Shown in pieces: positions 1 to 39,108 of a DNA stretch of 39,108 bases (within the stretch, counting starts at the first letter, position 1; every line of letters starts with the position of its first letter). The notes below the pieces were generated by a model. It saw only the letters and a list, made by a program, of their open reading frames with translations, ran no database searches and had not been told where the DNA came from. The DNA lies in IMG/VR virus record IMGVR_UViG_3300032797_000576, positions 1 to 39,108 of that record; one strand, given 5' to 3'. The position numbers and the translations under genes were made by a program. This DNA is from a virus.

Positions 1-1
1 C

Positions 2-298
2 GACAGAAGGCCGTGGGATGCCATCACAGCCGCGCGCAGGCATCTCGCGGGAAAATGCACAAAGGCGGAACTCGATGCCGTCCATGCCGCCGCCGATGCC
101 GCCGCCGATGCCGCCGCTGCCGCCGCCTATGCCGCCGCCTATGCCGCCGATGTCGCCGCCGCTGCCGCCGCCTATGCCTCCGCCTATGCCGCCCGTGTCG
201 CCCGTGTCGCCGCCGATGCCGCCGATGCCGAACGCGCCTGGCAAGAAGACCGGTTGAAGGAAATGCTCGCGGCGGCGGAGGGGAAGGAGGCGAAGTGA
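2..298 (+). CDS. Ala-rich phage protein, 3' part (cut by window edge)
   Basis: This is the C-terminal part of the gene seen complete at 38561-39076, entering here without its start. The frame runs from base 2 to the TGA at 296-298, encoding 98 residues. It has the DRRPWDAI segment, then an Ala-rich tract with Asp, Tyr and Val at intervals (48 codons here against 30 in the other copy), then the ending AAAEGKEAK. The stop overlaps the ATG of the next gene (TGATG), and an AAGGAGG ribosome site for that gene lies inside the last codons. Confidence 0.85.
   Translation, partial: DRRPWDAITAARRHLAGKCTKAELDAVHAAADAAADAAAAAAYAAAYAADVAAAAAAYASAYAARVARVAADAADAERAWQEDRLKEMLAAAEGKEAK
86..229 (+). repeat. 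GCC-codon tandem repeat, long allele
   Basis: This imperfect repeat is built from GCC codons broken by GAT, TAT, GTC and CGT, 48 codons long. It encodes an Ala-rich, probably helical segment. The other copy of the same gene (38918-39007) has 30 codons. Alignment places the losses as one 15-codon and one 3-codon block, so both alleles keep the frame. Confidence 0.85.
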
Positions 299-636
299 TG
301 AGTGAGTGTCCGAATGGCGACCCCTATTACTCCGAGTTTTGGGTAAACCCGATCCGATGCCGAGTAAGCGGTCGCCTATGCAGGGCCGAGGGCGGGGGAG
401 CATACCAAGAATGTTTCGAGTATCAACGCGCCCGCGCCGTGGCGGCGGAGGCTTTGGCTGAGCGGCTGCATATCTGGTCGGAGCAATTGCTAGTGCTACA
501 CCCGGAATCGTTGCAATGCCTGCCAAGCATCGGCGGTGTTGACCCGCGGGAGGTGTTTGCCGCGCAGAAGCCGGTCGCCGCGGGCGCTTGTCTACCTCAC
601 ACGGCGGCGGAGGGGAAGGAGGGCGGAGGTGGCTGA
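298..636 (+). CDS. Hypothetical Cys-containing phage protein
   Basis: A 112-residue protein with no family I recognise. The ATG at 298 overlaps the previous stop (TGATG) and has AAGGAGG 7-8 bases upstream, so the start is well supported. Four cysteines at residues 4, 21, 28 and 39 (the middle pair in RCRVSGRLCR) could bind a metal; that is inference. The C-terminus AAEGKEGGGG repeats, in DNA and peptide, the ending of the Ala-rich gene before it. The ribosome site of the next gene is embedded there. The next gene starts 8 bases before this one stops. Only its first 33 bases recur at the window's right end. Confidence 0.7.
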   Translation: MSECPNGDPYYSEFWVNPIRCRVSGRLCRAEGGGAYQECFEYQRARAVAAEALAERLHIWSEQLLVLHPESLQCLPSIGGVDPREVFAAQKPVAAGACLPHTAAEGKEGGGG

Positions 637-1072
637 CATCACCATCGCCAACCTACGCGATTTGCCGCCGGTGAGCGAGTGGCCGGAGTGGTGGGTCTAC
701 ATCGGACGGGAGAGCAAGCGGCGCGGGCTGAAGGCCAGTCCCCTGGCGAATCCCTTCGGCATCGGCGCGCCGCGAGGAAAACTTCGGGACTATGGCGACA
801 GGATCGAGTACACCGCTGGCAAGGCCAGCCGCGACGATGTGATAGGAATGTTCCGGGAATGGCTCATGGCGCAGACGTTACCGATGGTGGTCTCTGAGCA
901 GCGTCTTGAGCTAGCGCGACTTCTCGGACTCCTCGCCAGGCACGGCAAGCTGGTACTCGTCTGTTGGTGCGCGCCGAAGGCGTGTCACGGCGAGGTGATC
1001 CGGGAAGCACTGGGGGCCGGAGGTAGGGGAGACTGCCTTGACGTGCTGGCTACACTGGAGGCGGGGGCGTGA
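629..1072 (+). CDS. DUF4326 family protein
   Basis: 147 residues, starting at GTG 629 behind AAGGAGG. The long open frame further upstream is out of register with the neighbouring gene and looks spurious. Features of the DUF4326 family are visible: WVYIGR (residues 22-27), SPLANPF (37-43) and a C-terminal CWCAPKACHG (112-121) with three cysteines and a histidine. The family is common in phages; its biochemical role is not established as far as I know. The Cys/His motif suggests metal binding. It overlaps the previous gene by 8 bases and the methyltransferase by 4 (GTGA), so the three are probably translated together. Confidence 0.85.
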   Translation: MADITIANLRDLPPVSEWPEWWVYIGRESKRRGLKASPLANPFGIGAPRGKLRDYGDRIEYTAGKASRDDVIGMFREWLMAQTLPMVVSEQRLELARLLGLLARHGKLVLVCWCAPKACHGEVIREALGAGGRGDCLDVLATLEAGA

Positions 1073-2424
1073 CATTCGCCGAGGTATTCGCTGGCATACG
1101 GGGGGCGTCCGTGGCGTGGGACGCTCTGGACTGGCAATGCCTATGGGTAGCAGAGACAGACGCTTTCGCGTCGGCAGTCGGTGCCTATCACCACGGCGCG
1201 CCGAACCTGGGAGATGTGCATGAGGTCGGAAAGGACACCGCAGAGCCGGTTGACATTCTCATCGGGGGACCCCCCTGCCAGGATTTCTCCCTCGCAGGAA
1301 AGCGAGAGGGAATGGCAGGTAGCCGCGGCTCAATGGTCTGGCAGTATCTTAGAGTGGCTGATGAACTGTGCCCCCGCTGGCTGGTCTTTGAGAACGTCCC
1401 CGGCCTCCTGTCTTCGGGAAGCGGACGGGACTTTGGTGCCTTCCTCGGAGCACTGGCGGAGCGCGGGTATATGGGGTGCTACCGAGTGCTTGACGCTCAG
1501 TTTGCCGGAGTACCACAGCGGCGCCGTCGTGTGTTCGCTGTCTGCCATCTTGGAGACTGGCGACCTGCCGCAGCGGTACTACTTGAGCGCGAAAGCCTGT
1601 GCTGGAATCCTGCGCCGAGCCGCGAAGCGAGGGAAGAGGTTGCCGGAAGCCTTACGGGCGGCACTCGAAAGTGTGGTGGGGCAGACGAGAACGATGCAGA
1701 GCAGCGACGGTTAGTGCCATCCCTGACGGGAGGGCCACCCTTCGCACGGACGGGGAATAGTCGCGTGGAGGCCGAGGCGTTGGTTGCCTTCTCCTGCAAA
1801 GACAATGGACGGGACGCGGGCAACCTGAGTCCACCACTGCGCGCCATGGGCCATGATCGTAGTCACACGAACGCGGGCGGGCAGGTGGCAGTTGCCTTTG
1901 ACACTCAGCAGATCACCAGCAAGGCAAACTGCACACGCGCTGAGGACGGACTACCCGCATCATCACTGGCGGCGAGGTCGCGGATGCACATCGCCTTCGC
2001 CCAAAACCGGGTTGGCGAGGTGCGGACGGGTGAAGTCGTCGGGACACTCAACGAGAACAGCAACGCGAGTGGACGTAATACGCGGATGGTGGTCGGTCCC
2101 CTCTGCGCCAATGCCGCGACCGAACGCAAGCACGGCGACGGAGGTATCAGTAGCATTCAGCAGTTCCTATCGGGCCACATTCAGCCTGCTGGGTTTGGTG
2201 TGCGCCGCCTGACTCCGCGTGAGTGCGAGCGCCTCCAGGGATTCCCGGACGACTACACCCTCATACCCTGGCGCGGTAAGCCGCGGGAACAATGCCCGGA
2301 CGGGCCGCGGTATCGGGTTCTCGGCAATGCCTTCCCGGTGCCAGTAGTGCGGTGGATTGGAGAGCGGATCGTCCTCGCCGAGGCGCGGCTTGCGGCGGCG
2401 CGGGAGCAGGGGAGGCTGATGTGA
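1069..2424 (+). CDS. dcm: C5 cytosine DNA methyltransferase
   Basis: 451 residues. Methylates the C5 position of cytosine using S-adenosylmethionine, probably to protect phage DNA from host restriction. The canonical motifs are present in order: I (FAGIRGA, 7-13), IV with the catalytic cysteine (GGPPCQDFS, C70), VI (ENVPG, 108-112), VIII (QRRRRV, 150-155), and IX/X near the C-terminus (RECERLQGFP, then GNAFPVPV). About 200 residues rich in Gly, Asn and Thr separate VIII from IX. This is the target-recognition region and is longer than in a minimal enzyme. No restriction endonuclease is adjacent, so it looks like an orphan enzyme. The GTG start at 1069 overlaps the previous stop (GTGA). Confidence 0.95.
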   Translation: MTFAEVFAGIRGASVAWDALDWQCLWVAETDAFASAVGAYHHGAPNLGDVHEVGKDTAEPVDILIGGPPCQDFSLAGKREGMAGSRGSMVWQYLRVADELCPRWLVFENVPGLLSSGSGRDFGAFLGALAERGYMGCYRVLDAQFAGVPQRRRRVFAVCHLGDWRPAAAVLLERESLCWNPAPSREAREEVAGSLTGGTRKCGGADENDAEQRRLVPSLTGGPPFARTGNSRVEAEALVAFSCKDNGRDAGNLSPPLRAMGHDRSHTNAGGQVAVAFDTQQITSKANCTRAEDGLPASSLAARSRMHIAFAQNRVGEVRTGEVVGTLNENSNASGRNTRMVVGPLCANAATERKHGDGGISSIQQFLSGHIQPAGFGVRRLTPRECERLQGFPDDYTLIPWRGKPREQCPDGPRYRVLGNAFPVPVVRWIGERIVLAEARLAAAREQGRLM

Positions 2425-2948
2425 TGAAACATCTGCGGTATCTCAGATATGTGGTGCTCCATCGGTGGTTCGTGACAGTAGAGTGCTTTCGGCGCGGCCT
2501 GTACTGGCGCGGATTGGTGCACGACCTGTCGAAGTTTCTGGCTTCCGAGTGGTTTGCTTACGCTGAGCACTTTCATGGCCGATATGCGTGCCAGTGGCGG
2601 GACGCGACCGGCTACTACAAGCCGACGACTACGGGGGACGAGGCTTTTGATCTTGCCTGGTGCTTCCACCAGAACCGAAATGACCATCACTGGCAATGGT
2701 GGGTGACCATCGAGGACGGAAGCGGCGCGGCGATCCCCCTGCCGATGAGTCGGGCGGCGCGGTTGGAGATGGTCTGCGACTGGGTGGGCGCGAGTCGCGC
2801 GCAGGGACATGGCGGGTTGTTCGGTCCTGCTGGTGTGGGGGCATGGTACGCGAAGCACCGCGGGAAGATATTCCTCCACCCAGAGACGCGGGAATGGGTA
2901 GAGGGCTACCTTGCGGCGGCGCGGGAGCAGGGGAGTCTCCAGGCGTGA
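2424..2948 (+). CDS. DUF5662 family protein
   Basis: 174 residues, ATG sharing one base with the methyltransferase stop (TGATG). It matches the DUF5662 pattern: HDLSKF (33-38), SEWFAYAEHF (41-50) and H-x2-N-x2-HHW (82-90). The spaced His/Asp residues recall HD-type metal-binding helical proteins, but no activity is established. The family is widespread in tailed phages. Its last codons (LAAAREQG) repeat the ending of the methyltransferase in both DNA and peptide. It is the last gene before the non-coding stretch ahead of the terminase genes. Confidence 0.8.
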   Translation: MKHLRYLRYVVLHRWFVTVECFRRGLYWRGLVHDLSKFLASEWFAYAEHFHGRYACQWRDATGYYKPTTTGDEAFDLAWCFHQNRNDHHWQWWVTIEDGSGAAIPLPMSRAARLEMVCDWVGASRAQGHGGLFGPAGVGAWYAKHRGKIFLHPETREWVEGYLAAAREQGSLQA

Positions 2949-3092
2949 GGGGGCCGGCTACGCAGAATCGCTCAGGAGCGGCGGTTGGCCGAGAGGCGGA
3001 GCAGGCGGAACGGTGATTATACAGGCATTTCCTGCCCTTTCGGCGGTTTTGCCTGGAAACGACGCGCTACGATGCCCTGAGAGAGGCCGTTC

Positions 3093-3119
3093 GGGGGCGG
3101 GGATAGGTGAGGGGGCGGG
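3093..3119 (+). other. Putative G-quadruplex motif 1
   Basis: Four G runs of 5, 4, 5 and 3, separated by 1, 8 and 1 bases, on the coding strand of the region before terS. This fits the general four-run G-quadruplex pattern, with one long loop. Any role in packaging or transcription is inference. Confidence 0.45.
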
Positions 3120-3140
3120 AAGGTAGGCCAACGCAGGGCT

Positions 3141-3166
3141 GGGGGCAAGGGGCGCAGGGGCAGGGG
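3141..3166 (+). other. Putative G-quadruplex motif 2
   Basis: G runs of 5, 4, 4 and 4 separated by 3, 4 and 2 bases. This is a strict match to the G-quadruplex pattern with short loops and the strongest such motif I noticed in the window. It sits about 240 bases upstream of terS. Confidence 0.55.
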
Positions 3167-3222
3167 CATCGTGGCGGAGAGACCGCAGGTCCGATCAGGT
3201 TTGAGATTGTTGGGGGGAGGGA

Positions 3223-3252
3223 TTGACAGGCGGGGGGCGGATGTGGTAAGTG
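3223..3252 (+). promoter_or_regulatory. Weak candidate promoter for the structural operon
   Basis: A perfect TTGACA at 3223-3228 is followed after 18 bases by TAAGTG, a poor -10 box. The position upstream of the terminase genes would suit a late promoter, but the -10 match is weak and an activator would probably be needed. Confidence 0.25.
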
Positions 3253-3368
3253 GAGGTTGACGGCCGAGCCTCTGGGCTCGCCCCGCCGAAGGCGGGTGAA
3301 CGCCAGGGGTAATGCGGCGGCAGGGTCCACGCCGAGCTTCTGAGCTGGGTGTCCGACTGATCATCGGA

Positions 3369-3400
3369 CGCCGAGCCTAGAGGCTCGGCGTGTGTTTTTA
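3369..3400 (+). terminator. Terminator-like hairpin just before terS
   Basis: A 10-bp perfect inverted repeat (3369-3378 with 3381-3390) is followed by TGTGTTTTTA, which is the shape of an intrinsic terminator. It ends only a few bases before the terS ribosome site. It may stop read-through from the methyltransferase operon, or act as an attenuator that late transcription must pass. The arms belong to the same GCCGAGCC/GGCTCGGC palindrome family found at 3265 and inside terL at 5021. Confidence 0.65.
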
Positions 3401-3407
3401 TGGAGGA

Positions 3408-3968
3408 ATGGTGAGGAAGGACAAGCGTCCGAGGCGGGCAGCGAGGACCCGAAAAGGGCCGAAACGGCCCGATGCTACGCGTGCGCGCACGCGAGCGACA
3501 AAGCGGGCGGGGCCGGGTGGCGAGCCTGAGTTTTGGACGGCACCGCGGGCGGCCGCGTATGCAATGGTATTGGGGGGCATGAGCCTGGGGGAGATTGCAG
3601 AGAAGGTCGGGGTTCATCCGCGGACGCTGTTCGAGTGGCGCCACTCGGCGGAGTGGCAGGCGCGGTGGGGGCAGGACATAGAGCAGCTCAAGGAAATGCA
3701 CCGGGACGAACTGCAGGCGGTGCTCGTGGCGGCGGTCGGGGCGATGAAGAGGCACGTGACGAAGGACAGTTATGCGGCACTGGAGGTGCTGCACCGGATG
3801 GGCACGATGCCGAAGCCGGCGGACGTTCTGAAGCACATCGGAGGGAGGCCGGCGATCTCGCTTGACGTGAAGACCCGGCAGCAGGCGGAGGCGCAGACGG
3901 CGGCGCTGCTGGCGCTTGACCTGGCGCGGAAGGCCTTGGGCAGAGACACCGACGGAGGCGTGCTTTGA
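3408..3968 (+). CDS. terS: Terminase small subunit
   Basis: 186 residues from ATG 3408; GTG 3411 is equally possible and has better spacing from GGAGG at 3402-3406. Recognises phage DNA and hands it to the large subunit for packaging. The basic N-terminus (many Lys/Arg in the first 35 residues) is followed by a helix-turn-helix of the type seen in small terminases: MSLGEIAEKVGVHPRTLFEW, then HSAEWQ. A helical middle with EQLKEMHRDELQAVL suits oligomer formation. The stop overlaps the TTG start of the large subunit, the usual terS-terL pairing. Confidence 0.85.
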   Translation: MVRKDKRPRRAARTRKGPKRPDATRARTRATKRAGPGGEPEFWTAPRAAAYAMVLGGMSLGEIAEKVGVHPRTLFEWRHSAEWQARWGQDIEQLKEMHRDELQAVLVAAVGAMKRHVTKDSYAALEVLHRMGTMPKPADVLKHIGGRPAISLDVKTRQQAEAQTAALLALDLARKALGRDTDGGVL

Positions 3969-5605
3969 GCGCGCAGCAGGTCATAACCGATCCCTTCGCG
4001 GGGCAGGCGGCGGCGCGGCATTTCCTATCGCAGCTCGACGACCCGCGGGGTTACTACCGTGCGAACCCGCGCACCTGGATTGAAGCCAACCTGGTCATTA
4101 GGACGAAGGGGCGGAGGGAGATCCCCTTCCTGCTCAATGCCGTGCAGCAGCGATTCCTCGCGCAAATGACGGGCAGGGACTTGATTCTCAAGCCGAGGCA
4201 GTTGGGGTTCACGACGCTGTCCTGTGCGCTGTTTTTCGCGGACACGCTGCTGAGGCCGAACACTACGTCTGTGCTGGTGGCGCATGACTGGGCTTCGACG
4301 GAAAAGATATTCCGCATCGTTCACCTGTTCTGGGAGCAGTTGCCCGAGGAGGAGCGCGTGCAAGTGGGCCGCCCGCGCTACGCCTCGAAAACGGAGCTCG
4401 TCTGGCCGCAGATCGGGTCGAGCTTCTACGTCGGCGCGGCGGGGTCGGCGCGGTTCGGCCACGGTCTGACGATCCACAACCTCCATCTTTCCGAGGCGGC
4501 GCGGTACGTGCATCCCGAGGTGGTGCTGCGGGGTCTGCTGGAGGCGGTGCCGCTGGGCGGGCGGATCATCTTCGAGTCAACGGCGAACGGGATGGGCAAC
4601 GACTTTCACCAGCGGTGGGTGGAGGCGAAGGGCGGGAAGAGTACGTACCGGCCCCACCTCTACTTGTGGTGGGACGATCCGAGCTATCGCATAGAGGGGC
4701 CCCCGCTGGAGGATGTGACGGAGGAGGAGAGAGCACTGATGGCGCGGCACGGTCTGGATGACGCGCAGATCAGGTGGCGGCGCGGCAAGATCGCGGAGCT
4801 GGGGCGGGCGTTCCCGGAGCAGTATCCCGAGGATGATGAGAGCTGCTTCCTGACGACGGGGCGCATGTTCTTCGACTTGCAGCAGGCGGACCTGTGTCGG
4901 ATGGGGGCGGCGGCGGACCCGATAGGCACCGAGGATAACGGCGACACGGTGATCTGGCAAGAGCCGACGCCCGGGCGGGCCTACATCATCGCGGCTGACA
5001 CCGCGAAGGGGAAAGAGGAGGCCGAGCCTACCGGGCTCGGCGACGAGGTCGGAGGGCCCGACTACTCGGCGGCGGTGGTGAGGGATTGGGTGTCGGGGGA
5101 GCACATGGCCTCGGTTCACACCCGGCTGCCGGAGTATCCGTTCGCCCATCTGCTGCTGCGCTTGTGGCGCCGGTATCCGGGGCTGATCGTGGCGGAGAGG
5201 CCGGGGCCGGGCGAGGTGGTGGCGCTGCGGCTGCACGAATTGGAGCCGCGGGCGGTGTGGGTGGAGCGGAAGGACAAGCGGCCGGGGTGGCTCTCGAACG
5301 CGCAAACGAGGCGGTTGGCGTTGGATCGGCTCTGGCACGGGATAGAGAAGCTAGAGTTGGGCTCTCACGATGAGGGCTTTTGGAGCGAGGTGCGGGCGTT
5401 CGCGTATCAGGATGACGGGATCCCGCGGGCGCAGGAGGGCAGACACGATGACAGGGTGATGTGCTGGGCGATCTCGGAGCTGGTGCGGTTGGCCAACCCG
5501 GCGCCGGAGGTGCGCGGAGGGAAGCCGAAGCCGCTCCCGCAGTACGGGCACACATGGGATAGAGGGCCGCGAGTCGGAGCGGTCGTTGCAGGACGAAGGC
5601 GCTGA
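3965..5605 (+). CDS. terL: Terminase large subunit (packaging ATPase/nuclease)
   Basis: 546 residues; TTG start at 3965 overlapping the terS stop, with GGAGG just upstream. Motor that cuts DNA and pumps it into the prohead. The ATPase half has a Walker A variant KPRQLGFTT (76-84) and a Walker B-like HLSEAA (about 174-179). The nuclease half shows AADTAKG (Asp near 344), IVAERPGPG (Glu near 410) and HDDRV (Asp near 495), the acidic residues expected of the RNase H-like fold. Odd feature: the loop between the first catalytic Asp and PDYSAAVV carries an extra segment (EEAEPTGLGDE) encoded by a perfect DNA palindrome at 5021-5041. Confidence 0.95.
   Translation: MSAQQVITDPFAGQAAARHFLSQLDDPRGYYRANPRTWIEANLVIRTKGRREIPFLLNAVQQRFLAQMTGRDLILKPRQLGFTTLSCALFFADTLLRPNTTSVLVAHDWASTEKIFRIVHLFWEQLPEEERVQVGRPRYASKTELVWPQIGSSFYVGAAGSARFGHGLTIHNLHLSEAARYVHPEVVLRGLLEAVPLGGRIIFESTANGMGNDFHQRWVEAKGGKSTYRPHLYLWWDDPSYRIEGPPLEDVTEEERALMARHGLDDAQIRWRRGKIAELGRAFPEQYPEDDESCFLTTGRMFFDLQQADLCRMGAAADPIGTEDNGDTVIWQEPTPGRAYIIAADTAKGKEEAEPTGLGDEVGGPDYSAAVVRDWVSGEHMASVHTRLPEYPFAHLLLRLWRRYPGLIVAERPGPGEVVALRLHELEPRAVWVERKDKRPGWLSNAQTRRLALDRLWHGIEKLELGSHDEGFWSEVRAFAYQDDGIPRAQEGRHDDRVMCWAISELVRLANPAPEVRGGKPKPLPQYGHTWDRGPRVGAVVAGRRR
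5021..5041. repeat. In-frame palindrome in terL nuclease domain
   Basis: Two 8-bp arms, GCCGAGCC and GGCTCGGC, around TACCG. The same arms occur in the non-coding region at 3265-3280 (imperfect) and 3369-3390. Here the element is translated as part of a loop next to the nuclease active site, and it keeps the frame. It looks like an inserted REP-type element. Confidence 0.7.
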
Positions 5606-5620
5606 GCAGGCAGACTACAT

Positions 5621-5641
5621 GGCAGGAGCAAGCCTCCTGCC
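5621..5641 (+). other. Hairpin between terL and the next gene
   Basis: An 8-bp inverted repeat (GGCAGGAG with CTCCTGCC, loop of 5) lies in the 55-base gap. No T run follows, so it is more likely an RNA stability or processing element than a terminator. Confidence 0.4.
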
Positions 5642-5660
5642 CAACAGGGAGGAGACGACA

Positions 5661-6380
5661 ATGACGCGAAGGGCGAAGTTAGGACTGACGGCGGTTGTGC
5701 TATTGGTCGCGCTGGTGATCGCGGCAGTGGCCTGGGGAGGGGACACCACGGCACCGCTGGTGCGTTGGATCACGAGCACGCAGGCCAACGTGCAGGCCGG
5801 CGTGGGCCTGGGCGGGGGTCTGGGGAAGTTCCCGTGCGTCCAGGTGATGGACGCGGTGCCGGCATTGAGCACTGCTGGCGTACACGCGGCGATCACGATC
5901 CCGACTGGAGTGACGGCGACGGCGGTGCATGTTGACCTGACATCGCCGACCTATTACCGCAACATCACGATCACAGGGTCAGGAGCAGAGTCGCTGAGCG
6001 CGGTGGACATCGAGGGGACGAAGTGGGACGGCACCCGGCAGACAGAGAGCATCACCGGGACCGGCGCGGCGACAGTGCAGGGCCTCAAGCCGTTCAAGAC
6101 CGTGACGAAGGTTATCGTCCACGGTGTAGCGGTCCCCAACGCTGCGACCTACACGATCGGATGGGGCGACTATCTCGGACTCTACCGGCCTATCTCGGCG
6201 GCGGCAGATGTGACACAGATTGCGCTCAAGGCCAGTGCCGGAACGGCCTGGGTAGTGACGGCGGCGGGCGCGCTGCCGGCGGGGGCGGCGGTCTCCGCGA
6301 CTAACGGGACGGTGCTGCCGGAAACGACCATCACCGCTGCCGACGGCTATATGATTACCTACAACGCGAGCGCGTGGTAG
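5661..6380 (+). CDS. Membrane-anchored or exported protein between terL and portal
   Basis: 239 residues from ATG 5661, with a GGGAGGAG site upstream; an earlier in-frame ATG (5586) lies inside terL and lacks such a site. After three basic residues comes one hydrophobic segment (about 7-25, LTAVVLLVALVIAAVAW), then a Thr/Ala/Val-rich body without obvious motifs that looks mostly beta. It could be an uncleaved signal anchor or a signal peptide. The place between terminase and portal is usually kept for head genes, so a decoration protein is possible, but a leader segment would be odd for one. Function unknown. Confidence 0.7.
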   Translation: MTRRAKLGLTAVVLLVALVIAAVAWGGDTTAPLVRWITSTQANVQAGVGLGGGLGKFPCVQVMDAVPALSTAGVHAAITIPTGVTATAVHVDLTSPTYYRNITITGSGAESLSAVDIEGTKWDGTRQTESITGTGAATVQGLKPFKTVTKVIVHGVAVPNAATYTIGWGDYLGLYRPISAAADVTQIALKASAGTAWVVTAAGALPAGAAVSATNGTVLPETTITAADGYMITYNASAW

Positions 6381-6389
6381 GAAGCAACG

Positions 6390-8393
6390 GTGGCGGGCTT
6401 CTTGGACAGGCGACAGAGCGCGGATAGCGGGATGCGGCCGGGGCAGCCGCTGCATCAGTATGTGCTGACGCGGCTGTTGGAGTTCATTGACCTGTCGGAG
6501 GGTGAACTCAAGACGCGCCACCAGGCCTATGAGGAGCTCGAGCTGCTGTGGCTGAACTACGTCTCGCCCGATCAGGTCGGGGCTGACGGGCAGCCGAAGA
6601 ACCCCAACAAGCGGGCGATCGTGGTGCCGTTCACCTATGCCGCGTGCCAGACGCTGATATCACATATCTACTCCGCGTACACCAGCCGCTCGGTCCTGCT
6701 GCCGTTGCGGGCGACGGATCCCCGAAATGACCGGGCGGCGGAGTCGCTGGAGGCGGTGCTAGAGCAGAAGCACACGCGCAATGTGATGTCGGTGAGGATG
6801 TATGCCTGGATTCAGGACGCGCTGAAGTACGGACAGGGGCGAGTGAGCGGCCAGTGGCGCACCGAGCGGGAGCAGGTGGTCGAAACGCTTGAAGCGCCAC
6901 TGGCTAACATCCTGGGCATGTGGCCGGCATTCGGGCGGGCGGAGCGCACGACGGAGCGGGTAAAGGCGGATGGGCCGGAAACCCGCAACATCGCGCCGCG
7001 CGACTATCTGCCGGACCCGCGGGTGCCGAGCTGGGATCCGCAGGCGGGGGAGTTCATCTGCGTGCGGACGGTGCGGGGGATGCAGCACCTTCGCCAGCAG
7101 CAGCGGGCGGGCATCTACTTCAACGTAGACAGGTTGCGGGGCGGGGGCGCAGAGGGGATAGATCGGGGAGCGCAAGACCGCGCACAGAATATGCCGTCTC
7201 TCGCCGACCCCGGGAAGTGGCCGAGCAGCGATCAGCCCCAAACCTTGCACCAAGTCGAGGTACGGCTCTGCCCAGCGGACTGGAAGACGAGCGACGGCAA
7301 GGCGCTGGGGAAGTCACTGGCGCCGGAGATATGGGTGTTCACCGTCGCCAACAAGGCGACCATCATTCAGGCGGAGCCGATGCCCAATAGGCACGGGCAG
7401 TTCCGGGTGGCGGTGACGGACGGCGCGGTGGACGTTCACGCGCTGCTGGGGCCGAGCTACCCGGAGATTGTGCGGGGGGTTCAGGATTATGCGGATTTCG
7501 CGATCAACAGCCGGATTGCGAATGTGCGGATGGGGCTGTACATGGCGTTCCTGTATGACCCGAGCATGATCGAGGAGGAGGATATCTACAGCGCGCAGCC
7601 GGGTCTGCGGATGCGCCTGAAACCGGATGCCGCCAGGCCGGCCAGCCTGGCGCAGGCCATCACCCAACTGGACGTGCGGGATGTGACGGCGGGGCTCATG
7701 CGAGACCTAGGGCTGGCGGGGAATATGATCCAGCAGACGCTCGGCGCGGTGAACATCTTGCAGGGCGTTGCGGAGCAGGAGAAACGGACGGCTACGGAGA
7801 TGGGCGGGGCCTACCAGAGCGCGCGGACGCGGGTCGGGCAGGTTGGCGCTCTCATGTGGGACCAGGGCGTGGCTCCGTGGGGGCTGATGGAGATATCGGA
7901 CGCGCAGCAGTTCCTGTCGCAGGCGTCGTACTACCGGCTGGGCGGGGCGGCGGCGCGGCGGTCTGGGGAGCCGCGGGCGCTGATAGGGCCGGAGGACATT
8001 CAGGGCGAGATCGAGATTAGCCCGGTAGATGTCACGATGCCAGCGGATAGGACCGCGGAGGGAGCGCTGTGGTTGAAGCTGGCGACGGAGGTGGCGGGGA
8101 ACGAACGGCTGAACGCGAGACTCGACTTCGTCGAGATGTTCGAGGAGGGGGCGCGAAAGCTCGGGGCCGTCAACATTGACGACTTCCGGCGGGCGCAGGA
8201 GCAGGGGCCGCAGGCGATTCAGGCCCTGCTGCAGGCGCTGGCGCAGGGTGCGGCACGGAATCCGATGCAGGCGACGGTGATGCCGGATGAGGCGGTGATG
8301 GAGCAGGCGCACCGGGGGAACCTCATACCTGAGTCCGCGCCGGAGGGCGGAGCGGGGGCGGCCTTGATCCGGGAAGCGATGGGGACGGTGTGA
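6390..8393 (+). CDS. Portal (head-tail connector) protein
   Basis: 667 residues, GTG start at 6390 behind AGGAAG. Forms the ring at one capsid vertex through which DNA is packaged and ejected. I call it from its size, its place directly before a scaffold-like gene and the capsid gene, and typical portal features: an N-terminal stretch with NPNKRAIVVPFTYAACQTLISH, a central domain with NIAPRDYLPDPR, and a long helical C-terminal part with IQQTLGAVNILQGVAEQEKR and RTATEMGG. The length fits portals of short-tailed phages. The stop overlaps the next ATG (TGATG). Confidence 0.85.
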   Translation: MAGFLDRRQSADSGMRPGQPLHQYVLTRLLEFIDLSEGELKTRHQAYEELELLWLNYVSPDQVGADGQPKNPNKRAIVVPFTYAACQTLISHIYSAYTSRSVLLPLRATDPRNDRAAESLEAVLEQKHTRNVMSVRMYAWIQDALKYGQGRVSGQWRTEREQVVETLEAPLANILGMWPAFGRAERTTERVKADGPETRNIAPRDYLPDPRVPSWDPQAGEFICVRTVRGMQHLRQQQRAGIYFNVDRLRGGGAEGIDRGAQDRAQNMPSLADPGKWPSSDQPQTLHQVEVRLCPADWKTSDGKALGKSLAPEIWVFTVANKATIIQAEPMPNRHGQFRVAVTDGAVDVHALLGPSYPEIVRGVQDYADFAINSRIANVRMGLYMAFLYDPSMIEEEDIYSAQPGLRMRLKPDAARPASLAQAITQLDVRDVTAGLMRDLGLAGNMIQQTLGAVNILQGVAEQEKRTATEMGGAYQSARTRVGQVGALMWDQGVAPWGLMEISDAQQFLSQASYYRLGGAAARRSGEPRALIGPEDIQGEIEISPVDVTMPADRTAEGALWLKLATEVAGNERLNARLDFVEMFEEGARKLGAVNIDDFRRAQEQGPQAIQALLQALAQGAARNPMQATVMPDEAVMEQAHRGNLIPESAPEGGAGAALIREAMGTV

Positions 8394-8785
8394 TGCTGCC
8401 AGCGATGAGACGGCTGACCGAGAGGTTCTGGAACGCCGCGGGGGCGATGGCGCCGGCGCTGGTGCAGCGGCGCGAGAAGCGGCGGGCGGAGTTGGCCCAC
8501 CATGGGCTGTTGTACGAGGAGTTGGTGCGGCAACCGGGATGGGCGCTGCTGGAGGAGACGATCAGCGAGATGATCGAGGCGCAGATGCGGGAGTTGGTGC
8601 TGGCGCCGCCGGTGGCCGGGAAGCACGATCCGCTGGGGTTGTTGCGCGAGGCGCAGCGGGAGGGGGCGTGTGGCGAGATCAGGGGGATGAGGGAGGCGTT
8701 AGACATTGCAAGGCGGGTGATTGCGGCGGCCGAGGAGTTGCGGCTAGGCAGGCAAGCCCAGGAGGAGACGAGGAGCGATGCTTGA
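8393..8785 (+). CDS. Hypothetical helical head-operon protein
   Basis: 130 residues from ATG 8393 (an in-frame GTG at 8390 is an alternative). Almost entirely charged and helical, with runs such as EETISEMIEAQMRELV and ALDIARRVIAAAEELR. I do not recognise a family. Its place between portal and scaffold-like gene and its overlaps with both suggest a head assembly role. Coding of its last residues overlaps the next start by 8 bases. Confidence 0.65.
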   Translation: MLPAMRRLTERFWNAAGAMAPALVQRREKRRAELAHHGLLYEELVRQPGWALLEETISEMIEAQMRELVLAPPVAGKHDPLGLLREAQREGACGEIRGMREALDIARRVIAAAEELRLGRQAQEETRSDA

Positions 8786-9800
8786 GATGCTGTTCATGGT
8801 CCTGTTTGTATGCGTGGCGATGGCGACGGTGGTGGAGGAACCAGCGGGAGCAGCTGGCGGCGCAATCCCGCCGGCCCCGACACCGGCGGCAACACCGACG
8901 CCCGAGGCGACCGCGGGTGCGGTCCCGGAGGGGGAGCTGGCGCCAGCCCCCGTCGAGTTAGCGGCGCCGGACTGGCTGGGAGCGGCCGATGAGGGGCCGC
9001 CTGCGCCACCTGAGCCAGGCGTGATAGAGTTTCCGCGGGAAAGGGCACCGGTTAGGGAAGCGGCGCCTGAGCGGCGGGTTGCGCCGCCGGCACCAGAGGG
9101 GGGCGCAGAGTCGCAATACGTGGCCGCGGTGGTTGAGGAGATGCTGCCGATGCTGCCCAATGACACGGAGCAGGAGCGGCAGGAGGTGATGAGGCGCAGA
9201 GGCCTGCTCGCGGCCGGCCTGGAGCGGATGGTGGACGAGCGGGTGGAGAGGATCGCGGAGCGAGCCTCGGCGGAACTCCAGAGCGCGCGGGAGAGGGAAC
9301 AGAAGGCGACGACGGAGTGGAACCGCGTTGCGCAGCGCGCTGACCGGGTAGTGAACAGCATCAGGGAGCAAGTGTTTGCGGTCCTGCCGGATCTCCAGGT
9401 CTTCAGCGACTGCGAGGAGGAAGACAACTTCGTCGTCCCGCTCGCATTGGAGGCAATGAGAGCGGAGGGGTATGGGGACGTTGCGAGCATTGCGGGAATC
9501 AGGACGCCGGAGGCTTATCGTCGCCTGGGACAGGCGATCAGGGAGCGGTTGGAGAGGTTTGCGGTTCCCGTTGCGCGCCAGTATCGCGCGGAGGGAAAGC
9601 AAGGAACGCCGCGCCAGGCGCGGGAGGCGCGAGGCACTGGGCGAGTGAGCGGGGTGCGGGCGACGGGGACGGTCGCCGGAGGGACTGGCTTTCGAGAGGC
9701 TCCCACGCCGATGCACCCAACGGGTACGCAGCAGGTGCCGAGGGATGCGGCGCTCTCGGAGTATGACGCGGAGCAGGGGAGGTTTCAGCGGCCCAAGTGA
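8778..9800 (+). CDS. Probable scaffolding protein
   Basis: 340 residues, ATG 8778 behind a GAGGAG site. No clear family match. The layout is that of a scaffold: a Pro/Ala/Glu-rich, probably disordered N-terminal third, a charged coiled-coil-like middle (EQERQEVMRRRGLLAAGLER through SAREREQKATTEWNRV), and a flexible Gly/Arg-rich tail ending in a short acidic-basic peptide. It lies directly before the major capsid gene, where scaffolds usually lie. Odd: the first 18 residues (LFMVLFVCVAMATVV) are hydrophobic, which is unusual for a scaffold and could be a membrane anchor. Confidence 0.6.
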   Translation: MLEMLFMVLFVCVAMATVVEEPAGAAGGAIPPAPTPAATPTPEATAGAVPEGELAPAPVELAAPDWLGAADEGPPAPPEPGVIEFPRERAPVREAAPERRVAPPAPEGGAESQYVAAVVEEMLPMLPNDTEQERQEVMRRRGLLAAGLERMVDERVERIAERASAELQSAREREQKATTEWNRVAQRADRVVNSIREQVFAVLPDLQVFSDCEEEDNFVVPLALEAMRAEGYGDVASIAGIRTPEAYRRLGQAIRERLERFAVPVARQYRAEGKQGTPRQAREARGTGRVSGVRATGTVAGGTGFREAPTPMHPTGTQQVPRDAALSEYDAEQGRFQRPK

Positions 9801-9810
9801 CGAGAGAATA

Positions 9811-9871
9811 GGGGCCGGGACTAGCTCTCCGGGAGCGAAAGGGGCGCCCGCCTGCCCCCCGGCCCGGCCCT
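9811..9871 (+). other. Long stem in capsid gene leader
   Basis: GGGGCCGGG (9811-9819) can pair with CCCGGCCCT (9863-9871; one G-U pair). The enclosed bases include a small hairpin (CTCTCCGGGAG). It is in the 188-base leader of the capsid gene, where RNA structure may raise message stability. A similar GGCCGGG/CCCGGCC pair occurs at 33565-33609. Confidence 0.45.
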
Positions 9872-9879
9872 GAACATGC

Positions 9880-9898
9880 CGACAGCGGGATGCTGTCG
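9880..9898 (+). other. Hairpin in capsid gene leader
   Basis: A 7-bp inverted repeat CGACAGC/GCTGTCG with a 5-base loop, about 90 bases before the capsid start. No T run follows. Confidence 0.45.
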
Positions 9899-9988
9899 AG
9901 GTAGCGGGAGGCTATCAACCGGTCGAGGCGGCTGAGCTAAGAGGCGGTCGGCTCTGTTGACGCACAAAACGCAGGAGAGGAGCCGATC

Positions 9989-11182
9989 ATGGCTGAGATT
10001 TACTTTCCGGGTGTGTTGGACATTGCGAACGTTCCGGCGGCCGCCCGGCCGAACGACTGGGCGGAGCGCATCTACCGGAACCATCCTGACAAGACCGCTC
10101 TGCAGGCACTGCTGACGCGCCTTGACCGGAAGCCCCTGGTGGATCCGGTCTTCAAGCAGTGGGAGCAGCCGATCTGGCCGCGCACGGTGCTCCTGAACAT
10201 GGGAGGAGGGGCCAGCGCGGTGGACACCATTCTCACGGTTGACGATGCGAGCGGCAACGCGGCTGCCTACTACCTGCCCATCGGGATGATGGTGCGGGTG
10301 GGCGCGGCGCCAGCGAGTGGCGAGGTCTTCCGGGTGGTTCGGCACGTGAGTGCCCAGCAGGTCGAGGTGGAGCGCGGGTACGCGGGCACCACGGCGGCGA
10401 CGATTGCTGATGATCTGGTGCTGACCCTGCTCGGAACTGCGTTCGCGGATCGGGATGATTCGCCCAACGCGGTCGCTCGGACCCCGAGCGAGGTTTCCAA
10501 CTACGCGCAGATCTTCCAGACCGCCTACGAGTACAGCGAGCAGGCGCAGGCGACGAAGACCAACTTCGGGGAGACGGCCCAGCAGATGGTTCACAGTGAC
10601 GCGCTGGTGCAGCACGCCATGGAGCGGGAGCTGGCGATGATGTACGGCGTGAAGAGCTATCAGGACACCGTCACGGGCCGGGTGTACACGACAGGCGGGG
10701 TGACGAGTTACATCACGACCCACACCCACGACGGGAGCGGGGCGAACTTCTCGAAGACGAACATCGCAGCCTGGATGCGTGCGATGAGACAGGGGAACCG
10801 GCGCAAGCTGGCGCTGTGCGGGTACGTAGCCAAGGGGTGCATCCATGACTACGTGCGCGCGCTGGCGCAGCAGTGGATCGAGCCGGGCGAGAACAAGCAG
10901 TTCGGGTTCCAGCTCGAGGACCTGATCACGGATGGCCCGCGCCTGGCACTGCTCCAGCACCCGCTGCTGGACGAGATCGCGCCAGGGGACATCATCATCG
11001 TGGACACCGAGTACCTGAAGTTGCGGTACTTCTCCGGGAAGGACTTCCGGCGGGACGACGTGGCTCTGAGCAACAACGTGCAGATCAAGAAGGCCCAGTT
11101 CTACAGCAATGTCGGACTGCAGCTCGCCTATGAGGCGGCGCACGGCTACATCCGCGGGGTCACGATCTTCACGAACGCCTAA
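9989..11182 (+). CDS. Major capsid protein, SU10/DUF5309 type
   Basis: 397 residues, ATG 9989 behind GGAGAGGAG. Builds the icosahedral shell, with the HK97 fold expected for this family. The family pattern is visible: an N-terminal IYRNHPDKTALQALL segment, a W-x-Q-P region, an inserted beta domain (YLPIGMMVRVG to VEVERGYAG), NYAQIFQTAYEYSEQAQ, then the long helix with ALVQHAMERELAMMYG and a GGVTSYITTHTH turn. It is flanked by structured non-coding sequences on both sides, unlike most genes here, which fits a highly expressed gene with its own message control. Confidence 0.9.
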   Translation: MAEIYFPGVLDIANVPAAARPNDWAERIYRNHPDKTALQALLTRLDRKPLVDPVFKQWEQPIWPRTVLLNMGGGASAVDTILTVDDASGNAAAYYLPIGMMVRVGAAPASGEVFRVVRHVSAQQVEVERGYAGTTAATIADDLVLTLLGTAFADRDDSPNAVARTPSEVSNYAQIFQTAYEYSEQAQATKTNFGETAQQMVHSDALVQHAMERELAMMYGVKSYQDTVTGRVYTTGGVTSYITTHTHDGSGANFSKTNIAAWMRAMRQGNRRKLALCGYVAKGCIHDYVRALAQQWIEPGENKQFGFQLEDLITDGPRLALLQHPLLDEIAPGDIIIVDTEYLKLRYFSGKDFRRDDVALSNNVQIKKAQFYSNVGLQLAYEAAHGYIRGVTIFTNA

Positions 11183-11232
11183 GGGCCGAGCAGTTGAGGA
11201 GGATATAGAAAGCAGCGACCCGAGTGCTGTTT

Positions 11233-11270
11233 CTGCCGCCGAACCCCCATAGCGGAGCGGTCGGCGGCAG
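11233..11270 (+). other. Strong hairpin after capsid gene
   Basis: A perfect 10-bp stem (11233-11242 with 11261-11270), loop of 18, lies 50 bases after the capsid stop in a 122-base gap. Without a T run it may serve as a partial terminator or 3' stabiliser that sets capsid message level above the downstream genes. Confidence 0.5.
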
Positions 11271-11304
11271 GGCCGGCTGCTCGAGCAGGGGCAGGAGGTA
11301 AGAC

Positions 11305-11607
11305 ATGAAGTTTCGGTGCCTGGAGAGGCCGCATAGAACCATTATAGGGGTGGCGCAGGGGCGGATGCTGGTAGCTGGGTTCGGCCTGACGGGGGAACTG
11401 GACGCGAGGCAGGTGGCGCAGCAGAACGCGGTGTCCCCGGAGGCGGTGGCGTATCTGGTGATGGCGCAACCGGGATATGGGGAGACGATCGTGCCTGCGG
11501 ATGATGAGGCGCGCTCTCTGATCCTTCCAGCCTCACCTCCTGGGCAGGAGGGGGCTGGCGTTTCAGCAGCGCCAGCCCCCACATCGCGGGGGCGCCGAAA
11601 GAGGTAG
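11305..11607 (+). CDS. Hypothetical small head-region protein
   Basis: 100 residues, ATG 11305 behind CAGGAGG. The N-terminal part is compact (FRCLERPHRTIIGVAQGRM), with LDARQVAQQNAVSPEAVAYLV in the middle; the last 25 residues are Pro/Ala/Arg-rich. I do not recognise a family. Between capsid and adaptor, it could be a head-completion or decoration protein. A strong inverted repeat (11550-11580) is encoded in its tail. Confidence 0.6.
   Translation: MKFRCLERPHRTIIGVAQGRMLVAGFGLTGELDARQVAQQNAVSPEAVAYLVMAQPGYGETIVPADDEARSLILPASPPGQEGAGVSAAPAPTSRGRRKR
11550..11580. repeat. Inverted repeat inside 3' end of a coding region
   Basis: Perfect 11-bp arms, GGGGGCTGGCG and CGCCAGCCCCC, with a 9-base loop, about 27 bases before the stop of the 100-residue gene. 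It may be another inserted palindrome or an RNA processing element. Confidence 0.55.
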
Positions 11608-11617
11608 GAGGCCGGAG

Positions 11618-11818
11618 ATGCCATACTCGCTTGAGAAGACTGCCCATGGGTACGGGGTGAAAAACACCGAGACGGGACATTGGCACAGCAAAGACACGAC
11701 GATGGAGAAGGCGCAGCACCAGATCGCCCTGCTGCAGGCGCGCGAGCACGGTTGGCGTCCTAGCGGAGCGCCGCCCAAGAGGGAGTATAAGCCGAGCGCC
11801 TGGAGGCCAAGGGACTGA
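11618..11818 (+). CDS. Small protein with GYGVKNTETG...SKDTTMEKA motif
   Basis: 66 residues, ATG 11618 behind GGAGG with good spacing. It resembles a very small protein type that I recall from many viruses, with a GYxVxNxxTGxxxS core followed by EKAxxQxxLLQ. No function is established. It ends in a basic Pro/Arg tail. TGATG overlap with the next gene shows translational coupling. Confidence 0.6.
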   Translation: MPYSLEKTAHGYGVKNTETGHWHSKDTTMEKAQHQIALLQAREHGWRPSGAPPKREYKPSAWRPRD

Positions 11819-12495
11819 TGGCTACCTGGGGAGAGGTCAAGGCGAGGGTGGAGGCACTCATCCGGCGGCCGCTTGATTCGGACGAGGCGACGGCGGATGC
11901 GTTGGTGGAGGCAGCCCTATCGGGCGTGGTCAAGGATCTCCAGCGGCGCCATAACTTCTCGTGTATGGAGGCGGTGCTGGCGCTCGCAACTCAGGCAGCG
12001 GTCGAGTATGTCGCACTGGGCGACGCCTACAAGCGCATGGCGAGCAGCAAGGCGCAGGAGGGGTGTGTCTACCGGTTGGACGCCACGAGCCGTGTGCTCT
12101 TGCCGCAGGTGAGGAACGGGGAAGCGGTATCGCTGGCGATGCTCCGCACGCTGTACCCCGATCCGACCGACCCGGGGGAGCCGGCGTACTGCTGCGTGTA
12201 CGGCAGGAGCCTGTATTTCGGGCCGGTCCCCGATGCGGCCTATGGCATTGAGGCGCTGTGCTACTGCTATCTCGCCGCACTGACAGACGCGCAGTCGAAC
12301 TGGTTCACCACGGCGTTGGACGACGTGCTGACCTGGGAGGGGGTGCAGCTCGCGCGGATCATGCTGGACGAGCCGGAGGGGGCGGCGGTGTGGGCAGGGG
12401 TCAGCGGGCAGACACTGGCGGCGGCGATCGGGGCGGATGAGGGGGAGAAGGCGACGCGGACGGGGCCGAGGAGTCCGGTCGTAAGGAGGGCGTGA
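11818..12495 (+). CDS. Head-tail adaptor (collar) protein
   Basis: 225 residues. Probably forms the ring below the portal to which the tail nozzle binds. It has the layout of podovirus adaptor proteins: helical N-terminus (TWGEVKARVEALIRRPL then ALVEAALSGVVKDLQRRHNF), YKRMASSK, and a beta region with EPAYCCVYGRSLYFGPVPDAAYGIEALCYCYL, followed by a helical end with WEGVQLARIMLDEP. Short-tailed phages use this order: capsid, adaptor, nozzle. I rate the role likely from sequence style and position; a structural match would confirm it. Confidence 0.7.
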   Translation: MATWGEVKARVEALIRRPLDSDEATADALVEAALSGVVKDLQRRHNFSCMEAVLALATQAAVEYVALGDAYKRMASSKAQEGCVYRLDATSRVLLPQVRNGEAVSLAMLRTLYPDPTDPGEPAYCCVYGRSLYFGPVPDAAYGIEALCYCYLAALTDAQSNWFTTALDDVLTWEGVQLARIMLDEPEGAAVWAGVSGQTLAAAIGADEGEKATRTGPRSPVVRRA

Positions 12496-12496
12496 G

Positions 12497-13186
12497 ATGG
12501 CATGGGATGAGGAAAAGCCAAAGGGGACGCTCAATGTGAGTTTGGTTGACGACCAGGTACGGGCGGACAAGACGACGGTGCGGCAGGCACTCGGAGCAGA
12601 GCACGACTTCAACCTGTTGGGCACCACCACCGGGGAGCACGCGGAGGGGAGCGGCAAGGGATGGGTGGACGTAGCCGCTAACCGGGCTCTACGGGACAGC
12701 TCCAAGGGCCGCCTCTTCATCGAGACGGACACAAACAAGGCCTGGTATGGTGATGCCGCCGACGCGTGGGCGGAGTTCAGCCCGCGGCGCAATGTCATAG
12801 ACCTGTCCCTGATTGGCACGGTGCAGTCGAACAGCGCCGCATTCATAAACATTCCGAACGTGACCCTGAGCATCACGTTGCGGGGCGGGCGGTTGTTCAT
12901 CGTTGCCTCGCTGACAGTGGAGCAACTCGTGGCGGCGCACTCAGGCTATCTTGTCCTGGCAGTGGACGGCACGCCGGTGACGGCCGCGACCCTCGGGCAG
13001 GCGGTGATCAAGTATGCGGACGGTAAGACCACCGTAAGCTTGAACCGGCTGGTCGAGGACGGAGACAACGGGATCAGCCTGGCGGCGGGCGCGCACACAG
13101 TTACAGTGCAGTGGAAGAACGAAGCCGGCGGGACCATGGAGCTTACGAACAATCTTCAGGTAAGCATGGTCGCCGAGGAGATATAG
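12497..13186 (+). CDS. Virion/fibre-type structural protein
   Basis: 229 residues, ATG 12497 behind AAGGAGG. The N-terminal half has the pattern TTVRQALGAEHDFNLLGTTT-GEHAEGSG and then GRLFIETDTNKAWYGDAADAW, which is common in phage tail-fibre and virion surface proteins. The rest is predicted beta-rich with DLSLIGTVQSNSAAF and repeated Thr/Val stretches. It sits between adaptor and nozzle genes. It could be a fibre or a decoration protein. Confidence 0.6.
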   Translation: MAWDEEKPKGTLNVSLVDDQVRADKTTVRQALGAEHDFNLLGTTTGEHAEGSGKGWVDVAANRALRDSSKGRLFIETDTNKAWYGDAADAWAEFSPRRNVIDLSLIGTVQSNSAAFINIPNVTLSITLRGGRLFIVASLTVEQLVAAHSGYLVLAVDGTPVTAATLGQAVIKYADGKTTVSLNRLVEDGDNGISLAAGAHTVTVQWKNEAGGTMELTNNLQVSMVAEEI

Positions 13187-13187
13187 C

Positions 13188-14957
13188 TTGCTGCTGGGCT
13201 ATGAGGCGTTGGAGATACCCTGCGACGGGGGCTTTCGGAGCGACCTGCCGGCGCACCATCCGGGCCTGCCCATGTGGGACTCGCCGGACCTCCGGAATAT
13301 CATAGTGCGAGACGGGGAGAACAAGAAGTTCCCCGGGCGGGTGGCGTTCAGCGCGACGCCGCTGCCGGGGCCGGTGAGGTTTCTGGCGCGGTATCCGCTG
13401 ACGCCGAGCATCCGCTACCTGATTGCGAGCGACGGAAGGGACCTGTTCAAGTACAACACCGGCGGCGACAGTTGGGACTATCTCACGCCGGTATACATCG
13501 TCGGGACGGCTGCCTTCACTCACGCGAGCGACCAGGTGGTGGGGACGGGCACGGGGTGGACGACCGGCAACTGCGTGCCAGGCATGAAGATCAAGCGCAA
13601 CGCCGATGGCGTCTGGTACGAGGTCAAGAGCCTGGTGCCAGCCACGCAGACGATCACGCTGACGATCCCCTATGTGGAGGCAGGAGGTGCGGCGGCGGCG
13701 TACACGCTGCGGCAGCGGTTGTCGGCGGCGGGGGAGAGGTGGCTGAGGGGCTGTTTGGCGCAGGGGAAGATCATCGTGACGAATGGCGTGGATGCGCCGC
13801 TCATCTGGGACGGCCTAACCGACACCTTCCTGCCCCTGGGCGGATCGCCGCCGGCGGGGAGGTTCGTGACGACCTTTCACCAGAGGAATCTCCTGGTGAT
13901 GGCGCGGGACCCCAACAACCCGAGGCGGGTCAGCAACTCAGACGCGGCGGTCTACACGCAGTGGGCGACTGGATTGGCCGCCTCATACGATTTCGAGGAT
14001 TCGGTGGCGGAGTTCATGGGGCTGGAGGGGTCGCACGAATACCTGTTCTTGTTGAGGGAAGACGGCGCGTGGCGGGGCTTCTGGGAGGGGTTCGGCGTCG
14101 GCATTTCCTGGAGCCGCGTCGGCGGGATTGACGGGCCGGCTTACCCGAACACGGTAGTGAGGCTCGGCGGCGAAGCGCGGATGGCGACGGAATCGCCGAC
14201 GGCGCGCTGGGCGTGGTTCGGGGTCGGGAACATCCACGGTTTCGATGCTGAGAACATCGTCGCGATCGGGGAGCCGGTGAGGCGGTGGATATGGGAGATG
14301 ATAGATCCTACCTACCCTGACAACGCGCTGGGTGCGTCAATCCCCGAGTGGGGTCTGGCGCTGTGGAGCTTCCCGGTGATGGGGTCGCAGGGCCAGAACG
14401 CGCAGACGATAGCCTATGACTACCTGCGGGATCGGTGGTTTCGGCGGGATGTGGGGTTCTCGGCATTCGGCGCCTATGATCTCAGTCCGGCAGAGGTGGA
14501 GTGGGATACCCTGACCGGGAGCGTTGACGAGCAGACGAGAATCTTCGACGCGGTGTTCAGCGCGCCTCAGCCGGTTTGCCTGGTGGGGGACGAGCAGGGA
14601 TACGTCTATTACCTCGCGTTCGGCGCGACGGATGCAGGGGCGGGGATCACGGCACAGAGGCAGACGCGAGTGCTCGAGGGGGGGCGTGGCGCGCCGTATC
14701 TGACGGTTGGTGGGGTGAGTGTGGAGACGACGGCGCCGCCGGGGACTCGGTATGCGGTGGCGGTGCTGGGGGCCGACGGGGGTGGTAGCATCAGCGTGCT
14801 GGCGACGCGCGTGGCGGTGGTGGACGGGGAAGGGCTTGCGCTGGCGCGGTTCGCGCCGGTGTGTGCGCGGAGGCTGGCGATCAGGGTGGTGAACACGGAA
14901 GCGAATCAACCTTTCGGGGTCATGGGAGTGACCGCCTGGGTGAGGGGGCGGCGCTGA
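13188..14957 (+). CDS. Tail nozzle-like protein (beta-propeller)
   Basis: 589 residues from TTG 13188 behind GAGGAG; no ATG or GTG with a better site is apparent. A mainly beta protein with repeating short blades (for example RYLIASDGRDLFKYN, KIIVTNGVDAPLIWDG, RNLLVMARDPNNPRRVSNSD, EYLFLLREDGAWRGFW, YDYLRDRWFRR). This is the kind of sequence seen in the nozzle proteins of short-tailed phages (T7 gp12-like role), which close the tail tip and carry fibres. The position after the adaptor supports this. No catalytic motif is seen. Confidence 0.65.
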   Translation: MLLGYEALEIPCDGGFRSDLPAHHPGLPMWDSPDLRNIIVRDGENKKFPGRVAFSATPLPGPVRFLARYPLTPSIRYLIASDGRDLFKYNTGGDSWDYLTPVYIVGTAAFTHASDQVVGTGTGWTTGNCVPGMKIKRNADGVWYEVKSLVPATQTITLTIPYVEAGGAAAAYTLRQRLSAAGERWLRGCLAQGKIIVTNGVDAPLIWDGLTDTFLPLGGSPPAGRFVTTFHQRNLLVMARDPNNPRRVSNSDAAVYTQWATGLAASYDFEDSVAEFMGLEGSHEYLFLLREDGAWRGFWEGFGVGISWSRVGGIDGPAYPNTVVRLGGEARMATESPTARWAWFGVGNIHGFDAENIVAIGEPVRRWIWEMIDPTYPDNALGASIPEWGLALWSFPVMGSQGQNAQTIAYDYLRDRWFRRDVGFSAFGAYDLSPAEVEWDTLTGSVDEQTRIFDAVFSAPQPVCLVGDEQGYVYYLAFGATDAGAGITAQRQTRVLEGGRGAPYLTVGGVSVETTAPPGTRYAVAVLGADGGGSISVLATRVAVVDGEGLALARFAPVCARRLAIRVVNTEANQPFGVMGVTAWVRGRR

Positions 14958-16165
14958 TGCCTAGGTTCGCGGGCATAGAGTTCGACGGGATCAAGGAGGC
15001 GGCCACGCGCCAGGGATTTCGGCGGCTGCTGGAGACGATGGGGAATATGTGGCTGGAGGGGACGGCCGCCCAGAGGCCCACGAGTGCTCGGCAGGGAGCG
15101 TTCTACACAGAGACGGATGGTGATCGGCGGGTCTGGTGGTGGAGTGGTGACGAAGCGATAGGCGACGACGGCTGGCTGCAGATCCACAGCGAGACGAGCG
15201 GCGGCCCGCCCACGGTGCTACACGAGGAGCTGACCGATCTGCTCGGAGGGGGCGGCGTTCCTGACAAGCACTACCATCTCGACCTCGCGGACTGGACCGC
15301 GCTGACCGACGCGCACGCGCAACTTGCGGCCTTGCAGACGGATGCAGGACCCACGTTCGACCATATCCACGTCACGAACAATGCCGCGGTCGGGAGCTTG
15401 AATGTAGCTACATTCGCCGTGGCGGTGGAGGCGGCATGTGCCCTCAACCAGGACCTCACCACGGACTCCGCTGTCACGTTCAAGGTTGGCAACTTCACGG
15501 GTTGGGGTCCTGCCGGGACCGGCGCGCATATTGGATATGTCGGTGGCAAGGGGGAGCTCGCAGCATATGACTACGTGGGGTCGGCATACCTTGACCTGAA
15601 ATACGACGCCTTGACTCACACCTGGTTCATCGGTAACACCGCCAAGATGGCGCTGGACGTATCCGGCCTCACTGTTGTGGGCGCGGTGAACCTTGGCGAG
15701 TCTGCATCCTTCGAGTTCCCGAACTCGGCGGCCCCGACGGTGGACGCGGAGGGCGAGGCGGCCTGGGAGACGGACCGCGACCTGCTGCTCATGTATGACG
15801 GGACGCGGGCTGTCGCGGTGGGTGCGGGCATCTGGAAAATCTCAGCATCGGTGATGAACCCCACCAGCGGGCTGACCATCCCCCTGATGGAATGTCTGAA
15901 CCCGATCACGATCACGCAGGTGGATTACTTCTGCGTGGCCGGCACGTCGGTGCTCTTCAAGCTGTGGGAGTATTCGTCGGCACTGGCTATGGAGGCGCAG
16001 ATAGACACGGCGGGCTTCTATACGGCGACCACCAGCAGAACATCGGACAGTTCCATAGGCACGAACGCGACCCTCGACGCCGGCGATTATCTCTACCTCA
16101 CAACCAGCACCGTGACGGGCCTGGTGACTTGCCTGCACGTTGATGTCTACTTCTATGTGACATAG
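14957..16165 (+). CDS. Tail appendage or fibre protein
   Basis: 402 residues, ATG 14957 overlapping the previous stop (TGATG). The N-terminal part contains QRPTSARQGAFYTETDGDRR then VWWWSG, the same fibre-type pattern as the gene at 12497. A His-rich linker (DKHYHLDLADWTALTDAHAQ) and an NNAAVGSLNVATFAVAVEAA segment follow. The C-terminal third is Ser/Thr-rich and beta. Probably a host-contact appendage. The next gene begins 2 bases after the stop. Confidence 0.6.
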   Translation: MPRFAGIEFDGIKEAATRQGFRRLLETMGNMWLEGTAAQRPTSARQGAFYTETDGDRRVWWWSGDEAIGDDGWLQIHSETSGGPPTVLHEELTDLLGGGGVPDKHYHLDLADWTALTDAHAQLAALQTDAGPTFDHIHVTNNAAVGSLNVATFAVAVEAACALNQDLTTDSAVTFKVGNFTGWGPAGTGAHIGYVGGKGELAAYDYVGSAYLDLKYDALTHTWFIGNTAKMALDVSGLTVVGAVNLGESASFEFPNSAAPTVDAEGEAAWETDRDLLLMYDGTRAVAVGAGIWKISASVMNPTSGLTIPLMECLNPITITQVDYFCVAGTSVLFKLWEYSSALAMEAQIDTAGFYTATTSRTSDSSIGTNATLDAGDYLYLTTSTVTGLVTCLHVDVYFYVT

Positions 16166-16167
16166 CG

Positions 16168-16695
16168 ATGGCAACAGAAACCCTGCTACCAGTAAGCGAC
16201 TCCGCGGTGCAGTGGGCCGACGTTCTCGGCGGGGATGGGGACGGCGTGAACTGGGAGCACGTCTGCGACGCGAACGACGCTACATTTGTGAGCTCGCTGC
16301 CTGCCGGCGCGCCACGGCAGGATATACTGAACCTCGCGGACCCGGTCACCCTGTACCTCGATCAGGTGATTGACTCGGTGCAAGTGCTCTTTCGGGGCAT
16401 GTGGGTGTCAGCCGCTGGCGCATACATAGCACCCGTGATTGTTGAGAACGCAGTGACGACGGTCGGCACCCTACAGGCGATGAGCAACGCGTGGAAAACC
16501 TACTCGCAAACCTGGACGCTCAGGCCGTCGGATGGCGGCCCGTGGACCTATGGTGATATTGTCGCACTGAAGGTCGGCTACAAGGACAACGCACGCCCCG
16601 CCAGCCAGGCCCGGGTCGCGGACATCTGGGTCATTGTGACCTACCATCCCGGGAACCCCGTCATCATTGTGACCATGGGGCCGGTCCCGGCATGA
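16168..16695 (+). CDS. Hypothetical tail/appendage protein
   Basis: 175 residues, ATG 16168, no strong ribosome site, so probably coupled to the preceding gene. Predicted beta-rich, with aromatic strands (YSQTWTLRPSDGGPWTYGDI, VALKVGYKD). It resembles small beta-sandwich proteins that sit at the end of phage fibre operons and may bind sugars or stabilise the fibre. No specific family recognised. Confidence 0.55.
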   Translation: MATETLLPVSDSAVQWADVLGGDGDGVNWEHVCDANDATFVSSLPAGAPRQDILNLADPVTLYLDQVIDSVQVLFRGMWVSAAGAYIAPVIVENAVTTVGTLQAMSNAWKTYSQTWTLRPSDGGPWTYGDIVALKVGYKDNARPASQARVADIWVIVTYHPGNPVIIVTMGPVPA

Positions 16696-16705
16696 GGAGG
16701 ATAGG

Positions 16706-16978
16706 ATGCTACCGATGAACGGGCAGACGGATAAGATGCTGTTGACGGACGAGCAGAGGGGACTGCTGGCGCGGATTGAGGCCGGGGCCGCGGCCCTGGG
16801 TGCGGCCGGCCACAGAATCCTCGACCTGACAGTAGAACTGCGGCGGCGCGACGTGGACGCGGCCAAGGTCAACGCGCCGACGGAGACGGGGGCGGACCTC
16901 GTGCTTCGAGCGCGTGAGCGTTACCAGATACTGCGACAGGCGGCGGTGGACGCGGCGAACGCGCTGCCGGTGATATAG
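16706..16978 (+). CDS. Hypothetical helical protein
   Basis: 90 residues, ATG 16706 behind GAGGAGG. Nearly all helix-forming: LTDEQRGLLARIEAGAAALG, then LDLTVELRRRDVDAAKV and ERYQILRQAAVDAANAL. Coiled-coil-like. No family recognised; the place between fibre and lysis genes gives no firm hint. Confidence 0.6.
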   Translation: MLPMNGQTDKMLLTDEQRGLLARIEAGAAALGAAGHRILDLTVELRRRDVDAAKVNAPTETGADLVLRARERYQILRQAAVDAANALPVI

Positions 16979-16987
16979 GAGATCGTG

Positions 16988-17275
16988 ATGGGAAAGGCAA
17001 GCAGGGGGAAAAGGCGGGAACCGGAGGATCTGATCGCCAAGGCCGACCTGAGCTCGGAGGAAATCGCTGAGCTGGCCCGGAGGGACCTAGAGCACCGCCG
17101 GACCGGCCTGTTGGCCGACGTGGAGGCCGCCGAGAAACGGTGGCGCATGGTGCTCATTGCCCAACCTGTGCCGGTCAACGCGCCGCAACCCGGAGCGCTG
17201 CTGGTAGCGGCACGGCTGGTTCCGGTGGCGTTCGAGCGCGGCGGACGGTCGCAACTCAGCGCGTCAGAGGAGTAG
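16988..17275 (+). CDS. Hypothetical charged protein
   Basis: 95 residues from ATG 16988, 6 bases after AGGAG; GTG 16985 is too close to that site. A basic start (MGKASRGKRREPED) leads into a helical charged segment (SSEEIAELARRDLEHRR, then DVEAAEKRWRMVL), and the end is less charged. Unknown function. Confidence 0.55.
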   Translation: MGKASRGKRREPEDLIAKADLSSEEIAELARRDLEHRRTGLLADVEAAEKRWRMVLIAQPVPVNAPQPGALLVAARLVPVAFERGGRSQLSASEE

Positions 17276-17291
17276 TCGAAGGGAGGGCGGC

Positions 17292-17546
17292 GTGCAAGAG
17301 AAGCTACTTGAGTTCGGCCTTGCAGGGGCGGTCATGGGCCTGGTGATGTACATGGTGGTCAAGCCGCTGGTGAACGCACTACTGGGCCAGCTCATGGTGG
17401 CGAGAGACCAGCTGGAGGGCGCCCGCTTGGACCGGGAGCGGATGTGTGTGGCGCACAACGAGTTCCACCAGCGGAGCATCGGCGCGCTTGACTCGCTGAA
17501 AGTGTCTATGGAGGCTCTTGTCCAGAGGATCAATGACGGCAGGTGA
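17292..17546 (+). CDS. Small membrane protein, holin or lysis accessory candidate
   Basis: 84 residues, GTG 17292 behind GGGAGG. One N-terminal membrane segment (about 8-31, FGLAGAVMGLVMYMVVKPLVNALL) is followed by a charged helix with coiled-coil spacing (QLMVARDQLEGARLDRERM to LDSLKVSMEALVQRIND). The layout of one membrane span plus coiled coil, directly before the endolysin, fits a pinholin-like or spanin-like lysis protein. The competing holin candidate is at 18905. Confidence 0.55.
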   Translation: MQEKLLEFGLAGAVMGLVMYMVVKPLVNALLGQLMVARDQLEGARLDRERMCVAHNEFHQRSIGALDSLKVSMEALVQRINDGR

Positions 17547-17549
17547 GGC

Positions 17550-18044
17550 ATGACGCTGAGAGACCGAGAGATCAAGCGCCTGTTCGGGAAGTTCACCTTC
17601 CAGGAGAACCCGAAGGTGAGGGGAGCGATCATCCCCGACCCGGAGTGGGAGCGGGCCAACCTGGCGGTGGTCTGCAACCTCTGGGGTCTAGTGACGCCAG
17701 CGGGGAAGAAGGTCCGCGAGATTCGGTGTCATCGGCTGATTGCGCGCCAACTCACGGCGGTGTTCGACGCCTTACAGGCGCAGGGTTTGCTCTCGGTGGT
17801 AAAAACGTATGACGGGTGCTACGTGCCCAGACACAAGCTCCACAACCCGGCGAAGGGACTCAGCCCGCACGCCTGGGGGGTTGCGGTGGACCTGAACGCG
17901 GCTGAGTATCCCTATGGCAGCACCCGGCTGCAGGATTCCCGCCTGGTGGCGGCGTTTGAGGCGGAGGGATTCGAGTGGGGCGGCCGGTGGCGGAGCCCCG
18001 ACCCGATGCACTTTGAGGCGGTGGAGGTGAGGTCGCAATGCTGA
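17550..18044 (+). CDS. M15 family peptidase, probable endolysin
   Basis: 164 residues, ATG 17550. Cuts peptide bridges in peptidoglycan (VanY/D-Ala-D-Ala carboxypeptidase or L-Ala-D-Glu endopeptidase type). The zinc site of the M15 family is complete: SPHAWGVAVDLN supplies H107 and D114, and DPMHFE supplies H154, with D151 in the place of the catalytic acid. No cell-wall binding domain and no signal peptide are seen, so it would need a holin to reach the wall. It is surrounded by membrane and exported proteins, which supports a lysis cassette. Confidence 0.9.
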   Translation: MTLRDREIKRLFGKFTFQENPKVRGAIIPDPEWERANLAVVCNLWGLVTPAGKKVREIRCHRLIARQLTAVFDALQAQGLLSVVKTYDGCYVPRHKLHNPAKGLSPHAWGVAVDLNAAEYPYGSTRLQDSRLVAAFEAEGFEWGGRWRSPDPMHFEAVEVRSQC

Positions 18045-18370
18045 ACAAGGTTCAAGATGGGATAAACGATTTCCTCAGCGAGCTGGCACCCCGCCTCGCG
18101 AAGTTCCTTGGTGCGTGGTCGGGGGCGGCAGAGGCCGTGCGAGGCACGCTGGTGGAGCAGGCGGGTCCGGACCTGCTGCGGATCACGCGGGCGGTGGAAT
18201 CCACGCTGGCTGAGATCGAGGGGCTGATTCCCGCGGTAGGGCGGACGGTCGCAAGCGTCAGTGAGATAGCCAGCGGGATCGCTTCGGGCCAGACAATCGA
18301 CGCGGAGCTCAGGGCCGGCCCCGAGGGCTGGCACATAAGCGCAAGGCTAAGAAAGGGAGACGGGAAATGA
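18038..18370 (+). CDS. Hypothetical amphipathic helical protein
   Basis: 110 residues, overlapping the endolysin end by 7 bases. Mainly amphipathic helices (GINDFLSELAPRLAKFLGAW, ITRAVESTLAEIEGLIPAVG) and no clear membrane span. It is coupled by ATGA to the following exported protein. Unknown function; the lysis-cassette location makes a lysis accessory role possible. Confidence 0.6.
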   Translation: MLNKVQDGINDFLSELAPRLAKFLGAWSGAAEAVRGTLVEQAGPDLLRITRAVESTLAEIEGLIPAVGRTVASVSEIASGIASGQTIDAELRAGPEGWHISARLRKGDGK

Positions 18371-18903
18371 GGAGATGGGTGAGATGGTGGACGGTTGCAG
18401 GTGTGCTGGTGCTGGCGGCGGTGACGGCGGGTCAGGCCGCCGCGGTCGGGATCCCGATCGTGGAGGGCGGAGTAGTAAGGCTCTCGCCCTTCGGCAACGG
18501 ACCCGACGGGAAGAGGGCAGCCCCGGTCTACGCGGGGACGCTGCGGCTGGACGCGCAGCTCTGCCAGGAGCCGGAGAAGATCGCGCCGCTGTTCAAGGAG
18601 CCGCTCCAGTGCTTGGCTGATACGGGGCAGTTCCTTCTCGCGAACGTCGGAGTGGAGGTCCTGGTGTACGACAACCAGTACGGCGGCGGACTGGGCGCGG
18701 CTCCCGGTCTCTCGCTGAATCTGGACCTGCAGGGAGTGCCCGGGAAGATCGGCTTCTGTTGGGCGCCTACCTCGGAATGGGACGCGGGATGGTATGCCGG
18801 TATGACGCTGTTCTCCGTCGGCGAACAGGCGGCTGGGCAGGCGATGCTAGACCCCCTGCCCGCAGACCGCACCGGGATGCCGGTCTTCAACAAGGGCAAG
18901 TGA
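18367..18903 (+). CDS. Exported protein of unknown function
   Basis: 178 residues. A clear Sec signal peptide: basic start (MRRWVRWW), hydrophobic core (VAGVLVLAAVTA) and AxA-like end (GQAAA) with cleavage likely near residue 27. The mature part has four cysteines (LCQEPEKIAP, PLQCLADTGQ and two more), a Gly-rich stretch (YGGGLGAAPGLSLNLDLQG) and looks beta-rich. No family recognised. An exported protein inside the lysis region could act in the periplasm during lysis or alter the cell surface. Confidence 0.65.
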   Translation: MRRWVRWWTVAGVLVLAAVTAGQAAAVGIPIVEGGVVRLSPFGNGPDGKRAAPVYAGTLRLDAQLCQEPEKIAPLFKEPLQCLADTGQFLLANVGVEVLVYDNQYGGGLGAAPGLSLNLDLQGVPGKIGFCWAPTSEWDAGWYAGMTLFSVGEQAAGQAMLDPLPADRTGMPVFNKGK

Positions 18904-18904
18904 C

Positions 18905-19192
18905 ATGGACCTGCAGGCACTGAGTTGGGCGGAACTGGCAACGGTTCCAGGGCTCACGGCGCTGCTGTTGGCGCTGACGTGGGCGGCGAGGACATGGGGG
19001 GGCCTCTCGGGGAGGCGGGCGACCCTGATCTTCACGTTCACCTGCGGGCAGGTCTTCGGGCAGATGGCAATGCTTGTGGTGCGCCGGGCAGCGACATGGC
19101 AGGGCGCGGCCGATGCCCTTCTCTTGGGCATTGGGGCGGGCTTGCTGGCCGTGGGCGCGCACCAGGCCCAGAAGGCGGTGAGAGGAGTATAG
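18905..19192 (+). CDS. Holin candidate (three membrane spans)
   Basis: 95 residues, ATG 18905. Hydrophobic segments at about 15-28, 39-60 and 68-86, separated by short basic loops (AARTWGGLSGRR, VVRRAATW), and a basic tail (HQAQKAVRGV). Size and topology fit a class I holin, and the location just after the endolysin and exported protein supports it. No sequence family identified. Confidence 0.6.
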   Translation: MDLQALSWAELATVPGLTALLLALTWAARTWGGLSGRRATLIFTFTCGQVFGQMAMLVVRRAATWQGAADALLLGIGAGLLAVGAHQAQKAVRGV

Positions 19193-19197
19193 GTCGA

Positions 19198-19680
19198 GTG
19201 ACCGCTACCATCACAACAGAGAGCACCGCCCCCCGGCCGATGCGACCGCAGCCGGTGGTGGTCACTCGCTTCTATGGGGGCACTGCCGCCTACGCGAGGT
19301 TGGGGAGCCTCCTCGAGGAGGCGAAGGAGCGGATGAGGGGGCCCTTCGAGCCGGAGCGCGTGTTGGCTGATGTGGTGGCGCGAGCATGGCCGGTGTGGTT
19401 GGCGTGGGGCGGGGGCGAGGCAGTCGGGTTTGCGATTGCAGAGGAGAGGCTGGAGACGCATGGTCTGCCGTGCTTGTGGCTGAGCTGGCTCTATCGCAGG
19501 CCCGGGTGGCCGCAGGCGGCAGATGCACTGATGGGGATGCTGATGCGGGCGGCGCGGGAGGGCGGACTGGAACGCGTGGCGTTCGAGAGCGACGCGATAG
19601 GGATGGATCGGTTGGCAGACAGGTGGGGATTCGCGCCAGCAAGCACGGTCTATTGCCTAGAACTGGCAAGGGAGGTGTGA
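19198..19680 (+). CDS. GNAT-type acetyltransferase-like protein
   Basis: 160 residues from GTG 19198 behind GAGGAG; the longer upstream frame overlaps the holin candidate and is not credible. The C-terminal 100 residues follow the GNAT order: paired strands around GGGEAVGFAIAEE, a strand LPCLWLSWLYRRPG, a helix ALMGMLMRAAREGGLERVAF and the closing GMDRLADRWGFAPASTVYCL. The acetyl-CoA loop (usually Q/RxxGxG/A) is poor, so enzymatic activity is doubtful. GNAT-like proteins often lie among phage virion genes. This one heads the block of internal proteins. Confidence 0.7.
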   Translation: MTATITTESTAPRPMRPQPVVVTRFYGGTAAYARLGSLLEEAKERMRGPFEPERVLADVVARAWPVWLAWGGGEAVGFAIAEERLETHGLPCLWLSWLYRRPGWPQAADALMGMLMRAAREGGLERVAFESDAIGMDRLADRWGFAPASTVYCLELAREV

Positions 19681-19681
19681 A

Positions 19682-20362
19682 ATGGACAAGCTCTTCGGCG
19701 GCGGCTCGGAACAGAAGCTGAACGTGTATGGCGAACTGCCGGGGAGAGAGACCCTGGGGGGAAGCCTATCAGACACGCTGAGCGGGTGGCTGAAAGCATA
19801 CGGGGCGGGGACCGGCGGCTTGCCGGGCACAGCGGAGGCGCAGAACCTGTGGTCGGCGTGGAAGCCGACGACGGGGCTGGGGAGCGCGCGGCTGCAGGAG
19901 ATGCTGTCGCCGAGTTGGCTGACGGGGACGCCGCCGGGGCTGGCGGATATAGAGAACGTCGAGCGGGCGCAGACTGAGCGCGACATAGCCAACAACGCGC
20001 GCAACATGCTGATGCAGTTCGGGCGGGCCGGGCAGACGCTGAGTTCGCCGATGGTGAACGCGCTGACGCAGGGCGATCTGGAGGCGCGGCAGGCACTCAT
20101 GGAGCGCACGGGGCAGCGGCGTCTGGGGTCCTACGAGGAGAGGTTGGGGATGTTGCCGCAGTTGATACAGATGGCGCAGCAGTACCCAGAGCAGGCGCTG
20201 GCGATGCTGGGGGAGCGGGGCAACGCGCTGCTAAGCGTGATCATGCAGTATCTGCAGAGTGCGAAGGGGGAGCCGTTCGTGACGGAGAGCGCCGACCAGG
20301 GGTGGCTGTCAGGGGCGCTTCCTGCGGCCGCGGGCGCAGCGGCGAAGGGATGGGTGATCTAG
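19682..20362 (+). CDS. Probable internal virion protein
   Basis: 226 residues, ATG 19682 behind GGGAGGTG. A Gly-rich N-terminus (MDKLFGGGSEQ, then AYGAGTGGLPG), a central long helix with many polar residues (ERAQTERDIANNARNMLMQF), and the end GWLSGALPAAAGAAAKGWVI. This style, and its place before a coiled-coil protein and a giant protein, recall the ejected internal proteins of short-tailed phages. No family motif is seen. Confidence 0.55.
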   Translation: MDKLFGGGSEQKLNVYGELPGRETLGGSLSDTLSGWLKAYGAGTGGLPGTAEAQNLWSAWKPTTGLGSARLQEMLSPSWLTGTPPGLADIENVERAQTERDIANNARNMLMQFGRAGQTLSSPMVNALTQGDLEARQALMERTGQRRLGSYEERLGMLPQLIQMAQQYPEQALAMLGERGNALLSVIMQYLQSAKGEPFVTESADQGWLSGALPAAAGAAAKGWVI

Positions 20363-20389
20363 CCAGGCTAGTGAAATAGGAGGATCCCT

Positions 20390-21907
20390 GTGAACATACA
20401 AACGACCAGTCTCGGGCGCACCGGGCCCAGTCCGGTCCAGAACCTGCTGACGCTCGCTCTGCTCTATCCTGAGTGGCGGCGGCAGAGGGAGGAGGCGCGC
20501 CGGCAGCGGCAAGAGGCGGAGCAGGTGCGGGGTCTGCTCGCGGGGATCCGCACCGGAATCGCTGGCACACCGGATGTGCCGACATCGGCGGTGGCGCCTG
20601 CGATGCAGGCGGCGGGCCGAGCGACCAGTTGGCTACCGGGCGGGGCGCTGCCCGGTTTGGCTTTGGGAGCGGCGGCGAAACTCCTGGCGCCGGGGACGGC
20701 GGTGGGCGGGCGGCCCTGGATTCCGGGGTATCAGAGGTACTTGGCGGGCCCGGAGTTCGGGAAGACAGCGGCACTCCTGCCGTTGTATGGGGGACCGGAT
20801 GTGACGGGGCTACGGGAACTGGCACAACCGAAGTATATCCCACCGGTCAGCAAGCAGGAGGCCGCATGGGAAACGCAGGCGGGACTGAGACCCAGGGCGG
20901 GAGAGATCTTGCACGCCGGGCTGACGCGGGAGGGTTGGGAAGTCCAGAAGGGGGAGAGCGCGTTGGACCGGGCTTTCCGCGCCGACCAGGCACAACTCGA
21001 CAGGGATTTCCAAACCGGCACGATCAAGAGCGAGCACGAGTTCCAGGTGAAGAGGGACGAGGCCCAGAGAACCTTCGCCAGCGGTGAGCGACGAGAGGGC
21101 GAGGGATACCAGGAGCATATGCTCCGCGTAAGTTCGACTATTCAGGCACTTGACCAGGACATCGCGACGACGCAGGGAGAACTGACGGCGTGGAAGCAGA
21201 TGCAAGCCGAGTATGGCGGCAGGCCTATGGGAACCCATGCTCACGATATGGCGCAGGAGGCGGCAGACAGGTTGAGCGCGCTGCGAGCGCAGCGGCAGGC
21301 GTATGTGAGCCAGCAGGAGGCGGCGCCGCATAGGGAACTGGTTCCCGCACCGCCAGCAGAGGGCACGAAGTTATGGGAGTTCGGGAAGGAAAAGGAGATC
21401 CGGGGGATGCCGAGCATATCGGTGAGTTACAGCCACGGCGGAGGTGGAGGGGGCGGAGGAGGAGCCGGAGGATATGAACTCTCGCCGCAGGAGAGGCTGA
21501 GGGCAAACACGGCGCAGGGCGTCATTGATCAGTACTTCGGGGCTCCGGGAGTGAAGGGGTTTCTGACGGATACCTGGAGGAGGGTGCCGAAACAGACATA
21601 CGACAGGTTCGGCGGACAGAAGAGACAGGTAGAGGGCGTGAAAGGATCACCCCGGGGCAAGTATGATATCTTCTGCTCAGACTATGCCATGGCGGGGCAG
21701 CAGGAGAGGGAGACGAACCGGGCGGCGGCGGATCGGGCGATCGCTGAGTGGGAGACGGTTACGGGTCAGAGTTCGGGCCTGCGTAGAGGGGGATCGGCGG
21801 GGGGCGGCGGGGCGAAGGCGAGCATCACGGCGGCGGAGGCGCAGGCGCTGAGGTCTCAGGGATTCTCTGACGCGCAGATCAGGGCAAAGTACGTCATATC
21901 GCCCTAG
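20390..21907 (+). CDS. Probable internal/ejection virion protein
   Basis: 505 residues, GTG 20390 behind AGGAGG. An N-terminal charged coiled coil (LYPEWRRQREEARRQRQEAE), an Ala/Gly/Pro-rich segment, a second long charged helix region (residues about 190-310) and a run of nine glycines (near residue 350) before a compact C-terminus ending in ALRSQGFSDAQIRAKYVISP. That last motif is a short helical repeat often seen at the ends of phage internal proteins. Probably carried in the virion and ejected with DNA. Inference from order and composition only. Confidence 0.55.
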   Translation: MNIQTTSLGRTGPSPVQNLLTLALLYPEWRRQREEARRQRQEAEQVRGLLAGIRTGIAGTPDVPTSAVAPAMQAAGRATSWLPGGALPGLALGAAAKLLAPGTAVGGRPWIPGYQRYLAGPEFGKTAALLPLYGGPDVTGLRELAQPKYIPPVSKQEAAWETQAGLRPRAGEILHAGLTREGWEVQKGESALDRAFRADQAQLDRDFQTGTIKSEHEFQVKRDEAQRTFASGERREGEGYQEHMLRVSSTIQALDQDIATTQGELTAWKQMQAEYGGRPMGTHAHDMAQEAADRLSALRAQRQAYVSQQEAAPHRELVPAPPAEGTKLWEFGKEKEIRGMPSISVSYSHGGGGGGGGGAGGYELSPQERLRANTAQGVIDQYFGAPGVKGFLTDTWRRVPKQTYDRFGGQKRQVEGVKGSPRGKYDIFCSDYAMAGQQERETNRAAADRAIAEWETVTGQSSGLRRGGSAGGGGAKASITAAEAQALRSQGFSDAQIRAKYVISP

Positions 21908-21918
21908 GCGATGAAGCA

Positions 21919-24900
21919 ATGGCTAAGACCATTGAGCAGGCGCTGGCGGAACTCCGGGGCGGGGCGTCCATCGAGGACGCGCTGGCGCTTATGCGCGCTA
22001 CGCGGGAGCGGCCGCCGGTCGGTTACCGGCTGGGGCGTGGGCGGGTAGAGGCAGTCAGGGAGATACCCGCAGAGTGGTTTCCGGGGTATCCGGGCCAGGC
22101 ACCCATCTCGGAGCCGGCTATGCCAGCGCCGCCGTTCCAGCCGCTTATGCCGGTGGGGGCAGTGGACCGGCCTCGTCCCCAGAGCAGGCGCCAAGCCGGC
22201 CAAACCTTGCCGACTCCGGTTGAGACATCGGAGCAACGGCTGAGGCGCCTATATCCGTGGTATGAGCAGCAGGTGGGGATACCGTCGCGGGCGGAGAGGG
22301 GGCTTGCGGCGGAGCAGTTCACGCCGGAGCAGGCGGCGCTGCTGAGGCAGTTGCCGCCACTGGGGCCGCGGACGATTCCCGTTGACATCGGCCTGCCGGC
22401 ACCGGTGTCGGTCCCGGAAGAATCCGTACTCGGCAGGGTTGCCCTGTCGCCTTTCGGGCGGTTCCTAGGTTCCGCGAGGGAGGCCGCGCAGAGGGCGTTA
22501 CTCGCGGAGGATGTCGAGTTTCCGCAGGAGCCAGTAGTGGGCGAGGCGTTGGCCGAGAGAGCGGGCCGCTTCGTCGGTGGACCGCTAGGCTTTATGCTGA
22601 TGCCGGGAGTGGGGCCGGCCTGGGAGATGGGGCAGACGCTGACGATGGCGAAGTCCCCGTGGTCGGTCGGGAGGTTGTTTGGCCCGGGAGCGGTCAGGCG
22701 GACGGCGGAGGTGGCGCAGTCGCAGTTGGGCCCGGGCGCGGCCTTCGCCGAGGCGGAGGAGGTGGCGAGGCAGGCGGCGCAGAGAAAGTTGGAGCTGGCG
22801 CGGCTAGTGACCGCGCCGCTGATGGGAGCTGGGGGAGCGGCGGTGTTGGGGGGGGTGATCGGGGCGGGGACGGAGGCGTTGGGCGCAGGGGGCAGACTGC
22901 TGGGCCGCGCGCCGGCGCGGAGGGGGGTGGGGATAGAGCCAATCCGGCCGGAGGCGATCACCGCAGAGCCGCAGAGGGCGGCCATTCCTGAGCACACACC
23001 TGCGCCTGCGCCCAAGCCTCATCCCCAGGCTGTGCGGGTGGGAGTTCTGTCTGTTCCTCGGAGGCTGGGGGAGGCATTCACGGACCTGTCGCAGGGGTGG
23101 ATGACAGACACCTTCCCGGGCCCGGGTGGGACCGAGTGGGCAGAGGTGCGGCTGGACAGTGGAGAGGTGACGCACCGGCGAACGACTGATCTGGTCAAGA
23201 TGCCGGAGCCCCCGCAGATTCCAGCGCCCGCGCCAGCGGTGGTGAGGGAGCCGGCGCGGAGGGGAGTAGCGCGGCGGCCCACGCCACTCGTGCGGCCGGA
23301 GACGGCGGAGGAGGTGGTGGCCCGGGCGGCAGCGGGAGCGCCCGAGTTTGAGGCCTTTGCGCGAGGGGTGGCGCAGGATACCGGTGGGGAACTAGTCCTG
23401 CCGCCTGCTGGGGTTGTGAAGACGGCGGAAAGCCTGCGTGCCAATGCGACGCGGAAGGGGATCTCGCTGCTCGACCCGACTGATCACCGGCGGGCGACGA
23501 TCGTCGTGGCGAATGACGAGGCGCTGTTGCCGCTCGTGGAGAGGATGGGGCAAGAGGGCTGGAGAGTGCGAGACAGTCTGACCTCAGAGCGTGGATTGAA
23601 CGGGACGGGCTACCGAGGGCTTCACGCGACGCGCAGGGCGGCGGACGGGTTGAACGAGGAACTGATACTGACGACGCGAGAACTCTGGGAGCTGAAGAAA
23701 CGGCATGAGGGAGACTACATACAGTATCGGAACCTAGACTTCAATGATCTGGAGAGCGATCCAGGCCTTCGCGATGCGGTGATTGCTCACGAGGAGGGGA
23801 CGCGCGCTGGTTTCGATGGGTATGTATCGAAGATGCCAGCCGATCTGAGGTCGGCGATCTCGAAGGCGTCAAGTCGCACCGAGTCCATAACATCGCCGAT
23901 TGTCACGTCGCCAGCGGGAGGCCTAACCCAGCGGCCGCCTTCTCTGACGAAGGCACCAGTGCTGGAGACCCAGCAGAGGCGGCCCGTTCCGTCGCGCAGA
24001 CGGCCGATAATCTCGGCACCTTCGGAAGCGGCCATCGCACCCTCCCAAGAACAGTATACCACACCGGGGGCGGAAGTCAAACCGGGAACGGCGGGATCTT
24101 CGGTCAGGGTGCGGACAGAGCCGGGGTCGGAGGTGCAGGCGCGCTACCGGGTGGTAGAGGCAGATCAGGTGATCGCGTCGAACCGCACGGACTTTTCCCG
24201 CGACCCGCGCCACCCGGAGGACCTGCAACCTGTGCCACCTCCGCTGAGGAAACGGGATGCGGCGGCCTTACAGGAGCACGTTGACCGGATGGCGCACGCG
24301 CTGGAACCTGACCGGCTGGGCGAGTGGCCGTTGGCCGACAATGGCGCGCCGGTGGTGGACGAACTCGGGAATGTGGTGGCGGGGAACGGGCGGGCGATAG
24401 CGGTGCAACTGGGATACCGGGCTTATCCCAACAGCGCGGCGGCCTACAAGGGGTGGCTCATCGGCAATGCGGAGAGGTTCGGACTGGATGCCGACGCAGT
24501 GCGTGGGATGGATCGCCCTATGCTGGTGCGGCAGGGGAGGTGGGCAGACGCGGAGAGCAAGATACAGTTCGCCCGGGAATCAGACATCCCAGCCACCGCG
24601 ATGCGGCCGGCGGCGGAGGTGGCACAGGCAGACGCCAGACTGATTGGGGATGAGGTGCTGTCTCGCTTCGTACCCAATGACCAGGGCAACGTCAACACGG
24701 CCGCGAATGCCGACTTCCGGCGGGCATTCCTGCAGCGGGTGGTCACAAGCCCGACCGAGCGCAACGCTATGCTGCAGGCGGACGGGACCTTCTCGCAGCA
24801 GGGCATCGAGCGCGTGCGGGCGGCACTGTTTCAGAAGGCGTATGGGAATGCGGACCTGTCGGCGCGCCTGACGGAGGCGACGGACGAGACCGGCCTGGGT

Positions 24901-27900
24901 GTGCTCAAGGCGGCCTTGCAGGCGACGCCGCTGGAGGCGGCGAGGTTCTTCCGCCGGGAGGGGATGGGAGCAGAGGAGGTCCGGGCAGAGGGACTGGAGA
25001 TCACACAGCCTAACATCGAGCGCGGCCTGGCGCTGGCGCGGTTGGGAGACGTGGCCTGGGGAGCGGTGGACAGAGGCGAGGTGGGGGCACCCTACGGGGC
25101 GGAGATCGGGCGGGCGTTCCCGGACGATCCGGTGATGCAGGACAGGGCGATATTGAGGCTGCGGGAACTGGGCGGGAGGCGGAAGGTCAGCCCGAACGGG
25201 TTTGCGAATCTGCTGGCGGATATGCGAAGAGTCGAAGAGGCTCGCCCGCCACGGGCGGGTGAGACTCGACGAGTTGAGGGAGCGGCCGCGGCGGCTCCCG
25301 CAACAGAGCCAGCGGCGAGGTGGGAGACGGAGGAGGGGCGGCGGGAGGGCCTAGCGGCGATGGAACGCCCCCAGCGCAGTCCGTTCGTGAAGCCAGCGGG
25401 CGGCCGGATCCTGGAGTTCCGGGAGGGGGCGAAGGGGGACCGCTACTACTATCGGGAGGGCCCGGGCAAGGACGTGCTGAGCGTTCCGGCGGATGTGTGG
25501 CCGGAGATCGAGGCGCGGTACAAAGCTGAGGGGTGGACGGTCGCACGGAACCGGAACCTGCGGCTGGCGGTGAGGCAACTGCCGCAGGGGGTACAGGAGC
25601 GGATAAAGGCCAGACGGGGTGCGGGGATTCGAGGAGTTGGGGAGATGGAGGCAGAGCCGGGTCCCGCGCCGGAGCATCGAGAGGCACTGATGGGCCGGCG
25701 ATCCTACATCGCGGAGCACCTGCGTGCTGAGGGCATCGTGGAGGGAACACAGGAGGCGCGGACGCGATCCGCCGAACTCGAAGCGGTGCACCGGACGGCG
25801 GTGGAAGCCGCGTTGCGGGGTGGGCAGATCACGCCGGAGCAAGCGTCGGATGTTGGGCACTTCGTCACCTACCCGCAACTGGCGGAGAGGTACGGGATGG
25901 GGCGCGGGGAACGGCCGGGGCCCCGAGTGGTAGAGGCGCCAGACGCGGAGCGGCGAGCGGCGCGGCAGGAGCGGATCGCGGAGCACCGGGCTTACTTCGC
26001 GAGCAAGCGGGGGCAGCGGGGCCGAGCACTGATGCCGGGCGGCGACCGGAACCCCTACGCGGGGGAGGATGCCGGCCTTGGTCAGGACCTTTATCACGCG
26101 TTCGCGCTCGGAAGGGAGCTGGTGGGTGAGGGGACGGACAACTTCAAGGTCTGGTCCGCGCAGATGGTCGAGCACTGCGGCGACTGGGTGAAGGAGCACC
26201 TGACGCGGCTGTGGCATGAGGTGGTGAGGGATTGGCAGCACTCCCCGCGGGAGGAGCGGGCGCCGGGCGAGAACATCATGCCGGGGGCGACGGTTTTTGC
26301 GGCTGACCGGCAGAACTACGGCAAGGTGGTCTCGGTAAACGAACCGGCAGGGGAGGCACGGGTTCACTTCGTCAGCCCGGAGGGGACCGAGGCGACGGTT
26401 GATCTGCCCATGGGGCAACTCACCGACGTAGGCGGCAGGGCGGCCCGGGCTTACGAGATGATGCTGGAGGTGCCGTCGGCGAGCGACGCGCCGGCGGAGA
26501 TGATCGAGAAGGCGAAGAGTCAGTTCGTTACCCGGCAGCAGGCGCGCCAGCTCAAGCAGCCCGCGCTGAGCCTGACGCGTTGGTATCAAGGCTTCACGAA
26601 GATGATTGCCAACACGAATATCTCGCTCGAGAATGCGATGGGCGCCGTAAACCGGATCATCAAGACGGCGCGCACCGACCCGGAGGCGGTGGGGCTGGCG
26701 AAGGATGCGGCCAATACGATGAAGCGCGCGGCGACGGCGGCCGGGTGGCAACTCCACAACGCGGAGAAGGACGGCTGGTATGGACCCCAAGAACCCCTGC
26801 CCGATGGGACACTGAGAAGTCGGAAGGTGGGGATGGGGATGGAGGAGATATACTACCTGGCAGTGCATGGCAGGGAACCACCGCGGGGACTGGCCGCAGT
26901 GGAGGAGGGGATACGGAGGGCACTGCACCCCGAACAGGATGTGGTGGACCGCTTCAAGCTCTACTCCGCGATGCGGCGCATCCGCGAACTCCAGCAGAAG
27001 GGGATGGACTTCGGGCCGGTGTTCACACCGCGGTTTGTCGAGGACATCATCCGAGTGACGCAGACGCCCGAGTTCGAGCGGGCGCATGGCGAGCTACAGA
27101 ACTGGTTTCACCAGGCGCGGCTGGTGGTAGAGGAGAAGCAGTGGCGGGGAAAGGGGTGGGCGGACGGACTGCGGAAGGACCACCCAAACTATCTGCCCGC
27201 CGTGCGGGAGATCGTAGAACCCTACCAGGCGCAGGGGGGTGGGTGGATGAGGCCGGACCAGGCGGTGCCGGAGCTGATCCAGCGGATACGCGGCGGGGCC
27301 TTGCTGATCCGCGATCCGTTCTCACAAGCCATCGCACAGACGCGGGCGCTGCTCGAGATCACGCACCTGTGGGAATCGCGCCGCCAACTCATCGAGGGAG
27401 TGAGAGAGGCGAGAAAGATCAACCCGGGGATCGCGGACCAGATCGCCAGGGAGCTGACGCCGGAGGAGTTGCCGACTGCGCTTACGCCGGAGCAAGCCAC
27501 TCGAGTGGCGCAGGCACTGATAGACGAACTAGTCAATGCGGAGGGGGAGGCGAAGCCGATCACGCAGGAGGCGGTCAAGGCCGCGCTGTATGGCCACCAG
27601 ATCTGGTCGGAGGCGGCGGGGGGCAGGGTGCCGCCGAATGTGCTGCCGGTGATGGAGCGGGGGAAGGTGACGTGGTGGCAGTTTCACCCGGATGTTTTCG
27701 AGGTTTACGCGGAACCGCGGCAGGTGATCCCACCGAAGTTATCGCGCTCTTTGCCCTGGGAGGTGATGCGAGCTTTCAAGACGTTGAAGCAACTGGGAAC
27801 CACGGTCTACAGCACCGCGTTTCAAGCCAGCAACTTCAAGCGGGACCTGGTGGACGCTATCATGCAGTCGGAGCAGGGCTTTGGGATACTTCGGGAGATG

Positions 27901-29499
27901 GTGACGGCGATCCGGGAGGCGGCGACAGGCGGGGAGAGGTATCGGGCGGTGGGCCGCGCGGGCGGTTTCCAGGGAGGGACGCCGGCGCGGGCGATGGAGA
28001 TGAGCACTCTGGGGGCGGGCCTGGAGCCGACGATAGGCGGCAGGGCCGTAGCGGGCGCGGCGAGGGCGTGGACGGGGATACGGCCGCGCCTGGGGGCGGC
28101 GGCGGACCCGATGGAGGGGATGTGCCGGGTCCTGCGCACGGCCACCCGACTCGCATATCAGGGTGTGAGGGGCGCGGCGCGGGTGGTGCGGGAGATCGGC
28201 GAGAGAGGGGAGCAGATCCCGCGCCTGGCGTCTGCCCTGGCCGAGGAGAAGGCTGGAGCGCGGCAGGGTCTCTCCGTAAGGGAGAGAACGGCAAGAGCCG
28301 CGCTCCAGGCCCGTATTTCGACCCTGCCCTTCGAGGAGGGCGGATGGTTGACCCGCATCGTAAACGACATCCGCGCGTTCACCAGCGCGCAGGTGCAGGG
28401 ATGGTACACGCCCTTCCGCGTCTTCGCCGAGCATCCCTTGCGGACGGCGATCAGGGGGACCCTCGCGATCACCATCCCGCAACTGATTTCCTACGCCTGG
28501 AACTACAACAACCCCGACTACCACAACCTCCCAGCCTACCGGAAGTATGGCTTTCTGAACATCCCCGTGAATCGGGTTCCGGGAGCGAGACTCCTTCCGT
28601 ATACCTGGATATTCGGGAGCCAGCAGGGAGAGACGATCTGGCTGCACCTCCCGATGGTGTGGACCTGGGGTGTGCTGTTCGGAGGGGCCCCAATCGCTGC
28701 CCTGGAGGCGATGCTGAAAAAGGACCCGCAGGCCGCGAGTGAGTTTGTCGGGCAGGCGTGGAATGGGCTGAGCCCGCTCAACACAGGGCTTGAACTCAAG
28801 GAGACCGGAGGTGTCGGCGGAGCAATTGAGCAGGTCCTGGGAGCTGGCGCCCGAAACCTCCCGGACATTTTCACACCGGGGGCCGGGTTGTGGGCGAACC
28901 AGGACTGGAACGGGCGACCCATCGTGCCGAGTTGGGAGCAACGGGAAGCCCCCGAAAAGCAGGTCAGCGACTATAACAGTGAACTGGCGCGGTACATCGG
29001 GCTGCGTGTGCCAGGAGGAATGTCGCCTCGGAAGGTTGACTATCTGCTGGACCAGTACGGCGGCAATGTCGGGAAGATGGTGAGGGGACTCACCGACAAG
29101 GCGATAGCGGAGGGATCGGGGAAGCCGGTCGGGATCACGCCTCAGAAACCGACAGGCCCAGGGGAAACAATCCTCCCGCGCAGGTTCTTCTCCACAGCGA
29201 GCCGGAGTAGCGACCTGCGAGAGGACTTCTACGCCGAGTTCGGCCGCCTCGAAAAGGTGGACTCCCGGTACAAAGACGCCGAGGATATCCCTGAGGAGGT
29301 GATCGGCGACCTGGATCGGTACGACGAGGCGAAGGCGGTGCGCCAGCAACTCACGGACATCTCCGCCGACCGCAAGGAGATTCTGCGAAGCGACGCCGGC
29401 AAAGAGGAGAAGCGGAAGCAACTGGCGGAGCTCACAAACGAGGAGACGGTGCTGCTCTCGGAGTTCCTGGGCAAGCCGGCACCGGCCTGGGCGCAATGA
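21919..29499 (+). CDS. Giant polyvalent protein (RelA/SpoT-like, ddrB-ParB and LPD38-like domains)
   Basis: 2526 residues, a fifth of the genome; ATG 21919 with a weak ribosome site. Visible parts in order: a short helical start; Pro-rich linkers; a small beta domain (about 378-428); a RelA/SpoT nucleotidyltransferase-like domain (about 496-605: DHRRATIVV, GYRGLHAT, EELILTT); a ddrB-type ParB domain (from about 742: RYRVVEADQVIAS, GAPVVDELGNVVAGNGRAIA) with its helical extension to about 1103; a helical domain (about 1389-1435: GRELVGEGTDNFKVWSAQMV); an SH3-like barrel (about 1454-1505); long helices; and an LPD38-like end (about 2174-2290: WNYNNPDYHNLPAYRKYGF). Such proteins are thought to be injected with the DNA to disarm the host. 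A palindrome at 25241-25263 is translated in frame. Confidence 0.85.
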   Translation: MAKTIEQALAELRGGASIEDALALMRATRERPPVGYRLGRGRVEAVREIPAEWFPGYPGQAPISEPAMPAPPFQPLMPVGAVDRPRPQSRRQAGQTLPTPVETSEQRLRRLYPWYEQQVGIPSRAERGLAAEQFTPEQAALLRQLPPLGPRTIPVDIGLPAPVSVPEESVLGRVALSPFGRFLGSAREAAQRALLAEDVEFPQEPVVGEALAERAGRFVGGPLGFMLMPGVGPAWEMGQTLTMAKSPWSVGRLFGPGAVRRTAEVAQSQLGPGAAFAEAEEVARQAAQRKLELARLVTAPLMGAGGAAVLGGVIGAGTEALGAGGRLLGRAPARRGVGIEPIRPEAITAEPQRAAIPEHTPAPAPKPHPQAVRVGVLSVPRRLGEAFTDLSQGWMTDTFPGPGGTEWAEVRLDSGEVTHRRTTDLVKMPEPPQIPAPAPAVVREPARRGVARRPTPLVRPETAEEVVARAAAGAPEFEAFARGVAQDTGGELVLPPAGVVKTAESLRANATRKGISLLDPTDHRRATIVVANDEALLPLVERMGQEGWRVRDSLTSERGLNGTGYRGLHATRRAADGLNEELILTTRELWELKKRHEGDYIQYRNLDFNDLESDPGLRDAVIAHEEGTRAGFDGYVSKMPADLRSAISKASSRTESITSPIVTSPAGGLTQRPPSLTKAPVLETQQRRPVPSRRRPIISAPSEAAIAPSQEQYTTPGAEVKPGTAGSSVRVRTEPGSEVQARYRVVEADQVIASNRTDFSRDPRHPEDLQPVPPPLRKRDAAALQEHVDRMAHALEPDRLGEWPLADNGAPVVDELGNVVAGNGRAIAVQLGYRAYPNSAAAYKGWLIGNAERFGLDADAVRGMDRPMLVRQGRWADAESKIQFARESDIPATAMRPAAEVAQADARLIGDEVLSRFVPNDQGNVNTAANADFRRAFLQRVVTSPTERNAMLQADGTFSQQGIERVRAALFQKAYGNADLSARLTEATDETGLGVLKAALQATPLEAARFFRREGMGAEEVRAEGLEITQPNIERGLALARLGDVAWGAVDRGEVGAPYGAEIGRAFPDDPVMQDRAILRLRELGGRRKVSPNGFANLLADMRRVEEARPPRAGETRRVEGAAAAAPATEPAARWETEEGRREGLAAMERPQRSPFVKPAGGRILEFREGAKGDRYYYREGPGKDVLSVPADVWPEIEARYKAEGWTVARNRNLRLAVRQLPQGVQERIKARRGAGIRGVGEMEAEPGPAPEHREALMGRRSYIAEHLRAEGIVEGTQEARTRSAELEAVHRTAVEAALRGGQITPEQASDVGHFVTYPQLAERYGMGRGERPGPRVVEAPDAERRAARQERIAEHRAYFASKRGQRGRALMPGGDRNPYAGEDAGLGQDLYHAFALGRELVGEGTDNFKVWSAQMVEHCGDWVKEHLTRLWHEVVRDWQHSPREERAPGENIMPGATVFAADRQNYGKVVSVNEPAGEARVHFVSPEGTEATVDLPMGQLTDVGGRAARAYEMMLEVPSASDAPAEMIEKAKSQFVTRQQARQLKQPALSLTRWYQGFTKMIANTNISLENAMGAVNRIIKTARTDPEAVGLAKDAANTMKRAATAAGWQLHNAEKDGWYGPQEPLPDGTLRSRKVGMGMEEIYYLAVHGREPPRGLAAVEEGIRRALHPEQDVVDRFKLYSAMRRIRELQQKGMDFGPVFTPRFVEDIIRVTQTPEFERAHGELQNWFHQARLVVEEKQWRGKGWADGLRKDHPNYLPAVREIVEPYQAQGGGWMRPDQAVPELIQRIRGGALLIRDPFSQAIAQTRALLEITHLWESRRQLIEGVREARKINPGIADQIARELTPEELPTALTPEQATRVAQALIDELVNAEGEAKPITQEAVKAALYGHQIWSEAAGGRVPPNVLPVMERGKVTWWQFHPDVFEVYAEPRQVIPPKLSRSLPWEVMRAFKTLKQLGTTVYSTAFQASNFKRDLVDAIMQSEQGFGILREMVTAIREAATGGERYRAVGRAGGFQGGTPARAMEMSTLGAGLEPTIGGRAVAGAARAWTGIRPRLGAAADPMEGMCRVLRTATRLAYQGVRGAARVVREIGERGEQIPRLASALAEEKAGARQGLSVRERTARAALQARISTLPFEEGGWLTRIVNDIRAFTSAQVQGWYTPFRVFAEHPLRTAIRGTLAITIPQLISYAWNYNNPDYHNLPAYRKYGFLNIPVNRVPGARLLPYTWIFGSQQGETIWLHLPMVWTWGVLFGGAPIAALEAMLKKDPQAASEFVGQAWNGLSPLNTGLELKETGGVGGAIEQVLGAGARNLPDIFTPGAGLWANQDWNGRPIVPSWEQREAPEKQVSDYNSELARYIGLRVPGGMSPRKVDYLLDQYGGNVGKMVRGLTDKAIAEGSGKPVGITPQKPTGPGETILPRRFFSTASRSSDLREDFYAEFGRLEKVDSRYKDAEDIPEEVIGDLDRYDEAKAVRQQLTDISADRKEILRSDAGKEEKRKQLAELTNEETVLLSEFLGKPAPAWAQ
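25226..25241 (+). repeat. GAAGAGTC-GAAGAGGC repeat pair
   Basis: Two 8-base units inside the giant gene, directly before the palindrome at 25241-25263. The same pair occurs at 33623-33638, and five related units occur at 35609-35648. Confidence 0.5.
25241..25263. repeat. In-frame palindrome in giant gene
   Basis: CTCGCCCGCC and GGCGGGTGAG around ACG: 10-bp arms with one G-U position. The same CCCGCC-NNN-GGCGGGTGA core recurs at 3282-3296 (non-coding) and 33880-33896 (ribosome site of another gene). Here it encodes the linker peptide ARPPRAGE just after the ParB-like part. Confidence 0.65.
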
Positions 29500-29540
29500 C
29501 GCGCCAGGACGCCCTGAGACGAGGGGATTGGGTCTCGATG

Positions 29541-29558
29541 GGCAGAAGTATATCTGCC
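29541..29558. other. Small dyad between convergent genes
   Basis: 6-bp arms GGCAGA/TCTGCC around AGTATA, in the 105-base gap between the end of the giant gene and the end of the recombinase gene. It could be a weak two-way terminator or part of the phage attachment site, which for serine recombinases lies near the gene. Neither can be shown here. Confidence 0.3.
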
Positions 29559-29604
29559 AGCTTTGTGACTCTCTACGGCTCAGCCAGGGCCTTTGCTGAC
29601 CCTT

Positions 29605-31098
29605 TCAGGAGGCGAGGCGAAGTTGGCGGAGTGTCTCGGCTACCCCGGTACAATCCCTTGTGCTGGCTGAAAGGCTTGCGGCGGGGTAGTGGATGGTAAG
29701 GCGGAGGGTGCGATCAGGGTGGATCACTAGGGCGGAGAAGAGGTCGGCCAGGAGGTCCTTCTTCCGCTGGGGGGGTACGTCGGGGGATTCCAGGAGTTCA
29801 GCCAGGCCCCGGAAGAGGCGGCGCAGGGGGCGAATCGCGGGTTCTGAACGCGAGATGCCGGCCAGTGTCGCCTGACGGTCAGCTCCTTCGCGGTCCAGGG
29901 CGGCGAGGCCGCGCTTGAGATCAGCATCGGAGATCACCGCCCGCCCTGCCAGGTCGAGGAGGCGCTGGCGCCGGGCTGCCAGAGCAGACAAATCGGCCTC
30001 CAGCAGCCGGTGTTCGTCGGAGCGATCATCGGCGGGCCCTGCCCAGGTGATGGGTCCCAGGTCGGCGCCCCGGCGGGAGAGATCTCGGATCCCGTTGAGC
30101 AGGATCTGGTGCGCCTTGGCGACGCTGAGCCAGGAACCCCGACAGCCGCCGGTGTGGGAGCGCGAGCACTCGTAGTTCCCCACCTCCCGGCCCAGCGCGG
30201 GGGAGGTCGAGTGGTGTCCGGCCATGGGGCCGCTGCAGTGGCGACAGCGCAGGATGCCGGAGAGCAGGTATCCCTCCGACCGCGCGCCGACACGGCGGCG
30301 GGAAGCTATGATGCGCTGCGCTTGATCCCAGGTATCCTTGTCTACGAGGGGTTTGTGCCGGCCGGGGTAGAGTTCACCGTTGTGGGGGATAAGGCCGAGG
30401 TAGACCGGGCGGGAGAGGAGACGGGTGAGCTTGCTCGTGGGGATGGTGCGACCGACGAGGGCGGATATGCGCTTGGCGACCTGATAGGCGGGCAGGCGGT
30501 CGCGGACATAGAGGCGGTAGGCGAGCCGGACGGCGGGGGCGTGATGATCGGGGCGCAATATACCTCCGGTAGATTTGTACCCCAGGGGAGGGCGGCCGAA
30601 CCAGTTGCCGCGGGCGGCTTTCAGGGCCCGGGCGTCAGCGACGTTCTCGCCGGTGACTTCGCGCTGGAGGGCGGCGAAGGTGGCGGCCATCCCGAGCAGA
30701 GCGCGGCCCATGGCACGGGTGGTGTCGAACTCCGGTTCTGAGGTGGAGACGAAGGCGAGGCCGGCTTTCTCCAGGCGTTCGAGGATGAGGTGAAGGTGGA
30801 GGGGCTTGCGGGAGAGGCGGTCGAGTCTATAGACCAAGAGGGCATCCGCAGGTTGCAAACCTGCGCCACGGGAGCGGGGGAGCCGCGAGAGGAGGCGCTG
30901 GAGGCCGGGGCGCTGCCAGCGGGCGCCGGAGAGGCCGGGATCGGAGTAGAGATCGAGCAGGTCGTAGCCGTGATCCCGGCACCAGGCCTGAATGTGGTGG
31001 GCTTGCATCTCCAGGGAGATGCCGCCTTCGGCCTGCTCCCTTGTTGAAACCCTGGAATACCCGATGGCGCGGGGGCGGTCTAGCCTGGCCTTACCCAC
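29605..31098 (-). CDS. int: Large serine recombinase (integrase)
   Basis: 497 residues from GTG at 31098 (reading left). Integrates and excises the prophage between attP and attB. The catalytic domain shows YSRVST with nucleophile S18 and R16, and YRLDRLSR (90-97). A recombinase domain follows (GRPPLGYK, then RLYVRDRLPAYQVAKRI), then a zinc ribbon with C285, C288, C311 and C319, and a coiled-coil C-terminus. The same frame stays open upstream as far as 31878, but that part is Arg/Pro-rich and overlaps real genes in other frames, so I reject it. A palindrome at 30847-30865 adds GAGLQPA (78-84) before the catalytic DALLVY strand. Confidence 0.9.
   Translation of the reverse strand: MGKARLDRPRAIGYSRVSTREQAEGGISLEMQAHHIQAWCRDHGYDLLDLYSDPGLSGARWQRPGLQRLLSRLPRSRGAGLQPADALLVYRLDRLSRKPLHLHLILERLEKAGLAFVSTSEPEFDTTRAMGRALLGMAATFAALQREVTGENVADARALKAARGNWFGRPPLGYKSTGGILRPDHHAPAVRLAYRLYVRDRLPAYQVAKRISALVGRTIPTSKLTRLLSRPVYLGLIPHNGELYPGRHKPLVDKDTWDQAQRIIASRRRVGARSEGYLLSGILRCRHCSGPMAGHHSTSPALGREVGNYECSRSHTGGCRGSWLSVAKAHQILLNGIRDLSRRGADLGPITWAGPADDRSDEHRLLEADLSALAARRQRLLDLAGRAVISDADLKRGLAALDREGADRQATLAGISRSEPAIRPLRRLFRGLAELLESPDVPPQRKKDLLADLFSALVIHPDRTLRLTIHYPAASLSASTRDCTGVAETLRQLRLAS
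30847..30865. repeat. In-frame palindrome in recombinase gene
   Basis: 8-bp arms CGCAGGTT/AACCTGCG around GCA. Translated on the minus strand as GAGLQPA, between a helix and the strand that carries DALLVYRLDR. Usual serine recombinases have no such insert there. I recall similar CGCAGGTT-type palindromes as dispersed repeats in some uncultured bacterial phyla; this is memory, not a search. Confidence 0.65.
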
Positions 31099-31376
31099 TG
31101 GGCATTCTCGTCCATGATCTCGACTCGGCCGGTGATACGGTGGGTGCGGAAGGGACCGAACTGGGAGTCGTGACCGTAGATCCAGGGCGTGGGCCAGACC
31201 AGCCACCAGAAGAGTACGACGAGGAGCGCGAGGCCCGCGATGCGCGCGACCGCGGCGTTGAAGACAGACCTGAGAACGGCCCAGCGCCAGCCGGGCTTGC
31301 TGGCGAAGTAGGTCCGGGCCTCCTCGATCTCCTGGTGCCGCGCGGCTCGGCGGTCTGCCTCTGTTTGCCCCATCAT
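31080..31376 (-). CDS. One-pass membrane protein between repressor and integrase
   Basis: 98 residues; ATG ATG start at 31376 behind a good AGGAGAGG site. A charged helical N-terminus (DRRAARHQEIEEARTYFASK), one membrane span (about 45-65, ARIAGLALLVVLFWWLVWPT) and a small polar C-terminal part (GRVEIMDENAQWV). Its place inside the lysogeny block means it is probably expressed in the prophage, where such proteins often exclude other phages or alter the host. No family recognised. It overlaps the recombinase start by 19 bases. Confidence 0.65.
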   Translation of the reverse strand: MMGQTEADRRAARHQEIEEARTYFASKPGWRWAVLRSVFNAAVARIAGLALLVVLFWWLVWPTPWIYGHDSQFGPFRTHRITGRVEIMDENAQWVRPG

Positions 31377-31388
31377 TCCTCTCCTCTC

Positions 31389-31776
31389 CTATCTGCGCCG
31401 CTTCTGGGTTGGCAGGCGCTTGATGATGATCTCGCCAGTGCGGCGGTTCTCCGTCACCTGGGCGGGGTATTCCACGGCCTCCTCGGCGACCCCTTCCGGG
31501 GCCTTCACGATTGCTATGCGGCCTAGAGATTGTGCGTTCGGGTTTCGGGGGGGGGGGTTCGTAGCCAGCGGCTTCGAGCCAGGGAGTGGGGTCTTCGCCA
31601 AGGTTTCGCGCTCCCTGGAGGATCATCTCCCTTGGGGGGACCACCCCGCCCTGCTCCCAGGCGGAAACGTAGGAGCCGCTGACGCCGAAGAGGCGGCCGA
31701 AGGCGGCCTGGCTCATATCGCCCCGCCGTTGCCGCACCAGGGCCGCCCAAGCATCGCTGAACCGTGTACGCCTCAT
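31389..31776 (-). CDS. XRE-family repressor (CI-like), frame broken at a run of 11 G
   Basis: ATG at 31776 starts an HTH protein (FSDAWAALVRQRRGDMSQAA, then FGRLFGVSGSYVSAWEQGG), the expected lysogeny repressor. After residue 73 the frame enters a run of 11 C (11 G on the plus strand). As written, it then runs into Arg/Pro-rich sequence without a stop and would reach the recombinase. With one base fewer it enters another frame that gives a sensible end (QSLGRIAIVKAPEGVAEEAV, then TGEIIIKRLPTQKRRR) and stops at 31389. The 128-residue product would suit a small repressor. Either a sequencing error or a phase-variable tract explains this. It is divergent from the Cro-like gene. Confidence 0.7.
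31547..31557. repeat. Homopolymer of 11 G in repressor gene
   Basis: Eleven consecutive G on the plus strand (C in the repressor's reading direction), the longest single-base run I noticed. Ten bases would join the two frames of the repressor; eleven would not. Confidence 0.85.
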
Positions 31777-31782
31777 ATCGTC

Positions 31783-31813
31783 ATTGTACCACTGTCCTGC
31801 CAGAATCATGCAA
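31783..31813 (-). promoter_or_regulatory. Candidate repressor promoter, leaderless message
   Basis: Reading left: TTGCAT (31813-31808), 19 bases, TACAAT (31788-31783). The -10 box ends 6 bases before the repressor ATG, so transcription should start at or next to the A of ATG, as in the lambda maintenance promoter. The spacing is longer than ideal, which fits a weak promoter that depends on an activator. Confidence 0.5.
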
Positions 31814-31833
31814 GAAAGTTGTTGACAGTGTAC
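31786..31833. promoter_or_regulatory. Candidate operator pair between repressor and Cro-like gene
   Basis: GTACCACTGTC (31786-31796) and GACAG-TGTAC (31824-31833) are inverted copies apart from one missing base. The first overlaps the leftward -10 box and the second overlaps the rightward -35 box, where an operator for a lambda-type switch is expected. Another TGTACG lies just inside the repressor gene (near 31766). Confidence 0.45.
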
Positions 31834-31850
31834 GGGAGTTGTGGTATTGT
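31822..31850 (+). promoter_or_regulatory. Rightward early promoter (PR-like)
   Basis: A perfect TTGACA (31822-31827), a 17-base spacer and TATTGT (31845-31850; 4 of 6 to consensus). This is the best sigma-70 type promoter I see in the window. It would drive the Cro-like gene and the rightward early genes. Confidence 0.7.
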
Positions 31851-31881
31851 GATGTGGGGACTTGTGAAGGAGGCGCATGGA

Positions 31882-32109
31882 ATGGCGATTCGAGAGGCGG
31901 AGTTGACGGGTGCGGATATCAGGGCGGAGCGGAATCGGCAGACACCGATCGTGACGCAGGAGGAGCTGGCGAAGGGACTTGACCCGCCGATCTACACGCA
32001 GACGGTGGGTCTGATCGAGGGCGGGGAGATCGAGGTGACGCAGGGGCAGTTGCAGGCGATGATGGAGGCGATCCGGCGCGTGGTCGCGGAGCGGGAACAG
32101 GCGCAGTGA
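31882..32109 (+). CDS. Cro-like HTH regulator
   Basis: 75 residues, ATG 31882, 8 bases after AAGGAGG; a longer in-frame start at 31852 lacks a site. A single helix-turn-helix: IRAERNRQTPIVTQEELAKG, then YTQTVGLIEGGEIEVT. Opposite and next to the repressor with promoters in between, it fits the Cro role of shutting off the repressor and favouring lytic growth. It overlaps the next gene by 4 bases (GTGA). Confidence 0.75.
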   Translation: MAIREAELTGADIRAERNRQTPIVTQEELAKGLDPPIYTQTVGLIEGGEIEVTQGQLQAMMEAIRRVVAEREQAQ

Positions 32110-32291
32110 CCTATCACTTTCAGGTTGGGCGGGTGAATGTGTTGGTGCGGGATGAGAAGGGGTTTGACTTCACGGTGCCGCGTTCCTCGTGGGAGGGGTT
32201 CCGGGCGAACCGGGAAGCGGTGGGGAACAGGTTCTATCCGGCGCAACTGATCGAGAAGGAACTGAGTGAAGGGGGGGAGACCCATGACTGA
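32106..32291 (+). CDS. Hypothetical small early protein
   Basis: 61 residues, GTG 32106 coupled to the Cro-like stop. A short beta start (TYHFQVGRVNVLVRDEKGFD), then FTVPRSSWEGFRANREAVGN and an acidic helix. Unknown. The next small gene begins 8 bases before its end. Confidence 0.55.
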   Translation: MTYHFQVGRVNVLVRDEKGFDFTVPRSSWEGFRANREAVGNRFYPAQLIEKELSEGGETHD

Positions 32292-32376
32292 AGCGCAGGA
32301 ACTCGTGATGGTGATTCTCCTTGGGGGACTTGTGGGATGGGCGATGTGGCGGCTGAGCAGGTACTGGAGAGGCTGA
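32284..32376 (+). CDS. 30-residue membrane peptide
   Basis: ATG 32284 to TGA 32376, with GGGGGGAGA upstream. One hydrophobic segment (LVMVILLGGLVGWAMWRL) fills most of the peptide. The stop overlaps the next ATG (TGATG), the coupling pattern of real genes in this phage. That coupling is the main reason I include it. Function unknown. Confidence 0.45.
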   Translation: MTEAQELVMVILLGGLVGWAMWRLSRYWRG

Positions 32377-32660
32377 TGGACCGGCAACCTGACACCTGCT
32401 TCAAGTGCGGTCGGCAGATCGGGTGGGATCAGCAGATCAACGTCCCCACCAAGGCAGGCAACGCGAGGGTGTGCTGTCTGCCGTGCGGGCTGAGCTTGCG
32501 CGGGTCAGTGCGCCGGCGGATGTCGCTGGAGGATCAGCGGCGGCTGTTTGCCTTCGGCTGTAGGGGGATGCTGCCGGAGGGCCGGGCGCTGGGGCTGACG
32601 AAGCGCGACTTCGCCAAGGCGTGCCGGCCTGAGGCGGGCAAGCCGGGCGCAGGGGAGTGA
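32376..32660 (+). CDS. Putative zinc-binding protein
   Basis: 94 residues. CFKCGRQ (C8, C11) and RVCCLPCG (CCxxC near residue 32-36) form a probable four-cysteine zinc finger. The rest is basic (LRGSVRRRMSLEDQRRLF) and may bind nucleic acid. Place in the early region fits a DNA-binding or regulatory protein. No family recognised. Confidence 0.6.
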   Translation: MDRQPDTCFKCGRQIGWDQQINVPTKAGNARVCCLPCGLSLRGSVRRRMSLEDQRRLFAFGCRGMLPEGRALGLTKRDFAKACRPEAGKPGAGE

Positions 32661-32663
32661 ACA

Positions 32664-32912
32664 GTGACCGGGCCGGCGCGGGATCGCAGCAATAGGCGCT
32701 CTGGTACCGCGGCGGACGACCGCGCCGGCCCGACGGTGGTGATAGTGAACGGCGGGATGGGGGAGTTTGCGGAGGTGGCGAGGGCGGCGCTGGAGGCGAA
32801 CGGGTTTCGCGTTGCCCGCGGCCTTGGCGGTGAGAAGCTACCGAGGGCGAAGCCGGGCGGGGTCATGGTTGCCTCGTTAGATGAGGGAAGCGGGAGCTGC
32901 TCCCGGCGCTGA
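32664..32912 (+). CDS. Hypothetical protein, uncertain start
   Basis: 82 residues from GTG 32664, with AGGGGAG upstream. The first 20 residues are Arg/Asp-rich; then TVVIVNGGMGEFAEVARAAL looks like a strand-turn-helix. The C-terminal residues are encoded by a palindrome (32891-32905), so its end may have been altered by insertion. Moderately likely to be real. Confidence 0.4.
   Translation: MTGPARDRSNRRSGTAADDRAGPTVVIVNGGMGEFAEVARAALEANGFRVARGLGGEKLPRAKPGGVMVASLDEGSGSCSRR
32891..32905. repeat. Palindrome at 3' end of small gene
   Basis: CGGGAG and CTCCCG around CTG, translated as part of the last residues of the gene at 32664. It resembles the other dispersed palindromes by size and position. 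Confidence 0.45.
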
Positions 32913-32947
32913 AGGCTCCCCCGCGGGCAGGTGTCTCAGGCGGACTC

Positions 32948-32964
32948 ACCCGGCGGTGCCGGGT
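32948..32964 (+). terminator. Possible weak terminator hairpin
   Basis: 7-bp arms ACCCGGC/GCCGGGT around GGT, after the stop at 32912, followed only by TTGCG. It could slow early transcription but lacks a real T run. Confidence 0.35.
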
Positions 32965-33026
32965 TTGCGACCTACTGCACGACGGAGGTTGCGGTGAGAG
33001 GCCGGGCGCGGTAAGGGGCGGATGTG

Positions 33027-33248
33027 ATGAATCGAGCGACAGTGCGACTGATACCTAGGCGAGCGCCGTGCAACACCGGCCGCGCCCGGCCGGGATTATG
33101 GGTTGATCTAGCGCTGATTGCGGCGCTGATCACGTGGCTCATCTGGGCGTTCGGGGTGGGATCGGAGCGGAGCTGGGAACTCCGCCAAAAGAATTGCCAG
33201 GGGGCGAGGAATTGCGCGGCGATGATGGAGCGCACAGGAAGGAGGTGA
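33027..33248 (+). CDS. Small one-pass membrane protein
   Basis: 73 residues from ATG 33027 (GTG 33024 also possible), with AAGGGG upstream. A basic N-terminus with NRATVRLIPRRAPCNTGRAR, one membrane span (LWVDLALIAALITWLIWAFG) and a polar end containing CQGARNCAAMMER. Unknown function. Confidence 0.55.
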   Translation: MNRATVRLIPRRAPCNTGRARPGLWVDLALIAALITWLIWAFGVGSERSWELRQKNCQGARNCAAMMERTGRR

Positions 33249-33253
33249 GACAG

Positions 33254-33553
33254 GTGAGCACAGGTTACGGAGCAGTCCTGGGGGCAATGGCCGGTGAGGA
33301 GACAAGCGCACTCACTCAGACGGTGGTGAAGGCGCAAGCCGTCAGCGACCGGTGCCGGGAGGTCAGGGTCTTATCCACCCAAGTGGCCGATTTGCTCCTC
33401 GGCAAACAACCGAGGCCCGGGGCTGAGGCGTCACCGCTCGCGACAGCAAGCGGGGTTATCGGCACCCTAAGTCAGCTTCTTCAGGGGGCGATCGAGGATC
33501 TCCTTCAGACCCGCGATCAGCTATACCGAATATCCGCTGGCATTGGGGGGTAG
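33254..33553 (+). CDS. Hypothetical helical protein
   Basis: 99 residues, GTG 33254, 8 bases after a strong AAGGAGG. Mainly helical: ALTQTVVKAQAVSDRCREVR and LSQLLQGAIEDLLQTRDQLY, with a flexible Pro/Ala hinge. No family recognised. Confidence 0.6.
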   Translation: MSTGYGAVLGAMAGEETSALTQTVVKAQAVSDRCREVRVLSTQVADLLLGKQPRPGAEASPLATASGVIGTLSQLLQGAIEDLLQTRDQLYRISAGIGG

Positions 33554-33564
33554 ATGGGCAGCGC

Positions 33565-33609
33565 GGCCGGGTCTGCTTCACAGATCCCCACCCACCGGCG
33601 GGCCCGGCC
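33565..33609. repeat. GGCCGGG/CCCGGCC long-loop inverted repeat in gene gap
   Basis: 7-bp arms with a 31-base loop in the 101-base gap before the gene at 33655. The same arm sequence pairs in the capsid leader. The gap also holds the GAAGAGTC-GAAGAGGC pair (33623-33638). Confidence 0.35.
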
Positions 33610-33654
33610 CCTGCCCGGCAGCGAAGAGTCGAAGAGGCGGAAAGGAGACATCAA

Positions 33655-33873
33655 GTGGCGGCGTTCATTGCCGAGATCGTCGGTATGCCGACGGTGAGGA
33701 AGGCGATCAAGGACAAAGAGGGTCAGGTGGTCGGACACGAGAGCAGGACCCGGTTCGTACTGGAGCCGCGGCAAGCGGACGATGACGCATTGGTGGGCGC
33801 GCTCTTCGAGATGATGGGTGAATCGGTGAAGGTGACGGTGGTGCTCGAGCAGGGGAAGCTCGCGACGAAGTGA
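33655..33873 (+). CDS. Hypothetical small protein
   Basis: 72 residues, GTG 33655 behind AAAGGAG. Beta-alpha order: AAFIAEIVGMPTVRKAIKDK, VVGHESRTRFVLEPRQ, ALVGALFEMMGESVKVTVVL. Compact, with no cysteines. Looks like a conserved small early phage protein; I cannot name it. Confidence 0.6.
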   Translation: MAAFIAEIVGMPTVRKAIKDKEGQVVGHESRTRFVLEPRQADDDALVGALFEMMGESVKVTVVLEQGKLATK

Positions 33874-33879
33874 GTCTTG

Positions 33880-33896
33880 CCCGCCGGAGGCGGGTG
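33880..33896 (+). repeat. Palindrome overlapping a ribosome binding site
   Basis: CCCGCC-GGA-GGCGGG followed by TGA. The GGAGG (33886-33890) that should serve the ATG at 33899 lies in the loop and the right arm, so pairing would hide it. Same family as 3282-3296 and 25241-25263. Confidence 0.6.
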
Positions 33897-33898
33897 AA

Positions 33899-34381
33899 AT
33901 GCAACGGCCGTGGGCAGGAAAAGTCTGGGGGCAGATGAGGGCGTGGGAGCGCCTATGCTTTGTGTTGGAAACGGCGGGCCCGCAGACGACGGGAGCGCTC
34001 GGCCACGTCGAGGGGATCGGACAGAATGTGCGGGGCATCAAGCGAGAAGCCGAGAGGAACCTCGCTGACGGGCTTGTGATCCTGAGTTATGAGACATGGG
34101 AGGAAGACCCGAAGATGGGGCTGCCCCGGCTGCGGGAATGGGCGACCTATGAACTGGTGTCGCGGGAGCGGGCGGAGGCGGTGAGGCTGATGCACCAAAG
34201 CATCGGGGAGACGAACCGGCGGGTCATAGCGGAGCGACGGCGCGCACTGGATCGGCCGCGGAGACGAAGGCGGGTCGGGGGAAGGTCACGGTTCGAGATC
34301 AGGCCGGGCGGGGATCCGAGGTTCGGGCCGCGGGTCCCGGCGCCAGCGAGGCAGCCTGCCCTGTTTGGTGAAGGGAGGTGA
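33899..34381 (+). CDS. Hypothetical protein with winged-helix-like N-terminus
   Basis: 160 residues, ATG 33899. The first 75 residues have helix-turn-helix character (LCFVLETAGPQTTGALGHVE, GQNVRGIKREAERNLADGLV, ILSYETW), as in winged-helix proteins that use a strand pair after the recognition helix. The C-terminal half is strongly basic (RRRALDRPRRRRRVGGRSRF) and ends in a Pro-rich tail. A DNA-binding role is plausible. Its ribosome site lies within a palindrome. Confidence 0.55.
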   Translation: MQRPWAGKVWGQMRAWERLCFVLETAGPQTTGALGHVEGIGQNVRGIKREAERNLADGLVILSYETWEEDPKMGLPRLREWATYELVSRERAEAVRLMHQSIGETNRRVIAERRRALDRPRRRRRVGGRSRFEIRPGGDPRFGPRVPAPARQPALFGEGR

Positions 34382-34386
34382 GAGAG

Positions 34387-34608
34387 ATGGCGAGGTTGAC
34401 TAGGTGGTGGTACTACGTCCTATGCTATCCCAGCGGGCAGCCGGTCCGTTACCGCGCGGTTCACGAGGCCGCGAACTGCGCTGCGGTGACGGGCGAGGGG
34501 CATGAGTTCAGGCGAATCGGGGCCAAGCGGGCGCAGGTGCTGCTCACTGATGCATTCCCCTACGCCGCGGGTTGGTGGCTCTGTCGCAGATGTTCTGGGA
34601 TGAAGTAG
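34387..34608 (+). CDS. Small Cys/Trp-rich protein
   Basis: 73 residues from ATG 34387, 8 bases after GGAGG; GTG 34378 is too close. Aromatic N-terminus (RWWYYVLCYPSG), then VHEAANCAAVTGEGHEF and a CRRC pair near the C-terminus. It may bind zinc. Unknown function. Confidence 0.55.
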   Translation: MARLTRWWYYVLCYPSGQPVRYRAVHEAANCAAVTGEGHEFRRIGAKRAQVLLTDAFPYAAGWWLCRRCSGMK

Positions 34609-34644
34609 GCGGCGGAAAGGGAGCGAATAGGCGGAGGCTAGCAA

Positions 34645-35718
34645 GTGCCTGAATGGGCGGTGTTCGACGACGCGGCGCTGGCGAAGGGGTACACGGTGGT
34701 GCCTAACGTCCTCTTTGACATGGCGGGGTTGCCGCCAGCGGCCCGGTTTCTCTACATCGTGCTCTTACGGCATGGGAAGACGGAGAATGCCGCTTATCCG
34801 AGCCATACAATCCTGATGCGGGAGCTCGGCGCGGCCGAGAACAGCGTTCGGGCCTGGCTCATGCAGCTCGAAGGAGTTGGTTTGATCGCCAGAGAGAAGC
34901 GGGTGGGCAGGCTCGACGTGATCCGATTTCTTCCCCTATCAACCGCGGTCGCGGTGGTATCAAAATCTGATACCCCGGCAGAAAGTGAACCCCCTCAAAA
35001 TCTACCGGACACCCCCTCAGATTCTGAGGGGGTTCCGCGGCCAGGCCCCTCAGATTTTGAGGGAGGTATCCTTATAGAAGAAAACGGCCGTAGAAAGGAT
35101 AGAACTCCCGTAGGGGTAGGCCGGAAGCGTCGGGTATCAGAAACTGCGCTCACCTGCGACCAAGCGGCGCTGATGCAGGAGTGCGTGGATCTCTACTGGG
35201 AGCGGCTGAAGCAACACACCGGAGTCCCCCGGCCGCGGTGGCTGAGCAAGGGGAGCTCGAGGCGCGCGGGAGGAGCGGTGGCGGCCTTCTTCCGCGAGCA
35301 GATAGTGGACCCCGAGATGCAGTTCACCCGGGAGGATCTGCTGGGGATCATCGGCCTGTTCTTTGATTCGTGGGTTCACCCGGAGGGGGCGGCGAACTTC
35401 GACTACTTCATGCGGAGCTGGAACGCGCTGCTAAAACGCTGGGCGAGGAGGCAGGGAGATGCGCACGGTGGGGCCGACAGAGGAGAACCGCGGACGACGG
35501 CGCCAGCGGCTGCCGTGGCGATCGCGCGGCCGCCTCTCGCGGGAGGCGTTCAGAGAGGTCTACGAGCGGTCAGTGCATCGGTTGCCCGGGGAGTTGAGGA
35601 ATCTCATCGAAGAGGCGAAGAGGCGAAGAGGCGAAGAGGCGAAGAGGACGCCGAGGCAGGGGACGGTCGTCAAGGGGATCGCGGGGATGGGGGAGGTGTT
35701 GGAGGCGATGGGGACTGA
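34645..35718 (+). CDS. Replication initiator with HTH domain
   Basis: 357 residues, GTG 34645 behind GGAGG. N-terminal winged helix of the type used by phage replication initiators (residues 28-90: AARFLYIVLLRHGKTENAAY, ILMRELGAAENSVRAWLMQL, GLIAREKRVGR). A Pro/Ser/Asp linker (about 108-160) is encoded by iteron-like DNA repeats. A second helical domain follows (about 170-272, ECVDLYWERLKQHTG to NALLKRWARRQ), which may bind helicase or loader. The last 85 residues are Gly/Arg/Asp-rich, overlap the gene at 35459 in another frame and include an 8-bp repeat, so the true end is uncertain. Confidence 0.75.
   Translation: MPEWAVFDDAALAKGYTVVPNVLFDMAGLPPAARFLYIVLLRHGKTENAAYPSHTILMRELGAAENSVRAWLMQLEGVGLIAREKRVGRLDVIRFLPLSTAVAVVSKSDTPAESEPPQNLPDTPSDSEGVPRPGPSDFEGGILIEENGRRKDRTPVGVGRKRRVSETALTCDQAALMQECVDLYWERLKQHTGVPRPRWLSKGSSRRAGGAVAAFFREQIVDPEMQFTREDLLGIIGLFFDSWVHPEGAANFDYFMRSWNALLKRWARRQGDAHGGADRGEPRTTAPAAAVAIARPPLAGGVQRGLRAVSASVARGVEESHRRGEEAKRRRGEEDAEAGDGRQGDRGDGGGVGGDGD
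34956..35070. other. Candidate replication origin with iterons inside the initiator gene
   Basis: Four related copies of TCA(A/G)A(A/T)(T/C)T start at 34960, 34995, 35017 and 35050. The last three are preceded by CCCC and spaced 22 and 33 bases, multiples of 11. The copy at 35011-35033 is a perfect 23-base palindrome with one central base, and 34956-34974 is a 7-bp-armed palindrome beginning GGTATC, which recurs at 35065. The DNA right after (CTTATAGAAGAAAACGG) is A/T-richer than its surroundings. In lambda the origin likewise lies inside the initiator gene O. Confidence 0.65.
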
Positions 35719-35758
35719 TGCTGAATCTCCAGCCGATCACGCGCAGGGAGGCCAATGA
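35459..35758 (+). CDS. Small basic protein overlapping the initiator's end
   Basis: 99 residues, ATG 35459 with GAGGAGG 7 bases upstream, one of the best ribosome sites here. A basic start (NRGRRRQRLPWRSRGRLS) leads into a helical middle (REAFREVYERSVHRLPGELR, NLIEEAKRRRGEEAKR) and a short end with VVKGIAGMGEVLEAMG. It overlaps the initiator by 260 bases in another frame and the next gene by 41. Composition looks more protein-like than the initiator's tail. It may be the real gene here. Confidence 0.55.
   Translation: MRTVGPTEENRGRRRQRLPWRSRGRLSREAFREVYERSVHRLPGELRNLIEEAKRRRGEEAKRTPRQGTVVKGIAGMGEVLEAMGTDAESPADHAQGGQ
35609..35648 (+). repeat. 8-base tandem repeat (five units of GAAGAGGC)
   Basis: Four exact units and one ending in A. 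Because 8 is not a multiple of 3, gain or loss of a unit shifts the frame of both overlapping genes. Related units occur at 25226 and 33623. Confidence 0.8.
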
Positions 35759-36167
35759 GTTCGTGCGACAGCACCACCGCCACCATCGGCCAGACCAGGG
35801 ATTCAAGTTCGCGGTGGCCGTGAACGACGGGGAGAAGGTGGTGGGTGTGGCGGTGGTTGGGAGGCCCCGAAGCCAGCGCCACCGGGACCATGCTTACACG
35901 CTTGAGGTCACACGTCTCTGCACGGACGGGACCTCGAACGCGGTGAGCAAACTCATGCGAGGCGTGAGGCAGGCCGCGGTGGGGATGGGATACCGGAGAC
36001 TTATCACCTACACCCTACCCGCCGAGGGCGGAGCTTCGATGCGAGGTAGCGGGATGCGGGAGGTAGGGTTGCGCGGCGGGCAGAGTTGGAGTGCACCGGA
36101 GAGGGGGCGACCGCGGGTAGACACTCCCCTGCTGGGGCAAAAGGTGCTGTGGGAAGCGCTCTTATGA
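35718..36167 (+). CDS. XF1762 family protein
   Basis: 149 residues, ATG 35718 sharing a base with the initiator stop (TGATG). The family pattern is clear: ITRREANEFVRQHHRHHRPD, then GFKFAVAV, EKVVGVAVVGRPRSQ, LEVTRLCTDGTSNAVSKL, GYRRLITYTL and a final SGMREVGLRGGQSW. The family is frequent in phages and mobile elements and has a GNAT-like look; no substrate is established. It is part of an overlapped run with the ASCH and RuvC-like genes. Confidence 0.85.
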   Translation: MLNLQPITRREANEFVRQHHRHHRPDQGFKFAVAVNDGEKVVGVAVVGRPRSQRHRDHAYTLEVTRLCTDGTSNAVSKLMRGVRQAAVGMGYRRLITYTLPAEGGASMRGSGMREVGLRGGQSWSAPERGRPRVDTPLLGQKVLWEALL

Positions 36168-36613
36168 GTGACCGCGTGTGGCGGGCGATTTCGATTAGGC
36201 AGCCGTGGGCGGAGGCCCTGGTGCGGGGCGTGAAGACCGTCGAGGTGCGGCGGTGGGCGCCGCACCCGGACATTGTGGGGGAGAAGTTGGCGATCCACGC
36301 GGGGCTGCGGTATGACCGGGTGGCGCCTCTGGCGGTGCAGCGGGTGGCGGGCGGCGCGACCGCGCGTCTGGGCGGGATCGTGGGGGTGGCGCGGTTGGTG
36401 GAGGTGATCGAGTTCACGGAGGAGAGATGGCGGAAGCTGGCGGGGGAGCATCTCAATCCGCTGGAGTGGTGGGAAGAGGGATTGCAGGGGTGGCGGTTCG
36501 AGGAGGCGCGGCCGATAGAGCCGATGGTGCGCACACCGGGTAGGCTCGGGTTCTGGGCGCTGCCGGATGTGGTGAGGACGGGCGTGAGTCAGGCGGTGAG
36601 CGGTGGCGCTTGA
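36164..36613 (+). CDS. ASCH domain protein
   Basis: 149 residues, ATG 36164 overlapping the previous stop (ATGA). ASCH features: AISIRQPWAEALVRGVKTVE with EVRRW, then GEKLAIHAG, GIVGVARLVEVIEF and a C-terminal RLGFWALPDV strand. ASCH domains are related to PUA folds and are thought to bind RNA or modified nucleotides; some act as hydrolases. Its role in this phage is unknown. It overlaps the next gene by 11 bases. Confidence 0.85.
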   Translation: MSDRVWRAISIRQPWAEALVRGVKTVEVRRWAPHPDIVGEKLAIHAGLRYDRVAPLAVQRVAGGATARLGGIVGVARLVEVIEFTEERWRKLAGEHLNPLEWWEEGLQGWRFEEARPIEPMVRTPGRLGFWALPDVVRTGVSQAVSGGA

Positions 36614-37061
36614 GGTGGTGATAGCGGTTGACCTTGGGGCGCGGCCGGCGGCGGTTGTAGTCGCGGGGACGGAGAGGGCGCCAGTGCTGTTAGCGGTGCG
36701 GCGGTTCGGGGCGTGGGATACGGCGCGAGTAACGGGGCAGATCGAGGAATGGCTGGCGCGGTGGCCCGGGGCGCGGATATGGTGCGAGGAGACGTTCACG
36801 GAGAGGCGTCGTGTGAAGCGGCACCTTGCGGATGTTGGCCGTGCGCAGGAGAGCCAGGCGGGATACTTGGAGGGGTGGGCGGCGCGGAAAACGGAGGTGC
36901 GGCGGGTGCCGCCGTGCCAGGGATTGGATGGTTACGCCGCGTGGGATTGGTTGGGGCAACCGGCGGCGGGGAGGGGTGCGGTGGGGGAGCACGTGAGGGA
37001 CGCATGTGCGATAGCAATAAAGGCGTTGATAGAACAGGGGGAGCGGAGAGCGACGAAATGA
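36603..37061 (+). CDS. RuvC-like nuclease (Holliday junction resolvase type)
   Basis: 152 residues, GTG 36603. RNase H fold with the acidic residues of RuvC-type enzymes: VVIAVDLGARP (D10), RIWCEETF (E62/E63), and EHVRDACAIAIKAL (H130, D133). It probably cuts branched DNA made during replication so the DNA can be packaged. It follows replication-region genes and is coupled to them by overlaps, which fits. Confidence 0.8.
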   Translation: MALEVVIAVDLGARPAAVVVAGTERAPVLLAVRRFGAWDTARVTGQIEEWLARWPGARIWCEETFTERRRVKRHLADVGRAQESQAGYLEGWAARKTEVRRVPPCQGLDGYAAWDWLGQPAAGRGAVGEHVRDACAIAIKALIEQGERRATK

Positions 37062-37786
37062 CAGCAAGGTGCAAGCACATCGCCTGCGATAACCTCCGCG
37101 GGACGGAATGCGAGCTGACGGGCGCGGGCGTCGGGTCGGATTGCGGTGCCCCCGCTGACCGGGCGCTGGACGATGCGGGGGAATGCATCCCGCGCCAGGC
37201 GGCCCGCTATCTGTGCGGCGACCGAGAGGCGTTCGCTCTCCTGACCCGGGCGGACCGCGAACTGGTGATGGTGACGGCGGCGACGATTGGGAAACGGATC
37301 AAAGAGGGGCTGCTCCTGAGTCTCAAACAGAGGAGGCGAGAGGCGATGCCCAAGGAAGAGAACTCGCTGACGGACCTGAGCGAGATGAGTGCCGAACAGC
37401 TGCTCGCGCTGGCAGACAGAGCGAGAACGGCGGCGCGGGAGCGGAAGCGGGCCGAGGCGCAGGTAGCGCGGATCAAGCCAGCCCTGGAGGCGGAGATCAT
37501 GCGGCTGAAGACCCGAGTCGCACTCCTCTGTGATGCCGTGGTGGACTTGGAGGACGGCAAAGCGGTGAACCTCCGGGACCTTGGCGTGAAGATCGGCACG
37601 CTGCCGGGCTTGCGCCGCGAGTGGACGCCGGAGCGACGGCTGTTCGCAGCGTTAGCCGTGCTGGAACGCAATGCGCAGCGCTACCATTGGTCACCGAAGC
37701 GGCTTGCGGAGGCGAGGAAGAAGGAGCGCGAGAAGAGGCGAGGCGATGTAGTTGTCCAAGGCGAGAGAAAGGAGAAACGGACATGA
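37058..37786 (+). CDS. Hypothetical two-part protein (Cys-rich start, coiled-coil middle)
   Basis: 242 residues, ATG 37058 overlapping the RuvC-like stop (ATGA). The first 50 residues have Cys/His spacing (ARCKHIACDNLRGTECELTG, SDCGAPAD) that may bind metal. The middle is a long charged helix (EQLLALADRARTAARERKRA, QVARIKPALEAEIMRLK), and the end is basic (RLAEARKKEREKRRGD). An internal ATG near 37346 could give a shorter protein from EENSLTDLSEMS on. No family recognised. Confidence 0.6.
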   Translation: MTARCKHIACDNLRGTECELTGAGVGSDCGAPADRALDDAGECIPRQAARYLCGDREAFALLTRADRELVMVTAATIGKRIKEGLLLSLKQRRREAMPKEENSLTDLSEMSAEQLLALADRARTAARERKRAEAQVARIKPALEAEIMRLKTRVALLCDAVVDLEDGKAVNLRDLGVKIGTLPGLRREWTPERRLFAALAVLERNAQRYHWSPKRLAEARKKEREKRRGDVVVQGERKEKRT

Positions 37787-38262
37787 GACGGCTGTGGCTG
37801 ATGCTGTGTTTGGTCGCACTCGGAGGTTGCGTGGAGGGGGTCGCGGTGTCGGGAAACGGCGCGGTGTTGCAGCCGCCGGACCCGACGCTCACCTGTTTGA
37901 CGCCGACCGTAACGCTCGGTCCCGGCGAGCAGGGGTCCGTCCGTTGGGCGGCGGCGATTCCCGCCCCGACGACGACTGTCAACAAGGCGCGGCTCACCGC
38001 GTCCTACCCGGCAGGGTCGCCCGCGCCCGTGACCATTGAATCGCAGCCGGTGACGGTCACCATCGCGGAACTGAGCACCCAAGCAGCGACATTCGCCTGG
38101 GAGCTGCCAGCGCGATGCGTGTTTGTGTCGGGCTCGGTCACGAATGCCGATGCCTCGGTGGTGGCGATTGCAGCACCGGCAACCTCGACGGTGACCACCC
38201 CGGTGAAGGCGATGGCGGCTGGACAGTCAGCGATAATCGAGGTCGTGGTCAGGGCGCAATAG
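37783..38262 (+). CDS. Predicted lipoprotein
   Basis: 159 residues, ATG 37783 behind AAAGGAG. A short basic start, a hydrophobic core and a lipobox (MRRLWLMLCLVALGGC, Cys at 16) show a type II signal peptide, so it should be lipid-anchored after export. The mature part is Thr/Val/Pro-rich and looks like a beta sandwich. Phage lipoproteins often exclude superinfecting phages or join in lysis. In the early region it is more likely an exclusion or host-modifying factor; that is inference. Confidence 0.7.
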   Translation: MRRLWLMLCLVALGGCVEGVAVSGNGAVLQPPDPTLTCLTPTVTLGPGEQGSVRWAAAIPAPTTTVNKARLTASYPAGSPAPVTIESQPVTVTIAELSTQAATFAWELPARCVFVSGSVTNADASVVAIAAPATSTVTTPVKAMAAGQSAIIEVVVRAQ

Positions 38263-38273
38263 GAGGCGAAGTG

Positions 38274-38567
38274 ATGGGTGACTGTGACCCAGAGCACGTT
38301 GAGGCGCTGATGGCATTCGTCGAGGACCCGGAGGGGGTCGCGTCGATGTCGCGCGAGGAGGTGCGCGCTGAGCTTGCGGCCGAGGGCATAGTCCTCGACG
38401 CTCACCAGAGGAAACTGCAAGAGATGATGCGGCAGACGCGGGGCCAGGAGCGCTTGGCGCGGATAGGAGGCGAAGTGATGGGCAATCTGGAGGCGATGGG
38501 GAAGGACGTGGCCGCGCTTCATGCCGCGCTCGCGGCGGCGGAGGGGAAGGAGGCTGAGGGATGCTGA
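38274..38567 (+). CDS. Hypothetical protein with repeated start region
   Basis: 97 residues, ATG 38274 behind ATAGGAGG. The N-terminal part (HVEALMAFVEDPEGVASMSR, EEVRAELAAEGIVLDAHQRK) is a helical pattern often seen in short phage proteins. About 200 bases in, the DNA stretch ATAGGAGGCGAAGTGATGGG recurs (38464-38483), giving a second ribosome site and ATG in the same frame at 38478. The end, AAEGKEAEGC, matches the endings of its neighbours. It may be a fusion of two small genes. Confidence 0.6.
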   Translation: MGDCDPEHVEALMAFVEDPEGVASMSREEVRAELAAEGIVLDAHQRKLQEMMRQTRGQERLARIGGEVMGNLEAMGKDVAALHAALAAAEGKEAEGC

Positions 38568-39076
38568 CGACTAGCTTTCGGTTGCTGCACCAGGCTGGCG
38601 CGTGCGAAGATCGTTACAGAGTTCTGGCCGCCGCGCTAGGCGGCGTGGGCTTCTACGGTCGCGACACCCCAATCACGATCCTGCAGATTCTGGCCGCGAA
38701 CGGATTGGACGATGCCCTATGGGCGCTGTGCGCGGTCGAGCAGCGAGCGGAAGGGGATCGGTTCTCGCGTCTGCTGGCCTGCGACTACGCAGAGCATATT
38801 CTGCTCGCCGCGTGGGATGAGGTCTGCCCCGACGACAGAAGGCCGTGGGATGCCATCACAGCCGCGCGCAGGCATCTCGCGGGAAAATGCACAAAGGCGG
38901 AACTCGATGCCGTCCATGCCGCCGCCGATGCCGCCGATGTCGCCGCCGCTGCCGCCGCCTATGCCTCCGCCTATGCCGCCCGTGTCGCCCGTGTCGCCGC
39001 CGATGCCGAACGCGCCTGGCAAGAAGACCGGTTGAAGGAAATGCTCGCGGCGGCGGAGGGGAAGGAGGCGAAGTGA
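38561..39076 (+). CDS. Ala-rich phage protein (complete copy)
   Basis: 171 residues, ATG 38561 behind AAGGAGG. The N-terminal part is a recognisable phage pattern (TTSFRLLHQAGACEDRYRVL, then FYGRDTPITILQILAANGLD, DALWALCAVEQR, CDYAEHILLAAWDEVCPDDR, then RPWDAITAARRHLAGK). I recall this pattern in phage and bacterial proteins that databases label putative immunity protein, but I cannot confirm it. The last third is an Ala-rich helix repeat (30 codons here, 48 in the left-end copy). It overlaps the previous gene by 7 bases and the next by 1. Confidence 0.75.
   Translation: MLTTSFRLLHQAGACEDRYRVLAAALGGVGFYGRDTPITILQILAANGLDDALWALCAVEQRAEGDRFSRLLACDYAEHILLAAWDEVCPDDRRPWDAITAARRHLAGKCTKAELDAVHAAADAADVAAAAAAYASAYAARVARVAADAERAWQEDRLKEMLAAAEGKEAK
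38918..39007 (+). repeat. GCC-codon tandem repeat, short allele
   Basis: The 30-codon form of the repeat seen with 48 codons at 86-229. It keeps the same frame. Confidence 0.85.
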
Positions 39077-39108
39077 TGAGTGAGTGTCCGAATGGCGACC
39101 CCTATTAC
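39076..39108 (+). CDS. Start of the Cys-containing protein (cut by window edge)
   Basis: The first 11 codons (MSECPNGDPYY) of the gene found whole at 298-636. It begins at the ATG sharing its A with the stop of the Ala-rich gene. Confidence 0.8.
   Translation, partial: MSECPNGDPYY

Follow-up and report, generated by a model that had tools for sequence, protein, structure and literature searches.

Organization of the immunity region

The stretch of DNA analyzed here (the window) is record IMGVR_UViG_3300032797_000576 of IMG/VR over its whole length of 39,108 nucleotides. On its minus strand lie a putative lysogeny repressor gene, a gene encoding a small membrane-type protein and the gene for a large serine recombinase, which together would form a leftward operon facing a rightward early promoter (Table 1). 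The locus is an otherwise normal immunity region with a divergent promoter.

Table 1. Features of the repressor-integrase region, in window coordinates
Feature	Position	Strand	Basis or remarks
Large serine recombinase (integrase)	29605..31098	-	Probable GTG start at 31098, which lies inside the end of the 98-aa gene
98-aa protein with one hydrophobic stretch, between repressor and recombinase	31080..31376	-	Own frame; ribosome site AGGAGAGGAGAGG
C-terminal half of the repressor (other frame), with a predicted beta hairpin and a basic tail	31389..31546	-	Codon-position GC, codon score, low-confidence model; stop 31389-31391
Run of 11 G	31547..31557	+	Encodes proline linker; PPP is residues 74-76 of the 128-aa reading
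Repressor N-terminal half, XRE-type helix-turn-helix (HTH), 73 codons from ATG 31776	31558..31776	-	Pfam, PHROG, fold model
Candidate leftward -10 TACAAT, TG-extended, located 6 bases ahead of the repressor ATG	31783..31788	-	Tentative; sequence reading
Candidate operator GTACCACTGTC	31786..31796	+	Sole exact match of GTACNACTGTC in the window; weak
Rightward early promoter TTGACA-17-TATTGT, TG before the second hexamer	31822..31850	+	10/12 matches; 0.1 expected in shuffles
Candidate operator GTACACTGTC, inverted, overlapping the -35 hexamer of the rightward promoter	31824..31833	-	Sequence reading; related ACAGTGTACG copy; weak
First early-operon gene, 75 aa, possible Cro-like HTH protein	31882..32109	+	Divergent position, coding frame

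The N-terminal half of the repressor matches Pfam HTH_31 at 7.4e-8, with both HTH_31 and HTH_3 above cut-off, and the protein matches PHROG transcriptional repressor families that include phrog_5301, a profile of 132 positions and hence similar in length. Its HTH region is modelled as a five-helix fold with a mean pLDDT of about 90 across residues 11-70, and the structure matches include the P22 c2 repressor (E 0.014, among the top matches) and C.AhdI, with a Foldseek probability of 1.00 but E values of about 0.01. The Pfam match, the five-helix model and these structure matches identify a lambda-repressor-like HTH domain. Three distant HTH homologues are 120-127 residues long and none of those examined is fused to a recombinase. 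In its HTH fold, similar profile length and divergent early promoter the protein thus resembles the single-domain XRE/HTH repressors (PHROG 5301, PHROG 2328 and the DNA-binding domain of P22 c2), but it differs from them in the long C tract of its linker and in its C-terminal 52 residues, for which no homologue was detectable. The frame of this C-terminal half therefore rests on codon statistics and on a low-confidence model that predicts a hairpin at residues 105-120.

The recombinase has the domain composition of a large serine integrase, with Resolvase (1.5e-35), Recombinase (9e-9) and Zn_ribbon_recom (1.5e-6) all above the Pfam cut-off, and it matches the integrase family phrog_95 at 4e-91. 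The 98-aa gene that precedes it yielded no family match for its product and carries a strong ribosome site directly before its ATG. Repressor and serine integrase genes that are adjacent or close together are a normal layout, as in Virgibacillus phage Mimir87, Parageobacillus phage NIIg3.2 and Brochothrix phage BL3, where the repressor likewise lies upstream of the integrase on one strand; the early genes of Mimir87 and NIIg3.2 are also divergent. The window differs from these three phages in the intervening 98-aa gene and in its integrase, which is just 26-29% identical to theirs, and the Mimir87 repressor is annotated as a LexA family protein.

The putative leftward -10 hexamer lies so close to the repressor ATG as to suggest that the repressor transcript is leaderless. 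The lambda cI message is leaderless. Two oppositely oriented GTAC(N)ACTGTC sites occupy the intergenic region and might act as operators, a role read from their sequence; the evidence for it is weak because the motif, when mismatches are allowed, is not enriched across the window. The 75-aa early protein has no family match in Pfam or PHROG and gives a helical model of low confidence (pLDDT 63).

The right end of the record (38833-39108) repeats the left end (1-330) and is identical to it save for in-frame gaps of 45 nt and 9 nt, which fall in a GCC-rich, alanine-coding array and represent two alleles of that array. With two repeat lengths held in one record, there is repeat-length heterogeneity in either the population or the assembly. 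The record is probably a complete genome of about 38.8 kb that closes on itself, circular or circularly permuted, and its classification as linear may be due only to the differing array copies. As the sequence closes on itself with the recombinase in mid-sequence, and attP usually lies beside the integrase gene, the DNA appears to be that of a free rather than an integrated phage. The genome also encodes an SU10-like portal, a DNA methyltransferase (1069-2424), a product (35718-36167) that matches a PHROG family named Mom-like DNA modification protein at 1.1e-27, and a 2526-residue protein (21919-29499) whose N-terminal part, tested over 21919-24900, matches PHROG families of unknown function (phrog_5143, 6.4e-55). 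Rfam and tRNA searches found nothing.

Reading frames across the run of 11 G

By direct count the tract has 11 bases, which are C on the strand that encodes the repressor; the longest of the remaining homopolymers in the window has 8. The XRE-type HTH half and the 52-residue C-terminal half of the repressor sit in different frames that are joined by the tract, the length of which sets the reading frame, as at a contingency locus. With one base removed, the HTH half reads on to the stop at 31389-31391 and gives a protein of 128 residues. At the recorded length, a single open frame reaches the end of the serine recombinase at 29605 and encodes 757 residues from ATG 31878 or 723 from ATG 31776. 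The first-pass annotation had described this arrangement, with the two halves in different frames and G11 between them, and its coordinates and lengths are correct in the light of the homopolymer count, the frames and the codon statistics. Translation and the codon signature of each half likewise uphold its claim that one base fewer restores the 128-residue repressor, and the open frame of 723 residues that it ascribed to the recorded tract lies within the 757-residue frame in the list of open reading frames.

Codon scores trained on confident genes from the same window place the HTH half best in frame 0, where GC content by codon position is.70/.56/.78. Past the tract this coding pattern is gone from frame 0 (.77/.65/.46), and the next 52 codons score best in offset 1 (.65/.46/.79), with 4.4 bits vs -18.4 for frame 0. 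Offset 1 is again the best for the 90 codons that begin at 31376 (.64/.50/.88; 12.1 vs -36.7 for frame 0), the 98-aa gene having a GC3 of.88 in its own frame and a codon score of 0.13 vs -0.41 for the frame that continues into the recombinase. The coding signal of the recombinase is back in frame 0. Overall, a model with a one-base shift outscores the unshifted one by about 24-31 bits; most of the remaining gene joins in the window are clean stop/start overlaps.

Codon statistics alone bound the frame break only to somewhere within about 31545-31623. The HTH match and the predicted fifth and last HTH helix (residues 64-70) extend to residue 70 and are followed by a GY landmark common to the distant homologues. 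Homology and fold thus push the frame shift to the tract itself or to within about 15 bases of it.

A further possible disruption lies elsewhere in the genome. The coding signature of a 357-aa replication-type open reading frame is lost near 35460 while the frame itself remains open across another gene as far as 35718, and its end may represent either a second frame disruption or a natural, unconserved tail. Positions 35608-35647, within a 99-aa gene (35459-35758), consist of the 8-base unit CGAAGAGG repeated five times without a mismatch. A change of one unit would shift the frame, and this array is therefore a second potential site of slippage in the genome.

Origin of the eleventh base

The reading that we favor, with a probability of roughly 0.77, is that an ordinary repressor has been thrown out of frame by an assembly miscount or a one-base slip and that the long HTH-recombinase frame plays no part in the biology of the phage. 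On this reading a free temperate phage would carry, in its immunity region, an ordinary repressor of about 128 residues with a single HTH domain, and the C tract would encode a flexible proline linker joining the DNA-binding domain to a short C-terminal element. The out-of-frame length would stem either from a miscount of a long homopolymer in the assembly or from a one-base slip in the virus that was sequenced; in the second case the virus would be a repressor-off variant (clear or virulent). Taken jointly, assembly error and neutral slippage of this kind are the most likely explanation for the eleventh base.

The length of the tract is compatible with chance in DNA as GC-rich as this. A run of at least 11 occurs in 34, 11, and 11% of simulated windows of the same composition under Markov models of order 1, 2, and 3, respectively, so that the tract is not longer than expected in the manner of a contingency locus. 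The tract does write its three prolines entirely as CCC, a codon that accounts for 118 of 484 proline codons; three in succession would be expected at about 1.4% if codon choices were independent, a figure calculated post hoc that makes the triple use a mild oddity. Single colonies of meningococci commonly show length variation in tracts of 8 or more (PMC5084427), and slippage at a tract of 11 is accordingly to be expected whether or not it is selected.

The same observations enter into the first alternative, a selected phase switch, in which frequent one-base slippage in the C tract keeps repressor-on and repressor-off members in the population and hedges between lysogeny and lysis. The phage would then set lysogeny by a homopolymer contingency switch, each burst including some proportion of repressor-off, obligately lytic siblings. 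Besides the meningococcal precedent and the triple CCC, the repeat-length heterogeneity of the end array is consistent with a variable tract, and the C-terminal half is still open, so that any off state must be recent. A coding homopolymeric G/C tract whose length sets the frame is also what characterizes the poly-G/C contingency loci of Neisseria and Campylobacter. Unlike at those loci, however, the tract here is compatible with chance in its length and is known from one record, and the one-way loss of a repressor yields virulent mutants without any selection for switching. No relative with the tract was found (see below) and literature searches gave no described phage repressor of this kind. 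A selected switch is on balance unlikely.

Much less probable is a +1 shift by ribosomes at the C11 proline codons, by which the 128-residue repressor would be made from the genome as recorded. CCC proline codons are known shift sites: the Listeria phages PSA, A118, and A500 shift +1 at CCC_UGA, and Escherichia coli pheL shifts at 15% (PMC5009743). A CCC site is present at the tract, the useful frame lies at +1 as in the Listeria phages, and one extra base read there gives exactly the 128-aa protein. The shift sites of tsh and pheL adjoin a stop codon (PMC5009743), whereas the zero frame here has none after the site; the main product would be a long nonsense fusion that crosses the 98-aa gene as well, and a true tract of one base fewer would make any shift unnecessary.

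Finally, a genuine HTH-recombinase fusion of 723 or 757 residues is scarcely credible as a product and was rejected: although its frame is open from ATG 31878 or 31776 down to 29605, a coding signature is absent from that frame across 31105-31545 but clear in another frame, the 98-aa gene has its own ribosome site, and the N termini of serine integrases fall at or close to the residue that aligns with RAIGYSRVST of the window, the region where the alignment to three phage serine integrases begins. As the codon signal moves frame and the 98-aa gene separates repressor from recombinase, the fusion raised in the first-pass annotation is best regarded as an annotation artefact.

Relatives and implications

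Viral contigs scanned with the repressor, recombinase, terminase, portal and 2526-aa protein yielded no relatives, and neither did genome contigs and phages searched with the repressor. The terminase and recombinase have only distant matches in annotated phages. Profile scans recovered recombinases at only 23-35% identity, and none of their loci contains a G or C run of at least 9. Exact sequence patterns taken from the vicinity of the tract and of the early promoter had no match, and about 400 genomes in each of two phyla returned general HTH proteins only. Across viral contigs, genome contigs, phages and exact patterns, no repressor relative with a comparable tract was found.

If the tract truly varied in the population, it would constitute a heritable, reversible switch between temperate and virulent states, for which our literature searches gave no described precedent. 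On the favored reading of an ordinary repressor put out of frame, the consequences are for annotation. A single homopolymer base makes pipelines bury the repressor in a recombinase of 757 residues, a false protein as had been foreseen, given that the fusion frame lacks a coding signature and a separate 98-aa gene lies within it, and that gene is lost at the same time. With the repressor hidden and the 98-aa gene erased, the lifestyle predicted for such a virus would be wrong.
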